A DNA stretch of 64,000 nucleotides from contig NZ_MBPN01000002.1 in the NCBI RefSeq assembly GCF_001695625.1, positions 1 through 64,000 on the forward strand, in the 5' to 3' direction. Positions 1 through 64,000 of this stretch are shown one piece after another. Position numbers and translations under genes: made by a program. Each line of letters begins with the position of its first letter. Positions within the stretch are counted from its first letter, which is position 1. The stretch comes from Pseudomonas defluvii. GTDB lineage: Bacteria; Pseudomonadota; Gammaproteobacteria; Pseudomonadales; Pseudomonadaceae. Under the pieces are notes generated by a model that was not told the origin of the DNA, searched no databases, and worked only from the letters and a program-made list of their open reading frames with translations.

Positions 1-308
1 GGCTTTCGTCGAGCGACCAGCCAAAGCGCAGCAGTACAGCCGATCAAGCCGCCTGCCCCCGTTGAATCGCGATGCTCCAACTCGCCCTGATACACAATGG
101 TCACCGTTTCGAACCCCCGGTGGGGGTGCTGCCCGACCCCACGCCGGGCAGCGGTCGGGGTAAAGGTGTATGGGCCGGCGTAGTCCAGCAACAAAAACGG
201 GCTGATGTGCCGCGCCAGGTTGTCGTAGGTGAACAGGCTGCGAACCGGAAAGCCGTCACCCACCCAATGGGGCTGGGGGCTGCGGTAGATGCCTTGGATC
301 GTTTTCAT
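1..308 (-). CDS. Pirin family protein, N-terminal part only (runs off the left edge)
   Basis: The frame opens at an ATG at 308 with a strong ribosome site (AGAGGAGGT) 6-14 bases upstream. The protein begins MKTIQGIYRSPQPHWVGDGF and carries the pirin cupin signature QHPHRGFETVT, including the HxH metal ligands, followed by GELEHRDSTGAGG. In pirins this is normally followed by a GDVQWMTAG-type segment with the remaining ligands. Here the last roughly dozen codons before the edge (CTAALWLVARRK) do not resemble that segment. The gene may therefore be broken close to the edge. Pirins are iron-binding cupins, some with quercetinase activity. Family call is firm; intactness is not. Confidence 0.75.
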   Translation of the reverse strand, partial: MKTIQGIYRSPQPHWVGDGFPVRSLFTYDNLARHISPFLLLDYAGPYTFTPTAARRGVGQHPHRGFETVTIVYQGELEHRDSTGAGGLIGCTAALWLVARRK

Positions 309-410
309 GAGATACCTCCTCTCGTGCATGGCTTTTTCGGAAGCGTCCTACAACCAGCAGCACCCTCTTCGCAATAGACTGCCTGACTGAACGACAAGGA
401 GTGTGCACGT

Positions 411-896
411 ATGGCGAACCCCGGCTACATGACCATCACCGGCAAGGCTCAAGGACTGATTTCAGCAGGCTGTTCAAGCCAGGATTCCATCGGCAACAAA
501 TATCAGTCAGCGCATACTGACGAAATCATGGTGCTCGCTTACCACCACAACATGGCCAACATTGGCAATATCAATAAGCCCACACACAGTCCGATCCTAA
601 TCACCAAGGGCGTTGATAAATCGTCTCCGCTGCTTGCTCAAGCGCTTTCCAGCAGAGAAGAAATAAACTGCACGATCAGTTTCTACCGCGTCTCGTCCTT
701 TGGCATACAGGAAAAATTCTATTCCGTTTCGATTCACGGCGGAATCATTGTCGATCTAACGTCTGATCTACCCCATGCTGTTTTGCAAGGCGACGCCGAA
801 CCTGAAGAACAATTGGCCATTCGCTACCGCCAGATTACGTGGACCCACCACTTGGCAGGGACCACCGGTCAGAGCTTCTGGGGGGAAGAGGGATGA
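411..896 (+). CDS. hcp: Hcp-family type VI secretion tube/cargo protein
   Basis: This 161-residue protein starts MANPGYMTITGKAQG, then has SAGCSSQDSIGN, HTDEIMVLAYHHNMA and a late ITWTHHLAGTTG segment, all typical of Hcp. Hcp hexamers stack into the tube that the type VI secretion system ejects, and they often chaperone effectors in the ring lumen. A good ribosome site (AAGGAG) lies 7-12 bases before the ATG. The stop overlaps the ATG of the next gene (ATGA at 893-896), so the two are translationally coupled. No structural secretion genes are visible in the window, so this is an orphan hcp that would rely on a machine encoded elsewhere. Confidence 0.93.
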   Translation: MANPGYMTITGKAQGLISAGCSSQDSIGNKYQSAHTDEIMVLAYHHNMANIGNINKPTHSPILITKGVDKSSPLLAQALSSREEINCTISFYRVSSFGIQEKFYSVSIHGGIIVDLTSDLPHAVLQGDAEPEEQLAIRYRQITWTHHLAGTTGQSFWGEEG

Positions 897-2362
897 ACCC
901 TAACCGTCATGACATCTGGGACGTCAATAGCGCCGCTGGCAAGTTGGTAGGGCAAGCCCTCTCAGTCAGTGCTCGCCATCTTGCCTCCGGTACGCTGCGC
1001 ATACAGTTCAATCGGGAAGTCACCTATTACGCAAAGCACATTGCCGATGATGTCGCGCTGGGACACACCACCCCAGAGCGAGGCATACAGACCATAGTGC
1101 AAGAGCAGCGCGACCTCTTGAACCAATCCAGAGCCTTGTCGCACAAAGGTAAAAACGCAATCACCCATCGGGTTGAACGCATTCCGCTGACTGAGCTCAC
1201 GCGGGTCGTATTGAAACGCGACCCTGAGCGGTTGTTGCGCTTTGTCCACGCTCAAAACCTTAAGACAAGCACCAATAAGGAAATCACAACGCGGGCTGCA
1301 GCACCGCAGTCGCCCTTTGACCCTTTTGCATTTTTTCCTCGTGAGCACTGGCCAGAGCCTATCCAGGTAAACGAGCCGGGGTTCTACGTCGTACCCAAGA
1401 GCACAACGGCGGCCACGTTAGAGGCTCAGTTGTTTACCGTCCCTAACCCGGTCGTTATTGCCAAATTCAGGGCCCTCAACCCGAACCTGAACCAGGTAAA
1501 AGCGGGCCAGATGATCGTGCTGAGTGACCCCAACAACCCGCAATGCACCCGTGAAGAAGCTCAATTGATGGCGGCAGCTGAGAAGGTGAATGCGGCGCTC
1601 CAGGCCCTGACACCTGATGAGGCTGATTTCATGGTGCGTCACCATGACGAGATTTTGTCGTTTCTCACGCAGGGTTCCACCTCTATTGGTGTTGGGGAGG
1701 CGATATTCGCCAGGAACCTGGAAAGCGTGAAAGGCTCACTACGGGATATTGAGGCCCTGCACCAACGTACCTTCCAGCGTGACGGGCATCTGCGCTCGCC
1801 TGAGTTCTTTGCCGAACGCAAGCGCCTGTTTGGCCAGCTCGATAACCACCTCACGGGTCTGACCAAAAAAGGTATCGGCTTCCCCGATCACCCGAACCTC
1901 AAGAGTGCCCTAGGGATTTCCAGCCGTAGCCTGGTACACCGCTGGACCAAGGCGGGGACGCCAGACCAGATCCCCGGCTATGCCACACACATCGACGGGG
2001 TCGCCAAGGCTGCTAAGTACGTCAAGTACGGCGGCTGGCTAGGCACTGCAGTCGGTGGAGGCGCCTCATACATGAAAGTTCAGGACGTGTGTACCGCGGG
2101 TGATGCAGAGGCCTGCGAGCGCATTAAATTCACTGAAAGCGGTGGCTTCATAGGTGGAATCGCGGGCGGCGTTGCCGGTGGTGCGATTTTAAGCGCGGGT
2201 GCGACGGGTGCCGTTTGCGTGGCTCTCGGGCTGCCTACAGGTGGCGTGGGTAGTCTTGTATGCGGCCTTGTGGTCGTCGGTGCGGGCTCCTTGGCAGTGG
2301 GGGGCGCACTAGGAAAGACTGGAGAAAAGACAGGTGAATTAATTTATGAGGTTACTAAGTGA
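893..2362 (+). CDS. Probable Hcp-dependent T6SS effector: LysM-like domain plus C-terminal glycine-zipper region
   Basis: The protein is 489 residues from the ATG that overlaps the hcp stop, with GGGGGAAGAGGG just upstream as ribosome site. Residues about 160-210 form a LysM-like module (GFYVVPKSTT, NPNLNQVKAGQMIVLSDP), which would bind peptidoglycan or act as a loading module. The last ~115 residues are dominated by glycine-zipper hydrophobic stretches (GGFIGGIAGGVAGG, GGVGSLVCGLVVVGAG), as in pore-forming or membrane-inserting toxins. There is no signal peptide. Position between hcp and a small membrane protein gene, with overlaps on both sides, suggests effector and immunity. The toxic mechanism is inferred; I do not recognise a named effector family. 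Confidence 0.7.
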   Translation: MNPNRHDIWDVNSAAGKLVGQALSVSARHLASGTLRIQFNREVTYYAKHIADDVALGHTTPERGIQTIVQEQRDLLNQSRALSHKGKNAITHRVERIPLTELTRVVLKRDPERLLRFVHAQNLKTSTNKEITTRAAAPQSPFDPFAFFPREHWPEPIQVNEPGFYVVPKSTTAATLEAQLFTVPNPVVIAKFRALNPNLNQVKAGQMIVLSDPNNPQCTREEAQLMAAAEKVNAALQALTPDEADFMVRHHDEILSFLTQGSTSIGVGEAIFARNLESVKGSLRDIEALHQRTFQRDGHLRSPEFFAERKRLFGQLDNHLTGLTKKGIGFPDHPNLKSALGISSRSLVHRWTKAGTPDQIPGYATHIDGVAKAAKYVKYGGWLGTAVGGGASYMKVQDVCTAGDAEACERIKFTESGGFIGGIAGGVAGGAILSAGATGAVCVALGLPTGGVGSLVCGLVVVGAGSLAVGGALGKTGEKTGELIYEVTK

Positions 2363-2745
2363 GCGTGAGTACCGCTGACAAAATTTTCCTCTGTGCCAGC
2401 TTAATTGGTTTCGGAGGTGTCTTCGTGTTCCTTGGTCTTGCGCTGCACCTCGCCTATACCAAGATGGATGTAATGTTGGGCCATTTGAAGAACTGTCCCG
2501 CTGTTATGGCCCGAGCCTCCTTCAAGAACGGCGGCCCTTGGGGGAGGCTGTTTGTGCTGGGCGCAATAATGGGGCTAATGACCTCGCCTCGTCTCTATCT
2601 CCGCGATGGAGGAGGTAGCGCAGAGGATCTAAAGAACTTTCCTTCAAACCTTAAACATAAACTGATCGTACTGCACTGGGTCGGTTGGGGAGGCATATTG
2701 TTGCTGTTTGGATTGTTCACATTAGACGCACTTGGACTTGTCTAA
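2359..2745 (+). CDS. Small membrane protein, probable immunity protein to the upstream effector
   Basis: This 128-residue protein starts at a GTG overlapping the effector stop by four bases (GTGA); a second GTG two codons later is possible. It has about three membrane segments: residues ~9-33 (FLCASLIGFGGVFVFLGLAL), ~62-76 (LFVLGAIMGLMTSP) and ~104-125 (VLHWVGWGGILLLFGLFTL). Inner-membrane immunity proteins are expected when the effector inserts in membranes, which fits the glycine zippers of the partner. No named family is recognised. Base composition is less GC-rich than the following chromosomal genes, which suggests transfer of the trio. Confidence 0.65.
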   Translation: MSVSTADKIFLCASLIGFGGVFVFLGLALHLAYTKMDVMLGHLKNCPAVMARASFKNGGPWGRLFVLGAIMGLMTSPRLYLRDGGGSAEDLKNFPSNLKHKLIVLHWVGWGGILLLFGLFTLDALGLV

Positions 2746-2796
2746 GCCTTGCGTTGTTTTGCTCCCACTGCACCTAAAACGCCCTCAGCGTTCCAT

Positions 2797-3690
2797 CTAC
2801 AGAACAGTCCGAGCAGAACCGTCCAAGAGAAAAGCCTCGACGCGCTTGGCGCTGTCAGCAGGATGCTCCTGCATGAAGCAATGCCCACCGGGCACCACTG
2901 CCGAGGTGACGCAACGGTTGATGCTTACCCAGCGCGCGACCGAGGGCGGTACGAAGGGGTAGGTCTGCTCGCCGTGCAAAACCAGCGTTGGCGTCCTGAC
3001 CTTGGCCAGTGATGCCCACAACCGCCGCGGAAAGGAACTGAACAATTCCATCTCGCGGCTGGGCCGACACTTCAACGCTACCCCTTCGCCACAATCCGTC
3101 AAGGCATGCTCCACATAAGCCTGCAGCGCCGCATCGCTCCAGCCCTTGAAGGTTCCCCGCCCCTGAAGCCCTGCATGGGCAGCGGCACGGTCCGGCCAGT
3201 GGCTGCGGCGCGTGGCCGCCTTGCGCGCCAAGGTATGCCGACGGTGCATGCCCACCATCGACGCCACGCCCAACACGGCGATCATCGAGCGGCTGAACAG
3301 TACCGGATCAAGCAGCACCGCCCGTTGAAACAGCGTCGGTTCATGGGCCAGGATCAAACTGGTCACTACCCCACCGAAGCTGTGCCCCAGCGCAAAACAG
3401 GGCACGTCGGCATAGGCGCCACGCCCAGCCTCAAAGGCCTCAACAGCCAACTCGGCGGTACGGTTCCAACCAAGAAACGCCCCACCATGGTCGCTGTCGC
3501 CATGGCCCTGGACATCGCTCAGCCACAGATCGAAGGACTCACTGAGCACCTCCAGCATGGGCCGGTAGGCCAGGCAGCAGAAACCGGTGCCGTGCAGAAA
3601 ATGCAACAACGGCTTGCCACTGGGCGGCGAACGCCAGCCACGCAAGGTGAAACCGGCTGAAGACGGAAAAGACCACGGAACGAGGTGCAT
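2797..3690 (-). CDS. Alpha/beta hydrolase
   Basis: A 297-residue alpha/beta-fold hydrolase from the ATG at 3690 (MHLVPWSFPSSAGFTLRGW); the frame stays open further upstream but the extension is unlike the family. Visible landmarks are the oxyanion-region HGTGFC, the QGHGDSDHG loop, the nucleophile elbow GHSFGG, an acidic-residue strand around TLVLHGEQ, and a C-terminal GGHCF holding the catalytic histidine. These define a serine hydrolase, probably an esterase or lipase-like enzyme of the cytoplasm; the substrate cannot be told. It converges on the immunity gene with about 50 bases between. No good ribosome site is seen before the chosen ATG. Confidence 0.85.
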   Translation of the reverse strand: MHLVPWSFPSSAGFTLRGWRSPPSGKPLLHFLHGTGFCCLAYRPMLEVLSESFDLWLSDVQGHGDSDHGGAFLGWNRTAELAVEAFEAGRGAYADVPCFALGHSFGGVVTSLILAHEPTLFQRAVLLDPVLFSRSMIAVLGVASMVGMHRRHTLARKAATRRSHWPDRAAAHAGLQGRGTFKGWSDAALQAYVEHALTDCGEGVALKCRPSREMELFSSFPRRLWASLAKVRTPTLVLHGEQTYPFVPPSVARWVSINRCVTSAVVPGGHCFMQEHPADSAKRVEAFLLDGSARTVL

Positions 3691-3821
3691 GCAGGTCACT
3701 GAATACAGGGCGGCACAATAGCCAGGGAGGCTGATTACAACGTCGCCCCCTGGCAAGTTCAAGCACCTTGCGATTTAGTCGGCGTGTTTGTCTGAAATCG
3801 CCGGTTCCACGCCTCGCACGC

Positions 3822-4442
3822 TTACTGAAAACTGTGTGAGGCAAACAACAATGGGTACAGCGAAATCACCAGCAATGCCGCCATCAGCCAATTGAATGCC
3901 ATCAACCAACGTGGGTTCTGCAACACCTGACGCAACGCACTGCCAAACATGACCCAGACACAGACGCTGGGCAGGTTGACCAACGCGAACAGTGTGGCAA
4001 TGACCATGACATTGGTCAGGTAACCCTGCGCCGGGGTGTAGGTGGTAATCGCACCAACCGCCATCACCCAGGCCTTCGGATTAACCCATTGAAACGCCGC
4101 CGCGCCCCAGAACCCCAGTGGCCTGTGCGTTTCCGAGCGGGTCGCCGACAGCGGGCCGGACGTTGCGATCTTCCAGGCCAGGTACAACAGGTATGCGGCA
4201 CCCACATAACGCAACACGGTGTAGAGGGGAGGAAACGTCTTGAATACTTCACCCAGTCCAAAGCCTACCGCCAGCACCATGACCATGAATCCGACACTGA
4301 TGCCGACGGCGTGAGGAATCGAACGACGCACGCCAAAATTCACCCCGGAGGCCAACAACATGGTGTTGTTCGGCCCCGGCGTAATCGAGGACACAAAGGC
4401 AAAGAGCACAAAGGCTAGAAGCAGATCGAGGGAGGCAAACAT
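3822..4442 (-). CDS. LysE/RhtB-family amino-acid exporter
   Basis: A 206-residue inner-membrane protein with six hydrophobic segments. The N-terminal segment ends in the family signature SSITPGPNNTMLLASG (residues ~18-33), followed by GISVGFMVMVL and FQWVNPKAWVMA, both characteristic of LysE/RhtB exporters of amino acids such as homoserine, threonine or lysine. Length matches the family (about 205). It stands alone, about 130 bases upstream of the alpha/beta hydrolase on the same strand, and downstream of a sensor kinase gene on the same strand. Substrate cannot be assigned. Confidence 0.88.
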   Translation of the reverse strand: MFASLDLLLAFVLFAFVSSITPGPNNTMLLASGVNFGVRRSIPHAVGISVGFMVMVLAVGFGLGEVFKTFPPLYTVLRYVGAAYLLYLAWKIATSGPLSATRSETHRPLGFWGAAAFQWVNPKAWVMAVGAITTYTPAQGYLTNVMVIATLFALVNLPSVCVWVMFGSALRQVLQNPRWLMAFNWLMAALLVISLYPLLFASHSFQ

Positions 4443-4570
4443 GGCTGCGGCATCCTTGGAATAGTTGTGTCACGACACTAACGGAGCCCGCTGCTGCAAC
4501 AGCCATACAGTTACCGAAAAATAGTGCACTACACCTACCTGTGCCGCACCTGCGTGATGGCGCTTGCCGA

Positions 4571-5869
4571 CTAGCCACGGGGCAAGCGAATCCTGAACTG
4601 CGCACCGCCCAGCGCCGACTGCTCCGCCGTCAGGCTTCCACCCTGGCTCTCGATCGCCCGTCGACTGATCGCCAGGCCAAGCCCAAAACCACCGGTGGTG
4701 CGATCGTGGCTGCGGTCCAGGCGGTAGAACGGCTGGAAAATCCGCTGACGCTCCTCAGGTGGAATGCCAATGCCGTCGTCTTCCACCGTCAACAGGCAGG
4801 CACCCTGCTCGTCCATGTCCACGCGCAACAGCAAACTGCGGTGACAGTAGCGCATGGCGTTGCGTATCAGATTCTGAACCGCCCGCGCCGTGAGCCTCGG
4901 GTCGAGCACGAAACGCGGCAAGCCTGCTTCGGCCTGCACCTCCCACTCAATACCACGGCCATCCAGTTCCTCGGCGAAACTGCCGAGGATACTGTCGACA
5001 TACTCGCTCAACGACACCTCGACGCGTTCAGCCAACTGCCCGGGCGTCTGCAAGCGGCTGTAGGACAGCAGTTCCAGGACCAGCTCATCCAGTTCCCGCA
5101 CATGGCCAACCAGTTCCAGCAGGCGCTTGCGACTGGCCGGCGGCACTTCGTCGAACAGCAACACCAGCCCGAAGTCGAGCCGGGTCAGTGGGGTGCGCAG
5201 TTCATGGGAGACGGCATTAAGCAATTCACGCTGTTGGGTCAACAAGCGCTCAATATCCTGGGCCATGGTGTCGAAGACCGTGGCCAGGTCGCCGATATCC
5301 GAGCGCGGCGAAATGTGCGTACGCTCCGACAACTGCCCTTGGCCCAGGCGCTGGGCCGTCGCCTGTAGCCGTTTCAGGTCTCGCCAGTGCGGCCAGACCC
5401 AGAGCAACAGGCAACTGAGCAAGGCCGCGCCGATCAATACGGTAATCCCCCAGGACAACAGGTTGATCTCCAGAGGGTCCGGCGGGTTGCGCAACTCAAC
5501 CAGCCACTGGTCGTCCAAGGGGGCAATGGCGGTGCTGTAGTAGCCCCATTCGCCCACCCGAACGACAAACTGCCCGGCGCCCAGGCGCGCGCGCTCGACA
5601 GGGCTCAGTTCAGTCTCGTCCTGACGGCGCAATTCGACTTCCAGCGGTGCAAAGTCAGCTGCCAACGCTTGCGCCACTTCAGGCCACTGGGCCGAGGGCA
5701 CGTGCTGGAACTGCTTGAGCATCAAGCGCTGCACACCTTGGGCCTGCTGCAGGTTGTAGGCTTCGTAGCGCTCGTGGAACACGCTCAGGATCAGTTCGGG
5801 AATCAGGAAGATGGCCCCGGCGTAGCTGACGATGGTGATCAGGTACAGGCGGACAAGGATTTTCAGCAT
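4571..5869 (-). CDS. Sensor histidine kinase (RstB/CpxA-like)
   Basis: A 432-residue two-component sensor. There is an N-terminal membrane segment (residues ~7-30), a periplasmic loop to ~138, a second membrane segment (~139-160), a HAMP linker, the phospho-acceptor box SHELRTPLTRL with His222, an N box (NLIRNAMRY), a G1 box (VEDDGIGIP) and a G2 box (GGFGLGLAIS). The start is the ATG at 5869, 16 bases after the stop of its response regulator; the longer upstream frame is inside the regulator gene and rejected. It should sense an envelope signal and phosphorylate the neighbouring regulator, perhaps controlling the divergent RND pump. Confidence 0.92.
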   Translation of the reverse strand: MLKILVRLYLITIVSYAGAIFLIPELILSVFHERYEAYNLQQAQGVQRLMLKQFQHVPSAQWPEVAQALAADFAPLEVELRRQDETELSPVERARLGAGQFVVRVGEWGYYSTAIAPLDDQWLVELRNPPDPLEINLLSWGITVLIGAALLSCLLLWVWPHWRDLKRLQATAQRLGQGQLSERTHISPRSDIGDLATVFDTMAQDIERLLTQQRELLNAVSHELRTPLTRLDFGLVLLFDEVPPASRKRLLELVGHVRELDELVLELLSYSRLQTPGQLAERVEVSLSEYVDSILGSFAEELDGRGIEWEVQAEAGLPRFVLDPRLTARAVQNLIRNAMRYCHRSLLLRVDMDEQGACLLTVEDDGIGIPPEERQRIFQPFYRLDRSHDRTTGGFGLGLAISRRAIESQGGSLTAEQSALGGAQFRIRLPRG

Positions 5870-5885
5870 GGTTCGGGCAGCGCCT

Positions 5886-6587
5886 TCAGCATTCCCATTC
5901 GACTCGGCTGAACAAGTAACCCTTGCCCCAAACCGTCTTGATCTTGCGTGCTTCGCCCGCATTGTCGTCAAACTTGCGGCGCAACTTGGAGATAGCGACA
6001 TCCACCGAGCGGTCAGTGCCGTTGAACTCGATACCGCGCAGGTGCTGCAGGATGCAATCCCGGCTGAGTACCGTGCCGGCATTACGCGCCAGCACCACCA
6101 ACAGGTTGAACTCGCCGCTGGACAACTCCACCGGTTGCGCGTCCCAGTGCACACTGCGCTCGGTGAGGTCGATCTGCAGGCCACCGATCTGGATCAGGTC
6201 CGAAGCCACTTGAGGTTCATTGACGCTACTGCGCCGTAGCAACGTGCGCACCCGCGCCAGCAGCACCCGAGGCTCACAGGGTTTGCTGACATAATCGTCG
6301 GCCCCCATCTCAAGGCCCAGCACCTGGTCATGGCTGTCATCACGCGCGGTGAGCATCAGGATGGGCAACACGGCCGACTCGGCACGCAGCAGCCGACAAA
6401 CCTGCAAACCGTCCAGGCCCGGCAGCATCAGGTCGAGGATGACCAGGTCGGGCTTGTTACGGCGTGCTTCCTCAAGCACGTGGTCGCCGCGAGCGATCAC
6501 CCGGACGAAAAAACCGTTGCGTTGCAGGTAGCTGGCGATCAGTTCGGACAGCGCGCTGTCGTCTTCGACCAAAAGAATATTTGTCAT
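5886..6587 (-). CDS. OmpR/RstA-family response regulator
   Basis: A 233-residue regulator beginning MTNILLVEDDSALSEL. The receiver domain has the acidic pocket D9/D10, phospho-acceptor Asp52 (VILDLMLPG), Thr in MLTARDD and Lys in VSKPCEP. The C-terminal half is a winged helix of the OmpR type, ending KIKTVWGKGYLFSR. It is the first gene of an operon with the sensor kinase and is divergent from the RND efflux operon. The intervening 156 bases hold a tenfold-spaced direct repeat TTCACA at 6653 and 6663, a plausible binding site for this regulator. Confidence 0.93.
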   Translation of the reverse strand: MTNILLVEDDSALSELIASYLQRNGFFVRVIARGDHVLEEARRNKPDLVILDLMLPGLDGLQVCRLLRAESAVLPILMLTARDDSHDQVLGLEMGADDYVSKPCEPRVLLARVRTLLRRSSVNEPQVASDLIQIGGLQIDLTERSVHWDAQPVELSSGEFNLLVVLARNAGTVLSRDCILQHLRGIEFNGTDRSVDVAISKLRRKFDDNAGEARKIKTVWGKGYLFSRVEWEC

Positions 6588-6652
6588 GGAAAGTGCGTAA
6601 GCGCAAATGAGTCCGGCAGGATATCGAACCTCGCACACGCGAGGCGGTAATC

Positions 6653-6668
6653 TTCACACTTTTTCACA
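6653..6668. promoter_or_regulatory. Direct repeat TTCACA/TTCACA, candidate response-regulator site
   Basis: TTCACA occurs at 6653-6658 and again at 6663-6668, a start-to-start spacing of 10 bases, about one helical turn, as in tandem sites for OmpR-family dimers. It lies between the divergent regulator gene and the RND adaptor gene, about 75 bases before the adaptor ATG. Function is inferred from position and spacing only. Confidence 0.4.
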
Positions 6669-6743
6669 GACCGCCTACAGAGCTTAACAGTTGCGCCGGG
6701 GGTGCCTGCCTTAGCATGGCCGGGTCATTTTCGGAAGATCCGC

Positions 6744-7922
6744 ATGTCCAGCCCAAGCCCCTCCCGTCTACGCACCCTACCCGCCCTTGTCCTGCTCGGC
6801 CTCACGCTGGCGGCCTGCGACAAGCAAGCCCCGGTCGAAGAAAAAGCACCGCCACGCCCTGTTTCGGTGGAAACCGTGCGTGTCGAACCCTTGGCCATCA
6901 GCAGCGAGTTGTCCGGGCGCATTCTGGCCCCGCGCACCGCAGAGGTGCGCGCGCGAGTCGCCGGCGTGGTGCTCAAGCGGGTGTACCGCGAAGGCAGCGA
7001 CGTCAAACAGGGCGAGGTCTTGTTCCGCATCGACCCGGCACCGTTTCAAGCCGACTACGACAGCGCCCGTGCCGCCCTGGCCAAAGCCGAGGCCAACCAG
7101 TTCCAGGCGCGCCTGCAGGACCAGCGCTACAGCGAGTTGATCGCCATCAATGCGATCAGCCGCCAGGACTACGACAACGCCCGCGCCGCCGCTCTCCAGG
7201 CCAATGCGGACGTCGCTGCTGCCAAGGCTGCACTTGAGCGCGCACGCCTGAACCTGGGGTATGCCACCGTCACCGCGCCGATTTCCGGGCGTATTGGCCG
7301 CGCCTTGGTCACCGAGGGCGCACTGGTCGGGCAGAACGAGTCGACGCCTCTGGCGACGATCCAGCAACTGGACCCGATCCACGCCGACCTGACCCAGTCC
7401 ACCCGGGAGCTGAACGCCCTGCGCCGGGCACTGCGCGCCGGCGAGCTGCAACAGGTCGGCCAGGACCAGGCACGTGCCACGTTGATCCAGGACGACGGCA
7501 CGGCTTACCCGTTGCCCGGCAAGTTGCTGTTTTCGGACATCAGTGTCGACCCGAGCACCGGGCAGATTACCCTGCGCAGCGAGTTCCCCAACCCTGATCT
7601 TGACCTGCTGCCGGGCAGTTTTATCCGCGTTCGCCTGGAACAGGCCATCAAGCAACAGGCAATCAGCGTGCCGCAGCGCGCCATCCTGCGTGACAGCGCC
7701 GGCCAACCGCGTGTGCTGCTGGTGGATGCCGAGCAACGCATCAGCGAGCGCCCGATCGTGCTGGGCAGCGCGCAACAGGACCGCTGGATCGTCAGCGAAG
7801 GCCTGATTCCAGGCGAGCACGTAGTCATCGAAGGCCTGCAACATGTGCGCGTAGGTGATCAGGTGCACGTCACCCCTGCCGCCAAGGATGCCGCTTCTGT
7901 CGTACAGACCACTGGCCAATGA
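6744..7922 (+). CDS. RND efflux periplasmic adaptor lipoprotein (membrane fusion protein)
   Basis: A 392-residue MexA/AcrA-type adaptor. The chosen ATG at 6744 has GGAAG about 8 bases upstream and yields a lipoprotein signal ending LTLAAC, so Cys25 would be acylated. It then has the first lipoyl half (RVAGVVLKRVYREGSDVKQGE), the alpha-hairpin region rich in Ala/Gln, the second lipoyl half (YATVTAPISGRIGRALVTEGALVG) and the beta-barrel (LLPGSFIRVRL). It links an inner-membrane RND pump to an outer-membrane channel. The pump gene begins 11 bases downstream. No outer-membrane channel gene follows, so a shared OprM/TolC-like channel is needed. Confidence 0.94.
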   Translation: MSSPSPSRLRTLPALVLLGLTLAACDKQAPVEEKAPPRPVSVETVRVEPLAISSELSGRILAPRTAEVRARVAGVVLKRVYREGSDVKQGEVLFRIDPAPFQADYDSARAALAKAEANQFQARLQDQRYSELIAINAISRQDYDNARAAALQANADVAAAKAALERARLNLGYATVTAPISGRIGRALVTEGALVGQNESTPLATIQQLDPIHADLTQSTRELNALRRALRAGELQQVGQDQARATLIQDDGTAYPLPGKLLFSDISVDPSTGQITLRSEFPNPDLDLLPGSFIRVRLEQAIKQQAISVPQRAILRDSAGQPRVLLVDAEQRISERPIVLGSAQQDRWIVSEGLIPGEHVVIEGLQHVRVGDQVHVTPAAKDAASVVQTTGQ

Positions 7923-7933
7923 GGGCCTGATCA

Positions 7934-10900
7934 ATGCCGCAATTTTTCATTGACCGCCCGGTGTTCGCCTGGGTGGTCGCGCTGTTCATCCTGCTGGCCG
8001 GCGCGCTGGCCATCCCGCAACTGCCGGTGGCCCAATACCCTAACGTAGCCCCGCCACAGGTAGAGATCTATGCCGTCTACCCGGGTGCATCGGCACAGAC
8101 AATCGATGAGAGCGTCGTCAGCCTGATCGAGCAGGAGCTCAACGGTGCCGACCACCTGCTGTACTTCCAGTCGCAAAGCAGCCTGGGCAGCGCCACCATC
8201 ACCGCCACCTTCGAGCCGGGCACCAACCCTGAACTGGCTCAGGTGGATGTGCAAAACCGCCTGAAAATCGTCGAGTCGCGTTTGCCGCGCGCGGTCACTC
8301 AGCAAGGCCTGCAAGTGGAGAAAGTTTCCACCGGGTTCCTGATGCTGGTGACCCTGACGGCTGAAAACGAGTCTCTGGACGAAGTCGCCCTCAGCGACTT
8401 CCTGGCGCGCAACGTCATGAACGAGATCCGCCGCCTCAACGGTGTCGGCAAGGCGCAGCTGTACGGCGCCGAGCGCGCCATGCGCATCTGGATCGACCCG
8501 CAGAAACTGATCGGCTTCAACCTGACCCCCGAAGACGTCAACCTGGCCATTGCCGCACAAAACACCCAGGTAGCACCCGGCAGTATCGGTGACCTGCCAG
8601 GCCGGGCGACCCAGGAAATAACCGCCAACGTGGTAGTCGAAGGCCAACTGTCGACACCGGAGGCGTTCGCCGACATCGTCTTGCGGGCCAACCCGGATGG
8701 CTCGCGGGTAACCCTCGGCGACGTCGCACGGGTAGAGATTGGCAGCCAGGAGTACCAGTTCGGCACGCGCCTCAACGGCAAGCCGTCGACCGCCTTCAGC
8801 GTACAGCTGTCACCAGGTGCCAACGCCATGCAAACCGCGACCCTGGTCCGCGCCAAGATGGACGAGTTGTCGCGCTACTTTCCGGCAGGCGCCCGCTACG
8901 ACATCCCCTATGACACCTCGCCGTTCGTGAAAGTCTCCATCGAACAGGTCATCAACACCCTGCTCGAAGCGATGCTACTGGTGTTCGCGGTGATGTTTCT
9001 GTTCCTGCAGAATATCCGCTACACCCTGATCCCGACCCTGGTGGTGCCTGTGGCGCTGATGGGGACCTTTGCAGTAATGCTCGGCATGGGGTTCTCGATC
9101 AACGTACTGACCCTGTTCGGGATGGTGCTGGCCATCGGCATCCTGGTCGATGACGCCATCGTGGTGGTGGAAAACGTCGAACGGATCATGGCCGAGGAAG
9201 GCCTGCCGCCCCGAGAGGCCACCCGCAAGGCCATGGGCCAGATCAGTGGGGCCATCGTCGGGATTACCCTGGTGCTGGTCGCGGTGTTCCTGCCGATGGC
9301 CTTCATGCCAGGCTCCGTGGGAGTGATCTATCAGCAGTTCTCGTTGGCGATGGCGGTGTCGATCCTGTTCTCGGCCTTCCTCGCCTTGAGCCTGACACCC
9401 GCCCTGTGCGCCACCTTGCTCAAGCCCATCGAAAGCAGTCATGCGCAAAAGCGCGGTTTCTTTGGCGCGTTCAACCGGCGCTTCGAGCGCCTCACCAACG
9501 GCTACCAATCCTGGGTGACCCATGCCCTAAAGCGCAGCGGACGCTACCTGCTGGTGTACGGCCTGCTGCTGGCCGGCCTGGGCTACCTGTTCAGCCAACT
9601 GCCCTCCTCGTTCCTGCCGACCGAAGACCAGGGCTACACCATCACTGACGTCCAGCTCCCGCCCGGTGCCAGCAAGCCACGTACCGAGCAGGTTGCGGCG
9701 CAGATCGAAGCGCACAACGCTGAAGAACCCGGTATCGGCAACACCACGGTGATCATGGGCTTCAGCTTTTCCGGCACCGGGCAGAATGCGGCGCTGGTCT
9801 TCACCACACTCAAGGACTGGTCCGAGCGAAGCGCCGAGGACAGTGCAGCGGCCATCGCCGAGCGCGCCACCGCCGCTTTCAGCCAGTTCAAGAACGCAAT
9901 TGCCTACTCGGTGCTGCCGCCACCGGTCGACGGGCTTGGCACGTCCAGCGGCTTTGAGTTCCGCCTGCAGGACCGTGGCGGTCTCGGCCACACCAACCTG
10001 ATGGCCGCACGCGATCAGCTACTGGCCGCTGCCGAGAAAAGCCCGGTGTTGATGAACGTACGTGAAAGCGCCCTGGCCGAAAGCCCTCAGGTACAACTGG
10101 AGGTAGACCGCAAGCAGGCCAACGCCCTGGGCGTTTCCTTTGCCGACATCGGCACCGTGCTCAACACCGCTATCGGTTCGACCTACGTCAACGACTTCCC
10201 CAACCAGGGCCGGATGCAGCGGGTGGTGGTACAGGCCGAGGGCGACAGCCGCAGCCAGGTCGAAGACCTGATGAAAATCCATGTCCGCAACAGCGGCGGC
10301 AAGATGGTGCCACTGTCGGCGTTCACCCGCGCCCATTGGGTATCCGGGCCGGTGCAGTTGACGCGCTACAACGGTTATCCGGCGATCGCGGTGTCCGGTG
10401 AACCAGCGCCCGGCTACAGCTCGGGCGAGGCCATGGCAGAGATCGAGCGCCTGGTCAGCCAGTTACCACTGGGCATGGGCTTGGAGTGGACCGGCCTGTC
10501 GCTGCAGGAGCGGCTGTCCGGCAGCCAGGCGCCCATGCTGATGGCGCTCTCGCTGCTGGTGGTGTTCCTGTGCCTGGCGGCACTCTATGAGAGTTGGTCG
10601 ATCCCGACCGCGGTGCTGTTGGTGGTGCCCCTGGGCGTGCTGGGCGCGGTGCTCGCAGTAACCCTGCGAGGCATGCCCAACGACGTGTTCTTCAAGGTCG
10701 GCCTGATCACCTTGATCGGCCTGTCGGCGAAGAACGCGATCCTGATCATCGAATTCGCCAAGCATCTGGTGGACGAAGGCCACGACCTGATAGACGCGAC
10801 GGTACAGGCCGCGCGCCTGCGCCTGCGTCCCATCGTCATGACCTCACTGGCGTTCATCCTTGGCGTCGTGCCGCTGGCCATCGCCACTGGCGCCAGTTCG

Positions 10901-11053
10901 GCCAGCCAGCAGGCGATCGGCACCGGGGTAATTGGCGGCATGCTCAGCGCAACGCTGGCCGTGGTATTCGTACCGGTGTTTTTCGTGGTGGTCATGCGCC
11001 TGGCGGGCACGCGACGACGCCAGCCTGAGGGCACGGTCAGCCTGGAAAGCTGA
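7934..11053 (+). CDS. RND multidrug efflux pump, HAE1 family (MexB/AcrB-like)
   Basis: At 1039 residues it has the standard length for the HAE1 family. It begins MPQFFIDRPVFAWV, has two large periplasmic loops and twelve membrane segments. The proton-relay residues are visible: paired aspartates in GILVDDAIVVVENVER, and the lysine in GLSAKNAILIIEFAKHL. The sequence GAERAMRIWIDPQKL is typical of the family. It would be the inner-membrane trimeric pump working with the adaptor just upstream, powered by proton uptake and exporting drugs or other amphipathic compounds. A divergent two-component pair next to the operon is the likely regulator. Substrates are not predictable here. Confidence 0.96.
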   Translation: MPQFFIDRPVFAWVVALFILLAGALAIPQLPVAQYPNVAPPQVEIYAVYPGASAQTIDESVVSLIEQELNGADHLLYFQSQSSLGSATITATFEPGTNPELAQVDVQNRLKIVESRLPRAVTQQGLQVEKVSTGFLMLVTLTAENESLDEVALSDFLARNVMNEIRRLNGVGKAQLYGAERAMRIWIDPQKLIGFNLTPEDVNLAIAAQNTQVAPGSIGDLPGRATQEITANVVVEGQLSTPEAFADIVLRANPDGSRVTLGDVARVEIGSQEYQFGTRLNGKPSTAFSVQLSPGANAMQTATLVRAKMDELSRYFPAGARYDIPYDTSPFVKVSIEQVINTLLEAMLLVFAVMFLFLQNIRYTLIPTLVVPVALMGTFAVMLGMGFSINVLTLFGMVLAIGILVDDAIVVVENVERIMAEEGLPPREATRKAMGQISGAIVGITLVLVAVFLPMAFMPGSVGVIYQQFSLAMAVSILFSAFLALSLTPALCATLLKPIESSHAQKRGFFGAFNRRFERLTNGYQSWVTHALKRSGRYLLVYGLLLAGLGYLFSQLPSSFLPTEDQGYTITDVQLPPGASKPRTEQVAAQIEAHNAEEPGIGNTTVIMGFSFSGTGQNAALVFTTLKDWSERSAEDSAAAIAERATAAFSQFKNAIAYSVLPPPVDGLGTSSGFEFRLQDRGGLGHTNLMAARDQLLAAAEKSPVLMNVRESALAESPQVQLEVDRKQANALGVSFADIGTVLNTAIGSTYVNDFPNQGRMQRVVVQAEGDSRSQVEDLMKIHVRNSGGKMVPLSAFTRAHWVSGPVQLTRYNGYPAIAVSGEPAPGYSSGEAMAEIERLVSQLPLGMGLEWTGLSLQERLSGSQAPMLMALSLLVVFLCLAALYESWSIPTAVLLVVPLGVLGAVLAVTLRGMPNDVFFKVGLITLIGLSAKNAILIIEFAKHLVDEGHDLIDATVQAARLRLRPIVMTSLAFILGVVPLAIATGASSASQQAIGTGVIGGMLSATLAVVFVPVFFVVVMRLAGTRRRQPEGTVSLES

Positions 11054-11059
11054 TGGACA

Positions 11060-11095
11060 GCCAAAGCCGGTCATGGGATCGTGAGCGGCTTTGGC
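11060..11095. terminator. Hairpin between the RND operon and mobA
   Basis: A perfect 10-base stem, GCCAAAGCCG at 11060-11069 with CGGCTTTGGC at 11086-11095, and a 16-base loop, sits just after the pump stop codon. There is no run of T after it, so it is at best a weak or Rho-assisted terminator or an mRNA-stabilising structure. Confidence 0.45.
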
Positions 11096-11111
11096 GCTAC
11101 AGGTAAACATC

Positions 11112-11687
11112 ATGATCCAGCTTCCGTCGCCCTGCTCCATCCTCCTCTTGGCGGGCGGTCGTGGCCAGCGTATGGGCGGACGCGACAAGGGCCTGATTCC
11201 CTGGCACGGGCAGCCCCTGATTGCCCACGCCCAGGCCGTGGTGCGTCCACTGACCGATGACCTGATCATTTCCTGTAACCGCCACGCCGAGCAGTACCGG
11301 CCCTATGCCGATCATCTGGTCAGTGACGAATCAGGCGACTATCCAGGCCCGTTGGCCGGTGTGCTCAGCGGGTTGGCCCAGGCGCGTCACCCGTGGCTAC
11401 TGGTGCTCGCGTGCGATGCACCGCTGATCGACCGCACACTGGTTCTTGACCTGCTGAGCCAGGCGAACGATCAGGGGCGACCGGCGATGATCCGTCAGGA
11501 TGGCCACTGGCAACCGATGTTCTGCCTGCTGCCGAGCAGTCTGCTCGACGACCTTCGCCAGCGCTGGAGCCAGGGTGAGCGCAGCCTGCTGCGAGCCCTG
11601 CTGGCGCAGCCACTGCAGGCGCTGGACTATCCGCTTGACGATCCACGCCTGAGCAACTTCAACTCGCCAGAACACCTGGTGCCATGA
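11112..11687 (+). CDS. mobA: Molybdenum cofactor guanylyltransferase
   Basis: A 191-residue protein starting MIQLPSPCSILLLAGGRGQRMGGRDKGL; the LAGGxGxRMGGxDKGL stretch (residues ~12-27) is the nucleotidyltransferase signature of MobA. CNRHAEQY, DYPGPLAGVLSGL and ACDAPLI further match the family. MobA transfers GMP from GTP to molybdopterin-Mo to make the bis-MGD cofactor of molybdoenzymes such as nitrate reductase and formate dehydrogenase. The ATG at 11112 has AGGT as ribosome site eight bases upstream. It stands alone, 58 bases after the RND pump and convergent with the UvrD-like helicase gene. Confidence 0.95.
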   Translation: MIQLPSPCSILLLAGGRGQRMGGRDKGLIPWHGQPLIAHAQAVVRPLTDDLIISCNRHAEQYRPYADHLVSDESGDYPGPLAGVLSGLAQARHPWLLVLACDAPLIDRTLVLDLLSQANDQGRPAMIRQDGHWQPMFCLLPSSLLDDLRQRWSQGERSLLRALLAQPLQALDYPLDDPRLSNFNSPEHLVP

Positions 11688-11736
11688 CTGTCAGCAAGCG
11701 CGAACCGGACACGGAAACGCGATATAGCGACCGCAC

Positions 11737-14235
11737 TCAAGGCCTGAGGTCATCGAAGAACGCTTTACTGCCATCAACCTGAGACGATGCCCGGGGCAGG
11801 TTCTGCGCCTCCCCGGTCGGCGTCTCGACGTGCCAGTAACAATGCCTGACGGCGCGGGTAACCGCGACATAGGCCAGGCGCAGGACCTCATCCTTCTGCG
11901 CGTTGTCGTAGGCTTCAGGGTCACCGCTACGGCCAAGCCCAGCCTGGCGATAGACCTGGTTCTTATACGGGGAACGGGTCACGTGCTGACAATCGCCAAG
12001 CATGAACACCGCATCCGCCTGCAACCCCTTGGCGCTGTGGTAGGTCAACTGACGGAACCGGCGCTGCCCCGGCGCAAGGCTTTTCTCATGATTGATCAGT
12101 GGCTGTAAATACTCTGAAATCAATGACTTATCACTGCTTTTTCGATACAACATCATCACCGAATCGCCCTGCCGGTAATGCGCCATCAACTGCTGGGCAA
12201 GCGCAGCCTCGTCACGCGGCTGTACCGTGACCGGCACTGCATCCTCGGCCGCCAGGCCGCAGGCCTTGGCTTTCTTGCCGTTGATCGCCGGCGCCGGCTT
12301 AACGATGTGCTCGGCCGCATCGATGATGTGCTGGTGGCTGCGGTAATTGTCGCTGAGCATCACCCGCGTATTGGCCGGCGAGACGAATTCCTTGGTGAAC
12401 TCCATGAAGTACTTGGGTGAGCTACCGCGCCAGCCGTAGATCGATTGCCAGTCATCGCCCACACACAGCAGCGACGAATGCTGGGCGGTGCGCCCCACAT
12501 GCAATGCCGGCCCGCGCCGACGGATTTCACGCAGGCTGGCCCGTAGCCAGGAAACGATCTGCGGCGAGACATCCTGGAACTCGTCGATCATCAAGTGCGC
12601 CAAAGGCCTGAGCAAGGCATCGGGCAACAAGCGCAGGTTCTCGGGGTTGTTCTCCGAGAACAGGGCGAACATCCGGTTATAGCTCATGATCGGCGGCGAC
12701 TGCGCCAACAGGTGGTTCTCCAGCGCCCGCCAGTACAGGCTCAACGCCTCGAAGAACAGTGCATCACTGTCACCTGCCGGAAAACTCATGCTTGCGACTG
12801 CCGCGCCCACATCCAGCCCGAGGTTCTCGATGAACCCGGCAGCACTGACGAAAGCATCCAGGAGCGGCACCGACGAGAGCTCGCCCTTGACCTTGTAGTC
12901 AAAGCCCGGCCCGGCCACGGCATCCGTTGCAAGGGAGGCGGTCAAGCGTTTGGCTGCCGAATAGTTTTCCAGCCATATCAAGGGTTTATCGCAGAAAGCT
13001 TGAAACAGTGTGCGCTTGATAACCCATTCGGCCCACACCGGTAACTTGGCGTTCGAACGTTTGTAGTCCTTGTTTTCCCCGGGATCGAAGCCCAGTACCA
13101 CCCAGGCATCGAGTTCGGCAATATAGCCATGGACGTGAAAACGGCTGCCATTGATCTCCAGGGTTTCCCGACGTGGCTCAATGCCCTTGATCGGCCACGC
13201 GCCCGCCCTGAACCAGAGGTCTTCAATCGTGTCGCACAACTCCTCGTCGCGCTCGGCGGACAGTTGCGTCACGGCCACACGCTTCTGCACGTCGGGATGA
13301 TCGCGGTCCAATGCCTTGAGCTGCAAGGCTTGGCGCCGCAGGGACATGATCAACTCGGCAAAGCGTGGGCTGCCCTGCATCAGGTCGCGGTAGCATAGGT
13401 TCAGTTGCTGGCGCTGGGCATCATTGATACGCAGGTCGAACGGGTTGGTCTCGGCATTCGACTCGCTGCCACCCGGTACCTCACTGCCCAGCGTCTCAAA
13501 GGCCCGCAGCTGGCTGAAACCCGGCAGGCTGCGCACCAGTGGCAGAATCCGCGAATGGAAGGTGCGCACCAACTCGCGGGCCTCTACCGGGCTCAGGTTG
13601 ATACCCCACAGGGCAAACACCTGGGTCAGTCGTGCGATGAAGTCCTTGCGCGACTCGCGCGTGAACGTGACCACGGTCATGGCGTCCAGTTCATAGCCCA
13701 GGTAGTGACGCAACAGCAGAATACGCAGCACCAGGGACGTCGACTTGCCGGCACCGGCACCGGCAATCACGCAGGTCGAAGGCGTCTCACTGAAGATCAT
13801 TTTCCATTGCGCAGTACTTGGCTGCGCCTGGGCTGGCAAGCGCTGCGCAACGTCGGCCTTGAAGCGTTTTTTAAGCTCCGTGGTGAGCGGCAGGCGCCAA
13901 TCGTCGAACAGGCTGTCGTCCTGCCCCGGCACTGCGTGGGCATCGGGGCGGGTATCACGAATCACCAGAACCTGGCGGCCCGCCTCGAAGCCGTCGACAC
14001 GGCCCTCCTCATAACCCTCGCGCAGGCCCTCGGCATGGCCGGTACGTTGACCGCTGGCATGCCCCTGAAACCACGAGTCGCGGTGCTGAGCCTGCAGCCG
14101 GCTCAGGCCTCGACCCAGTACACGGGCCAGCAGCCGTCTGACCCAGGGTAACTGGGCCGGCGGGGTTAATTCCGGGGGGTGCTTGGGGCGCTCGTGTGAC
14201 ACACCGACTCCAACTGAAAAGGGCTCTGCCGCCAT
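11737..14235 (-). CDS. UvrD/Rep-like superfamily 1 ATP-dependent helicase
   Basis: An 832-residue SF1 helicase. Walker A is IAGAGAGKSTSL at residues ~157-168; motif II is MIDEFQDVSPQ; motif III CVGDDWQSIYGWRGS; motif IV LSDNYRSHQ; motif V TYHSAKGLQADAVF; motif VI VAVTRAVRHCYW. The layout (long N-terminal region, then a domain ahead of the helicase core) is like helicase IV. Residues ~59-86 form an unusual run of glycines at four-residue steps (GHASGQRTGHAEG and on). It probably acts in DNA repair or recombination. It converges on mobA and is divergent from the bicupin gene. Confidence 0.9.
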   Translation of the reverse strand: MAAEPFSVGVGVSHERPKHPPELTPPAQLPWVRRLLARVLGRGLSRLQAQHRDSWFQGHASGQRTGHAEGLREGYEEGRVDGFEAGRQVLVIRDTRPDAHAVPGQDDSLFDDWRLPLTTELKKRFKADVAQRLPAQAQPSTAQWKMIFSETPSTCVIAGAGAGKSTSLVLRILLLRHYLGYELDAMTVVTFTRESRKDFIARLTQVFALWGINLSPVEARELVRTFHSRILPLVRSLPGFSQLRAFETLGSEVPGGSESNAETNPFDLRINDAQRQQLNLCYRDLMQGSPRFAELIMSLRRQALQLKALDRDHPDVQKRVAVTQLSAERDEELCDTIEDLWFRAGAWPIKGIEPRRETLEINGSRFHVHGYIAELDAWVVLGFDPGENKDYKRSNAKLPVWAEWVIKRTLFQAFCDKPLIWLENYSAAKRLTASLATDAVAGPGFDYKVKGELSSVPLLDAFVSAAGFIENLGLDVGAAVASMSFPAGDSDALFFEALSLYWRALENHLLAQSPPIMSYNRMFALFSENNPENLRLLPDALLRPLAHLMIDEFQDVSPQIVSWLRASLREIRRRGPALHVGRTAQHSSLLCVGDDWQSIYGWRGSSPKYFMEFTKEFVSPANTRVMLSDNYRSHQHIIDAAEHIVKPAPAINGKKAKACGLAAEDAVPVTVQPRDEAALAQQLMAHYRQGDSVMMLYRKSSDKSLISEYLQPLINHEKSLAPGQRRFRQLTYHSAKGLQADAVFMLGDCQHVTRSPYKNQVYRQAGLGRSGDPEAYDNAQKDEVLRLAYVAVTRAVRHCYWHVETPTGEAQNLPRASSQVDGSKAFFDDLRP

Positions 14236-14421
14236 GTTCGCTCCATTGACCGCAAAGCACCAGCCGAATGCTTACAGATCAGTCAATTAGGCGATGAAGT
14301 GAATCAATCACTGCACCTTAAGCATCTAATAAACCGATCAGAATCAGCCATAATTTACGCTTAATTTCGATCATTAATTGGGCGATCATCGTTCACATAA
14401 ACCTTGCCGAGGAGATGAATC

Positions 14422-15120
14422 ATGCTGCAACTTCGCCCGTTCGCCACACTGGGCCATGCCAACCACGGCTGGCTGGATGCCCATCATCACTTCTCATTCG
14501 CCGAATACCACGACCCCGAGCGCATGCACTGGGGCACCCTGCGGGTCTGGAACGATGACCTGATCGCCGCAGGCAGCGGTTTCCCACCACACCCACACCG
14601 CGACATGGAGATCATCACCTATGTCCGCGAAGGTGCTATCAGCCACCAAGACAACCTGGGCAACAAAGGCCGTACCGAAGCGGGCGATGTGCAAGTGATG
14701 AGCGCCGGGACCGGGATCGTCCACAGTGAGTACAACCTGGAGAAGGTTAATACACGCATCTTCCAGATCTGGATCATTCCAGAGCGCAGCGGCGAGGCGC
14801 CCTCGTGGGGCACCCGTCCGTTTCCCAAGGGAGAGCGCGGTGAAGGCTTCGTGACCCTGGCCAGTGGTCGTGAAGGTGATGAGCAGAGCTTGCGCATTCG
14901 GGCTGACGCACGGCTGGTCGCGGCTACCCTGAAAGCCGGAGAAAGCGCCGAGTACGTGCTGGACAGCGGACGTCGCGGCTATCTGGTGCCGGCCAAAGGG
15001 CTGGTCGAGGTCAACGGTGTGCGCGCCGCTGCCCGTGACGGCCTGGCGATCGAAGATGAATCGTTGTTGCGGGTGACTGCGCTGGAGGACAGCGAAATCG
15101 TTCTGGTGGATGTCGCCTGA
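14422..15120 (+). CDS. Pirin-like bicupin (YhhW-type quercetinase family)
   Basis: A 232-residue protein beginning MLQLRPFATLGHANHGWLDAHHHFSF. The metal site of pirin-family cupins is clear in the N-terminal half: PHPHRDMEIITYV (HxH), then GAISHQDNLGNKG and SAGTGIVHSEYN (His and Glu ligands). The second half is a degenerate cupin. The length matches YhhW of E. coli, which can oxidise quercetin. A strong ribosome site (GAGGAGATG) precedes the ATG. It is single, divergent from the helicase, followed by the REP array. It is a different gene from the pirin fragment at the left edge. Confidence 0.92.
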   Translation: MLQLRPFATLGHANHGWLDAHHHFSFAEYHDPERMHWGTLRVWNDDLIAAGSGFPPHPHRDMEIITYVREGAISHQDNLGNKGRTEAGDVQVMSAGTGIVHSEYNLEKVNTRIFQIWIIPERSGEAPSWGTRPFPKGERGEGFVTLASGREGDEQSLRIRADARLVAATLKAGESAEYVLDSGRRGYLVPAKGLVEVNGVRAAARDGLAIEDESLLRVTALEDSEIVLVDVA

Positions 15121-15140
15121 CCGCCCCCGCCAAGCCTGCT

Positions 15141-15780
15141 CCCATAGAACCTGTAGGAGCCGGGCTTGCCCGCGATACAGACGCCGCGAACTCACGGATA
15201 CCCCACCGACGCTATCGCAGGCAAGCCTGCTCCAACAAAGCCCGCGCAGCCTGTGGGAGCGGGTCTTGCCCGCGATGCAGACGCCGCGCACTCACTGACA
15301 CCGCATCGAGGCCATCGCAAGCAAGCCAGCTCCAACAAAGCCCGCGCCAGCCTGTAGGAGCCGGGCTTGCCCGCGATGCAAACGCCGCGAACTCACGGAC
15401 ACCCCACCGACGCTATCGCAGGCAAGCCAGCTCCAACAAAGCCCGCGCAAGCTGTGGGAGCGGGTCTTGCCCGCGATGCAGACGCCGCGAACTCACGGAT
15501 ACCCCACCGACGCTATCGCAGGCAAGCCAGCTCCAACAAAGCCCGCGCAGCCTGTAGGAGCCGGGCTTGCCCGCGATGCAAACGCCGCGCACTCACGGAT
15601 ACCCCACCGACGCTATCGCAGGCAAGCCTGCTCCAACAGGGCCCGCGCTAGCTGTGGGAGCGGGTCTTGCCCGCGATGCAAACGCCGCGAACTCACGGAT
15701 ACCCCACCGACGCTATCGCAGGCAAGCCTGCTCCAACAGGGCCCGCGCAAGCTGTAGGCGCGGGGCTTGTGCGCGACCGA
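15141..15780. repeat. Tandem array of about 100-bp REP-pair (BIME-like) units
   Basis: Six near-identical units, each starting with TGTAGGAGC or TGTGGGAGC, begin near 15152, 15252, 15353, 15453, 15553 and 15653, with a degenerate seventh from 15753. In each unit a forward REP (CGGGCTTGCCCGCGAT) and an inverted one (ATCGCAGGCAAGCC) are separated by about 40 bases and followed by a CCAACAAAGCCCGCGC-type spacer. The opening motif alternates GTAGGAGCC and GTGGGAGCG between neighbouring units, so duplication may have copied two units at a time. The array fills the convergent gap between the bicupin and phosphoglucomutase genes. Confidence 0.92.
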
Positions 15781-15783
15781 TGA

Positions 15784-17421
15784 TCAAGAAATGGCGTTGT
15801 CGACCAATTCCTGGGCTTCGCTTACCAGGCGCTGCAAATGCGCATCATCGATAAAGCTTTCGGCGTAGATCTTGTAGATGTCCTCGGTACCCGACGGACG
15901 CGCCGCAAACCAGCCGTTGGCGGTCATCACTTTCAAACCGCCAATGGCCTGGCCATTGCCTGGAGCATGGCTGAGGATCTGCTGAATCGGCTCACCGGCC
16001 AGCTCAGTGGACTTCACCTGCTCCGGCGCCAGTTTGCTCAACAAGGCTTTCTGTTGCGGGTTGGCCTTGGCCTCGACACGCGTTGCGAATGGCTCACCCA
16101 GCTCGGCAGTCAGCGCCGCATAGGCCTGACTCGGGTTACGCCCGGTACGTGCAGTGATTTCCGCCGCCAGCAACGCCGGGATCAGGCCGTCCTTGTCGGT
16201 GGCCCAGACACTGCCATCCTTGCGCAGGAACGAAGCGCCTGCACTCTCTTCGCCACCAAAACCGAGCGAACCGTCGAACAACCCTTCGGCGAAGAACTTG
16301 AAACCCACCGGTACTTCATAGAGGCGACGCCCCAAGCGTGCCGTCACCCGGTCGATCAGGCCGCTGCTGACCACCGTCTTGCCGACGGCTGCATCGGCGC
16401 GCCACTGCGGACGGTTCTGGAACAGGTAGTCAATGGCAACCGCCAGGTAGTTGTTCGGTGCCAGCAGGCCGTTCGGCGTGACGATGCCGTGGCGGTCGTG
16501 GTCGGGGTCGCAGGCAAAGGCAACGTCAAAACGCTCACGCAGGCCGATCAGGCCCTGCATGGCATAAGGCGAGGACGGGTCCATGCGGATCTGGCCGTCC
16601 CAGTCCACGCTCATGAAGCGGAAGGTCGGGTCGACCTCAGTGTTGACCACCTCCAGGTTCAGGCGATAGTGATCGGCAATGGCCGACCAGTAGCGCACAC
16701 CGGCACCGCCCAGCGGGTCAACGCCCAGGCGCAGGTTGGCACCACGAATAGCATCGAAATCAATCACATTGATCAGATCGCTGACGTAGTTGCCCAGGTA
16801 GTCATGGCGATGGGTCGTGCTGGCCTTGAGCGCCTGCTCGTAGTCCATGCGTTTCACATCTTTCAGGCCATCGGCCAGCAGTTCGTTGGCCTTGGCCTCG
16901 ATCCACTTGGTGACGTCGCTGTCAGCCGGGCCGCCATTGGGCGGGTTGTACTTGAAACCGCCGCTCTGTGGTGGGTTGTGCGACGGCGTGATGACCACAC
17001 CATCGGCAAGCCCGCGGCTGCGACCACGGTTGTAACAGAGAATCGCGTGGGACACTGCTGGCGTTGGCGTGTACTCATCGTCCTTGGCCAGCATCACTTC
17101 GACGCCATTGGCCGCCAGCACCTGCAGTGCGGTAGCCGCTGCCGGGGTGGACAGTGCATGGGTGTCGATGCCGACGAACAGCGGACCATCGATGCCTTTG
17201 ACCTTGCGATACAGGCAGATGGCCTGGCTGATAGCCAGCACATGGTCTTCGTTGAAACTCAACTCCAGCGAACTGCCGCGATGCCCGGAGGTACCAAACG
17301 CCACGCGTTGGGTGGCGATGCCGGCGTCCGGCCGGCCAGAGTAATAGGCGGTCAGCAGTCGAGGGATATCGACCAGGATCGACGCAGGTGCCGGTTTGCC
17401 CGCCAGGGGACTGAGCTTCAT
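15784..17421 (-). CDS. pgm: Phosphoglucomutase (alpha-D-glucose phosphate-specific)
   Basis: A 545-residue enzyme from the ATG at 17421, which has GAGG eight bases upstream. Landmarks are FGTSGHRGS near residue 42, the phosphoserine loop [12 protein letters not shown] with Ser147, the metal-binding loop CDPDHDRHG, the sugar-binding loop GGEESAGAS, and the phosphate-binding [12 protein letters not shown] near the end. Length matches the bacterial Pgm family. It interconverts glucose-1-phosphate and glucose-6-phosphate, feeding glycogen, trehalose and surface polysaccharide synthesis. It is transcribed alone, with the REP array immediately after its stop. Confidence 0.96.
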
Positions 17422-17516
17422 GCAAAACCTCAAGAATGGGTGTTCAGGGTAATGAAAGGACACAGTTTACTGGCAGTTTGACCTTAAGGCGACGAGGAAG
17501 CTCCCTGCCCTGACGA

Positions 17517-19778
17517 CTATTTTTTTTGCGGTGCCCACCAGACTGGAAACATCTGCTGTACCTTCTGCTCGGCGAATCGATCATCAATCAGCATGACCAC
17601 CCCACGGTCCTGCGGGCCACGAATGACGCGCCCTGCGGCCTGGATAACCTTGCGCACGCCCGGGTACAGGTAGGTGTAATCGAAGCCCGCGCCAAACCGC
17701 TCGGCCATGCGCTGCTTGATCTGCTCGTTGACCGGGTTGACTTGTGGCAGGCCCAAGGTGGCGACGAATGCGCCGATCAGGCGGGTTCCCGGTAGATCGA
17801 CCCCTTCGGCGAACGCCCCGCCCAACACCGCGAAACCAACCCCTTGCCCACCTTCGACAAAGCGTTCGAGAAACGCCTGGCGTGCCTCCTCCGCCATCCC
17901 TTGCGACTGACGCCATTGGGGAATGGCCGGGTACCGCGTTGCCAGCATTTCGGCCACGTGCTGCAGGTACTCGAAGCTGCTGAAAAACGCCAGGTAGTTG
18001 CCTGGTTGCCGGGCGTACTGCTCGGCAATCAGCTCGCTGATAGGCGCAATAGACGCCTGACGGTGCTGGTAGCGCGTCGACACATTACTCACCACGCGCA
18101 CCTGCAACTGCTCTGCGACAAAGGGCGATGCCACTTCCAGCCAGGCAGTGTCGCCTGGCATCCCCAGCAGGTCGGCATAGAACTGCCGGGGGCCGAGGGT
18201 GGCGGAAAACAGCACAACGCTGCGCGCCGCCGCCATTTTCGGCGCGATCAATGCCGCGGGCAGCACGTTGCGCAGGCACAGGGTGGACAGGCTGCGCCGC
18301 CCCTGCCCCTCGCGCTTACTGATGTCGAACAGGAAGTTCTCATCAAAGACCTCGCTCAAGCGGCTGAACTGCAGCGCACGGAAATAGAAGTCCATCAGTG
18401 CAGGGTCCAGCCCCGACGGGGCCTGATTCATCTGTTCCTGAATCAGCGTCAGGCAGCGCTGCAAGGCCTTGAGAAAGGCCGTCGGCAACTCGGCACTGGC
18501 CCTGTAGGGCGCAACCTGGTCATTGTGCAGGGCATTCCATTGACGATTGAGTTGCTGCAGGGCACTGCTCATGCCGACAGGCTTGCTGCGACGCAGGCTC
18601 TGCAACAACCACTGATCGAGGCTCGCGCTGTACATCTGACGGGCGCGCTCGACCAGGTTGTGCGCCTCGTCCACTAACACCGCCACCCGCCATTGGTTGG
18701 CCTGGGCCAGGCCGTACAACAAGGCGCTTTGATCAAAGTAATAGTTGTAGTCGGCGACCACCACATCGACCCAGCGCGCCATCTCCTGGCTCAAGTAGTA
18801 GGGACAGACCTGATGCGTCAGCGCCACCTCGCGCAACGCGGCTTTATCCAGCAAGGCGACTTCCCGGGCCGCCTGGCGAGCCGCCGGCAATCGGTCATAA
18901 AAGCCCTTGGCCAACGGGCAGGATTCGCCATGGCAGGCGTTCTGCGGATACTCGCAGGCCTTGTCCCTGGCCACCAGCTCAAGGCTGCGCAGCGCCAACG
19001 TCGGGGCACTGGTCATGACCTGGCGCACCGCCTCCAGCGCCAAGGCCCTGCCCGGCGTCTTGGCGGTCAGGAACAGTACTTTGTCCAGCTGTTGCGGCAC
19101 GACAGCCTTGAGCATCGGGAACAACGTGCCCAGGGTCTTGCCGATACCCGTTGTGGCCTGGGCCATCAGACAACGGCCGGTGCTGACCGCCTTGTACACC
19201 GTTTCGGCCAGATCGCGCTGGCCGCTGCGCATCTGCGCATAGGGAAAGCTCAATGCCTGCAACCCGCTGTTTCGCTCGCTCAGGCGCTGCATCTGCGGGA
19301 TCGCCCAACCCAGAAACATTGCACATTGCTGCTTGAAGTACTGTTCCAATGCCTCGGCCTGGTAGTGCTGCTCGATACGCGTCTCGCGGTCACTGTCGAC
19401 ATCAAGGTAGACCAGCGCCAGGTGAATGTCGGTCAGTAGCCGCGCGCTGCACAGCAGCCAGCCATAAATGCGCGCCTGCGCCCAATGCAGCTCGCGGTGG
19501 TTATGCGGTTGGCTGGCAAGGTCGCCTCGGTAGGTCTTGATTTCCTCCAGACGGTTGGCTGATGGCGCGTAACCGTCGGCGCGGCCGCGCACGCGCAGTT
19601 GCTCGTAACAGCCTTCCAGGGTGACTTCTGCTTCATAGTCGGGCCCGCGCCGAGCAACCACCCGGCGATGCCCGGCTATCCCTTCCTGCGCCGTGGGCGA
19701 CGGGGTGAAGCGCAGGTCAAGATCGCCCTGTTTTGCGGTGAATTCGCAGAGGGCACGCACCGCGACTACGTAGCTCAT
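17517..19778 (-). CDS. Fe-S cluster XPD/DinG-type DNA helicase
   Basis: A 753-residue superfamily 2 helicase. The ATG at 19778 overlaps the stop of the nuclease gene (ATGA), so the two are coupled. Residues ~1-200 include a RecB/Cas4-like stretch (RVRGRADGY, EEIKTYRG). Walker A is QATTGIGKTLG; DEAH box is VDEAHNL; motif VI is QAAGRVIRG. Four cysteines (CEYPQNAC, CPLAKG, CPYYL) between Walker A and the DEAH box make the XPD/DinG iron-sulfur domain. It likely unwinds 5' to 3' in repair together with the VRR-NUC nuclease. The N-terminal nuclease-like part is noted from short motifs only. Confidence 0.9.
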   Translation of the reverse strand: MSYVVAVRALCEFTAKQGDLDLRFTPSPTAQEGIAGHRRVVARRGPDYEAEVTLEGCYEQLRVRGRADGYAPSANRLEEIKTYRGDLASQPHNHRELHWAQARIYGWLLCSARLLTDIHLALVYLDVDSDRETRIEQHYQAEALEQYFKQQCAMFLGWAIPQMQRLSERNSGLQALSFPYAQMRSGQRDLAETVYKAVSTGRCLMAQATTGIGKTLGTLFPMLKAVVPQQLDKVLFLTAKTPGRALALEAVRQVMTSAPTLALRSLELVARDKACEYPQNACHGESCPLAKGFYDRLPAARQAAREVALLDKAALREVALTHQVCPYYLSQEMARWVDVVVADYNYYFDQSALLYGLAQANQWRVAVLVDEAHNLVERARQMYSASLDQWLLQSLRRSKPVGMSSALQQLNRQWNALHNDQVAPYRASAELPTAFLKALQRCLTLIQEQMNQAPSGLDPALMDFYFRALQFSRLSEVFDENFLFDISKREGQGRRSLSTLCLRNVLPAALIAPKMAAARSVVLFSATLGPRQFYADLLGMPGDTAWLEVASPFVAEQLQVRVVSNVSTRYQHRQASIAPISELIAEQYARQPGNYLAFFSSFEYLQHVAEMLATRYPAIPQWRQSQGMAEEARQAFLERFVEGGQGVGFAVLGGAFAEGVDLPGTRLIGAFVATLGLPQVNPVNEQIKQRMAERFGAGFDYTYLYPGVRKVIQAAGRVIRGPQDRGVVMLIDDRFAEQKVQQMFPVWWAPQKK

Positions 19779-21457
19779 GACGCCTGCGGCGCCCATTGCA
19801 CATGGCAGACCTCGACCGGCAGGCCATGCTCACTGCAGAACGCTATCCAGCGCAGCTGGTTGTCCTGCAGACGATCGCCAGGCCCCTTGACCTCGATCAT
19901 TCGGTAACGCCGCGCCTCGGGCCACAGTTGAATCAGGTCCGGCATGCCGGCGCGGTTATGCTTGATATCTTCCAGCAAGCGCCGGAAACACGCGGACAGA
20001 TGCTCAGCGGGAAGGCACGCCAAGGCCTGCTCCAACAGCGTTTCGTCAAGCACCTCCCACACCACGAACGGCGACTGCAAGCCGCGCTTCGCCACATGGT
20101 TGGCGCGAATCGTCTGGTGATAGCGACCGTCTTCCAACTGCGCCAGGCAATCGCCAAACAGCGCCTCACGACGCGCGTGGAAACCGGGGTCATGAAGGTC
20201 CTGAGGGCCACGTTGGAAAGGGTGGAAGAACGCCCCCGGCAGCGGCGCGAAAATCGCGTCCCAGCAAAGCAGGCCGAACAGGCCATTGAACAGGCAGTTC
20301 TCGACGTAGAATACCTGACCGCCCTCTTCCTCCAGGTGCTGTTGGACTGCCCGCTCGACACCCAGCGTCGAATGCTCGCGAGGCAGGCAGAGGTCGACCC
20401 GGTTTACGTCAGGTGCGCTGCGCCTCGGCTGCGCGGGCCCACCCAACTTGCGCCGCAGGCGCGGCAGTACGCGGTCCAACGCCTGCGCTTGCAGTGCATT
20501 CAGCGGCTGTTCACTGACCGCCTCAGCCAGATTCAGCGCGGCCGCCCACTGTTCGTCGCGCTCCAACACCCGTATGTGGCGCAATGGCGCCTGCGGGTGC
20601 GCACTGAGCGGATAGATCTGCTGGGCCAGCGCCCAGTTGCCTTCACGCTCACACTGCTGGCCCAAGTGGAACAATAAACGAGCGCGACGGCGCTCCAGCC
20701 AGGGGTTAAGGCTGTGCAGGCACTCGGCGCGCGCCAGTACCTGCTCGACGGCAACCCCCGCAGCCAACTGCTCGGCACACTCATGCAGGGCCAAGGCGAC
20801 CTCGACATCGTTTCGCTCACGCATCGCCCGGGAATCGGCACTGAACGCCACCTGCTCGTAGCGCAGTACGCCAAGGTCAGCCAATACGAATTCGGACCAG
20901 TCCTGGTGCAGATTGCCAAAGAACAGCAGGCGCAAGCGGTCGCACAGGGCTTGCAAGCGCCACGCGTAGACAACCTCGGCAAACCCCGGATACCACTCGG
21001 ACAAACGACGTGGCTCTGGGTACAGCGGTGCCAGTTGTTCAAAAAGCTCGGGTTTGGCCGCACGCGGGCGCGTCAATGCCGTGGCGAAACAGTCAACGAT
21101 TTCATCCTTGCGCAGCATCTGGAACAGCTGTTCCAGGCTCAGCACGGCATCATCGTCGACCCACGCCAAGGCCACCAACGGCGCCAGGGCCTCAACCGAC
21201 GGGCCGATTTCGGCGTATTCCAACTTGCTTGCGCGGAACAACTGCCCCTTGCGCATCACCATGCGCACCAGCATCGCCCGGGTGGCCTGCGGTTGTTGGC
21301 CGAACTGGTGAATGAAATCATGCTCCTGCTCCGAGAGCAGATCGGCATAACGCAGCAGCAACCAGTCCAGTACCTGCTGGAAGTTGTGGAGGTAGTAAAA
21401 CGGATCAGAAACAGGGTGAGCGATCACAGCAGGCAGGCAACCAGAATGTCCAGGCAC
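19775..21457 (-). CDS. VRR-NUC domain nuclease, FAN1 homologue
   Basis: A protein of up to 560 residues with a C-terminal VRR-NUC domain: GMPDLIQLWPEARRYRMIEVKGPGDRLQDNQ holds the PD...EVK active site. The N-terminal DPFYYLHNFQQVLDWL and the middle helical (TPR-like) part match bacterial FAN1. FAN1 cuts flap and crosslinked DNA and acts in interstrand-crosslink repair. The first codon is a GTG at 21457; a GTG at 21427 is equally possible, and neither has a clear ribosome site. Its 3' end overlaps the helicase start by four bases, and a PP-loop gene ends 42 bases upstream, forming a three-gene operon. Confidence 0.9.
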   Translation of the reverse strand: MPGHSGCLPAVIAHPVSDPFYYLHNFQQVLDWLLLRYADLLSEQEHDFIHQFGQQPQATRAMLVRMVMRKGQLFRASKLEYAEIGPSVEALAPLVALAWVDDDAVLSLEQLFQMLRKDEIVDCFATALTRPRAAKPELFEQLAPLYPEPRRLSEWYPGFAEVVYAWRLQALCDRLRLLFFGNLHQDWSEFVLADLGVLRYEQVAFSADSRAMRERNDVEVALALHECAEQLAAGVAVEQVLARAECLHSLNPWLERRRARLLFHLGQQCEREGNWALAQQIYPLSAHPQAPLRHIRVLERDEQWAAALNLAEAVSEQPLNALQAQALDRVLPRLRRKLGGPAQPRRSAPDVNRVDLCLPREHSTLGVERAVQQHLEEEGGQVFYVENCLFNGLFGLLCWDAIFAPLPGAFFHPFQRGPQDLHDPGFHARREALFGDCLAQLEDGRYHQTIRANHVAKRGLQSPFVVWEVLDETLLEQALACLPAEHLSACFRRLLEDIKHNRAGMPDLIQLWPEARRYRMIEVKGPGDRLQDNQLRWIAFCSEHGLPVEVCHVQWAPQAS

Positions 21458-21499
21458 TGGTTATACATACAGACCAGCTGTCTTGGCAACTTCCCGTGA

Positions 21500-22930
21500 T
21501 CAGCGGCTTGCCATGGCCCTGCCAGGCGACAGATCGCTTACCGGATGACAGAGCGTTTTACTCAACGTCTCGGCTTCAAGCCAGTACAACGTCTGCAAGG
21601 TCGACAGCGGCAAGCCACTGATGTTCACCAGCCACTGAACAACCGGCTCAGGTGCCCGCTGCTCACGCAGCGCCTTGTGCATGTAGGGCAACGCAACCAG
21701 CATACCCGGGTGACACTGGCGCAAAAACGCCTCCAGCCGCTTGCCGCCTTCGATAAAGGGCGCAAACAGCAGACAGATCAACTGAGCCTCACTCAAGCCA
21801 TAGGCCTGAGTGGCAAGATCAGCGGCCTGCTGGCGACGCTGTGCCAACTGATCGGCGCCCTGCCACGCAGCCAGGACCTCGCGCTGCAGGAGCGGCGACA
21901 TCTGCTTGCGCTGCATCCGAATACCGGCTCGCTTGAGGTAATCGCTCACGCCGTCCGCGTAGCACTGCCCGTGCACATGCTCGCGCCGAAGGCCCCACAG
22001 GTGCGCGCTCAGCAGTGGCGTGACGCAATCCGATTCGCTGAGCACGCACGAATGCTCACTGCACTGGAAACCAAGAAACGCGCTTAACACCTCACACTCC
22101 GCGTCAAACGGCTGGTGAACCAGATCATCGATCGCAATGAACCGCAAAGGACGTTGATTGCCGGAGAAGTACTGGTTTTGCAGCGGCAGGCCCAGCAACC
22201 GTTGCAGGTGTTGACGCCGCACCGCGCTCAGCGCGTCGATCATCGCCCGGGGAAATGTCGCAACCTGGGCACTGAGGCCAACACCCGCTCGCCCCAGCTT
22301 GCGCCGCCCCCAGGCCAGGTAGCGCTTGCGCTCAGGCAAGGGGTCGGCGCTGATGACCGCATCCACACCGCCGTCCCATGCCATTGCATGCCGGTACAGG
22401 TCGGCCAGGCCCGCGTAACAGCACCCACAGAATGGGGGGCAAGCCACCCCGCCCGCCAGATGCCCGGCCAACAACAGATCGTTGCGGTCTGCCTGACGCT
22501 GGTTCGGCGACGAGAGCTGAGCACTGTCGAACGGCTGCATGACACCATCATCGAGCACCAGCACTTCAACACGCGGATCATCCTGGACAAACAGTGCCGA
22601 GTAACCACGCTCGATGTTCGCGATGACGTCAGCGGTTATGCCCGCATGCCGGGCGGTGGCAATGCGCAGGTTGAAGGTCGCGTGAGCGCGAGCCGCAATG
22701 CTCAATTGCGCAGCCCGCAGAAATGCCAGGGCATGAACACTGTCTTTGCCACCCCCATGGGCATACATCACTTTGAAGCTACCGACGCGCTCATAGCCGC
22801 CCGCGGCGACGATCACGCGCTGGATCAACAGTTGCAATGAAGCGCGCTGAGCCGGGGAAAAGCGTTCCATCAGCCGCTGAAGGACTTGTCGATAGACATA
22901 CTGCATGGCCTGGTCATGAACGCTACTCAT
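21500..22930 (-). CDS. PP-loop (adenine nucleotide alpha-hydrolase-like) protein of unknown role
   Basis: A 476-residue protein starting MSSVHDQAMQYVYRQ at 22930, with AGCAGG ~6 bases upstream. Residues ~50-62 read VMYAHGGGKDSVH, a PP-loop resembling the SGGKDS motif of ATP pyrophosphatases and sulfurtransferase-like enzymes (TtcA, DndC, PAPS reductase relatives). A cysteine cluster CPPFCGCC follows at about residue 168, and later FQCSEHSC and ESDC add more cysteines, which could bind a metal or Fe-S cluster. It would adenylate a substrate, perhaps for sulfur transfer. I do not recognise the exact family. It heads an operon with a nuclease and helicase. Confidence 0.6.
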   Translation of the reverse strand: MSSVHDQAMQYVYRQVLQRLMERFSPAQRASLQLLIQRVIVAAGGYERVGSFKVMYAHGGGKDSVHALAFLRAAQLSIAARAHATFNLRIATARHAGITADVIANIERGYSALFVQDDPRVEVLVLDDGVMQPFDSAQLSSPNQRQADRNDLLLAGHLAGGVACPPFCGCCYAGLADLYRHAMAWDGGVDAVISADPLPERKRYLAWGRRKLGRAGVGLSAQVATFPRAMIDALSAVRRQHLQRLLGLPLQNQYFSGNQRPLRFIAIDDLVHQPFDAECEVLSAFLGFQCSEHSCVLSESDCVTPLLSAHLWGLRREHVHGQCYADGVSDYLKRAGIRMQRKQMSPLLQREVLAAWQGADQLAQRRQQAADLATQAYGLSEAQLICLLFAPFIEGGKRLEAFLRQCHPGMLVALPYMHKALREQRAPEPVVQWLVNISGLPLSTLQTLYWLEAETLSKTLCHPVSDLSPGRAMASR

Positions 22931-23274
22931 AGTGCTTACCTGCTGTACCGGAAAAGCTGACGACCGTGTTCGACCTCGGGAGCAGGTCGGGGGGAGAAAT
23001 GAAGATGGCCATAGATGTTTCCTACAGAGCCATAGGACGTTTAGAGGACAAACGCGCAGGCGCAACGCCTGTCCCAGGCTTTGTCGTGAATCCGCAGAGG
23101 TCGCCTGTAATCAGTCGAACAATCATTTCTCGCTCCGTGAGAGGACAGTGAGTGGGGTATCCAGTTAACGTGTCGGACAGGCCGCAGTACTTTTTCCTAT
23201 TCATTCAACAGTAAGCCAATACGCGCTCATACGTTTCAGCAAACCGAGTAGGAAATTTCTGAAGCTCACTCAGA
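22931..23274. other. Non-coding stretch upstream of the PP-loop operon
   Basis: No gene is supported here; short open frames on both strands lack ribosome sites and family resemblance. It should hold the leftward promoter of the PP-loop/nuclease/helicase operon. I see no clear operator. Confidence 0.5.
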
Positions 23275-23342
23275 GCGCCAAGCGCAGGCGTCTTGGCGCG
23301 GGATATCGCAGGCAAGCCCCTGTGAAGTGACTTGCCTACGAT
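23275..23342. repeat. Two adjacent hairpins, the second REP-like
   Basis: GCGCCAAG at 23275-23282 pairs perfectly with CTTGGCGC at 23292-23299. Immediately after, ATCGCAGGCAAG (23305-23316) pairs, with one mismatch, with CTTGCCTACGAT (23331-23342), which is a REP-type pair related to the array at 15141-15780. They lie just beyond the stop of the ApbE gene and may end or protect its transcript. Confidence 0.6.
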
Positions 23343-23374
23343 GGTATTGGCGGGGGTAAATACCAAGGTGCCAA

Positions 23375-24325
23375 CTATTGCAGTTGGCCATCCAATACAG
23401 CGATCTGCTTGAATCCATCGCCGTCACGCAGCAAAAACACCGCATCCATACCCCGCTGCTGCGCCAAGGCAACGCCTTCATCCGGGCCCAGCACCATCAA
23501 CGCGGTGGCCCAGGCATCCGCGTACATGCAGCTGGTGGCAACCACCGAAACCGCCGCCAGCGGCGAGCTGAGTGCGCGGCCACGGGCCGGGTCCATGGTG
23601 TGTGAATACACTACGCCGTCGCGCTCGACCCAATGCCGGTAGTCTCCGGAGGTGGCGATGGAGGCATCGCTGAGTTCCATGACCCCCATCACCTCTCGCC
23701 GGCCACGCAGCGGCTTTTCAATCGCGATGTTCCAGGGTTCGCCCGAGGGCTTGTGCCCGGAGGCACGCATCTCACCATCGATGCCGACCAGGTAGTGCCT
23801 GATGCCCGCCTGTTCCAGGCAGTGAGCCAGTTGGTCGACAGCAAAGCCTTTGGCGATGCCATTCAAGTCCAGGGTAATGGGCAAGCGTTTACGTACACGC
23901 TGAGCGCTGAAGTCGAGTTCAAGGGCCGCAGAGGCGCGGTTTCGCCTCTGGCCTCCCTTCACCAGCGGCAGTTCGGCGGATTGGCAGCCCGCACCAAACC
24001 CCCAGGCGTTGACCAGGTCGCCCACGCCGATATCGAAGGCCCCCTGTGACTCATGCTCAATACGCAGCGCAGTCGACAAGACCCACAGCAAGGTGTCGGG
24101 AATCACCCTCCACGCCCCCACCGGCAAGGCGTTGAACTGCATCAACGCGGAGTCGGGCTTCCAGGTGGACATCTGCTGGTCCACGGCATCGACCGCCTGA
24201 AACAACTGCGCATCCAACACCGCCAAGTCCTGGCCCTCTGGCGCATAGAAGACGGCGCTGTAGCGGGTTCCCATGGTTTCGCCATTCAGGCTGTAGCGCT
24301 CAAGCGCCGCCGCTTCAGAACACAT
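23375..24325 (-). CDS. apbE: FAD:protein FMN transferase (ApbE family)
   Basis: A 316-residue protein. Family landmarks are GETMGTRYSAVFY, MSTWKPDSALMQFN, LDLNGIAKGFAVD, a GIDGEMRASG loop, and SHTMDPARG with a late ADAWATALMVLG. ApbE enzymes attach FMN from FAD to Ser/Thr of target proteins. Most are exported lipoproteins, but no signal peptide or lipobox is visible here (MKMCSEAAALERYSL). The ATG at 24325 overlaps the end of the PepSY-reductase gene; a GTG at 24331 is an alternative. It is the third gene of an operon whose first product carries a match to the flavinylation motif, so the two are likely enzyme and substrate. Confidence 0.92.
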   Translation of the reverse strand: MCSEAAALERYSLNGETMGTRYSAVFYAPEGQDLAVLDAQLFQAVDAVDQQMSTWKPDSALMQFNALPVGAWRVIPDTLLWVLSTALRIEHESQGAFDIGVGDLVNAWGFGAGCQSAELPLVKGGQRRNRASAALELDFSAQRVRKRLPITLDLNGIAKGFAVDQLAHCLEQAGIRHYLVGIDGEMRASGHKPSGEPWNIAIEKPLRGRREVMGVMELSDASIATSGDYRHWVERDGVVYSHTMDPARGRALSSPLAAVSVVATSCMYADAWATALMVLGPDEGVALAQQRGMDAVFLLRDGDGFKQIAVLDGQLQ

Positions 24326-26534
24326 CTTCACGGTATCGCCCCTGTACGTTAAGGGTTTCGACGTTCAGGCAAATGGGTGCCAACAGCCCATCAAACACCT
24401 GCCTGACGCTTTCTGCCATTTCACGCCCACCGCACACCAGCACCTGCGCACCGCTCTGGATGAGCGCCTGCAACTTCAGCGCATCGGCGCGAATACGGTC
24501 TTGAACATAAGCGCGCTCCGCACCTCGAGAAAACGCCGTGCTCAAGTGATGGAGCCGTCCGTCCTCCAGGTAGGTACCCAGTTCGTCCTCATAGAGGAAC
24601 TCCGTTGTGGCCGAACGCCCACCCCAGTACAGGTTGATCGGGCGCGCCCGGTGGTTCTTGCGGATAAAACCTACCAAAGGTCCGATCCCGGTACCCGCGC
24701 CCACCAGAATGACCGGTGCCTGCCCGGCACTGGGGCGGAAATGCGGGTGTTGCTGAACAAACGCTTCGATGCGACCGCCAAGCGGCAGCGTATGCAGGTA
24801 TCCCGAGCACAGCCCCTGCGCATGCCGGCGCACACAGATCTCCACCACCCCATCGCTACGGCTGGTGGCAATCGAGTAGAACCTCGCCTCTTCCCCGCGG
24901 CTCGGTACCACACCCAGCAAGTCACCGGGCTCGAACGCTGGCAAGCGGTCCTTGCCCAGTAATCGGGACAGCAGATTACGACCGCTGCCGGGTACCGGTG
25001 CAAAACGCAAGACGGCGGTACTGGTTGCCTCGGTTTCGCCATAGACCACCCGCTCGATCAATTCGAGGCTGCGTGTCGGCACCGAGACGCGTGCCGGTTT
25101 CAGCAGCAATTCGACCCCCAACTGTTCGGCAAGGGCACTGCCCCACTGGCTGAAGGCCTCGGCATCGCCACGGTCAACCGTTGCCAAGGGCAGCAACATC
25201 GAGCAACCCGCGCCCTGCAAGGCATCCTGTACCCGGTGGGCATAGGCGCAGAACTGTTTGAAACGCGAGTCACCAAAGCCCAGCACCGCAACGCTCAGGT
25301 CCGGGCCCAACTGTGCCTGTTGCAGACGCGCCATGAACGCACTGGCGGAGTCCGGGGCGTGGCCGTCGCCGTAGGTCGAGGTCAGTACCAGCAGGCGCTT
25401 GGCCTGGCGATAGCGCGGTTGCAAGCTGTTCATGGTGGCGGTATGCACGGCATGGCCAGCGTTCGTCAGCGCATCATGCACGGCACTGGCAAATGCCCAG
25501 GTGGTCGCCGACTGACTGCCGACCAACACCACGGTATCCGCCTGTTGCGCGCCGACGTTGGCACGCAGTGTCGGCGTCAGCTTGCGCCGTTGCCACCAGA
25601 TCAGTGTGCCGGTAATGGCCAACAACGGCACTGCCGACACACACAGGCCACACAGCAGGCTCAACCACCAGTAGCCTTCGCCGGTGTGCAATTGATAGAC
25701 CGTCTCATACACCTGACGCGTCAGCGTGTGGGCCTGATAATTCAGCAGTTCGCCTGATGCCGGGTCGACGTAGCCATCGCCAGACGCAGTTCTAAGGGTG
25801 ATGACTCCGTTGCTGTCATTGGGCTTGGGAAACTCCAGCTCACGCAGGTCAGCGATATCAACCGCCTTGAGTGCCTTGAGGTCAGCAACGGCCGCATGCG
25901 GGCCTTGTGCAACCTGGCTGGGATAGGCCGGCTCAAGCGCCATGCCATCGTCGATCAGGCCAAAGGTGACACCGGACATGTACAGGCCTGTCACCGACAG
26001 CAGTATCAGCCCCGGCAGGCTCAGGCGGCCAGCGGCCGAGTGCCAGCGCTGAGAACGTTCGCCCGTTGACCGGGACAGCAGCATGCGCCACCCGCCCATT
26101 TTTCGGGCCAACAGCACCACACCAGACAGTGACAGCAGCGCCATCACCAGGGCGACGACACCACTGACGCCGCGCCCCACATCGCCCGCGAAAAACGAAC
26201 GGTGCAAGTCCCGCATCCAGGCCATGAAGGCACCCGGCTCATAGGAGCCAAGCGCTGCCCCAGTGCGCGGATCGACACGCAAGGTGTCGCCGCCGTGCTT
26301 CGAATCGACGGTCACCCGAACTTCGCCTGACGGCGCGCGCTCGATCAGTTCGACACCGGCAACCTGCTGGGTGATCCGCGAGGCGACGACGGCGGCGCTG
26401 ACCCCCTGCAGCGGGCTGCCGACATCCAGACGCGTGAGTGTCGGTTGCAGTGCCAGGGTCACACCACTCAGGGCGACGACCATGACCAGCACACTCAGCG
26501 CCACACCTGGCCATGAATGAAGTTTGCGCAGCAT
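24315..26534 (-). CDS. PepSY-membrane / flavodoxin-FNR fusion reductase
   Basis: A 739-residue fusion. The N-terminal ~310 residues are a PepSY-associated transmembrane protein (four hydrophobic segments, HSWPGVALSVLV at the start, LHRSFFAG, WHSAAGRLSLPG). Then comes a flavodoxin-like domain (LVGSQSATTWAFA, TSTYGDGHAPDSA, FGDSRFKQFCAY) and an FNR module with RFYSIATSRSDG for FAD, VGAGTGIGPLVGF and VCGGREMAESV for NADPH, as in sulfite reductase flavoprotein. It should pass electrons from cytoplasmic NADPH across the membrane. The ATG at 26534 has GAGGT at proper spacing. It lies 20 bases after the DUF2271 gene. Confidence 0.9.
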   Translation of the reverse strand: MLRKLHSWPGVALSVLVMVVALSGVTLALQPTLTRLDVGSPLQGVSAAVVASRITQQVAGVELIERAPSGEVRVTVDSKHGGDTLRVDPRTGAALGSYEPGAFMAWMRDLHRSFFAGDVGRGVSGVVALVMALLSLSGVVLLARKMGGWRMLLSRSTGERSQRWHSAAGRLSLPGLILLSVTGLYMSGVTFGLIDDGMALEPAYPSQVAQGPHAAVADLKALKAVDIADLRELEFPKPNDSNGVITLRTASGDGYVDPASGELLNYQAHTLTRQVYETVYQLHTGEGYWWLSLLCGLCVSAVPLLAITGTLIWWQRRKLTPTLRANVGAQQADTVVLVGSQSATTWAFASAVHDALTNAGHAVHTATMNSLQPRYRQAKRLLVLTSTYGDGHAPDSASAFMARLQQAQLGPDLSVAVLGFGDSRFKQFCAYAHRVQDALQGAGCSMLLPLATVDRGDAEAFSQWGSALAEQLGVELLLKPARVSVPTRSLELIERVVYGETEATSTAVLRFAPVPGSGRNLLSRLLGKDRLPAFEPGDLLGVVPSRGEEARFYSIATSRSDGVVEICVRRHAQGLCSGYLHTLPLGGRIEAFVQQHPHFRPSAGQAPVILVGAGTGIGPLVGFIRKNHRARPINLYWGGRSATTEFLYEDELGTYLEDGRLHHLSTAFSRGAERAYVQDRIRADALKLQALIQSGAQVLVCGGREMAESVRQVFDGLLAPICLNVETLNVQGRYREDVF

Positions 26535-26554
26535 TAGCCTGTACCTCACCGGTA

Positions 26555-27025
26555 TCAGAGATCGTAACGGAAGCTATCGACGTAACCGTTGCCCGACGTG
26601 GCCTTGCCTGAACCTTCGCGGGTCAGCGGCACCTGAACTTCGGCGCTGTTTTCGCGCTTGTCTTCCACCGCAGTATCGATGCGGATTTGATAGCCGGCGT
26701 CGATCAATGCATCAGCAATGTCCACCGACACTTTCAGCGTTTCACCACTGCCGACGCTGGCACCACTGACGCCGTCGAATTCGGCAGCATTCAGGCCGCT
26801 GCCACGGGCCCAGTCACGCAGATGCTTGTAGTACTTGGCCTTCTTGCCGGCCACCCACAGGGTACGTTCGTACTTGCCCTGAGCATCGGTCAGGTAAATG
26901 GCAACATAGGCACCGTTGCCCCGATAGGATTGCAAGGTGCTGGTGAGGGTGACTTCCCGAGCGTGAGCAAATGCTGGGGCAGCGGCGACACCCGCGAGTG
27001 CAAGGGAAAAGACAGCCTTTTTCAT
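26555..27025 (-). CDS. DUF2271 periplasmic protein, probable flavinylated electron carrier
   Basis: A 156-residue secreted protein: MKKAVFSLALAGVAAAPAFA is a signal peptide. The mature part begins REVTLTSTLQSY and has KYERTLWVAGKKAKYYKHLRDW, typical of DUF2271. Residues 84-90 read DGVSGAS, matching the D-x-x-(S/T)-G-A-(S/T) motif to which ApbE attaches FMN; the acceptor would be Ser90. The start at 27025 has GAGGG upstream. As first gene of the operon with the PepSY reductase and ApbE, it probably serves as the periplasmic flavin acceptor. Its final electron acceptor is unknown. Confidence 0.88.
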   Translation of the reverse strand: MKKAVFSLALAGVAAAPAFAHAREVTLTSTLQSYRGNGAYVAIYLTDAQGKYERTLWVAGKKAKYYKHLRDWARGSGLNAAEFDGVSGASVGSGETLKVSVDIADALIDAGYQIRIDTAVEDKRENSAEVQVPLTREGSGKATSGNGYVDSFRYDL

Positions 27026-27159
27026 CGAGAAGCCCTCAGGCAGAGGAAAAGATGACTTCACGATAACGGCCATTACTTAATGGAAGCTGAACAGGCTTTC
27101 AGCGGTGCTTAAGGGTTCCTTAAGGTGCTTGTGCACCAACAGCGCGGGTACGGGCCAGG

Positions 27160-28350
27160 TCAGTCAACGCGCGTTTTGCCCAACAGCAGGAGCAATGACA
27201 GCGCCGAAAACACGGCACCGGCGTAGAACGCCATCGCCGCACCATAGGCTTGCCAAAGCCAGCCGGCAATCACACTCGCCAGCAGCAAGGCCAGCCCACC
27301 GACCAGGTTGAACACCCCGAATGCCGTGCCTTTCAGAGCGGCGGGCGTGGTATCGGCGACCAGTGTGGCCAGCGTGCCCTGGCTAAAGCCCATGTGCAGC
27401 CCCCACAGCGCAACGCCGACCATCATCGCCCAGGCGCTTTGGGCATGCGCCAGAACAACGTCCGCCAGTATCAGCAACACCAGGCTCATGGACAACAGCG
27501 ACGTGCGGCTCACGCGGTCAGACCACTTACCGACCGGGTATGCCGACACCATGTAGAAACCCGCCATCACCACCATGACCACAGGCACCCAGGTGGCCGC
27601 GAAACCTGCCTGCTGCGCACGCAGGATCAAAAACGCCTCACTGAAACGTGCCAGTGAAAATACCGCACCAATGGCCACGACCCACCAGTACTCGGCGGAA
27701 AACTGCTTCAACGAGGCCATTCGCAACGGCGCACGGAAGTGCCGCTCGCCAGCCTCATGGACAGGCTCGCGGATCCCCACCAGTAACAACCCGACGGCCA
27801 GCGCTGCTGGAATCACGGCAAACCACAGAACCGACGAAATCGCCCCGGCAAAGACGGTCATCAGCAGAATGGCCAGCAGCGGCCCGAGAAAGGCACCCAC
27901 GGTGTCCATCGCCTGGCGCAAGCCAAAGCAGGCACCGCGAATGGCGGCGGGCGCCACATCGGCGACCAGTGCGTCGCGTGGCGCCCCGCGTATACCTTTG
28001 CCGATCCGGTCCAGAATACGTGCGGTAAATACCACACCTGCCGAACTGGCCAGCGGGAACAGTGGCTTGGTCAGGGCCGCAAGCCCATAGCCAAGCAACA
28101 ACAATTCCTTGCGCCGCCCGATGAAGTCGCTGAACGCCCCGGAAAACACTTTCACGATCAGGGCGGTGGCTTCTGCCACCCCTTCGATGATGCCTACCGC
28201 CAGGATGCTGATGCCGAGCTCACCTACCAGATACAGTGGCAACAGGCTATGCACCAGCTCGGACGACAGGTCCATGAACAGGCTGACAAAACCCAGCGTC
28301 CAGACCGTTCGCGGGATACGTGGAAGCGAACGATCGGCCCCCCTGTTCAT
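27160..28350 (-). CDS. Major facilitator superfamily transporter
   Basis: A 396-residue, twelve-segment MFS protein. The start ATG at 28350 has AGGGGG eight bases upstream. It carries a loop 2-3 motif (GAFSDFIGRRKELLLLG) and its second-half counterpart (YPVGKWSDRVSRTSLL), with RILDRIGKGIRGAPRDAL in loop 4-5. The latter stretch is common in a group of Pseudomonas MFS proteins of unknown substrate. It ends 135 bases before the DUF2271 operon on the same strand, so joint transcription is unlikely but possible. Confidence 0.85.
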   Translation of the reverse strand: MNRGADRSLPRIPRTVWTLGFVSLFMDLSSELVHSLLPLYLVGELGISILAVGIIEGVAEATALIVKVFSGAFSDFIGRRKELLLLGYGLAALTKPLFPLASSAGVVFTARILDRIGKGIRGAPRDALVADVAPAAIRGACFGLRQAMDTVGAFLGPLLAILLMTVFAGAISSVLWFAVIPAALAVGLLLVGIREPVHEAGERHFRAPLRMASLKQFSAEYWWVVAIGAVFSLARFSEAFLILRAQQAGFAATWVPVVMVVMAGFYMVSAYPVGKWSDRVSRTSLLSMSLVLLILADVVLAHAQSAWAMMVGVALWGLHMGFSQGTLATLVADTTPAALKGTAFGVFNLVGGLALLLASVIAGWLWQAYGAAMAFYAGAVFSALSLLLLLGKTRVD

Positions 28351-28467
28351 CGAGTAGCCCCCTGACGATGACCTTGGCCGGCGGGAACACACCCGCCGCG
28401 GATGCAACCAGAGCATAGTCGATCGCCCCGCCCGCCTCCTGCGCCTTGGCCCTCGTCATGTTTGGGA

Positions 28468-29622
28468 TTACGCCAGGACCTCCGGCTCGTTCACCGTGGG
28501 TTTTACCGTCGCCCGTGCGTCGAAAGCGCCACCCGTCAGCACTTGATCGGCAAGCGTCACCGGCTTTTTCCCAGGCAACAGCGGGAACACCAGTTCGGCA
28601 AAGCGAATCGACTCTTCCAAATGCGGGTAACCCGACAGTACGAAACTGTCGACACCCAGTTCGGCGTACTCCTGCAAGCGCGCCGCAACCGTTTGTGGGT
28701 CGCCGACCAATGCCGTACCCGCGCCGCCACGCACCAGACCGACCCCGGCCCACAGGTTCGGGCTGACTTCCAGTTGGTCGCGCCGCCCGCCGTGCAAGGC
28801 AGCCATGCGTCGTTGGCCTTCGGAGTCCATGCGGGCGTAGTTGGCCTGGGCGCTGGCAATGGTGTCGTCGTCCAGGTGGCTGATCAGCCGTTCGGCGGCA
28901 GCCCAGGCTTGCTCGGTGGTCTCGCGCACGATCACATGCAGACGCACGCCAAAACGCACTGTACGCCCGTATTTCGCCGCACGTTCACGCACATCGGCAA
29001 TTTTTTCGGCCACCGCGGCCGGCGGTTCGCCCCAGGTCAGATAAGCATCCACGTGCTTGGCCGCCAGCTCATGGGCGGCTGCCGAGGAGCCACCGAAGTA
29101 CAGCGGTGGATAGGGTGTCTGCACTGGCGGGAAGACGTTCGAAGCCTGTTTGACGTTGACGTGTTTGCCTTGGAAATCCAGGGTCTTGCCGGCCAGCAGT
29201 TGGCGCCACACGGTAAGGAATTCGTCTGCTGCTTCGTAGCGCTGGTCGTGATCGAGGTAAACGCCCTCTGCCGCCAGCTCAGTGGCATCGCCACCGGGTA
29301 CGACATTGAGCAGCAGGCGGCCGTTCAGCGCCTGGTCGAGGGTGGCGGCTTGCCGCGCCGCCACCGTCGGGCCGCTCACCGAGGTGCGCAATGCGACCAG
29401 CAGTTTGATCCGCTGGGTCACCGGCACCAGGCTCGCAGCGGTGACCCACGGGTCCAGGCAACTGCTGCCGGTTGGAATCAACAAACCGTCGTAGCCCAGG
29501 CTTTCAGCGGTCACTGCAATCTGGCGCATGTAGGCGTTGGTCGCCGGGCGACCGGACGACGACTTGCCCAGGTAGCGGGTGTCACCAGAGGTGGGTAGAA
29601 ACCAGAAAATCTCCAAGCTCAT
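28468..29622 (-). CDS. FMNH2-dependent alkanesulfonate monooxygenase (SsuD/MsuD family)
   Basis: A 384-residue LLM-class flavin enzyme, [19 protein letters not shown] at the start, with [57 protein letters not shown] and [19 protein letters not shown], all conserved with SsuD and MsuD. These enzymes cleave sulfonates to aldehyde and sulfite using reduced FMN from a partner reductase, supplying sulfur when sulfate is scarce. No reductase or ABC transporter gene is adjacent. It is divergent from an SfnR-like regulator, which probably controls it. SsuD versus MsuD cannot be settled by eye. Confidence 0.9.
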
Positions 29623-30172
29623 AGGTACAGGCCTCAATAATAAATGCGCGGCTGACAGGGCAACCCGTTCTGGCGCAAGGCGCGCGGCATCCGTGCCGTC
29701 GGTATGTTGCGCGCGCTCTGCGGCGCGCTGAGCAGCAACGTGGCTGTATGGGACAGCGGTGAGCAAGAGCTGTACCAGTTGCCGCCGGGCCTGGCTCAAA
29801 GCCTCTCGGGCCAGAGAAAACCGGCCGAGCGACCAGCGCTCATAGCCCGCTGACGGCGTGGCAACTATTGCCCAGCCAACAACACTGTTGATTGGCTGTT
29901 GCCAGGAAAACACCTGCACCGGGAACCCACAGAAAATTCCACAGGCCGCGATCCAGAGCCGCCCGGCACGTCACGGCAACGCCTTAAGCTAATAACTAAA
30001 ATGTCTTTATTTAATGTTTGTTAGATCAATTACATTCAACACCGCACACACCGATACTGTTGTGCCTTACGCAGCTCAGCAGTGTTGCCAGCCCAACAGC
30101 CCGTCTACGACTGAACGGCTGGGCGCCAAACGGGGCGCTACAAACACCGTCTTTTTACTCATAGGCCCGACC
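29623..30172. promoter_or_regulatory. Divergent regulatory gap between the sulfonate monooxygenase and SfnR-like genes
   Basis: This 550-base interval holds no convincing gene. It turns AT-rich near 29985-30035, where promoters are likely. A sigma-54 promoter for the monooxygenase would be expected with an SfnR-type activator, but I did not find a TGGCAC-N5-TTGC match with the right spacing on the leftward strand. Confidence 0.45.
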
Positions 30173-31270
30173 ATGCAACTACTCACGCTGCCGCCCTCAC
30201 CCGCACTGGCCACGTCGATCCGCGCCACTGCGCAGGTTTTCGAAGACCCTAAATCGCAAGCGCTGCTGGCGCACCTGCAACAGATCGCGCCCAGTGACGC
30301 CAGCGTGTTGATCATTGGTGAAACCGGTACCGGCAAGGAGTTGGTGGCGCGTCACCTGCACAACCTCAGTGCCCGGCGCAACAAGCCGTTTATCGCGGTG
30401 AACTGCGGCGCCTTCTCTGAAACGCTGGTGGAAGCCGAGTTGTTCGGCCACGAGAAAGGCGCCTTCACCGGCGCCTTGAGCGCCAAGGCCGGCTGGTTTG
30501 AAGAGGCCAACGGCGGCACGCTGTTCCTTGACGAGATCGGCGACTTGCCAATGCCCATCCAGGTCAAACTGTTGCGCGTGTTGCAGGAGCGGGAAGTGGT
30601 GCGCCTGGGCTCACGCAAGAGCATCCCGATCAATGTGCGGGTACTGGCCGCCACCAACGTGCAACTGGAAAAAGCGATCAATGCCGGGCATTTCCGCGAG
30701 GATCTCTACTACCGCCTGAACGTCGTCAGCCTGGAACTCAACCCTCTGCGTGAACGACCAGGCGATATCCTGCCGCTGATTCGCCACTTCATTGCCGAGT
30801 ACAGCAGACGCCTCGGCTACGGCGAGATTGTGATGGATGCCGAGGCTCAGCAGAAACTGGTGAACTATTCCTGGCCAGGCAACATTCGCGAGCTGGAAAA
30901 CGTCATTCACCACACGTTGCTGATCTGCCGTGACAACCTGATACGCGCCCATGACCTGCACTTGTCCAATTTGCGCATAGAGCGCCAGGAGAGCAGTAAC
31001 CACAACGACAGCGCCGAAGCCCTGCTGGAACAGGCCTTCCAGAAACTGTTCGAAGAGGAAAGCGGTGCACTGCATGAGCGGGTCGAAGCGCTGTTGCTGC
31101 GCGCCGCCTACCGTTTCTCCCACTACAACCAGGTGCACACCGCCAACCTGCTTGGCCTGAGCCGCAACATCACCCGGGCAATGCTGATCAAAAGCGGCGA
31201 GCTGGTGGTCAATAAGCGCCAACCCGTACAGCGCGAGACCGGTACCCGGGCATTCAACCTCTCGATCTGA
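30173..31270 (+). CDS. sfnR: Sigma-54-dependent transcriptional activator, SfnR-like
   Basis: A 365-residue NtrC-type activator without an N-terminal receiver domain, as in SfnR. The AAA+ domain shows Walker A GETGTGKELVA, the sigma-54 contact loop GAFTGA, Walker B GGTLFLDEIGDLP, and SWPGNIRELEN. The C-terminus has an HTH-like NLLGLSRNITRAML. SfnR activates sulfone/sulfonate assimilation genes during sulfur limitation; the divergent sulfonate monooxygenase fits that role. The ATG at 30173 is chosen because it gives the family N-terminus (MQLLTLPPSPALA); the frame is open further upstream but unconserved. A terminator follows at 31291. Confidence 0.85.
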   Translation: MQLLTLPPSPALATSIRATAQVFEDPKSQALLAHLQQIAPSDASVLIIGETGTGKELVARHLHNLSARRNKPFIAVNCGAFSETLVEAELFGHEKGAFTGALSAKAGWFEEANGGTLFLDEIGDLPMPIQVKLLRVLQEREVVRLGSRKSIPINVRVLAATNVQLEKAINAGHFREDLYYRLNVVSLELNPLRERPGDILPLIRHFIAEYSRRLGYGEIVMDAEAQQKLVNYSWPGNIRELENVIHHTLLICRDNLIRAHDLHLSNLRIERQESSNHNDSAEALLEQAFQKLFEEESGALHERVEALLLRAAYRFSHYNQVHTANLLGLSRNITRAMLIKSGELVVNKRQPVQRETGTRAFNLSI

Positions 31271-31290
31271 ACACCGTGATCAATATAAAG

Positions 31291-31327
31291 AAGCCCGAGA
31301 CTACCCCATCGACAGCCCCGGGCTTTT
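31291..31327 (+). terminator. Terminator after the SfnR-like gene
   Basis: AAGCCCG at 31291-31297 pairs with CGGGCTT at 31319-31325, followed by TTTT. An A-rich stretch precedes the stem, so it may also act on transcripts coming from the other strand. Confidence 0.7.
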
Positions 31328-31350
31328 CAGCTTCAATAGCGCAAGCCTCT

Positions 31351-31812
31351 TCAGCGTGGCGCGAGGTACCCCAGCAACTACACACGGTCGGCCAGCGTCG
31401 CCGCTTTTGCGATCAGCGCCTCGGCATCGCCCTGAACCGGCACGCCGACCAGCAAGCGCCCTTGGGCGCGCCCCTGAATACGCTCGACACCACCGTGCAG
31501 CAAACGGCTCTGGGGCCCCAGAGCCCGGGCAATCGCCAGCAGGTCCACTTCGTGCCGGTGGCCGCTGAACTGCAGGCTCAACAACCGTTCATCCGTCACG
31601 GCCCCCGGCCCGGCGTGCAACCGCTGTTGCAGATCGGCAGGTACGTCACTGAGCTGATGGCCCAGCAGGGTACGGGTGATCTCATGCTGTGGGTCACCGA
31701 ACAGTTGCCAGACCTCGCCCTGCTCCACCACCTCTCCACGCTCCAGCACGACCACCCGGTCGCAGATCGCCCGGATGACTTCCATTTCGTGAGTGATCAA
31801 TACTCGGCCACC
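31351..31812 (-). pseudogene. metN: Decayed 3' part of a methionine ABC transporter ATPase (metN)
   Basis: The leftward frame from about 31812 reads VLITHEMEVIRAICDRVVVLERG, EVVEQGEVW and then a NIL domain (DERLLSLQFSGHRHEVDLLAIARAL, GRLLVGVPVQGD). This is the C-terminal half of MetN, which energises D-/L-methionine import. The 5' half, including Walker A and the signature motif, is absent: the homology ends abruptly near 31812 and AT-rich unrelated sequence follows. After ADRV a TAG stop at 31378 replaces what looks like the glutamate codon before LLGYLAPR and the original stop (TGA at 31351-31353). Two independent lesions mark it as a remnant. Confidence 0.85.
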
Positions 31813-32223
31813 ACCTTCGGCGGCCTTTTGATGAGGCAGCGCAGGAACCATGCCAGTATTTTTATCCTTATATTTCAGTAACTTATGATTATTATTGAAA
31901 TCCAAGCAGTGTAAAAAGCAACAAAGTGTTGGGTGTCTGTTGCCTGGCGAACAGTTCGCCAGGGATCACCGGCACGTTACGCAGCAGAACCCCGCGATAA
32001 ACAAAAGCGATACCCGCTTAAAGATTCCCAAAAGGCCGCCCCTTCGCAGATGCAGGAATGGGGGTTGTACCGTGTGGCCTTCGGCCCGGTGATGAGTGCC
32101 GGTATGGTGGGCCTGGCGATTCTGGCCAACGGTCAGGCTAGGCGCCGTGTCAACCGGCAAAGGGATCGCTGGATTTCAGCGACCCAACGGTACCTTTGCC
32201 AGCGGCATCGTGCCCGTCACGGG
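31813..32223. other. Stretch with no recognisable intact gene, possible remnants
   Basis: The first ~100 bases are AT-rich. A perfect hairpin lies at 31943-31963 (CCTGGCGAA / TTCGCCAGG with a 3-base loop). Between about 32030 and 32220 rightward frames look protein-like but switch frame (WGLYRVAFGPVMSAGMVGLA, then GKGIAGFQRPNGTFASGIVP). I cannot name a family. The location next to a decayed metN suggests a deletion scar with debris of lost genes. Confidence 0.45.
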
Positions 32224-32505
32224 CTATTTGTTGGCGATCACTGCGGCGAGTAACGGCGCCGCCTGCTCATCGGTCAGTGCAGGGTGGATCTCCATGCTCA
32301 TGAGGTCGGTCCATTCAAGTGCCCACTTTTGCATCAACGCGGCATCGCTGGCTTCTGCGATGCCGACACCGGTCATGCGCCCGATGGCATGCCAGCGCCC
32401 CAGCAGGGTCACACCTGCGGGTGGAGCGCCTCCCGTCTTGAGAAACCGCTCGATTGCCGCGTTACGACGTTCCGACGAAATTGACCAGCTGACAATGAAT
32501 AACAT
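32224..32505 (-). CDS. DUF3303 family protein
   Basis: A 93-residue protein starting MLFIVSWSISSERRNAAIERFL at 32505, with a strong AGGAGG ribosome site. The central GRWHAIGRMTGVGIAEASD and LEWTDLMSMEIHPALTDEQA are the pattern of DUF3303, a small ferredoxin-fold-like family of unknown function. A longer open frame upstream has no homology-like content and is not used. About 78 bases upstream of its start lies a threefold TGTACAAAC repeat. Confidence 0.8.
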   Translation of the reverse strand: MLFIVSWSISSERRNAAIERFLKTGGAPPAGVTLLGRWHAIGRMTGVGIAEASDAALMQKWALEWTDLMSMEIHPALTDEQAAPLLAAVIANK

Positions 32506-33364
32506 CGGCCACCTCCTGCCAGGGATTGGCACCTGTTTTTCGGTTCGCGCACCGAGCCTGTATAACAACCCGGATACGCTGCGGTTTGTACAGTTTGTAC
32601 AGTTTGTACATTGCTCCTGAGTGAACTGAAACACTGCTCCCTTGTGAAGGCATAGCAGCCGCGAGCATTGACCGTACGACCACTGATCCTCTTTCCACGC
32701 CGCAGCGCTGGCAGCTCCAGCGTGCTTTGCTTCTGCCACCCGAGCGCTGAATGCTTGTGGAGCGTACAGCGCATGGCTTGCGAGTACACTCTGACGACAA
32801 GTATTGGGATACCAAGGTTGTAATCAGCGCGACAGGTGGGGCGTGTCATTGACCAGCACGTCCCGTTACCAGGTCGAACAGTGGCTCAGTGCTTGAGGCA
32901 GGCAGCGTCTGGACGTCCAGTCACACCTGGTGTTGAGAGGCCCAACTGCCCGCCTCAAATCAATACAGGCTTCGGGCTAGAGGCTCAGCCCGACACATCT
33001 GCGAGCCCTGGGGGGAAACAGCAATTTGGCCTTACCCTGTGATTCACAACGATTGAACGCATGGAGGTGCCACAAGCGACCCAAGATCTATTACTGACCA
33101 GCATTCCGCATACCGAAGTCATCACGGCAGAAGATGCCGATTACCTTTGGCGGGGGCGCCGGGCGGCCTACCGGCGAGGTACTGTCGATGGCCGCACTTT
33201 TGCTGGTTGCAAAGCAAGGAACTCGCGTAGCGAATTTTCTGATTGGCCAATCCTGCGATTTACCGCTGCGCAGGCATGCTGCGGCCAGTGTCGTAACGGC
33301 CGTGATTCAGGTCGTATTTGGATGCGCCTCGATCTTACCGGTCAGTATAGTCAACGCCATCCCT
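32506..33364. other. Long interval without a recognisable gene
   Basis: About 860 bases between the DUF3303 gene and the TetR gene. Open frames are short or lack ribosome sites and family resemblance on both strands. It contains the 9-base repeat at 32585-32611. From about 33060 on, the frame leading into the TetR gene stays open (MPITFGGGAGRPTGEVL and on) but does not look like a regulator N-terminus. It may contain debris of deleted genes. Confidence 0.4.
32585..32611. repeat. Three head-to-tail copies of a 9-base repeat (GTTTGTACA)
   Basis: GTTTGTACA occurs three times without a gap; each contains the palindrome TGTACA. It lies 80-106 bases upstream of the DUF3303 start codon, so it could be a cluster of operator half-sites or a slippage-prone repeat. 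Confidence 0.6.
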
Positions 33365-33958
33365 ATGCCGGAGCACCTTAAATTGGACAATACCCGTGAG
33401 CGCTTGATTGACGCGGCGATGAAGCTGTTTCTGTCACAAGGTATATACATGACGGGGGTGATGGCCATTGCCGCGATGGCGGGTGTTACCAAGATGACGC
33501 TCTACAGCCATTTCCCTTCCAAGGATGCGCTGATAGTGGCTTGCCTTGAAGAACGTGACCGACGCTGGCGCGAAGAGGTAGCGCGCACCTTGGCAGGGCA
33601 TCCTGAGCCGGTCAGTGGCATGCTCGCGTTTTTCGATTTGTATCAACGCTTTCTTTTGCAAGATAGCGAGCGTGGGTGCCTGTTCGTCAACAGTGCGGCT
33701 GAATTCCCGCAGTTTAGCCACCCTGTGCATTTGGCAGTCAGTAGACACAAGCAAGGGATACGCGAAAATCTTACTGCCTTGGCCATGAGCGCCGGTATAA
33801 GCGACCCTGACGTAGTTGCTGAGGGGCTGTTTGTCTTGCTGGAGGGCAGTTTTGTCAGCGGCGCCATGGGCCAGGACGTGCGGGTATTCGACACTGCCCG
33901 GCACGTAGCTCATTGCTGGATCCGGAAGCAGCAGGGCCAGCAGGAGCAGAGCGTATGA
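33365..33958 (+). CDS. TetR/AcrR-family repressor
   Basis: A 197-residue regulator starting MPEHLKLDNTRERLIDAAMKLF. The N-terminal HTH is clear: MAIAAMAGVTKMTLYSHFPSKDALIVACL. The C-terminal part (CLFVNSAAEFPQFSHPVH, LFVLLEGSFVSGAM) resembles the YxaF/LmrA-type ligand domain. The stop overlaps the ATG of the EamA transporter gene by four bases (ATGA), so it probably represses its own operon in response to a substrate of that transporter. Codon use looks less GC-biased than in surrounding genes. Confidence 0.9.
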   Translation: MPEHLKLDNTRERLIDAAMKLFLSQGIYMTGVMAIAAMAGVTKMTLYSHFPSKDALIVACLEERDRRWREEVARTLAGHPEPVSGMLAFFDLYQRFLLQDSERGCLFVNSAAEFPQFSHPVHLAVSRHKQGIRENLTALAMSAGISDPDVVAEGLFVLLEGSFVSGAMGQDVRVFDTARHVAHCWIRKQQGQQEQSV

Positions 33959-34932
33959 TCCTAGGCTTGTTAGCAGCCATTGCCGCTACTTTTTCATGGT
34001 CGCTGCTCTATATCTTTCCGAGTTTGGTCGGCGATTACAGCCTGTTTGATCTGGCCGTGGTGAGCTATGCCTTTGCCGGTTTAGGTAGCCTGCTCGTGCT
34101 GTTTGTTTACCGTAGCGAAGTGCGGCAATTGCAACTGAGCGACTGGGCCATTGCCGCATTGCTGGGCTTCTTGGGCTACATCGGCTACTTCTTTCTGATC
34201 ACCACTGCGGTCTTGGCAGCTGGGCCGGTGATCCCTCCGGTAATGATGGGGTCAGTACCGATCGTGCTCGCGATTGCCGGCAACATGCGAAGTTCCAGCG
34301 TGCCCTGGCGCGCCATTGCCGGGCCGCTGCTGGTCGCGGCTTTGGGCATCAGTTTGGTCAACTTGAGCGTGTTTGATTTCAGCGCCGCAAAGGTGGCGCT
34401 CCCGACCAATTCGATACTGCTCGGGCTGCTCGCATCGTTAATGGCCATTGGATTTTGGACAGGTTTTGGCCTGCTGAATGAAAGTGCTTTGGCTCAACGC
34501 CCACGCATGTCGCCCATGTTGTGGTCAGCCATGCTGATCTTCATGTGCAGCGTCGAAATGCTGGCCTTCATCCCAGTTGGGCTGTACTTGAAACTCTCCC
34601 ACTTCGCTAGCCATCCGAACGGGTTAGCAGGTACTCAGGCGCTAATCGTATGTGGGTTAATTCAGGGAGTAGGTGCCACCCTTGCAGGTGCCTGGGCGTG
34701 GTCAATTGCAACGCGGCGCCTACCTCTAGCTCTAAGCGGGCAATTGATCGCCAGCGGAACCATTTATGCAACTACGATGGGCCTTCTCATTGACCAACGA
34801 TGGCCCTCTCCTATGGAAGCAGTTGGGACAGGATTGTTATTCGTAGGGGTGGTGTGGGCTATTCACGCCTTTTATCGCAGGCAAACACGCCTCGCGACGC
34901 ATGGCGGGATAACTGATCTTGGCCAAAACTAA
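33955..34932 (+). CDS. EamA/DMT-superfamily transporter
   Basis: A 325-residue membrane protein with about ten hydrophobic segments in two repeated halves (ILGLLAAIAATFSWSLLYIFP at the start; SILLGLLASLMAIGFWTGFG for the second repeat), as in EamA drug/metabolite transporters. Start at 33955 overlaps the TetR stop. The pair is likely a transferred export unit with its own repressor. The substrate is not predictable. Confidence 0.87.
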   Translation: MILGLLAAIAATFSWSLLYIFPSLVGDYSLFDLAVVSYAFAGLGSLLVLFVYRSEVRQLQLSDWAIAALLGFLGYIGYFFLITTAVLAAGPVIPPVMMGSVPIVLAIAGNMRSSSVPWRAIAGPLLVAALGISLVNLSVFDFSAAKVALPTNSILLGLLASLMAIGFWTGFGLLNESALAQRPRMSPMLWSAMLIFMCSVEMLAFIPVGLYLKLSHFASHPNGLAGTQALIVCGLIQGVGATLAGAWAWSIATRRLPLALSGQLIASGTIYATTMGLLIDQRWPSPMEAVGTGLLFVGVVWAIHAFYRRQTRLATHGGITDLGQN

Positions 34933-35004
34933 TGCGACCGTGCCGATATGGGCATTGCATGTGTCCACTTTGGTTTGATTTGGCGGGGCACTGACGCTTC
35001 AGGC

Positions 35005-35466
35005 TTACGGTGTCACTTGATAGCCGCGCTGCTGCATGCACGTGCTGTAGGCAGAGGATGTACTGGCGCTGTTCTGGTCCGCATTGCGCCGGTCTTGGCG
35101 CCGGTCCTGGCGCTGCCGCGATCCACCGACCGCCATCCCGGCCACCGCGGCATTCTTGGCCTGGTTCTGCCGGTAGTCTTGCTTTACATCATCGTCGACC
35201 CGGTCATACACCTCGTCATGCTGACGCATACGCGCCCCGGCAACCGCCGCCCCCGCGACCGCGCCGGTAGCGGCACCACGGGCACGACCACCCGATTGCG
35301 TAGTGTTGGTGCTGCTGGCGCTGCCAGCCTGTGCCTGGCAGGCGCTGATGTCCTGCTGGACAGTCTCCGGGGACTGGCCCTTGAGCGGTGTGACGGTCTC
35401 GGCCGTGGCGCCAAGGCAAAACAGCGAGAGGAGCGTTGCTACACAGGGAACGAGGGCGGTTCTCAT
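35005..35466 (-). CDS. Secreted glycine-zipper protein (YMGG-like)
   Basis: A 153-residue protein. Residues 1-22 are a signal peptide (LVPCVATLLSLFCLGATAE). The mature part has SPETVQQDISACQAQAG, a glycine-zipper stretch (GGRARGAATGAVAGAAVAGA, residues ~58-77), then a Gln/Arg/Asp-rich region with a short second zipper (NAAVAGMAVGGS) and ends YSTCMQQRGYQVTP. The ISACQAQA and TCMQQRGY ends are common in small Pseudomonas envelope proteins. Function unknown; probably an outer-envelope or stress protein. Confidence 0.78.
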   Translation of the reverse strand: MRTALVPCVATLLSLFCLGATAETVTPLKGQSPETVQQDISACQAQAGSASSTNTTQSGGRARGAATGAVAGAAVAGARMRQHDEVYDRVDDDVKQDYRQNQAKNAAVAGMAVGGSRQRQDRRQDRRNADQNSASTSSAYSTCMQQRGYQVTP

Positions 35467-35594
35467 AAGGGCTCCACTGTCATTTAGCGTGGTCTTAGGA
35501 TTGAAGTCTAGCGCGACAGATCGACCCTCCCCCTACGGCTGGACCTACGGTCTCAAGGGCACAGCGCGGACGCTTCGCGATAGCTGACCCTGCG

Positions 35595-36044
35595 CTACTC
35601 ACTCCAGTGGAAGTTAACCGTGCCGGTTGACGCGCCGGCGAGCGCAATGCTGCGCCGCTGTTCACGGCCATCAGTGCGGGCAATCACAAGGTATTTGTCT
35701 GCCGGCAACTGTACATACACCAGCGGCCCTACCTGACTCAGCGACAGTACAGGCTTGCCACGTTCAGTCTGAATCACCAGATCGACATTGCTGACGTACT
35801 GGTTAGCGGGCCCCGTTGAAAAGGTCAGGTGCAGGTTATAGCCCTTCGTCTGCTGAAGGGCCGTCGACTCGTCCAGGCCAATGCCTCCGCTGAGGTAGCG
35901 GATTCCGTTCTGCTCCTGAGGTTCCAGTTGTACCGCCGAGCTATCGACTGTTTCTTCAGTCGTCGCGTACAGCATCGCTGAAGACAGCCCGAGCAGCAGC
36001 GCCAAGGCAAGCCTTGAACCTGTCAGTTTATGAGTGAATATCAT
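35595..36044 (-). CDS. Secreted carboxypeptidase-regulatory-like domain protein
   Basis: A 149-residue exported protein with a signal peptide (LALALLLGLSSAMLYA, cut near residue 27). The C-terminal ~85 residues (YNLHLTFSTGPANQYVSNVDLVIQ and on) look like a small beta-sandwich of the carboxypeptidase regulatory-like kind, with GPLVYVQLPADKYLVIA in the middle. Unknown function in the periplasm. It lies 43 bases downstream of the small lipoprotein gene and may be in one operon with it. Confidence 0.75.
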   Translation of the reverse strand: MIFTHKLTGSRLALALLLGLSSAMLYATTEETVDSSAVQLEPQEQNGIRYLSGGIGLDESTALQQTKGYNLHLTFSTGPANQYVSNVDLVIQTERGKPVLSLSQVGPLVYVQLPADKYLVIARTDGREQRRSIALAGASTGTVNFHWSE

Positions 36045-36087
36045 GATGGCGTGCTCCTTGATGCGCTAGCGCGCATAGGGGTGACAA

Positions 36088-36300
36088 CTACTTGGCTTCG
36101 TGGCCGATGATTCCGCCAATCGCGGCGCCGCCGACAGTGCCCATGGTGCTGCCCCCGGTCAAAACGGCACCACCGACAGCGCCAATGCCCGCGCCAATGG
36201 CCGTGTTACGCCCCTGTGTCGACATGCTCGGACAGCCACTCAGGCTGACGAGCAAACCCACCATCAAGGCGCTATACGTGAATCTGTGCAAGGTGCTCAT
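36088..36300 (-). CDS. Small glycine-zipper lipoprotein (OsmB-like)
   Basis: A 70-residue lipoprotein: signal ending LVSLSGC, so Cys23 would be lipidated. The rest is a continuous glycine zipper (AIGAGIGAVGGAVLTGGS, VGGAAIGGIIGHEAK) as in OsmB and YMGG-type proteins, which associate with the outer membrane. The ribosome site GGAG is six bases before the ATG and falls within the 3' arm of a perfect hairpin (36304-36319), which could control translation. Confidence 0.85.
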   Translation of the reverse strand: MSTLHRFTYSALMVGLLVSLSGCPSMSTQGRNTAIGAGIGAVGGAVLTGGSTMGTVGGAAIGGIIGHEAK

Positions 36301-36303
36301 ACT

Positions 36304-36319
36304 GTTCTCCGAGGAGAAC
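36304..36319 (-). promoter_or_regulatory. Hairpin that would hide the ribosome site of the small lipoprotein gene
   Basis: GTTCTCC at 36304-36310 and GGAGAAC at 36313-36319 form a perfect 7-base stem with a 2-base loop on the DNA. On the leftward mRNA the 3' arm contains the GGAG ribosome site six bases before the start codon at 36300. The loop is very tight, so the real RNA fold would open one or two pairs. Confidence 0.5.
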
Positions 36320-36544
36320 TGGCAGGGATCTACCTATGACCCAGCATGCGCGTGCCCGTCCGCCAGCGTCTGTGCGCTAGTACACGTAGGCCTATGTGTT
36401 TCAGCGAACAGACCCTGTGTCGCCAATCCCTCAGACTCAGGAAACGGAACGACACGGTGCCGGTTCGACACCGCGTTCCGATTGGCTCCGAGGCGTAGCG
36501 CGAGCAAAAGCCCTGCCCTGCACTCACGACAAAGGACGTACACC

Positions 36545-36829
36545 ATGGTCATTCATTTCAAGGTCGCCGGGCATCTCGCCTGCGGCCATCACGGCGACAA
36601 CCTCAGCGCCACACTTGAGCTTTCAAAGGTGAAATGCCGCAGTTGCCGTAACACCGATGCCTTCAAGGCAGCCCGCAGAGACCTGCGTAACGCCACGCGC
36701 CGTTCCGCACGGCACGCAAAGGGGGCTCACGCCATCAATGACTGGCGCGCGGACTGGCGGGCAAAACTCGCGGCGATGCCCGGTCGTCAGCGACTTCCAA
36801 GGGGATTCCACGGTCAATCATTCGCCTAG
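36545..36829 (+). CDS. Small Cys-rich protein, zinc-ribbon-like, unknown function
   Basis: A 94-residue basic protein starting MVIHFKVAGHLACGHHGDN with AAGGACG as ribosome site. It has LACGHHG at residues ~11-17 and KCRSCRN at ~30-36, a Cys/His plus CxxC spacing suggestive of a small zinc ribbon, then an Arg/Ala-rich helical tail (RRDLRNATRRSARHAKG). Similar small proteins exist in other Pseudomonas as far as I recall, but the function is unknown. It may bind nucleic acid. The frame is open well upstream but without family-like content. Confidence 0.6.
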   Translation: MVIHFKVAGHLACGHHGDNLSATLELSKVKCRSCRNTDAFKAARRDLRNATRRSARHAKGAHAINDWRADWRAKLAAMPGRQRLPRGFHGQSFA

Positions 36830-36999
36830 CAATGCAGGTGGCAACCGTTGGCCGGATGCCTCGTTTCGTCAGGGTATCCGGCTCACACGGGTGTCGAGCC
36901 AGACTGTGACGTTCCTGCAACAACGGTGGCAGCAAGGCTCAGGCACTCGCTGCCCCGTACGCTCGACCGCGAAGCCTGTAGACATCATCCGTCAAAATC

Positions 37000-37022
37000 A
37001 TATTTGATAATGATTATCAACA
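37000..37022. promoter_or_regulatory. Fur box upstream of the FecI-type sigma gene
   Basis: GATAATGATTATC at 37006-37018 is nearly the core of the Fur consensus (GATAATGATAATCATTATC) and sits about 60 bases before the sigma factor start. Iron-loaded Fur would repress the sigma/anti-sigma genes and, through them, the TonB receptor. Confidence 0.85.
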
Positions 37023-37079
37023 CGACTACTATCGCCACGCCTGATCGGGCAGTCATCGTGTTTAACGAGCGTGGTCGTT

Positions 37080-37586
37080 GTGTCAGAACACCGTCAAAAA
37101 CTTGAACTTTACCTCTCACACCGCAAGGCGCTGGTGGAGTATGCGTCGCCAATCGTGGGCTGTCGGTCCAAGGCTGAAGACGTGGTTCAAGAGGCCTGGC
37201 TGCGCTTCAATGACATCAACGCCGATCGAACACCCTTGGCTCAGCCCGTGGGTTACCTCTACCGTATTGTGCGTAACCTCGCCCTTGACCTGAATCGGCG
37301 CCTCTCCCGGGAAAACCGTCACCCGGCCAGCGAGGACGAGCTCGAAGGGTTGCCTTCTGAAAATCCTTCGCCAGAATGCGAAGCCCTCTACAGCGATGAG
37401 TTGCAGCAGCTTCAAAATGCCTTGGCCCAATTACCCGAGCGATCTCGCCAAGCGTTTGTCATGCACCGCTTGCACGGCATGACCTTCAAGGACATCGCAC
37501 AACGCCTGGGCATTTCCTTGAGCCTGGCCCATCAACTCGTTCGGGACGCCCTCACCTACTGCGCGGAGCAATTGAGCGATGACTGA
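37080..37586 (+). CDS. FecI-type ECF sigma factor
   Basis: A 168-residue iron-starvation sigma factor. Region 2 is visible as VGCRSKAEDVVQEAWLRF and PVGYLYRIVRNLALDLNRR; region 4 as ALAQLPERSRQAFVMHRLHGMTF and IAQRLGISLSLAHQLVRDAL. I take the GTG at 37080; another GTG at 37071 is possible. A Fur box lies just upstream. It heads a FecI-FecR-TonB-receptor cell-surface signalling set, so it should direct transcription of the downstream receptor when the receptor is loaded with its ligand. Confidence 0.92.
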   Translation: MSEHRQKLELYLSHRKALVEYASPIVGCRSKAEDVVQEAWLRFNDINADRTPLAQPVGYLYRIVRNLALDLNRRLSRENRHPASEDELEGLPSENPSPECEALYSDELQQLQNALAQLPERSRQAFVMHRLHGMTFKDIAQRLGISLSLAHQLVRDALTYCAEQLSDD

Positions 37587-37609
37587 CAACACGCCAGCGG
37601 TACGCCTGC

Positions 37610-38653
37610 ATGCCATTGCAGCAGGTGTTGCCCACACGACCTGCAACGCCCGTGCTTGAGCCTCGCGCCGAAACACCCGCGGCGGTGAACAGTCGTCCTG
37701 GGGATCCAGTCTGGGAAACGGCGCTGGACTGGTTCCTGCGCGTGCAGGAAAACCCTGCCGACCAAGCCTTGCACGATGAGCTGCAGGCCTGGCTTGAGGC
37801 GTCCCCTGCGCATTTGCGAGCCTATCGCAAGGCCGAGAAAGTCTGGCGGATAAGCGGGCAATTGATGAGCAGCCCCCTGCTCGATTGCCCTTTGCCTGCG
37901 CCGATCACCCCACCAGGCGCACGACGTCGCTGGCTGCGCCGCATGGTCGTCAGTGGCGCCGTGGCCGCCTGTGCGATGCTGTTGGTGCTCCCCGACTGGC
38001 AAGGCAACACTGCCGACTACAGCAGTCCTGTCGGCGAGCACCGCCAGGTCATCCTGAGCGATGGCAGCGTGGTGGAACTGGACAGCGGCAGCGCTATCGA
38101 TGTCCAGTTCAGCGCCGATAAACGCCAGGTAACCTTACTGCGCGGGCAAGCGTTCTTTTCCGTCAAGTCCCAGCCTCAGCGCGTGTTCCAGGTATCCGCC
38201 GAGGCGATAACCGTCACCGTCACCGGCACCGCCTTTGCCGTCGAGGTGTCGCCCGACACCATTGATGTGAGCGTGGCAAACGGCTCGGTCAATGTCGAAG
38301 ACCAACGTGGTCATGGCGCCACACTGGAACCGCTCAAGCCAGGCCAGCGCATCAGCTTCTTGCGTCAGGACCAGAGTATTCAACGCACCTCCATCCCCGT
38401 GGAGCAGATTGCGGCCTGGCGCCACTGGCAGATGTTGGTGATCGATCAGCCAGTGAGCGACGTCGTTGCACGCTTGCGTCCTTACCAACCTGGGCTGATC
38501 GTCCTCAACGACGAGGCGCTGGGCAAACGCCGGATCACCGCCGCGCTCGACCTGCGCTCGCCACGGCAAGCGTTGCAGGCAGCCATCGCCCCCTTGGGCG
38601 GCCATGTGACAACGTTGAGCCCCTACGTACTGATGGTGTCCGGCGCCGACTGA
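37610..38653 (+). CDS. FecR-type anti-sigma factor / signal transducer
   Basis: A 347-residue inner-membrane protein. The N-terminal cytoplasmic part has the DUF4880 pattern (ALDWFLRVQENPAD, LHDELQAWLEASPAHLRAYRKAEKVW); a membrane segment follows (~112-130, MVVSGAVAACAMLLVLP); the periplasmic FecR domain has GEHRQVILSDGSVVELDSGSAIDV, LLRGQAFFSVKS and PGQRISF; a STN-like end (PRQALQAAIAPLGG) closes it. It relays receptor occupancy to the sigma factor. The start is odd: an ATG at 37579 overlapping the sigma gene is in another frame and stops at 37659, and the ATG at 37610 has a weak ribosome site. Confidence 0.88.
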   Translation: MPLQQVLPTRPATPVLEPRAETPAAVNSRPGDPVWETALDWFLRVQENPADQALHDELQAWLEASPAHLRAYRKAEKVWRISGQLMSSPLLDCPLPAPITPPGARRRWLRRMVVSGAVAACAMLLVLPDWQGNTADYSSPVGEHRQVILSDGSVVELDSGSAIDVQFSADKRQVTLLRGQAFFSVKSQPQRVFQVSAEAITVTVTGTAFAVEVSPDTIDVSVANGSVNVEDQRGHGATLEPLKPGQRISFLRQDQSIQRTSIPVEQIAAWRHWQMLVIDQPVSDVVARLRPYQPGLIVLNDEALGKRRITAALDLRSPRQALQAAIAPLGGHVTTLSPYVLMVSGAD

Positions 38654-38680
38654 GTCGGTGCACTCCCCTCGCTGCGCCAA

Positions 38681-38704
38681 GCCTGAGCCTGAGCCTGAGC
38701 CTGA
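38681..38704. repeat. Four tandem copies of the hexanucleotide GCCTGA
   Basis: GCCTGA is repeated four times without interruption between the FecR stop codon and the terminator. Being hexameric and outside a gene, copy-number change would not alter any protein but could alter the spacing of the terminator. Confidence 0.8.
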
Positions 38705-38705
38705 C

Positions 38706-38737
38706 AATCGCCGCTTCATCGAATCGGCGATTTTTTT
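38706..38737 (+). terminator. Terminator after the FecR-type gene
   Basis: AATCGCCG at 38706-38713 and CGGCGATT at 38725-38732 form an 8-base stem with an 11-base loop, followed by five T. It separates the sigma/anti-sigma genes from the receptor gene, which must have its own (ECF-driven) promoter in 38738-38838. Confidence 0.88.
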
Positions 38738-38838
38738 ATTTATTTCTGGAAATTACGAAAGGTCGAGCGTCATTAACCTGAAGGCTACTGAAAACCATTC
38801 GCATTAGCGAGCCTGAATTTCACGTCACAGGTACACGA

Positions 38839-41643
38839 ATGTCCCGCTCGAAGCGCTCTGTCTCCTCTACGCCGCAGTCTTTCTTGCCCAAATCCAGTGT
38901 GCTCGCCCTGCTGATGACGCTGCCATACCTGGCGCACAGCGCGCCCACAGCGGCCACCACGGAGCTGCTGGCACCCTCGGCATACCGCACCTATTCGTTC
39001 GACATACCTGCCGGCTCACTGGGCAACGCGCTGATGCTGTTTGCCCAACAGTCGGGCGTGCAGGTCAGCGTCGAAAGCGCATTGCTGCAAGGGCTATCCT
39101 CAGGGAGAGTCAAGGGCCAAATCAGCCTGGAACAGGCACTGGCGCAACTGCTCACCGACAGTAACCTTGCCTGGCAACACAGCGCAGACAACGCCGTCTC
39201 GATCCATAGGCGCGATGCGGTCGATGTGCTGCAGTTGGACAGCACCCGCGTCAATGGCCAGGCCGCTGAGTATCAGGCGGACAGGACCATCGACCGACGA
39301 ACCATCGAATCACTGCCCAGCGGTAACGGCGACATCACCAGCCTGCTACGAACCAATCCCAGCGTGCAGTTCGACGACGGCCAGCTCTCGGGCAAAAGCC
39401 CCGGAGAGATCAGCCCGGCCAACGTCAGTATCAACGGCGCCCGTTACTGGCAGAACCTGTTTGTGGTCGATGGCATGAGCATAAACAACGATATCGACCC
39501 TGGTTCGACAACCAACAGTTATGACCAGGTTGAGGGGCGCAGCCAGGGGCTGGCACTGGACACTGATCTGCTGGATGAGATCAAGGTTTATGACAGCAAC
39601 GTGCCGGCCGCCTATGGCGGTTTCAATGGCGGGGTGATTGAGGCCAATACCCGTAACCCCAGCAAGGAACTGCACGGCAAAGTGTCGACTCAAATGACCC
39701 GCTCGTCCTGGACCCGTTATCACCTGGACAAGGACGACCCGGACCTGGATGAGTTCGAGGCAGGATATGGCACAGGCAATCAGCCGGAGTTCGACAAAGT
39801 CATCACCCGCGCCACGCTGGAAGGTCACCTGACCGACACGTTTGGCTTGATGGGCGGTTTCTCGCGCAAGGACTCCACCATCCCGACCCGCACCTTTGCC
39901 TTGAGCCACAACTCGGCTCAAGCCAATGAGGCGCACGAGCAGACACGCCGCATCGACAACTACTTCTTGAAGTCGGTCTGGCAGATCAACGATGACTGGG
40001 GCCTGGACGTCAACCTGACCCACGCGCCGGAAACCGCGCATACCTATGGCAACAATGCCTTGTATTCGGCCAGGAACACCACGGCAGGCGGCGAAAGCAT
40101 CGCAGCACGCTTGGTATGGAATGCCCCGCTGGCCAGGGTCGAGCAGAACCTGAGCTGGAGCCAACTGGAAAACTCTCGCTCATCCGAGTCTGACTACCTC
40201 ATCGCCTGGCGCTCTTCGACCACCAAGAACTGGAGCAACTCGACCACAGCCAGTGAAGGTGGCCTGGGTGACATCGAGCAGGAACAGAAAAACCTGAGCT
40301 ACAAGCTCAAGGCCGACTGGAACAGCTTCCGCACCTTTAGCCTTGAGCACACGCTGCAAACCGGCCTGGAGCTGTCACACAGTTCAACAGCCTATGACCG
40401 CTCTTCGCCCTATACCAGCTACGCCGTTTCAGGGATGACCAAGACCTCGACCTGTGTTGGCGACGACCCGCTGTGCTCGATCGGCAAGACCGTCAACGGC
40501 TGGGATGGGCAGTACGCAAAAACCAAAACCGTCACCCAAGGCAAAATTGACTTCGATACCCGCGCCTGGGCAGTCTTCCTTCAGGACGACATGCGCTGGG
40601 GGCGCTTGAAAGTCAGGCCTGGCGTACGTGTCGACGCCGATGACTACATGAATACGACCACGGTTGCCCCTCGCCTGGCGGTGGAACTGGACGTATTTGG
40701 CGACGGTCAGACCCGACTCACCGGCGGTGCCAACCGTTATTACGGGCGCAACCTTTCCGCCTATAGACTGCGCGACGGCATTGCGGCCCTGCAGAGCAAC
40801 TACACACGTGCCAGCCAAACGTCGGACTGGGTGTACACGTCCCGCGTGGCCAACGGCGCCAAATTCAACGAACTGGATGTACCCTACGACGATGAGCTGA
40901 CCCTGGGCCTGACACACATCCAGTGGAACACCGAGTTCGCGCTGAAGTACGTCAACCGCAAAGGCCATGACCAGATTTCACGGGCCTGGGGCGCCCAGAT
41001 TGGTCAACCCAGTACCGATACCCAGGTGCTGGCCCGCAACTACTTCACCTATTACAACGGCGGTGAGAGCGAGTCCGATATCTACACCCTGACCATCACC
41101 CCGCTGCGCGACTTCGCCTTGTGGGGTACACGCAGCAGCGGCCAGTTGGCGCTCGACTGGACCGAAGTGCAAAGCTCAGGGTTGTCCGATTACACCACCA
41201 GCATTGGCCTGCTGTATGTCGACGATCCCATCATTCAGTACCAGGGCACGTTCATGAACTATTCGGACCGCCCTGCCGAGAACTACAACCGGCCCTGGAC
41301 CGTACGCCTGACTACCCTCACTGAGATCCCCCAACTTAACCTGAAATGGGGCAACTTCCTGCGTTACCGCGATGGCTACCGGCGCATTGCCGGTACCGGT
41401 GAAACGGTCGATTACAACGGCCAGCAGGTACGCGTCTGGGAAGAAACCGATTACGCCGCCGCACTGACCTGGGACACCCGACTGGCCTGGGAACTGCCTA
41501 CTGCCAAGGATCAGGCACTGTTCGTCAATCTGGACGTGAGCAACCTGCTGGATAAAGCCATTGTCAGCAACACGGACAGTGACGACATTGCCACTTACGA
41601 GGTGGGCCGCCAGTTCATGGTTGAAGTGGGGTACCGGTTTTGA
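38839..41643 (+). CDS. TonB-dependent outer-membrane receptor with N-terminal signalling (STN) domain
   Basis: A 934-residue transducer. Signal peptide to about residue 35; STN domain ~50-105 (YSFDIPAGSLGNALMLFAQQSGVQV, LLTDSNLAWQHS); plug ~135-265 (TIDRRTIESLPSGNGDITSLLRTNPSVQ, NVSINGARYWQNLFVVDGMSINND, NVPAAYGGFNGGVIEANTRNP); then the 22-strand barrel ending in VEVGYRF with the terminal Phe of outer-membrane proteins. The STN domain signals to the FecR protein upstream. The substrate is unknown: the plug does not look like a common ferrisiderophore receptor. The diheme peroxidase gene that starts right after it hints at a redox-linked ligand. Confidence 0.9.
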   Translation: MSRSKRSVSSTPQSFLPKSSVLALLMTLPYLAHSAPTAATTELLAPSAYRTYSFDIPAGSLGNALMLFAQQSGVQVSVESALLQGLSSGRVKGQISLEQALAQLLTDSNLAWQHSADNAVSIHRRDAVDVLQLDSTRVNGQAAEYQADRTIDRRTIESLPSGNGDITSLLRTNPSVQFDDGQLSGKSPGEISPANVSINGARYWQNLFVVDGMSINNDIDPGSTTNSYDQVEGRSQGLALDTDLLDEIKVYDSNVPAAYGGFNGGVIEANTRNPSKELHGKVSTQMTRSSWTRYHLDKDDPDLDEFEAGYGTGNQPEFDKVITRATLEGHLTDTFGLMGGFSRKDSTIPTRTFALSHNSAQANEAHEQTRRIDNYFLKSVWQINDDWGLDVNLTHAPETAHTYGNNALYSARNTTAGGESIAARLVWNAPLARVEQNLSWSQLENSRSSESDYLIAWRSSTTKNWSNSTTASEGGLGDIEQEQKNLSYKLKADWNSFRTFSLEHTLQTGLELSHSSTAYDRSSPYTSYAVSGMTKTSTCVGDDPLCSIGKTVNGWDGQYAKTKTVTQGKIDFDTRAWAVFLQDDMRWGRLKVRPGVRVDADDYMNTTTVAPRLAVELDVFGDGQTRLTGGANRYYGRNLSAYRLRDGIAALQSNYTRASQTSDWVYTSRVANGAKFNELDVPYDDELTLGLTHIQWNTEFALKYVNRKGHDQISRAWGAQIGQPSTDTQVLARNYFTYYNGGESESDIYTLTITPLRDFALWGTRSSGQLALDWTEVQSSGLSDYTTSIGLLYVDDPIIQYQGTFMNYSDRPAENYNRPWTVRLTTLTEIPQLNLKWGNFLRYRDGYRRIAGTGETVDYNGQQVRVWEETDYAAALTWDTRLAWELPTAKDQALFVNLDVSNLLDKAIVSNTDSDDIATYEVGRQFMVEVGYRF

Positions 41644-41672
41644 ACGCACCTGCAGATGGACGCCCATTTGAC

Positions 41673-42809
41673 ATGAAGCGACCGCTCAGGCGCACCTTCC
41701 TGACTGCGGCCTGGCTTATGGCCTTGCCGCTGGCTGCCAACATAGCTGGTGCCGCCGAACCCTGCGAAGCCCTGGCAGGAACACTGCGCGCCTATCAAAC
41801 CTGTATCGGCCAGCTGTACCGTCAACCTGTCGCGCAATGGCCCGCGCCGCAGATTGACCCGGACGTGCCCTGGGAAGAAATGGGCCCCTTGCCTGAACGG
41901 GCCTCCTCCCCGCCCGAGAACCCCTACACCCAAGCCAAAGCGGCCTTGGGTGAGCGTCTGTTCAACGACCCGAAACTGTCCCGCTCCGGCCAGATTGCCT
42001 GCGCCTCCTGCCACGAACCCGACGAGGCATTTGCAGACGGACGCCGGGTTTCCTTCGGCCACGACCGTCAAAACGGTCGGCGCAACGCCCCCAGCGTGGT
42101 GATGAGCGGCTTTACCCGGCACCTGTTCTGGGACGGTCGCAGCACCAGCCTTGAGGCTCAGGCACTACGTCCCATCAACGACCACGTCGAGATGGCGTTC
42201 AGCACCGACGAACTGCTCTCACGCCTGAGCGCTGACGCCGAGTACCCCGGCCTCTTTGATCAGGCATTCGCCAGTAAAGGCCCGGTCACGGCCGAACGCA
42301 TTGCGCAGGCACTCGCCACCTACCAGCGCACACTGGTGACCGCTACCCGCAATACCGCGTTCGAGCAACTCCTGCGCGGTCGACCACAACGCATGAGCGA
42401 CGAGCAATTGCATGGCCTGCACCTGTTCCGTACCCAGGCTCGCTGCATGAACTGCCACTTCGGCCCGAGCCTGAGCGACGATCAGTTCCACAACCTGGGG
42501 CTGACCTATTACGGCCGCAAGTATCAAGACCTCGGACGCTACGAAGTGACTGGCAACGTCGACGATGTCGGTGCCTTCCGCACACCGTCACTGCGCCTGC
42601 TCAGCAAGACCGCACCGTGGATGCACAATGGTCTGTTCGTCAACCTGGAGGGCACCATCGCCCTGTACAACAGCGGCATGCCTCGACCACGACCGGCCGA
42701 GCAACAGAAAAATGATCCGCTGTTTCCCAAGACCAGTGATCGCCTGAAGCCGCTGGGGCTGGACATGGATGAACGCCGGGCACTGATGCGTTTTCTCGAA
42801 ACGCTGTAA
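41673..42809 (+). CDS. Diheme cytochrome c peroxidase family protein (MauG-like)
   Basis: A 378-residue periplasmic protein from ATG 41673 with a signal peptide (FLTAAWLMALPLAANIAGAAE). Two c-type heme sites are visible: CASCH (near residue 111) and CMNCH (near residue 260), and the protein has the FNDPKLSRSGQIACASCH context of the CcpA/MauG family. Such proteins reduce peroxide or oxidise protein side chains. The gene begins 30 bases after the receptor stop, so they are co-transcribed and likely iron-regulated; this is an unusual partner for a FecI-type receptor. A TTG overlapping the receptor stop is an alternative but less likely start. Confidence 0.9.
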   Translation: MKRPLRRTFLTAAWLMALPLAANIAGAAEPCEALAGTLRAYQTCIGQLYRQPVAQWPAPQIDPDVPWEEMGPLPERASSPPENPYTQAKAALGERLFNDPKLSRSGQIACASCHEPDEAFADGRRVSFGHDRQNGRRNAPSVVMSGFTRHLFWDGRSTSLEAQALRPINDHVEMAFSTDELLSRLSADAEYPGLFDQAFASKGPVTAERIAQALATYQRTLVTATRNTAFEQLLRGRPQRMSDEQLHGLHLFRTQARCMNCHFGPSLSDDQFHNLGLTYYGRKYQDLGRYEVTGNVDDVGAFRTPSLRLLSKTAPWMHNGLFVNLEGTIALYNSGMPRPRPAEQQKNDPLFPKTSDRLKPLGLDMDERRALMRFLETL

Positions 42810-42841
42810 AACCAGCGTTTGACCAGACCTGCGGCCAGGCA

Positions 42842-43282
42842 TCACACGTTCAGCAGGAACATGGCCTTGGCCAGAAACAGGATGCCGAGCATGTGCAACA
42901 GCACGCTGAGATGGAGCCACCGTGATCGTGATGCGGTCATGCGGCCGGTGCGCATCAGGTACACCACGCCGATGAACTGCACGAGGATACTCAGGGCCAG
43001 GCCGATTTTCAGCGCCATCATGGTCCCGAGGCTGCTGCCCAAGGGATTGTGCAGCACCGCGCGATACTGCCAGGCCAACCCCAGGCCTGCACCGTAAAGC
43101 ACCGGTATCACCCAGCGCATGACACTGCGCGCACGCAGGCCCAAGGCTTTGGACAACTGCTCGCGCGGGGCCTGCTCCAGTTGTCGGGTCACCCGACTGA
43201 GGATCATCACCTCAAAAAAAACACCGCCAATGAAAAAGGCTGCCACCGTCAGGTGGATAAACTTCAACAACAGGTAACTCAT
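42842..43282 (-). CDS. Small four-helix membrane protein, CopD-like
   Basis: A 146-residue membrane protein starting MSYLLLKFIHLTVAAFFIGGVFFEV, with four hydrophobic segments and conserved-looking histidines in helices 1 and 4 (IHLTVAAFF, LHLSVLLHMLGI), a pattern seen in CopD and related DUF proteins that may bind heme or copper. It begins 10 bases after the NnrS-like gene ends, so the two form an operon. It converges on the diheme peroxidase gene. Confidence 0.75.
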   Translation of the reverse strand: MSYLLLKFIHLTVAAFFIGGVFFEVMILSRVTRQLEQAPREQLSKALGLRARSVMRWVIPVLYGAGLGLAWQYRAVLHNPLGSSLGTMMALKIGLALSILVQFIGVVYLMRTGRMTASRSRWLHLSVLLHMLGILFLAKAMFLLNV

Positions 43283-43292
43283 AGCGTCTCCA

Positions 43293-44480
43293 TCAGCCTG
43301 GGTGACCATCAGCACGCGTGCGCCAGAGCATGGGCGCATAGCAGAAAAGGTACTGGGCAAACGCCCCCGCCCAGCAGGCAGCCGCCAGCCAAAGTGCCGG
43401 CTGGTGCCAGAAACTGACCGCCAATACGCGAAACAGGCTGCCCAGGTTGAGCAATACGAATGCCCAGGCAAACCCCTGTGGCAGCACCAGAGGACGCCCG
43501 GTGTGCCCCAGCGAGACACGCGCCAACATGGCCAGGACCAGCCCGCCCAAGGCGCCGACCGTGAACGTATGCAACGCCAGGCTTACACTGCCGAGCAGGC
43601 CGAAATGCCAGAGCGCCATGCCAAAGCAGGCCATTGCCAACCAGGCATACGCCACATGCAGTGACCACAACAACGGCTCCTTCAGCAGGCCACGATCAAA
43701 CCAGCGCAACAGACGAATACCATGCCCCGCGGCCAAGGCAATAAAGACCAGCCCCAGCCAGGCGTGCACCTGCAGCGCAAGCCCCGACGCATACAAGATC
43801 GCCAGCGAAACCGTGACAATCAGCAACGCCCAGTCCAGCCAGGCCCAAGGCTGAACGGCAGCCGCACGCCCGAGCCCCCGTTGGGTAAAGAATGGAATCA
43901 CCCGCCCGCCAATCAACCCCATCATGGCGGCGACCAGCCAGACTGCCGCCCAGACGCCTTGGCGCTGCCAACCGTCGTTTGCCTGCTGCAGCCCGAGCTG
44001 CGTCAACAGGTCGGCCCCCAACAGCAACACCAGGACCGCCACAATCGGATAGTTACGGGTTTGCCGTACCGCCCACAGCTGATGCGCCATGACCAAGGCC
44101 ACACAGGCAAAGAACATCAGGTTGGCCGTCATCAGCAACGGTGGTGAACCCGTCCACCATGCCAGCCGAGCCGCCAACCAGATCACCACCAGCACGCCGA
44201 GGGGCTTGCCAGACAGGCCGGGGCGCCCCGTCCAGGTCTGTACCGCAGTCAGCAGAAAACCGGCAATGATCGCGCCGGCAAAACCGAAGACCAGTTCATG
44301 TCGATGCCACGCCAGCCAACCGCCCAGGGGCTGCGCTGTAATGCCATCCCCCAGCAAGGCGAAAACCCAGAGGGGTACGGCCAGGGCGGCCAAGGTACTG
44401 CCAAGCAGAAAAAAGGGCCGAAAACCCAGGCGCAATAATGGCCACGTGCTCATGGCCTGGCGTTTATCGAGAATCTGCAT
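43293..44480 (-). CDS. NnrS family membrane protein
   Basis: A 395-residue protein with about twelve hydrophobic segments. It has the NnrS features RLGFRPFFLLGS near the N-terminus, WHRHELVFGFAGAIIAGFLLTAVQTWTG, GGRVIPFFTQRG and ALHTFTVGALGGLVLAMLARVSLGHTGR. NnrS is a heme- and copper-containing inner-membrane protein linked to nitric-oxide tolerance. The ATG at 44480 has GGAG upstream. No denitrification genes are visible in the window. It is followed by the CopD-like gene. Confidence 0.92.
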   Translation of the reverse strand: MQILDKRQAMSTWPLLRLGFRPFFLLGSTLAALAVPLWVFALLGDGITAQPLGGWLAWHRHELVFGFAGAIIAGFLLTAVQTWTGRPGLSGKPLGVLVVIWLAARLAWWTGSPPLLMTANLMFFACVALVMAHQLWAVRQTRNYPIVAVLVLLLGADLLTQLGLQQANDGWQRQGVWAAVWLVAAMMGLIGGRVIPFFTQRGLGRAAAVQPWAWLDWALLIVTVSLAILYASGLALQVHAWLGLVFIALAAGHGIRLLRWFDRGLLKEPLLWSLHVAYAWLAMACFGMALWHFGLLGSVSLALHTFTVGALGGLVLAMLARVSLGHTGRPLVLPQGFAWAFVLLNLGSLFRVLAVSFWHQPALWLAAACWAGAFAQYLFCYAPMLWRTRADGHPG

Positions 44481-44668
44481 GGTTTCTCCGGGAGGCAGGC
44501 CGTTCATCCACCTCAGTCTCGCAGCTCTATGCCCATGTCGTCATGACAGACATCAAGCATTGATCCACAGATTTCGCCACCTGCTCACCTTGTTCTATGC
44601 GATATGGCGGCAACCTTGATCATCAGCGCCTATAGTCCAATCTCCTATCGCTGACAGGGAAGCGTGCG

Positions 44669-47569
44669 ATGCCATCGCGTCGAATTCCACTTTATGTCCA
44701 CATTGCCTACCTGTTCGTTGGCCTGCTGCTGACCTTCGCCATCATCAGCAATGGCTATCAGTTTCTGCAGAGCCGCGAACAGATGGTCAGTGGCGCGAAA
44801 AAACACTTTGAACTGGTCCGTCAGCTCGCCATTTCCGAACTGGACGCCCTCTACCGACCCACGGTGAGTACGGTGTCATTACTGGCCCATCAGCGCCTGA
44901 TGCGTGCGCAGACGCTCGAGGCACGCTTGGATAGCCTGCAGTTTCTGGCCGCCGCCCTGGATAGTCAGCCCGCATTGACTTCGCTGTACATGGGCTACGA
45001 CACCGGTGATTTTTTCATGATTCGTCCGTGGCGCAATGAAGCCGCATTGGTTCCACTGTTCAACCCTCCCGCCGGGACACGCTGGATCGTGCAGAGTATT
45101 CAGGTGATCGACGGTCAGCCTTTGGGTGAGCATCTGTTCATCGGTCCGGACTTTCAGGTGATAGAGCGACGGGCACGGCCGGACTACCGCTACGACCCAC
45201 GCGGCCGTCAGTGGTTTATCGCCGCTAAACAGCGCGGTGATCTCTACGTCACCGATCCGTACGTGTTTTTCTCCACTGGACAGCCCGGCGTGTCCTTTGC
45301 ACACCCCACCGAGAACGGCAGCGGCGTTGCGGGGGCAGACATCACCCTAAGCTCGCTGAACGCACTGATGCTGGAGCTTAAAGCCACCCCGGACAGCCGC
45401 ATCGCCCTGCTCAACGCCATGGGCGAAGTGCTCAGCTGGCAAAAAGGTGCACCGCAGATGCTTGATGACGGCGCTGGCAAACTGCGCTTGCCCCGCCTGG
45501 ATGAGTTGCAGGCGCCGATACTGCAACGCCTGGTCAGCACACTGAACGAGCGCACAGAGGACGGCCTGAGCTTTCAGGCTGCTGGCGACGACTGGCAAGG
45601 CATCCGCATTGCCCTGCCCACGGTCGGCGGGCAGACCCTGACACTGTTGATGGCGGCGCCCTATCGTGAGCTGCTGGCTGACGCCATCGCACTGCGCAAC
45701 CGCGGCATGCTGATTGCCTTGGCCTTGCTGGTCCTTGGCGTACTGATGGCCCTGGCCATGGCGCGCCTGGCGTCCAAACCCCTGCAAGCCTTGACCGCCG
45801 AAGCAGAAAAAATCGAGCACTTCAACTTCGACGAGCCCCTCGAGGTAGAGTCGCAGATTGCCGAGGTGGTCGACCTGTCTCGCGCCATGGGCAGCATGAA
45901 AAACACCATTCACCGCTTCCTTGAGTTATCGATTGCCCTCTCCAGCGAGACCAACTTCCAGCGGCTGCTGGCCCATCTGGTACGTGAAATGCAGGAGATC
46001 ACCAGCGCCGAGGTCAGCCTGATCTACCTGGCAGATGCTGATGCCACTCGTCTGCAACTGGCCCGTATTCACTGCCGAAACAGCCCGTTCGACGCAGCGC
46101 CTGGCAGTGATATCGAGCTTGCCGTGGCCCATGATCATCCTTTGGTACGGGCCATGCGCACGGCCACACCCTGCGCAGTGTCGGCTGATGAGTTGCAGCG
46201 CAACTTTCCGCCGTTCAGCAACATCGATCAGCCCTTGTCATTGTGGGTACTGCCGCTGAAGAGCCGGGCAGGCGATCTGCTTGGCGCACTGGCGCTGCTG
46301 GTCGACGAGCAGCATCACCCGCTGAGCCCGGAATTGATGGCCTTTGTCGAGGCACTGTCCACAACCTCGGCGGTGGCGCTGAACACCCAGCGCCTGATCG
46401 ATGAGCAGAAGGTTCTGCTGGAAGCCTTCATTCAGTTGATCGCCGGGGCCATTGATGCCAAGAGCCCCTACACCGGCGGGCACTGCCAACGTGTGCCTGA
46501 GCTGACCAAGATGCTCGCACGCGCCGCCTGTGCCGAACGCAGCGGGCCTTTCGCTACCTTCAACCTGACTGAAGAACAGTGGGAGGAACTGCACATTGCC
46601 GCCTGGCTGCACGACTGCGGCAAAGTCACGACACCGGAGTACGTGGTGGACAAGGCGACCAAACTGGAAACCCTGCACGATCGTATCCATGAAATACGCA
46701 TGCGCTTTGAAGTGCTCAAGCGCGACGCAGAACTGGCCTGCTGGCAGGCAATCGCGGCGGGTGGCGATAGCGATTTGCTGCAGGCCACACTGGCTGAGCA
46801 GTTGCATGAGCTGGACGAGGAATTCGCCTTCGTTGCCCAGTGCAATGAAGGCGGCGAGTTCATGGCCCCGGAGCGGGTCGAGCGGCTACAGCGCATCGCC
46901 GCGCGCACCTGGCGGCGTACCCTTTCCGATCGCCTTGGCATTTCCCATGAGGAGAAAGCGCGCAAGAACCTCAGCCCGGAGCCGGCAATGCCCGTCGACG
47001 AGCCACTACTGGCCGACAAACCCGAACACATTTTCCCTCGCGGGCCGCGCGAACAGATGCCTGCCGACAACCCTTGGGGCTTCAAGGTCAAGGTGCCCGA
47101 ACATCTGTACAACCGCGGCGAGCTCTACAACCTCAGCATTGGCCGAGGCACCCTTGTCGAGGAAGAACGCTACAAGATCAACGAACACATCATCCAGACC
47201 CTGATCATGCTGGAGAAGCTGCCGTTCCCAAGGCACCTGCGGCGCGTGCCGGAGATCGCCGGTGGCCATCACGAGAAAATGGACGGTACCGGCTACCCCA
47301 AGGGCCTGACACGCGAGCAGATGAGTGTGCCTGCCAGGATGATGGCGATTGCCGATATCTTTGAGGCGCTCACCGCCGTCGACCGCCCCTACAAACAGGG
47401 CAAGACCCTGTCCGAGGCGATCAGGATCATGGGCTTCATGCGCAAGGATCAGCACATCGACGCTGAGCTGTTCGCGTTGTTCCTGCGCTCGGGTATCTAT
47501 CGTCAATACGCCGAGCGCTACATGCCCCCGGCGCTGATCGACGAGGTGGATATTGCCGCCTACCTGTAG
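44669..47569 (+). CDS. Large membrane sensor with Cache, GAF and HD-GYP domains
   Basis: A 966-residue protein. Two membrane segments (~8-28 and ~343-365) flank a periplasmic dCache-like sensor (RQWFIAAKQRGDLYVTDPYVFFSTGQPGVSFA). HAMP and a GAF domain follow (~375-570), then an HD phosphohydrolase core: GGHCQRVPELTKML, WLHDCGKV (HD at ~648) and, about 215 residues later, GGHHEKMDGTGYPKGL (the GYP signature). HD-GYP enzymes degrade cyclic di-GMP. The two halves are much further apart than the usual ~60 residues, so the core carries a large insertion. It is a single-gene unit, divergent from nnrS. Confidence 0.9.
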   Translation: MPSRRIPLYVHIAYLFVGLLLTFAIISNGYQFLQSREQMVSGAKKHFELVRQLAISELDALYRPTVSTVSLLAHQRLMRAQTLEARLDSLQFLAAALDSQPALTSLYMGYDTGDFFMIRPWRNEAALVPLFNPPAGTRWIVQSIQVIDGQPLGEHLFIGPDFQVIERRARPDYRYDPRGRQWFIAAKQRGDLYVTDPYVFFSTGQPGVSFAHPTENGSGVAGADITLSSLNALMLELKATPDSRIALLNAMGEVLSWQKGAPQMLDDGAGKLRLPRLDELQAPILQRLVSTLNERTEDGLSFQAAGDDWQGIRIALPTVGGQTLTLLMAAPYRELLADAIALRNRGMLIALALLVLGVLMALAMARLASKPLQALTAEAEKIEHFNFDEPLEVESQIAEVVDLSRAMGSMKNTIHRFLELSIALSSETNFQRLLAHLVREMQEITSAEVSLIYLADADATRLQLARIHCRNSPFDAAPGSDIELAVAHDHPLVRAMRTATPCAVSADELQRNFPPFSNIDQPLSLWVLPLKSRAGDLLGALALLVDEQHHPLSPELMAFVEALSTTSAVALNTQRLIDEQKVLLEAFIQLIAGAIDAKSPYTGGHCQRVPELTKMLARAACAERSGPFATFNLTEEQWEELHIAAWLHDCGKVTTPEYVVDKATKLETLHDRIHEIRMRFEVLKRDAELACWQAIAAGGDSDLLQATLAEQLHELDEEFAFVAQCNEGGEFMAPERVERLQRIAARTWRRTLSDRLGISHEEKARKNLSPEPAMPVDEPLLADKPEHIFPRGPREQMPADNPWGFKVKVPEHLYNRGELYNLSIGRGTLVEEERYKINEHIIQTLIMLEKLPFPRHLRRVPEIAGGHHEKMDGTGYPKGLTREQMSVPARMMAIADIFEALTAVDRPYKQGKTLSEAIRIMGFMRKDQHIDAELFALFLRSGIYRQYAERYMPPALIDEVDIAAYL

Positions 47570-47579
47570 CCGCTTGCGT

Positions 47580-48266
47580 TTATACGGATATCCCGGCCTG
47601 CTGCACAAAGGCACGCGCCTGACGGGTCAGTTGATCGAGGTGCCGGTCACGCTGCTTTTCCGCTTCCACCATCGCTTTCTTGCCCTGTTGCTGGAGCAGA
47701 TAGGTGTGTATCTGGCGTACCTCCACGGAACGGTAAATCGGCGCTACATCCAGCACCGCCACATGCCCGTGGGTGCTGTGGTCACGGGTGTTCATCAGTA
47801 CTTGCGGGCCACGCACGCCGATGACCTGAAACCCCATCGACTCAAAGCACGGCACTTTAGCGGTAAAGCACGCCAGCTCGGCATGTGGGTAGCGACTCAG
47901 CATGGCCTGCACCATCGCCCGGGCAATCCCCTGACGCCGGTGGCTGAGCGGCACGGCCATATAGGCGACCGAGCACGCCTCGGGATCACCCGTCGCGGGC
48001 AGGTACAGCAGAAAGCCGACAACCGTTGCCGGGTCGTCGGCATCCAGGGCCACGATCAGCTCGACAGGCATTCCCCTGGAACCGTCCATCGCCTCTAGAT
48101 AAAGATGAACCTCGTAGCCAACGCCGTATTGGTAAAGCCGGTAGAGCGGGTTGCTCGGCGCAATGGCCACCGCGCTGATGTCCGTGACGTAATCGACGAC
48201 CATCTGCATGATCTGGCTTCTGATCGCCTCGGGGGGTGGGCTTTCAAGGCGGGTGACAGTGAACAT
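47580..48266 (-). CDS. GNAT-family acetyltransferase
   Basis: A 228-residue protein with a GNAT core: VGFLLYLPATGDPEACSVAYMAV for strands 3-4, then the acetyl-CoA loop SHRRQGIARAMVQAML (Q/RxxGxG/A) and CFESMGFQVIG. Substrate unknown. The C-terminal ~50 residues are charged and helical (LLQQQGKKAMVEAEKQRDRHL), beyond the usual GNAT fold. It converges with the HD-GYP gene, with only ten bases between. Confidence 0.85.
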   Translation of the reverse strand: MFTVTRLESPPPEAIRSQIMQMVVDYVTDISAVAIAPSNPLYRLYQYGVGYEVHLYLEAMDGSRGMPVELIVALDADDPATVVGFLLYLPATGDPEACSVAYMAVPLSHRRQGIARAMVQAMLSRYPHAELACFTAKVPCFESMGFQVIGVRGPQVLMNTRDHSTHGHVAVLDVAPIYRSVEVRQIHTYLLQQQGKKAMVEAEKQRDRHLDQLTRQARAFVQQAGISV

Positions 48267-48405
48267 TGCGTTTCGAACTCCGGGACTAAGGCATGCCCAT
48301 GGCCTGAGACGTTGGCGCTGGGCGCCGACATGATAACCCGTCTTTACGCCGCTGGCCTGCTACACGGCTCACCGATGATGAGGGGGTACCAGAGCAAAAC
48401 CGCGC

Positions 48406-50583
48406 TCAACCGCGCAGGCGCCCTGCCAGTGCCGGTATCACTGTCGCTGGCACCGGGCGTGCCAACAGGTACCCCTGGCCCAGCTCGCAGCCCAGCCGCA
48501 GCAGTTCGTCGGCGGTGCATTGATCTTCGATGCCTTCGGCCAGGGTTTCCAGCCCCAGCGAGCGCGCCATCTGGATGATCGCTTCGACGATGGCGTGGCC
48601 ATCGGCGGCGCTGGTCATACCGCGCACAAAGGACTGGTCGATCTTGAGCGTGTCTACCGGCAGCCGACGCAAGTACGCCAGCGAGGAATAGCCGGTGCCG
48701 AAATCGTCGATAGACAGCTTGATGCCATAGGATTTAAGGCTGATCAGCGTCGCCAGCACCTGCTCGGTGTCTTCGATCAGGCTCGACTCCGTCAGTTCCA
48801 GCTCCAGTGCCGACGCTGGCAAGCCGGCATCGCTCAGCGCCTGCTTGATTACCGCTTCCAGCGAATGGTGGTGCAGTTGCACGGGCGACAGGTTGACCGC
48901 GACCCTTGGAATATCCAGCCCACTGGCCCGCCATTGTGCGGCCTGCCGACAGGCCTGCTGGATAATCCAGTCGCCCATTGGCACGATCAACCCGCTTTCT
49001 TCAGCCGCAGTAATGAAACGGTCTGGCGAGATCAGCCCTTGGGTTGGATGCTCCCAGCGTACCAGCGCTTCGGCACCGACAATACGACCGCTGCCAAGCT
49101 CGAACTGCAACTGGTAATGCAGCGTCAGCTCATGCTGGTCGATAGCCTGGCGCAGGCTGTTGAGCAGTTGCAGGCGCTCACTGACCTCCAGGTTCATGGC
49201 AGCGCTGTAGAAGCGCCAGGTCTTGCGGCCAGCCTGCTTGGCCTTGTACATGGCTGTTTCTGCGTTACGCAGCAATTCAGCCGGTGCGTCACCATCGTGG
49301 GGCGCCACGGCAACGCCAATGGACACCGACGCGGCAATCGCTTGCCCGCCAATCTGGAAGGGTGCGGCCAGCAGGTCCAGGATAGTTTGCGGAACGCTGG
49401 CAATGTCATCGGCATTCGTCGTGCCGGTCAGCAGCACAGCGAATTCGTCGCCCCCATAACGACACACGGTAGCCGTCGCCGGCAACCCTTCACGCAAGCG
49501 CTCACCTATCGCTCGCAGCAGTTTGTCGCCGTGGGCATGGCCCAGGGAATCGTTGACCAGCTTGAATGCATCAACATCCAGAAACAGCAAGACAACCGGG
49601 TTATCGTCACCGCGCATACTGACCAGTGCCTGAAGCGTCCGGTCTTGCAGCAATGCCAGATTAGGCAGGCCGGTCAGCGTATCGTAGAACGACATGACCT
49701 CGATGCGCTTCTCGGCAGCCTGGCGGTCGGCGATTTCTACAGCAAGACGCTCGTAGGGTTCGCGCACACTTGAGACAAACACAATGCGGTAGATCAGGCA
49801 GTACGAGAGAACCTTATAGAGGTGCCCGGTCAGGCTGTAGAGCTCGTTGACGTTGTGATAGGCGGTGAAGCAAAGCTCCGAAAGAATGGAAATCAGTGCA
49901 GCAGCCAACAGGCCATTGGCGTCATAGGCAAGGCTGCGCCGAGCGCGCCAGAAACACACGGAAGCGATGGCCAGCACGCCAATGATGGCCCACTCCATTG
50001 CGATCTTGAAGGGCGTCAGGCCCATGCCCTCAACGAAGGTGTGCGGCCAGACATCGGGGAAAAACAGGCCGAGCACGTAAATCACCGCCACCATCACCAA
50101 TGCCGCGAGCAGCATGGGCAAGCGCGGCGTGCTACTAGTCAGTGGGCGCCAGGAACGGATGGAGATCAGCAACAACGTGCCTGCGGTCAGTACGCGCGAT
50201 ACCAGCCAGAAATTGATCGCTTTTTCGGGAGATGAAAGCGTAACGAACACTGGCATGCCCCTATAGGACAGCACATGTGCCAGATCAAGCAGCGCAATTG
50301 AGAGGAACGCACAGCCGAGCAACAACAGGTTACTGGGCTGCCCTGGCCGATAGCTGTGCCAGGTCACCGCGAATACCAGCACCGCAACGGTAATGGCAAA
50401 GATTTCACAAATCGAATGCAACGCAACCGGAAACCAGCCGGCACTGACTTGAACCGCAGCCGGCGCAAGCCATACGGCAAGCAGCACCAACCCGAGAACA
50501 ACGACCATGATCAGGTGGTTACTGTCGCGAGGCTGACGGTCTGTAGCGGGGAGTGTCGGAGAAGAACTGCTCGGATAGGTCAT
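48406..50583 (-). CDS. MASE3-GGDEF-EAL cyclic di-GMP enzyme
   Basis: A 725-residue membrane protein. The N-terminal ~270 residues hold eight hydrophobic segments of a MASE3-type sensor (WFPVALHSICEIFAITVAVLVF, LLDLAHVLSYRGMP, HNVNELYSLTGHLYKVLSYC). A GGDEF domain follows with intact active site YGGDEF, then an EAL domain (GAEALVRWEHP, NLSPVQL, ELTESSLIED, IDDFGTGYSSL, KIDQSFV, AEGIED). Both catalytic motifs look intact, so it could make or break cyclic di-GMP. The ATG at 50583 is used. Confidence 0.93.
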   Translation of the reverse strand: MTYPSSSSPTLPATDRQPRDSNHLIMVVVLGLVLLAVWLAPAAVQVSAGWFPVALHSICEIFAITVAVLVFAVTWHSYRPGQPSNLLLLGCAFLSIALLDLAHVLSYRGMPVFVTLSSPEKAINFWLVSRVLTAGTLLLISIRSWRPLTSSTPRLPMLLAALVMVAVIYVLGLFFPDVWPHTFVEGMGLTPFKIAMEWAIIGVLAIASVCFWRARRSLAYDANGLLAAALISILSELCFTAYHNVNELYSLTGHLYKVLSYCLIYRIVFVSSVREPYERLAVEIADRQAAEKRIEVMSFYDTLTGLPNLALLQDRTLQALVSMRGDDNPVVLLFLDVDAFKLVNDSLGHAHGDKLLRAIGERLREGLPATATVCRYGGDEFAVLLTGTTNADDIASVPQTILDLLAAPFQIGGQAIAASVSIGVAVAPHDGDAPAELLRNAETAMYKAKQAGRKTWRFYSAAMNLEVSERLQLLNSLRQAIDQHELTLHYQLQFELGSGRIVGAEALVRWEHPTQGLISPDRFITAAEESGLIVPMGDWIIQQACRQAAQWRASGLDIPRVAVNLSPVQLHHHSLEAVIKQALSDAGLPASALELELTESSLIEDTEQVLATLISLKSYGIKLSIDDFGTGYSSLAYLRRLPVDTLKIDQSFVRGMTSAADGHAIVEAIIQMARSLGLETLAEGIEDQCTADELLRLGCELGQGYLLARPVPATVIPALAGRLRG

Positions 50584-50843
50584 AGGCACAATCAGGCTGT
50601 GTTTCCGATAGCAGCATGGATACCGTCAGCTGCGGGCGGTCGCCATTGTATAAGGCGGCCTGAGCTAAAACCATATTTAAAATGGGTTTACTGGTGTCCT
50701 TCAAGGCCCTGAAGCCGCGTAAATCAAGGCACGTACGTCCCAACATTGCGACAACCCGGCGGGTTAAAGATTTCTATTCTCACAAGCAATGTTATAGAGT
50801 AACCAGCCTTAATGCCTATCAACCCCCGCATTGCGAACGGCCC

Positions 50844-52016
50844 ATGACCCCTGCTCTTGCTCACACCACAACCACTACCACTGCCAACCGGTTGCTCTCG
50901 ATTGATGCCTTGAGGGGGCTGGTCATGCTCTTCATGTTGCTGGACCACGTCCGGGAGACCTTCCTGCTCCACCGACAAGTGTCCGACCCGATGGACATAA
51001 CGGTGACAGAGCCTGCGCTGTTCGTCAGCCGGACCCTGGCCCACCTGTGTGCGCCTGTGTTTGTCTTGCTGACCGGGCTGTCGGCTTACCTGTTCGGTGA
51101 AAAGTACGCCGATAAAGGCGATGTGAGCGGTTTTCTGTTCAAGCGTGGGCTGTTTCTGCTGGTACTGGAGTTCACCCTGGTCAACTTCGCCTGGACGTTC
51201 CAGTTGCCACCCACGGTTATCTACCTGCAGGTCATCTGGGCGATTGGCCTGAGCATGATCGCCTTGTCAGCCCTGGTCTGGCTGCCACGTCAGGTCCTGC
51301 TGGGTTTGAGCCTGCTGATCATTGTCGGCCACAACCTGCTCGACCCGCTGCACTTCCCGGAAGGGACGGCGCTGCACGTGCCGTGGGCGATTTTGCATGA
51401 TCGCGGCTGGATCGAGCTGTCGGATACCCTGCGGCTGCGCACCTCTTATCCCGTGCTGCCGTGGATTGGCGTCATCGGCCTGGGCTATGCCATCGGCCCC
51501 TGGTTCGCACGCAGTGCAACGCCGGCTGCACGCCAACGCAAACTGCTAGGCTGGGCAAGCCTCGGTTTAATTGGCTTTGTTGCCTTGCGCCTGCTCAATG
51601 GCTACGGCGAACGCCCCTGGACGGCCAGCGAGGCTCCGTTGCATACGTTGATGAGCTTCTTCAACATCACCAAGTACCCGCCATCCCTGCTCTTCCTTGC
51701 CCTGACTCTGAGCCTTGGCCTGTTGCTGCTGCTAACGTTCGAGCGCCTCCAGAAACACAAGGCCATCGGCCCGTTGACCGTGCTCGGGTCGGCGCCAATG
51801 TTCTTCTACCTGCTGCATCTGTACGCGCTGAAAGGGCTGTATGTGCTCGCCGTGGCGCTGTTTGGGCTGAACCAGGGCGACTATTTCGGGTTCGATGGCA
51901 TCTGGGCCATCTGGTTGACCGCCGGGGTGCTGGCGGTGGCGCTATACCCTGCAGTACGCAGGTTCGCGACTTTGAAGGCTCAACGCCGCGATATTGCCTG
52001 GCTCAAGTATTTCTAA
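50844..52016 (+). CDS. DUF1624 / heparan-glucosaminide acetyltransferase-like membrane protein
   Basis: A 390-residue membrane protein with about ten hydrophobic segments. RLLSIDALRGLVMLFMLLDHVRETF near the N-terminus, TYRTYPVLPWIGVIGLGYAIG-type motif (RTSYPVLPWIGVIGLGYA here) and NITKYPPSLLFLALTLSLGLLLL are the hallmarks of the DUF1624/YeiB-like acyltransferase-3-related group. It may acylate a sugar or lipid at the inner membrane; no substrate can be given. Single gene. Confidence 0.85.
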   Translation: MTPALAHTTTTTTANRLLSIDALRGLVMLFMLLDHVRETFLLHRQVSDPMDITVTEPALFVSRTLAHLCAPVFVLLTGLSAYLFGEKYADKGDVSGFLFKRGLFLLVLEFTLVNFAWTFQLPPTVIYLQVIWAIGLSMIALSALVWLPRQVLLGLSLLIIVGHNLLDPLHFPEGTALHVPWAILHDRGWIELSDTLRLRTSYPVLPWIGVIGLGYAIGPWFARSATPAARQRKLLGWASLGLIGFVALRLLNGYGERPWTASEAPLHTLMSFFNITKYPPSLLFLALTLSLGLLLLLTFERLQKHKAIGPLTVLGSAPMFFYLLHLYALKGLYVLAVALFGLNQGDYFGFDGIWAIWLTAGVLAVALYPAVRRFATLKAQRRDIAWLKYF

Positions 52017-52068
52017 CGGCCACTGCACAGCATCGCCATGGTCGGCCCACGGCGATGCCGAGGCGGTA

Positions 52069-52356
52069 TTAAACCAGCAATTGCGGATCGATCATGTCGC
52101 ACTCAAAGGCCAGCCAGCCGCCATTCGGTTCGGCATGGCCGTTAACAATCGGGCCGTAGTAGGACAGCCCGTTCTTAAGGGTAATGCACACATGCGTCGG
52201 TGCATCCGGCGCCGCCAACTGGCCGGTGAAATGCACCTTCTTCAGGTTGTCCGTCACTGCTTCCAGGCCAATGGCTACGTTTTCATTGTCGACCGCCTCG
52301 ACCTCTCCCGCGCTTTGCTCAGCGCTGACGGTCACGGTGGCTGTGTCTTGGTACAT
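52069..52356 (-). CDS. Small hypothetical protein
   Basis: A 95-residue acidic protein starting MYQDTATVTVSAEQSAGE at 52356, with GGAG as ribosome site. No signal peptide or membrane segment. The middle (LKKVHFTGQLAAPDAPTHVCITLKNGLSYYGP) suggests an all-beta fold. I do not recognise a family. It is convergent with the DUF1624 gene. Confidence 0.6.
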   Translation of the reverse strand: MYQDTATVTVSAEQSAGEVEAVDNENVAIGLEAVTDNLKKVHFTGQLAAPDAPTHVCITLKNGLSYYGPIVNGHAEPNGGWLAFECDMIDPQLLV

Positions 52357-52496
52357 GCTTGAACTCCATCGGCAGGGCATTCGGCACAGTGCCGCGCCAA
52401 AAAAACACTAGGGTAAGCCAGTGACGGCATTAGCTGAAGCGCCTACGCGAAAACATTTAGCCGCGACACGGCCAAGGCGACGGAGATCCCCCTACA

Positions 52497-53264
52497 TCAG
52501 TTGAGCACCCAACGCTGGCGAATGCGGTCACTCACCGCGTCGACAATCAACACCAGCGCCAGCATGGCGATGATCACGGTGCTGGCCCGCGACTCCTGGA
52601 ACAGGCTGAGCGTCATGTACAGCATCTGGCCCAGCCCTCCGGCACCAACGAAACCCAGTACCGCGGCCATGCGGATGTTGTTTTCCCAGCGGTACAGGGT
52701 GTAGGCCAGCAGTTGCGGCCAAAGGTTGGGCAGCATGCCGTAGCAGAACGCCGAAACCTGGCTGCCGCCCTGCAAGCGAATGGCCTGGGCCGCTGCAGTG
52801 GGTGTGTTCTCGAAGGCTTCAGCATACAGCCGGCCCAGCACACCCGCCGTGTGCAGGGCCAGCGCCAGGGTACCGGCATTTGGCCCAAGCCCTGCGGCCA
52901 ATACCATCAACACCGCCCAGACCAGTTCGGGTATCGCCCGCAAGGCATTGAGCAGCAGCCGGGCGAGCCCACGCAGGGCCCCACCGAACAATCCGGCCGC
53001 AGGCAATGCCAGAAGCAGGCCCAGTGCAGCCGCCAACAACGTGCCTACACCCGAAATGGCCAGTGTTTCCAGCGCCCCTCGCGCCACGGCCTGCAGGTGC
53101 TCACGGCTGGTATCAGGGCTGAGGAAACGCGCCGCGTATTCCCCCATCTTGCCCACCCCACCCTCACCCACCAGCGCCCACAGATCCAGGCTCAAGTAAG
53201 CAAACGACGACACGATCGCGGCCAACACCGCAAACAGCACCAGCAGGTCGATCAGGCGCCTCAT
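52497..53264 (-). CDS. PhnE-like ABC transporter permease (second permease)
   Basis: A 255-residue permease starting MRRLIDLLVLFAVLAAIVSSFAYL. It has the ABC permease loop ENTPTAAAQAIRLQGGS and VLGFVGAGGLGQMLY of PhnE. The start overlaps the stop of the other permease by four bases (ATGA), so these are coupled; the long open frame upstream lies inside that gene and is not used. With the other permease, ATPase and binding protein it makes a complete importer. The transported anion is discussed under the binding protein. Confidence 0.92.
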   Translation of the reverse strand: MRRLIDLLVLFAVLAAIVSSFAYLSLDLWALVGEGGVGKMGEYAARFLSPDTSREHLQAVARGALETLAISGVGTLLAAALGLLLALPAAGLFGGALRGLARLLLNALRAIPELVWAVLMVLAAGLGPNAGTLALALHTAGVLGRLYAEAFENTPTAAAQAIRLQGGSQVSAFCYGMLPNLWPQLLAYTLYRWENNIRMAAVLGFVGAGGLGQMLYMTLSLFQESRASTVIIAMLALVLIVDAVSDRIRQRWVLN

Positions 53265-54088
53265 GCCAGCCTCCTGCGCAGCAAGCCACTGAGTTGATCG
53301 GCCAGCCAGACCAGCAGCAGGAACGTCAGCAACATACTGGCCACTTCCGCGCCAGCAAACATGCGCATCGACAAATCGATCTGCTGGCCCAGCCCGCCAG
53401 CGCCAACAAACCCCATCACCACCGAAGCCCGAATCGCGCACTCCCAGCGGTAGATGGTGTACGACACCAGCTCTGTACCCGCACAGGGCAAAATGCCGTA
53501 GAAAAAGGCCCCAAGACGCGTGCTGCCAGCTTGCAGCAACGCATGGGCAGGCCGCTGATCGACCGACTCGAAAATCTCCGCATAGACTTTGCCCAACATG
53601 CCGCTGTAAGTAATGGCGATAGCCAGCACGCCCGCAGTCGGCCCCAGGCCCACGGCCCTTACGAACAGCAACGCCCAGACGATTTCCGGCACACTGCGCA
53701 GAAACACCATGAGCGCACGCACCGGCCAGCGCAGTGCCAAAGCCAAGGCACTGGGGCGCCCGCCCCGCGAGGCTGCGGACAACGACAACGCGCGGCTGGC
53801 CAGCAGGCTGGCCGGGACCGCCAGGAGCAAGGCCAACGTCATGCCCGCCGTGGCAACGGCGAGGGTTTGCAGCGTGGCGCCCCATAGCAACTCAAGGAAC
53901 GCCTGGTCATGAGCCGGCGGCCAGAAAGCGCTGACGAAGCTGCCGATCTGACGACGGCTGTCGGCCTGAAACAACACACCGAGGTCGAGTTCGCTCAGGT
54001 GCAGCCCCGGCCAGAGCAGTGCCAGCGCCAGCAGGGTCAGCAACAGCCGTGGCGCGGTTGCCGGGTCGCGCAGGTCACGACTCAGCAT
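53261..54088 (-). CDS. PhnE-like ABC transporter permease (first permease)
   Basis: A 275-residue permease with six hydrophobic segments and the loop ESVDQRPAHALLQAGST and VVMGFVGAGGLGQQID of PhnE-type permeases. Its first codon overlaps the end of the ATPase gene. Two different PhnE-like permeases in one operon suggest a heterodimeric membrane channel. Confidence 0.92.
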   Translation of the reverse strand: MLSRDLRDPATAPRLLLTLLALALLWPGLHLSELDLGVLFQADSRRQIGSFVSAFWPPAHDQAFLELLWGATLQTLAVATAGMTLALLLAVPASLLASRALSLSAASRGGRPSALALALRWPVRALMVFLRSVPEIVWALLFVRAVGLGPTAGVLAIAITYSGMLGKVYAEIFESVDQRPAHALLQAGSTRLGAFFYGILPCAGTELVSYTIYRWECAIRASVVMGFVGAGGLGQQIDLSMRMFAGAEVASMLLTFLLLVWLADQLSGLLRRRLA

Positions 54089-54876
54089 CGGGGAATCTGC
54101 AGGGTCAGCGGCGCAACGGGCTGAACCGGCGAGGTCAGTTGCTCGTTGGCGTACAAGGCATCAAGCAAGTCCTCGGTCACTTCAGCCGCCGGTTTGTCGA
54201 ACACCAGACGGCCTTCACGAATACCGATCACCCGCGCGAAGTGGGCCAATGCCAGGTCTACCGCATGCAGGCTGGCGACCAGGGTAATACCTCGTACGCT
54301 GGCGTAGCTGCACAGGGTCGCCAGGCTATGCGCAGCGAGCACCGGGTCCATCGCCGAGACCGGCTCATCGGCCAGCAGCAAGTCTGGCTGCTGGTACAGC
54401 ACCCGGGCGATGCCGACTCGCTGCAATTGCCCGCCGGAGAGTTGTTGGCACTGCACGAACAGTTTGTCCGCCAGGTCCAGGCTCGACAGCACGGCGCGCG
54501 CGCCAGCCACATCGACGGGCCGCAACAGGCTGAGCAAGCCTCGCAGGGTCCCCCACTGCCCCAGCCGGCCGGCCAGTACGGTCGTGACCACCCGCTGACG
54601 CGGCGGCAAGGGTGGAACCTGATGAATCAGCCCCAGGCGCGCACGCAGCTTTTGCCTCAGCCGCGCCGAGAGGTGCCAGGGCCGCTGGCCGAGCACCTCC
54701 AGCTCGCCGCTGCCTGGTTTGGTGGCGGTGGCAATCAGGTGCAGCAAGCTCGACTTGCCAGCACCCGAGGGGCCAATAATCGCCACCTGCTCGCCGGCCT
54801 CGATGGTCAGGTTCAGGTCACGCAGCGCTTGCAGCGCACCATGGTTGAGGCAGGCCCCGGTCAGTCGGATCGTCAT
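54082..54876 (-). CDS. PhnC-like ABC transporter ATPase
   Basis: A 264-residue ATPase with Walker A GPSGAGKSSLLHLI, Q-loop region, signature LSGGQLQRVGIARVLYQQP, Walker B LLLADEPVSAMDP and the H-loop SLHAVDLALAHF. Most similar in pattern to PhnC of phosphonate/phosphite importers. It overlaps the binding-protein gene by four bases at its start and the first permease by seven at its end. Confidence 0.93.
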   Translation of the reverse strand: MTIRLTGACLNHGALQALRDLNLTIEAGEQVAIIGPSGAGKSSLLHLIATATKPGSGELEVLGQRPWHLSARLRQKLRARLGLIHQVPPLPPRQRVVTTVLAGRLGQWGTLRGLLSLLRPVDVAGARAVLSSLDLADKLFVQCQQLSGGQLQRVGIARVLYQQPDLLLADEPVSAMDPVLAAHSLATLCSYASVRGITLVASLHAVDLALAHFARVIGIREGRLVFDKPAAEVTEDLLDALYANEQLTSPVQPVAPLTLQIPRC

Positions 54877-55724
54877 TTCAGCAGTTCAGCAGCCCGAGCG
54901 GCCTCTTCAATACCCGCATAGTTCTCCGGGCGCGTTTCGATGAAACGGGTAGCCGCCTGCAAATCAAGAATGGCCTTGTGCTCGGGGTTGGCCGGATCAA
55001 GGGCCAGGAACGCCGCCTTGATCTTCTGCGCCAGCGCCGGGTCAAGGCTGCCACGCACGGTCCAGTTGTAGTCGAAGTACGTAGGCGTCGTGGCGAACAC
55101 GTGTACCTTGCTGGTATCGACCTTGCCAGCGGCCACCAGTTTGTCCCACACACTGGCGTTGAGCACACCGCCGTCGACCTTGCCCGCCTGCACCCAGGCA
55201 GCCGTGGCGTCATGGGCACCGGAATACGCTACGCGGCTGAAGAAGGTTTCTGGCTTGATGCCGTCCTTGAGCATGAAGTAACGCGGCATCAGGCTACCGG
55301 AGGTGGACGATACCGAGCCAAAGGCAAAGGTCTTGCCCTTGAGGTCAGACAACTGTTTGACCTGCGGGTCGGCCGTGATGAATTTGCTGGTGAACCGGGC
55401 ATCCTGTTCGCGCTGTACCAGCGGCGTGGCGCCAGGGCTTTTCAGGTGAACCTGGACGAAGGTGAAACCGCCAAGCCAGGCGAGGTCCAGACGGTCACTG
55501 GCCAAGGCCTCGACCACCGCCGGGTAGTCGGCCACCGGCACAAACTCCACCTTCATGCCCAATTGCTGCTCAAGATAAGCGCCCAGCGGCTTGAACTTGC
55601 GCAGCAGCTCGGTTGGGGCTTCATCGGGAATCGCACTGACGCGCAAGGTTTCGGTGGCCTGAGCCAGAAAAGCGGAACCACTCAGTACCAGGCCGGCAAG
55701 CAGTGCCAGGGTGTTTTTGAGCAT
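54873..55724 (-). CDS. PhnD-like periplasmic binding protein, putative selenium-oxyanion importer
   Basis: A 283-residue binding protein with signal peptide [18 protein letters not shown]. PhnD family signs are [76 protein letters not shown] and [12 protein letters not shown]. PhnD proteins bind phosphonate or phosphite, but here the operon is divergent from selD-mnmH, and I recall this family being annotated as a putative selenate transporter in Pseudomonas. A role in taking up a selenium oxyanion is therefore inferred from context, not shown by residues. Confidence 0.82.
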
Positions 55725-55842
55725 GGGAGTTCTCCGGTTCGACAGCGCAATAGGTAGGGCTTACAGGTGCCGAATTATAGGAGTTAGCAGCACAAAGACC
55801 AGCTTTGATAGAATCCGGCGCTATAACTCCTTGAGGTGCGAC

Positions 55843-56877
55843 ATGAGCGAACCAATTCGCCTGACCCAGTACAGCCACGGTGCCGGCTGCGGCTGCAAGA
55901 TTTCCCCCAAGGTGCTGGACGTGATCCTGGCCGGTAGCGGCGCCCAGCATCTGGACCCGAAACTCTGGGTCGGCAATGCCTCACGCGATGACGCCGCCGT
56001 CTACGCACTCGATGACGAGCGCGGCGTAGTCTCGACCACCGATTTCTTTATGCCGATTGTCGATGACCCCTACGATTTCGGCCGCATTGCCGCCACCAAC
56101 GCCATCAGCGATATCTACGCGATGGGTGGCGACCCACTGATGGCCATCGCGATTCTCGGCTGGCCAGTGAACCTGCTACCCGCAGAAGTGGCCCGCGAAG
56201 TGATTCGTGGTGGCCGCGCCGTATGCGATGCCGCAGGCATTCCCTTGGCCGGTGGCCACTCCATTGATGCACCCGAGCCGATTTTCGGCCTGGCCGTCAC
56301 CGGCGTGGTCGAAAAACGCCACATGAAACGCAACGACACCGCCACACAGGGCTGCCGCCTCTACCTGAGCAAGCCACTGGGGATTGGCATCCTCACCACG
56401 GCGGAAAAGAAAGCCCGGTTGCGCGAGGAGGACAAACACCTGGCCCGCGACTGGATGTGCACACTGAATACACCCGGCAGCCGTTTCGGCAAGTTGTCAG
56501 GTGTTCAGGCGATGACCGACGTTACCGGTTTCGGCCTGCTCGGCCACCTTGTGGAAATGGCCGACGGCAGCAACCTGACCGCACGCATCACCTACAGCGC
56601 CGTACCGCGCCTGCCCGGCGTCGATTACTACCTGGCCGAAGGCTGCGTGCCTGGCGGCACTCAACGCAACTTCGACAGTTACGGCGAGAAGATCGCAGCC
56701 CTGAGTGATGAACAGAAAAACCTGCTCTGCGATCCGCAGACCAGCGGCGGCCTGTTGGTTGCAGTAAGCCCCGAGGGTGAAGCCGAATTTCTGTCTGTGG
56801 CCGCCGAACTGGGCCTGACACTGGCTCCGATCGGTGAGCTGGTCGAGCGACAGCGGTACGCGGTAGAGGTGTTGTAA
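55843..56877 (+). CDS. selD: Selenide, water dikinase (selenophosphate synthase)
   Basis: A 344-residue enzyme starting [21 protein letters not shown]. The catalytic Cys16 and Lys19 in GAGCGCK correspond to the E. coli active-site Cys17 and Lys20, so it is a cysteine (not selenocysteine) form. [28 protein letters not shown] and [12 protein letters not shown] are conserved. It makes selenophosphate from selenide and ATP. ATG 55843 is used; the open frame continues upstream without conservation. The next gene begins within its stop (TAATG), so it supplies selenophosphate directly to MnmH. Confidence 0.96.
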
Positions 56878-57980
56878 TGGCTGACAACACCCTCGACTAC
56901 CGCACACTGTTTCTCAATGATGTGCCGCTGATGGACGTTCGCGCCCCCGTTGAATTCAACAAAGGGGCCTTTCCCGGTGTAGTCAACCTGCCGTTGATGA
57001 ATGATCAGGAACGTCAGCGAGTCGGCACCTGCTACAAGCAACGCGGCCAGCAGGCGGCCATTGAACTGGGTCACCAACTTGTCTGCGGCGCTACCAAGGA
57101 CGAGCGCATTGCCGCCTGGGCTGCCTTTGCCCGGGCCAATCCAAACGGATACCTGTACTGCTTTCGCGGCGGGCTGCGCTCACAGATCACCCAGAAGTGG
57201 CTCAAGGACGAGGCCGGTATCGACTACCCGCGTGTAGTCGGTGGCTACAAGGCAATGCGCACCTTCCTCCTTGAGACCACCCAGCAGGCCGTGGCGCAGT
57301 GCGATTTCGTGCTGGTCGGCGGCCTCACCGGCACCGGCAAGACCGAGGTGATCCATGCCTTGCGCAACGCCATCGACCTGGAGGGGCTGGCCAACCACCG
57401 TGGTTCCAGCTTCGGCAAGCGCGCCACCGGCCAGCCGGCACAGATTGACTTTGAAAACCGCCTGGCCATCGACCTGCTGAAAAAGCGTGATGCCGGTATC
57501 GAGCAGTTCGTACTCGAGGACGAGAGCCGCCTGGTCGGCAGCTGCAACCTGCCCCTGGAGCTCTACCAGGGCATGCAGCAGTACCCCATGGTCTGGCTCG
57601 AAGACAGCCTGGAACACCGTATCGAACGCATCCTTCAGGACTACGTCACGGGTCTGTGTGCCGAGTTCATCGCTGTCCACGGCGAGGAGACGGGGTTCGC
57701 ACAGTATGCCCAGCGCTTGCAAAACAGCATGGCGAACATCCAGAAACGCCTGGGTGGCGAGCGCTACAAGCGTTTCTCGACCCTGCTGCAGGACGCGCTC
57801 GATGAGCAGCAACGCAGTGCTCAGGTTGACTTGCACCGCGGCTGGATCGCAGGCCTGCTGAACGAGTATTACGACCCGATGTACGCCTTCCAGCGCGCCA
57901 GCAAGGGCGAACGGGTTGAATTCGTTGGCGAACAACAGGCCGTCATCGAGTACCTGCAACAGCGCATGGCACGCCACTAA
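56877..57980 (+). CDS. mnmH: tRNA 2-selenouridine synthase
   Basis: A 367-residue enzyme also called SelU/YbbB. An N-terminal rhodanese domain has [17 protein letters not shown] and the active-site Cys95 in [11 protein letters not shown]; a P-loop domain has [11 protein letters not shown] at ~148-158. It replaces the sulfur of 2-thiouridine with selenium at the wobble position of tRNAs for Lys, Glu and Gln. The start codon overlaps the selD stop by one base. No selA or selB is present in the window, so this locus serves tRNA selenation at least. Confidence 0.96.
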
Positions 57981-58000
57981 GCGCTATCAATCGCCCTGCC

Positions 58001-58276
58001 CTACTTCAGATAAGACCTGAGCAGAGCGGCAATCTGGTCGACTTCGGCTTGCCGCTGCTGCGCTGTCAAATCCTCTGCTCCGAGGTGCTCACGAATGTGA
58101 CCCTCCATCACCTCGGTCATCAAGCCATTGACGGCGCCGCGAATGGCCGCGATCTGCTGCAGGATCGCGATGCAGTCAGTGTCCTGCTCCAGTGCCGTTT
58201 CCAGTGCCGTTGCCTGCCCTTTGATCCGGCGAACCCGGGTCAGCAGTTGCTTCTTGCCTTTGGTTGTGTGTGCCAT
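58001..58276 (-). CDS. RcnR/FrmR-family (CsoR-type) metal-responsive repressor, DmeR-like
   Basis: A 91-residue all-helical repressor starting MAHTTKGKKQLLTRVRRIKGQ. The family residues are visible: His3, Cys35 in QDTDCIAILQQIAAIRGAVNGLM, His60 and His64 in EGHIREHL, which form the metal site of RcnR-type proteins. It is divergent from a DmeF-type cobalt/nickel exporter, and both share a candidate operator at 58291-58314, as in the dmeRF systems of other bacteria. Metal-free protein would repress; Co or Ni would release it. Confidence 0.9.
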   Translation of the reverse strand: MAHTTKGKKQLLTRVRRIKGQATALETALEQDTDCIAILQQIAAIRGAVNGLMTEVMEGHIREHLGAEDLTAQQRQAEVDQIAALLRSYLK

Positions 58277-58290
58277 TGCATTCTCGCCAA

Positions 58291-58314
58291 TTAGTATACT
58301 GGGGTATAGTATAC
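58291..58314. promoter_or_regulatory. Candidate RcnR-type operator with divergent promoter
   Basis: The stretch holds AGTATACT, then GGGG, then TATAGTATAC: a G-tract flanked by inverted TACT/AGTA arms, as expected for RcnR/DmeR operators (TACT-G tract-AGTA). It lies 15 bases from the repressor start and 21 bases before the exporter start, and overlaps TATAGTAT that could be the -10 box of the exporter. Confidence 0.75.
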
Positions 58315-58334
58315 GAACCCCTGTTATCCCGAGC

Positions 58335-59297
58335 ATGATACCCATGAATTCACTGGCCTCCGAGTACCGGCATTCCCATGTCTTCGACGAAGGGAATCCG
58401 CTGGCGGAAAAAAAGACCCGCTGGGCCCTGGGTTTGACACTGGTGATGATGGTCGCAGAGATCTGCGGCGGCTGGTTGTCCAACTCGATGGCGCTGCTTG
58501 CCGACGGCTGGCACATGAGTTCACACGCTCTGGCGCTGGGCTTGTCGGTGTTTGCCTATCGCGCAGCCCGGCAGTTGGCCAACGACGGGCGCTTCGCCTT
58601 TGGTACCTGGAAAATCGAGATACTGGGTGGCTACTCGAGCGCCATCGTGCTGCTGGGTATCGCGGGCTTGATGCTGTTCCAGTCCGTCGAGCGACTGTTC
58701 AGCCCCAGCCTGATCCATTATGACGAAGCCATCGCGATTGCCATTGTCGGGTTGGCGGTGAACCTGGCCTGCGCCTGGCTGCTCAAGGACGACCACTCGC
58801 ATCATCACGATCACCACCACGGGCACGCTCATGAAGGGCATGGACATGGGCATGACCACCACCATCACGACCTGAACCTGCGCTCAGCCTACCTGCACGT
58901 CATTGCCGATGCGGCGACTTCGGTGCTGGCAATCATCGCCCTGATCGGCGGCAAACTCTGGGGCGCGGCATGGTTGGACCCTTTGATCGGGATTGTCGGC
59001 GCGGCAATGGTTGCGATCTGGGCCGTAGGCCTGCTGCGTGAAACCGGGCGCGTGCTGCTGGATGCCGAGATGGACGCGCCAGTCGTCGAGGAAATCCGCG
59101 AGGTGATCGAGCAGTTCCCCATCCAGGCGGAAATCGCCGACCTGCATGTCTGGCGTGTTGGTAAAGGAAAGTACGCCTGTATCCTCTCCCTCGTCAGCCA
59201 CGGCTCATTCAACGCCGATGCCGTGCGCCGGCGGTTGAGTATTCACGAAGAACTGGTACACATTACGGTAGAGGTGAATCAGCCCCGCGCGGCGTGA
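58335..59297 (+). CDS. dmeF: DmeF-type cation diffusion facilitator (Co/Ni/Zn exporter)
   Basis: A 320-residue CDF exporter with six membrane segments. The metal-binding pairs are visible: SNSMALLADGWHMSSHALAL in helix 2 (Asp57 and His60 positions) and YLHVIADAATSVLAI in helix 5 (His and Asp). A histidine-rich loop (SHHHDHHHGHAHEGHGHG and on, residues ~154-180) separates helices 4 and 5, and a C-terminal cytoplasmic domain follows. N-terminal YRHSHVF is a DmeF trait. The ATG at 58335 (GAG upstream) or 58344 may be used. Exports divalent metal for proton; divergent from its likely repressor. Confidence 0.9.
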   Translation: MIPMNSLASEYRHSHVFDEGNPLAEKKTRWALGLTLVMMVAEICGGWLSNSMALLADGWHMSSHALALGLSVFAYRAARQLANDGRFAFGTWKIEILGGYSSAIVLLGIAGLMLFQSVERLFSPSLIHYDEAIAIAIVGLAVNLACAWLLKDDHSHHHDHHHGHAHEGHGHGHDHHHHDLNLRSAYLHVIADAATSVLAIIALIGGKLWGAAWLDPLIGIVGAAMVAIWAVGLLRETGRVLLDAEMDAPVVEEIREVIEQFPIQAEIADLHVWRVGKGKYACILSLVSHGSFNADAVRRRLSIHEELVHITVEVNQPRAA

Positions 59298-59363
59298 TCC
59301 ACCTCTACGACAACGACAGCCCTGCGTATCACCCGCTAGCGGTGTCGGGTATCAAGACAGGCT

Positions 59364-59672
59364 TCAGGCACAGGGCTTCTGCGCCTGATCCAGGGCGCGT
59401 AGCACCTGCACTTGCGGGGGTGTCGCCAGCCAGCCGCTGATGCGACTGCGGTAGGCCTGAAAATGCGCGCTGTCACGGTGAGCCTCCAGTGCTGCCTGGT
59501 CGGCATAGGTCTCGAACAACGAGAACCCGGCGCCACCGTCAAGGTCCGCAAACAGGTCATAGCACAGGTTACCCGGCTCTTGGCGGGTAGCGGCGACCAT
59601 CGTGCGCAGCTCCGCCTCAACCTGTGCCTGGTGCTCCGGCAACCCGACTACACGGGCAATGACGTGAATCAT
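59364..59672 (-). CDS. Antibiotic biosynthesis monooxygenase (ABM) family, putative quinol monooxygenase
   Basis: A 102-residue protein starting MIHVIARVVGLPEHQAQVEAEL, with EPGNLCYDLFADLDGGAGFSLFETYADQAALEAHRDSAHF, the usual ABM ferredoxin-like fold (YgiN-like). AGAGAGG lies upstream at suitable spacing. It is followed upstream by the XenA-like gene on the same strand, 45 bases apart, so both may be co-transcribed for quinone or aromatic detoxification. Confidence 0.88.
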   Translation of the reverse strand: MIHVIARVVGLPEHQAQVEAELRTMVAATRQEPGNLCYDLFADLDGGAGFSLFETYADQAALEAHRDSAHFQAYRSRISGWLATPPQVQVLRALDQAQKPCA

Positions 59673-59717
59673 CAATACAGTCCTCTCTGCGATATTCAGT
59701 GCTGAAGGCCGGCCAGT

Positions 59718-60818
59718 CTACTGGCTGACCTGATAGCGTTCCAGCCAATGGGCGTAGGGCGTGGGCAGCACCCAGGAAGGGCGTTCTACCTGCAGTTGCA
59801 GTGCCGCCTGGTAAGGCCAATTGGGGTTGGCCAGGTGAGCGCGGCCCACCATCACCAGATCCATCTGCCCCTCGGCCAGGGTAGCTTGCGCGATTGCCGG
59901 GCTGTCGATGCCCCACGCAGCAGCCACCGGCAGTTCCGCTTCACGACGCACGCGCTCGGCAATCGGCGCAAGGAACGCTGGCCCCCATGGAATAGAGACG
60001 TCCGGCACAGTGAAACCCACGCTGACACTGAGCAGGTCCAGCCCACCCCGGCGAAATGCCTTGGCCAGCTCGATGGACTCTTCCAGCGTCGCCTCGTCGC
60101 GACCGTCATATTCAATGACACCGAAACGCGCGGTCAGCGGCAGGTGCTCCGGCCAGACCTCTCGCACCTGCGCCAGGGTTTCAAGCAGGAAGCGGCTACG
60201 GTTTTCAAAGCTGCCACCGTAGGCATCATCGCGCTGGTTGCTATGGCTGGAAAAGAAGCTCTGGCCCAGGTAACCATGAGCAAAATGCAGCTCCAGCCAC
60301 TCAAAACCGGCCGCCAGGGCACGGCGTGCCGCCGCCACGAAGTCCGCGCGAACACGGGCAATGTCTTCGAGGGTCATGGCCTTTGGGGTTTTCGGCAGAT
60401 GAGTACCGAAAGGAATCGCCGAGGGTGCGAGGGTGTCCCAACCACGGGCATCCTCTTCGCCAATGTGATCGTCGCCTTCCCACGGACGGTTGGCACTGGC
60501 CTTGCGACCGGCATGAGCGATCTGAATACCCGGTACGGCACCGGCGCGCTTGATCGCAGAGGCGACCTCAGCCAACGCGTCGGCCTGGGCATCGTTCCAG
60601 ATGCCGGCACAACCCGGGGTAATGCGCCCTTCCGGTGAAACAGCGGTGGCCTCGACAATGACCAGGCCGGCACCACCACGCGCAAGGCTGGTGTAGTGCG
60701 CCAGGTGCCAGTCATTGATCAAGCCGTCAGTGGCGGTGTATTGGCACATCGGCGGCACGGCAATGCGGTTGCGCAAGGTCACGCCCTTGAGCTGGAACGG
60801 GGTAAAGAGTGCGGACAT
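59718..60818 (-). CDS. xenA: Old yellow enzyme family ene-reductase, XenA-like
   Basis: A 366-residue FMN enzyme starting MSALFTPFQLKGVTLRNRIAVPPMCQY. It has HAGRKAS, FEWLELHFAHGYLGQSFFS and GRAHLANPNWPY, with the active-site Cys25 typical of XenA. Nearly the whole length is recognisably XenA of P. putida, an NADPH-dependent reductase of xenobiotic nitro compounds, nitrate esters and enones. Cytoplasmic. It is the first gene before the ABM protein on the same strand. Confidence 0.94.
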   Translation of the reverse strand: MSALFTPFQLKGVTLRNRIAVPPMCQYTATDGLINDWHLAHYTSLARGGAGLVIVEATAVSPEGRITPGCAGIWNDAQADALAEVASAIKRAGAVPGIQIAHAGRKASANRPWEGDDHIGEEDARGWDTLAPSAIPFGTHLPKTPKAMTLEDIARVRADFVAAARRALAAGFEWLELHFAHGYLGQSFFSSHSNQRDDAYGGSFENRSRFLLETLAQVREVWPEHLPLTARFGVIEYDGRDEATLEESIELAKAFRRGGLDLLSVSVGFTVPDVSIPWGPAFLAPIAERVRREAELPVAAAWGIDSPAIAQATLAEGQMDLVMVGRAHLANPNWPYQAALQLQVERPSWVLPTPYAHWLERYQVSQ

Positions 60819-60898
60819 GTAATCAACTCGTCTGATGCTGAAACGAAGAGAAGGCAGGCTGAACAGCGCCTGCCTCAGGGGCAGCCAGGTGGCCAGCC

Positions 60899-61573
60899 TT
60901 AGAGCAGCTTGAGCAAGGCGTGGGCGGTGGCATCGGAGGACGCTGGGTTCTGCCCGGTTACAAGCAGGCCGTCGACGACCACATGGCTGTGCCAGTCCTC
61001 GGCACGGCTGTACACCCCACCATGGCCTTTGAGCATGTCTTCAACCAGAAAAGGCACCACATCCGTCAAGTTGACAGCCGCTTCTTCGGTGTTACTGAAA
61101 CCCGTCACCTGCTTGCCCTTGACCAAAGGCGCACCGTTGGCATCCACAGTGTGGCGCAGCACCGCCGGAGCGTGGCAGACCGCACCAACGGGCTTGCCCA
61201 GTGCCTGGAAACGTTCAATCAGGGCGATCGAGCGCGGGTCTTCAGCAAGGTCCCAGAGCGGACCATGACCACCGGGGTAAAACAGTGCATCGAAATCATC
61301 GGCGTTGACCTGAGCCAAGGTCAGGGTGCTGGCCAGGGCCTTGCGTGCAGCCTCATCGGCCTGGAAGCGTTCAGTGGCGGCAGTCTGCGCGCCAGGATCG
61401 TCGCTCTTGGGGTCGATCGGCGGCTGGCCGCCCTTGGGCGAGGCCAGGGTGACCTGCGCCCCAGCATCGAGAAATGCGTAGTAAGGGGCTGCGAACTCTT
61501 CCAGCCAGAAGCCGGTCTTGTGGCCTGTATTACCCAGGGTGTCGTGGGACGTGAGCACCATCAAAATGTTCAT
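60899..61573 (-). CDS. DJ-1/PfpI family protein (type 1 glutamine amidotransferase-like, Hsp31-like)
   Basis: A 224-residue protein with the DJ-1/PfpI fold: MVLTSHDTLGNTGHKTGFWLEE, EEFAAPYYAFLDAGAQVTLASPKGG, YPGGHGPLWDLA, the nucleophile in VGAVCHAPAVL and the late EDWHSHVVVDGLLVTGQNPAS. This matches the Hsp31-like class-I glyoxalase III/chaperone group. It probably detoxifies reactive carbonyls. Two inverted repeats lie 70-115 bases upstream (61644-61688). Confidence 0.93.
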   Translation of the reverse strand: MNILMVLTSHDTLGNTGHKTGFWLEEFAAPYYAFLDAGAQVTLASPKGGQPPIDPKSDDPGAQTAATERFQADEAARKALASTLTLAQVNADDFDALFYPGGHGPLWDLAEDPRSIALIERFQALGKPVGAVCHAPAVLRHTVDANGAPLVKGKQVTGFSNTEEAAVNLTDVVPFLVEDMLKGHGGVYSRAEDWHSHVVVDGLLVTGQNPASSDATAHALLKLL

Positions 61574-61643
61574 CGGGTTCTCCTGCTATGGCCGCTGGGC
61601 CAGTGATGAGTCAGTGCCGAGGATCTTAGAGCGGGACTCAGGA

Positions 61644-61688
61644 TTCGATAAATCGAACGCAGTGATTAACGGTATTCGATTAATGAAT
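61644..61688. promoter_or_regulatory. Two inverted repeats upstream of the DJ-1 gene
   Basis: TTCGATAAATCGAA at 61644-61657 is a perfect palindrome (TTCGAT / ATCGAA with AA between). ATTCGATTAATGAAT at 61674-61688 is a second, one-mismatch inverted repeat. Both fall in the 130-base gap upstream of the DJ-1 gene and look like operators, for example for a LysR- or TetR-type protein. No regulator gene is adjacent. Confidence 0.6.
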
Positions 61689-61705
61689 AGCAGGTAGCAC
61701 CCGTG

Positions 61706-62458
61706 CTACAGGGCGGTGCCCAGTACCTGGCGCAACTGCGCGCCACGCGCATCGGCAACGTCACTGATCAATGCATAGTTATAGTCACCGCGAGACCAGT
61801 AGCGCGCTTGCAGTTCGCCCTCGGTGCGCTCACCACTGGGCATCCGCACATAACGCTCACTGGGAGAGCGCAGGAAAAGGCTGACACGCTCACCGTTTCG
61901 GTCCTGGAACAGCAGCAGCGCGGCCGGGCCCTGCTCATTGCTCAGCAACCGTGCCCCTACCGGAGTAAACCCATAGGCCGAGAGGTCCGGCAGATTGCCG
62001 GCATGCCTGAAGTGCTGGCCCAACCAGGCCTGCAGTTGCTCTGGGGTGTTTACCGACAAGTCCAGTGAGGATGCATAGGCGAACAGCCGGTGCGCCTGCA
62101 CGGCGTCGGCCATCGGCGGGTTGCCAGCCATCAGATTGACCTCCCGCGCCTGCCAGCCACCCAGCCCCCCTACGCCCAACGCGACCAGCAGCATCGCAGC
62201 ACTGGCCCAGCGGCGCTGGCGACGCTGACGCAGGTCGCGGCGAACCCAGGCCGGGTCGAGGCGCGGGTTAGGCGCCTGTTCGATTTGCCCTGCCAGGGCA
62301 GCACGCAAACGCCGGGCATCGGCACGCCAGGCATCAAGCTCGGCGGCCCGCTGCGGATGTGCCGCCAGGTACCTGTCTACCTCACGTCGACGTTCGGGCA
62401 GCAACCGATCATCGACGTAAGCCTGTAATTCCTCTTCGGATGGGATCAACCGACTCAT
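61706..62458 (-). CDS. Transmembrane anti-sigma factor
   Basis: A 250-residue protein. The N-terminal ~70 residues (PSEEELQAYVDDRLLPERRREVDRYLAAHPQRAAEL) are a cytoplasmic anti-sigma domain of the ZAS-like kind lacking a HxxxCxxC motif; one membrane segment follows (~88-105, AAMLLVALGVGGLGG). The periplasmic rest (PVGARLLSNEQGPAALLLFQDRNG) resembles anti-sigma sensors of ECF pairs. Its start overlaps the sigma stop by four bases (ATGA). It should hold the sigma factor inactive until an envelope or oxidative signal. Confidence 0.9.
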   Translation of the reverse strand: MSRLIPSEEELQAYVDDRLLPERRREVDRYLAAHPQRAAELDAWRADARRLRAALAGQIEQAPNPRLDPAWVRRDLRQRRQRRWASAAMLLVALGVGGLGGWQAREVNLMAGNPPMADAVQAHRLFAYASSLDLSVNTPEQLQAWLGQHFRHAGNLPDLSAYGFTPVGARLLSNEQGPAALLLFQDRNGERVSLFLRSPSERYVRMPSGERTEGELQARYWSRGDYNYALISDVADARGAQLRQVLGTAL

Positions 62459-62964
62459 TTCAACCTCCGCAACCCAGGGGGCAACGGCGTGCCCTCGGTC
62501 AGTTCTCGCAGTGCTGCACGGGCCCGCGACAAGCGCGACATCACCGTGCCAATCGGTACATCCAGGGCCTGCGCGGCCTCCTTGTAGCTCATGCCTTCAA
62601 CACTCACCATCATCAACAAGGCGCGCTGCTCAGCCGAAAGCCTGGCAAAGGCAGCCAGACCGGACTGAGCCTCGACAATATCCTCGGTATTGTTCCCGAC
62701 CTCTTCGGCCCGCCCGAACCAGCTCAGCCAGCGCATATGGCGGCGCTCTCGACGCTTGCTGTCGAGAAACTGCCGGTAAAGGATCGAGAACAGCCAGGCA
62801 CGCAAACTCGCAGGATCACGCTGCTGCGCGCCCCGGCTCAATGCTCGCTCCACCGTCGCCTGCACCAGGTCGTCGGCGCTCGTGCCCTCGCGGGTCAACC
62901 ACAAGGCGAAACGGCGCAACCGCTGAAGCATCTCGCGTAGTTGGTCGTCATCCAGTTCGTTCAT
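62455..62964 (-). CDS. ECF sigma factor
   Basis: A 169-residue sigma-70 family ECF factor starting MNELDDDQLREMLQRLRRFAL. Region 2 is seen in SADDLVQATVERAL and LRAWLFSILYRQFLDSKRR; region 4 in ARLSAEQRALLMMVSVEGMSYKEAAQALDVPIGTVMSRLSRARAAL. It is the first gene of an operon with its anti-sigma factor. Its likely promoter, and that of the divergent catalase-like gene, share the same ECF motif pair (63005-63029 and 63038-63062), so it probably drives both. Confidence 0.93.
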   Translation of the reverse strand: MNELDDDQLREMLQRLRRFALWLTREGTSADDLVQATVERALSRGAQQRDPASLRAWLFSILYRQFLDSKRRERRHMRWLSWFGRAEEVGNNTEDIVEAQSGLAAFARLSAEQRALLMMVSVEGMSYKEAAQALDVPIGTVMSRLSRARAALRELTEGTPLPPGLRRLK

Positions 62965-63004
62965 CGAGTGATCCGTGATCTTCGTGCAGTCAGTGTACGA
63001 GGCA

Positions 63005-63062
63005 GACGGCCGACCGCGAATTTTATTCCAGGCCACTGGAATAAAACTTCAGCGGGTGCGTC
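63005..63062. promoter_or_regulatory. Two-way ECF promoter: GGAAT-N16-CGTC on both strands
   Basis: Rightward: GGAAT at 63038-63042, 16 bases, CGTC at 63059-63062, 33 bases before the peroxidase ATG. Leftward: GGAAT (ATTCC at 63025-63029), 16 bases, CGTC (GACG at 63005-63008), about 40 bases before the sigma ATG. The two -35 boxes face away from each other within the palindrome at 63021-63045 (TTTATTCCA ... TGGAATAAA). Identical boxes and spacing strongly suggest one ECF sigma reads both. Confidence 0.88.
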
Positions 63063-63094
63063 GTACCCGCTCATTTACTGACCTGGATAGCCCC

Positions 63095-64000
63095 ATGAGC
63101 ACTCCACTAAACGGTCGCGCCCGTACACTACGCCTGGCTGCCATCGGCCTAGGCGTCGCTGCACTGGGCGCAGGCTTTGCCTTCACCGCCGGCTGGATCG
63201 GCCCGGACCGGCTGACCCCGAAACGTATCGTCGACACCTTCGAAGCTCAGGCCGGGCACTACCCTGGCTACCGGAAAAACCACGCCAAAGGCCTGTGCGT
63301 CAGCGGCTACTTTGAAAGCAGCGGCCAGGCCGCCGAACTCTCAAGCGCTCGGGTGTTTGCCCAGCCAAGGGTACCGGTTATTGGCCGCTTCGCCATCGGC
63401 GGCGCCAACCCGCATAGCGCCGATGCCAGCGTCGCCACTCGCAGCCTGGCCGTGGAATTCACCACTGATGATGGACAACGCTGGCGCAGTGGCATGAATA
63501 CCCCGCCGGTACTGGCAGTGAACACCATCGAGGGTTTCTACGAACAGGTGCTGGCAATGACCCCGGTACCTGCCACCGGTAAACCCGACCCGGCAAGGTT
63601 GCAGGCCTTCTTTGCCGCACACCCGGAAAGCGCGGCCTTCCGCCAGTGGGTCAAGGGCTACACGCCCTCCGACAGCTTTGCCAGTTCGGCTTACCACAGC
63701 ATCAACGCCTTTCGCCTGATCGACGCCAAGGGCACCCCGCATTACGTGCGCTGGAAACTACAGCCACTGACCCCGTTCAGTGCATTACCGGCCCAGGTGG
63801 AAGACCCGAATTACCTGCAGAATGACCTGCGCAAACGCCTGACCGAAGGCCCCTTGCGCTGGAACCTGCTGTTGACCCTGGCCGAGCCGGGCGATGCAGT
63901 CGACGATCCCGCTCAACCCTGGCCTGAGCAACGGCTGCAAGTCAACGCGGGCACCGTGGTCATTGAGCAGGTCGATGCGGCCGAGCAAGGCGCCTGCCGT
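63095..64000 (+). CDS. Catalase-related peroxidase (SrpA-like), right end beyond the window
   Basis: Open from the ATG at 63095 to the window edge (about 302 codons). An N-terminal membrane anchor or signal (LRLAAIGLGVAALGAGFAFTAGW) precedes a catalase-family heme domain: HAKGLCVSGYFESS holds the distal His, RVFAQPRVPVIGRFAIGGANPHSAD, and SAYHSINAFRLID are the small catalase-like signs of SrpA-type periplasmic peroxidases. It is divergent from an ECF sigma/anti-sigma operon and has the same ECF promoter motif, so it is a likely target of that sigma factor. It is incomplete at the C-terminus. Confidence 0.9.
   Translation, partial: MSTPLNGRARTLRLAAIGLGVAALGAGFAFTAGWIGPDRLTPKRIVDTFEAQAGHYPGYRKNHAKGLCVSGYFESSGQAAELSSARVFAQPRVPVIGRFAIGGANPHSADASVATRSLAVEFTTDDGQRWRSGMNTPPVLAVNTIEGFYEQVLAMTPVPATGKPDPARLQAFFAAHPESAAFRQWVKGYTPSDSFASSAYHSINAFRLIDAKGTPHYVRWKLQPLTPFSALPAQVEDPNYLQNDLRKRLTEGPLRWNLLLTLAEPGDAVDDPAQPWPEQRLQVNAGTVVIEQVDAAEQGACR

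What the first reader, a model, noticed from the sequence alone, without database searches (positions are those of the whole stretch)
63005..63062. Mirror-image ECF promoter shared by a sigma operon and a catalase-like peroxidase
Both strands carry GGAAT-N16-CGTC with identical spacing, and the two -35 boxes form a palindrome. The sigma factor therefore probably activates itself and the divergent peroxidase from one 58-base element. Such a compact symmetric layout gives a direct prediction of the sigma factor's target sequence.
Basis: partly seen in the sequence, partly recalled or inferred. Interest (0 to 1): 0.7.

Follow-up and report, generated by a model that had tools for sequence, protein, structure and literature searches.

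The report
Self-activating sigma switch for envelope peroxidase
A Pseudomonas stress-response switch appears to turn on both itself and a neighbouring peroxide-handling enzyme through two matching, separately movable promoters; the promoter type was already known, but the wiring is unusually well conserved.

Summary
In detail: GGAATA-N15-CGTC occurs twice in the window, at 63005-63029 (-) and 63038-63062 (+); 0 of 100 shuffles gave two. The core interpretation, an autoregulated ECF sigma factor also driving a divergent catalase-domain peroxidase, is strongly supported comparatively. The sigma gene was found in 108 of 149 Pseudomonas genomes. The site precedes 108 of 108; the mirrored site accompanies 95 of 95 adjacent divergent peroxidases (93 N16, 2 N17) and 0 of 13 sigma genes lacking one. 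Peroxidases that lie elsewhere keep their own site, 10 of 10. Genomes with the sigma gene average 2.54 GGAATAA-N14-CGTC sites, those without 0.71, backward controls equal. Corrections: the palindrome is not the functional unit (the -35 boxes lie 7 to 205 bp apart), and GGAAT-N16-CGTC alone does not list the regulon (26 genome hits, 26 in the backward control). The motif equals the published ECF26 consensus (PMC6527743, passages). A new member of a known kind. Transcript starts and sigma dependence were not testable.

The parts
63005..63029 (-). Predicted ECF promoter of the sigma/anti-sigma operon: -35 GGAATA (63024-63029), -10 CGTC (63005-63008), N16 between GGAAT and CGTC
   Evidence: the same site at the same spacing in 108 of 108 sigma loci from 149 Pseudomonas genomes
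63038..63062 (+). Predicted ECF promoter of the peroxidase/cytochrome b561 operon: -35 GGAATA (63038-63043), -10 CGTC (63059-63062)
   Evidence: 95 of 95 adjacent divergent peroxidases (93 N16, 2 N17) and 10 of 10 lying elsewhere
62455..62964 (-). ECF sigma factor, 169 aa (Sigma70_r2 and r4_2), ATG at 62964; probable ECF26, possibly 'PrtI-like'
61706..62458 (-). Anti-sigma factor, 250 aa; by inspection one hydrophobic segment and no cysteine; its ATG overlaps the sigma stop codon
   Evidence: weak NCBIfam anti-sigma match below cut-off; no Pfam match; same order in relatives
63095..64000 (+). Catalase-domain (PF00199) peroxidase, 348 aa, N-terminal hydrophobic segment by inspection; runs past the window end to contig position 64141 and overlaps a cytochrome b561 gene (contig 64138-64659, 173 aa)

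Best explanation
This is the control region of a self-contained ECF (probably ECF26) stress switch. The sigma factor is held by a membrane-spanning anti-sigma factor. When an envelope signal, probably an oxidant or its consequences, releases it, the holoenzyme starts transcription from two separate promoters of the same sequence (GGAATA-N15-CGTC) that point apart. One makes more sigma and anti-sigma; the other makes a periplasm-facing catalase-family heme peroxidase plus a cytochrome b561 that could feed it electrons from quinol. In this genome these two promoters are probably the whole, or nearly the whole, regulon. Shown: the sequences, their fixed spacing, their conservation, their co-occurrence with the sigma gene and their presence at peroxidase genes that lie elsewhere. 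Inferred: sigma dependence, transcript starts, the signal, export of the peroxidase and the electron route.
For: Sigma-side site in 108 of 108 sigma loci, from 149 Pseudomonas genomes searched at E <= 1e-40. Mirrored site at 95 of 95 adjacent divergent peroxidases: 93 N16 and 2 N17; 0 of 13 loci without one. 10 of 10 peroxidases lying elsewhere have their own site, one of them (G146) on another contig; 0 of 6 second, weaker peroxidase matches have one. All 105 genomes with the peroxidase at E <= 1e-40 also have the sigma gene. GGAATAA-N14-CGTC sites: mean 2.54 in 108 sigma+ genomes, 0.71 in 41 sigma- genomes; backward control 1.69 and 1.68. Named records: of 80 loci, 51 have an adjacent divergent peroxidase and 51 of 51 carry both sites (CGTC or CGTT, N16 or N17), in Pseudomonas, Burkholderia, Xanthomonas and relatives, Nevskia, Gluconobacter and Acetobacter; in 2 of 2 Enterobacterales loci where the genes run one way there is one site, upstream of the peroxidase. 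Published ECF26 consensus: -35 GGAAT, -10 CGTC (PMC6527743, passages) or -35 GGAATA, -10 GT (PMC6180224, passages). In B. cenocepacia the divergent catalase and sigma genes BCAL3477 and BCAL3478 rise together after H2O2: qPCR 1.7/6.5/23.1 and NS/5.5/16.6 at 15/30/60 min (PMC2830190, passages).
Against: No transcript start or sigma deletion is known for this organism. BCAL3477/3478 were not aligned to the window; the link rests on gene order and on 7 of 7 Burkholderia loci here with this layout. The authors of PMC2830190 argue that the late rise means the catalase does not itself remove exogenous H2O2 and is triggered indirectly; neither gene responded to NaOCl. In Starkeya novella the ECF26 gene sigE lacks the consensus at its own promoter, so autoregulation is not universal in ECF26. 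Single sites also arise without this sigma factor: 21 of 41 sigma- genomes have at least one, and 'sigma-' means only no match at E <= 1e-40. Three sigma+ genomes (G063, G085, G113) have no peroxidase match, so the peroxidase is not the only possible output. Among 27 named loci without an adjacent peroxidase, most of them more distant sigma factors, only 8 have a sigma-side site.
Confidence: 0.9

Rival explanations
1. The palindrome TTATTCC-N8-GGAATAA is an operator for a dimeric transcription factor rather than two -35 boxes.
For: 11-nt perfect inverted repeat at 63021-63046.
Against: The gap between half-sites is 7 to 205 bp, with 31, 94 and 205 bp in three loci close to the window's (L029, L031, L020). 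Single half-sites with a -10 at fixed spacing stand upstream of 10 of 10 peroxidases lying elsewhere. CGTC at N16 accompanies GGAATA in 108 of 108 sigma-side sites and in 93 of 95 peroxidase-side sites, N17 in the other 2.
Confidence: 0.03
2. The promoters are real but read by another ECF sigma factor of the cell (or by several), not by the adjacent one.
For: ECF26 factors can cross-talk: S. meliloti RpoE1, RpoE4 and RpoE6 (not RpoE3) fire a heterologous ECF26 promoter (PMC10880074, passages).
Against: Site number depends on presence of this sigma gene (2.54 versus 0.71 per genome, equal controls), and all 105 genomes with the peroxidase also carry it.
Confidence: 0.06
3. In the compact layout (7-9 bp between -35 boxes) two polymerases cannot sit on the element together, so the promoters compete and the geometry sets the ratio of regulator to enzyme.
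For: 23 of the 93 loci with both N16 sites have a 7-9 bp gap. Steric overlap is inferred from general knowledge of RNA polymerase footprints.
Against: 51 of 93 have a 28 bp gap and the other 19 lie between 27 and 205 bp; the geometry is not conserved, so competition cannot be essential.
Confidence: 0.15

Closest known systems
ECF26 sigma factors of Sinorhizobium meliloti and Starkeya novella (RpoE1, RpoE4, SigE; sulfite response)
   Same: Promoter consensus -35 GGAAT, -10 CGTC upstream of sorT, sorA and rpoE4 (PMC6527743, passages); downstream membrane anti-sigma, RpoE1 activates its own operon, and rpoE6 is expressed divergently from a serine protease gene (PMC6180224, passages).
   Different: Targets there are sulfite oxidation genes or a serine protease; here a catalase-family peroxidase plus cytochrome b561. 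S. novella sigE lacks the consensus at its own promoter. Signal unknown here.
Burkholderia cenocepacia BCAL3478 (EcfB, 'PrtI-like') with divergent BCAL3477 'putative catalase'
   Same: Same divergent sigma/catalase layout; both genes rise together after H2O2 (PMC2830190, passages).
   Different: No promoter for this pair is named in the passages seen; not aligned to the window here.
PrtI/PrtR of P. fluorescens LS107d2 and WH6
   Same: ECF sigma gene followed by a transmembrane anti-sigma-like gene (PMC2997014, PMC8067088, passages).
   Different: Known by effects on secreted protease and germination-arrest factor; no peroxidase target mentioned in the passages seen; sequence identity to the window pair not tested.
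Catalase-related protein of PDB 3e4w
   Same: Best solved relative, E 4.4e-44, with the HAKG motif and the C-terminal tyrosine region aligned.
   Different: The alignment starts at residue 40, after the N-terminal hydrophobic segment of the window protein; the window protein is paired with cytochrome b561.

Membership tests
ECF26 sigma factor system | ECF architecture: sigma-70 regions 2 and 4 only | tested here: met
   Pfam Sigma70_r2, r4, r4_2 in a 169-aa protein
ECF26 sigma factor system | Target promoters -35 GGAAT(A), -10 CGTC or GT | tested here: met
   Sequence of 108 of 108 own promoters against the published consensus; promoter activity not tested
ECF26 sigma factor system | Downstream anti-sigma with anti-sigma domain, one membrane span and periplasmic C-terminus | tested here: inconclusive
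   Gene order met; one hydrophobic segment by inspection; no Pfam match and NCBIfam anti-sigma match below cut-off (31.8 of 100 bits)
ECF26 sigma factor system | Sequence closer to ECF26 members than to other ECF groups | tested here: inconclusive
   On S. meliloti pSymA the only match (41%, 81.7 bits) is taken to be RpoE6; the best of four on pSymB has 38%, 73.4 bits. Margin small; gene names recalled, the records carry no annotation; chromosomal ECF26 factors not compared
ECF26 sigma factor system | Match to the ECF26 profile of the ECF classification | not testable with these tools
   ECF classification profiles not held
PrtI/PrtR | Orthology to P. fluorescens LS107d2 prtI-prtR | not tested
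   Reference sequence not in hand; the link is the label 'PrtI-like' of BCAL3478 (PMC2194791, passage)
Catalase-family heme peroxidase | Catalase domain with distal His and proximal Tyr motifs | tested here: met
   PF00199 at 85 bits; alignment to 3e4w covers HAKG and the C-terminal Tyr region; residue roles recalled from catalases in general
Catalase-family heme peroxidase | Peroxidase activity | not testable with these tools
   needs assay

The most novel reading that the evidence does not exclude
This sigma/anti-sigma pair is the PrtI/PrtR system of Pseudomonas, known since 2000 by effects on secreted protease and later on secondary metabolites, and its direct regulon is only itself plus an envelope peroxidase-cytochrome b561 pair (with a few lineage-specific extras such as a secreted alpha/beta hydrolase and DUF2790 proteins). 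The protease and metabolite phenotypes would then be indirect consequences of envelope redox control.
Probability: 0.4. Interest if true: 0.55.

Novelty: new member of a known kind. Interest (0 to 1): 0.4.

Why it matters
It gives a concrete target sequence, and a probable four-gene regulon in this genome, for an ECF sigma factor found in 108 of 149 Pseudomonas genomes. Natural rearrangements (peroxidase genes elsewhere, single operons, loci without the peroxidase) provide ready-made controls that the promoters belong to this sigma factor. If it is PrtI/PrtR, it proposes a direct target for a regulator known mainly through phenotypes.

Tried and rejected
Chance was rejected by shuffles and by conservation. 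A dyad operator was rejected by variable gaps and by lone promoters at peroxidases lying elsewhere. Helical phasing of the gap was considered from the gap lists, without a test, and not pursued: values such as 13, 25, 31, 35 and 44 fit no single phase by eye. P. syringae PSPTO_1043 was looked at as a candidate relative (PMC5507510, passages) and set aside: its promoters (TGATCC...CGTA) and its RpoE/ChrR type differ.

Regulon search beyond the locus: the place list was capped, and I chose 32 non-locus sites in other genomes by hand from it (12, 20). Of the 20, 13 lie in ORFs of at least 150 codons. A recurrent site with similar flanks (L122-L124, L130, L157), next to an AraC-like gene (by eye), overlaps an ORF in 5 of 5 and was left unexplained.

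Literature: ten searches of the held open library, judged from listings and from passages of the papers opened, showed no paper describing this promoter pair with the peroxidase in Pseudomonas. PMC8786180 was seen as a listing only. PMC4235733 (passage) notes a catalase-like protein and a cytochrome b561 in a P. syringae region without naming a sigma factor. Most subscription papers are not held; Okrent 2014 was not.

Full report
Observation. The two sites are present exactly as described. On the minus strand 63029-63005 reads GGAATAAAATTCGCGGTCGGCCGTC; on the plus strand 63038-63062 reads GGAATAAAACTTCAGCGGGTGCGTC. Both have 16 bases between GGAAT and CGTC. The pair spans 58 bp, and the -35 boxes sit in a perfect 11-nt inverted repeat. 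For GGAATA-N15-CGTC the window holds 2 matches where 0.05 are expected, and 0 of 100 shuffles have two. In the whole genome of 5.65 Mb the patterns are not specific by number alone: GGAAT-N16-CGTC 26 against 26 backward, GGAATA-N15-CGTC 5 exact, GGAATAA-N14-CGTC 2 against 4 backward. The argument below therefore rests on position and conservation.

Genes. To the left, on the minus strand, lie an ECF sigma factor (62455-62964, 169 aa) and an anti-sigma factor (61706-62458, 250 aa, overlapping the sigma stop codon; by inspection one hydrophobic segment and no cysteine). To the right lie a catalase-domain protein (ATG 63095, 348 aa, ending outside the window at contig position 64141) and a cytochrome b561 (contig 64138-64659). 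The best solved relative of the peroxidase is 3e4w; the HAKG motif and the C-terminal tyrosine region align. 32 bases lie between the plus-strand CGTC and the peroxidase ATG, and 40 between the minus-strand CGTC and the sigma ATG, which suits short leaders.

Comparative test in Pseudomonas. The sigma gene was found in 108 of 149 genomes at E <= 1e-40, the peroxidase in 105 of 149 at the same limit, all 105 of them among the 108. Upstream regions of all 108 sigma genes were read: 30 loci, one, 77. GGAATA-N15-CGTC is upstream of the sigma gene in 108 of 108; GGAATA and CGTC are invariant while most bases between them vary. The peroxidase is adjacent and divergent in 95. 93 of these have the mirrored site with N16 and the other two have it with N17 (L213, L257). 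Of the 13 sigma genes without an adjacent peroxidase, 0 have a mirrored exact site. In one of them, G113, a DUF2790 gene takes its place behind a GGAATAAA site with CGTA in place of CGTC (L038).

Natural rearrangements. In 10 of those 13 genomes the peroxidase lies elsewhere, a few kilobases away or, in G146, on another contig; 10 of 10 have their own site 76-118 bases before the start of the matched protein. The other three (G063, G085, G113) have no peroxidase match. Six second, weaker peroxidase matches have no site (0 of 6). Sigma+ genomes average 2.54 GGAATAA-N14-CGTC sites, with 0 of 108 lacking one; sigma- genomes average 0.71, with 20 of 41 lacking one. The backward pattern gives 1.69 and 1.68. 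The excess of about 1.8 sites per genome fits a regulon of essentially two promoters; genome relatedness was not corrected for. In the window's own genome the three further GGAATA sites lie in ORFs of at least 324 codons.

Named records. 51 have an adjacent divergent peroxidase, and 51 of 51 have both sites (N16 or N17 after GGAAT, CGTC or CGTT), including Burkholderia, Xanthomonas, Lysobacter, Dyella, Frateuria, Nevskia, Gluconobacter and Acetobacter records. Two Enterobacterales loci (L068, L078; the anti-sigma gene of L068 is cut by the contig end) have the genes in one direction and one site, upstream of the peroxidase, with CGTT. Of 27 loci without an adjacent peroxidase, most of them more distant sigma factors, 8 have a sigma-side site and 1 a mirrored one.

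The palindrome. In the 93 loci with both N16 sites the gap between the -35 boxes is 7-9 bp in 23, 28 bp in 51, and between 27 and 205 bp in the other 19. In L020 inverted repeats that look like REP elements lie between the promoters (by eye). So these are two independent promoters; the compact mirror image here is one spacing among several, not a mechanism.

Accessory targets. Among hand-picked non-locus sites, a secreted alpha/beta hydrolase stood out: the site precedes it in 5 of 7 close orthologues (G085, the query, and G068, G044, G141, G070); G023 and G020 lack it. Of 30 loci returned for 41 matches, 13 more distant relatives had none and 10 were not located by the script. Two unlinked DUF2790 genes (G005; G070 contig 20) also follow a site; DUF2790 is a large family there (2 to 13 matches in each of 20 genomes) and the rest were not examined. 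These are leads, not tests.

Literature. [quoted passage not shown] novella sigE lacks it at its own promoter (PMC6527743, passages); another gives -35 GGAATA, -10 GT across species (PMC6180224, passages). In B. cenocepacia J2315 BCAL3478 (sigma) and its divergent neighbour BCAL3477 (putative catalase) have highly similar expression after H2O2, and neither changed with NaOCl (PMC2830190, passages). The authors think the late rise means indirect triggering and no role in direct H2O2 removal; to my reading this suits an envelope sensor better than a peroxide sensor. BCAL3478 is labelled PrtI-like (PMC2194791, passage). PrtI/PrtR is tied in print to secreted protease and germination-arrest factor (PMC2997014, PMC8067088, PMC11358695, passages). 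Identity of the window pair with PrtI/PrtR is inference.

Verdict. Confirmed observation, supported core interpretation, two amendments, a known kind of system. What remains is ordinary bench proof.

Noticed in passing
L162-L166 (G085, G068, G044, G141, G070): A secreted alpha/beta hydrolase has the same GGAATAA-N14-CGTC site upstream in 5 of 7 close orthologues, suggesting an accessory regulon member.
   Followed up: partly
L125 (G005), L159 (G070), L038 (G113): DUF2790 genes follow a GGAATAA-type site; in G113 a DUF2790 gene stands where the peroxidase would be, with CGTA as -10.
   Followed up: partly
window 62989-63001 and 63070-63082: ACTGA occurs 10 nt after the sigma-side CGTC in 20 of 26 close loci (L010-L035) and 14-16 nt after the peroxidase-side CGTC in 17 of 26; possibly a start-site or leader feature.
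   Followed up: partly
L020 (G127), between the two promoters: Inverted repeats that look like REP elements lie between the two promoters, 205 bp apart, without loss of either (by eye).
   Followed up: no
window 60899-61573 and 59718-60818, minus strand: A DJ-1/PfpI-family gene and a gene resembling an old-yellow-enzyme oxidoreductase (by eye) follow the anti-sigma gene on the same strand; whether they are co-transcribed is unknown.
   Followed up: no
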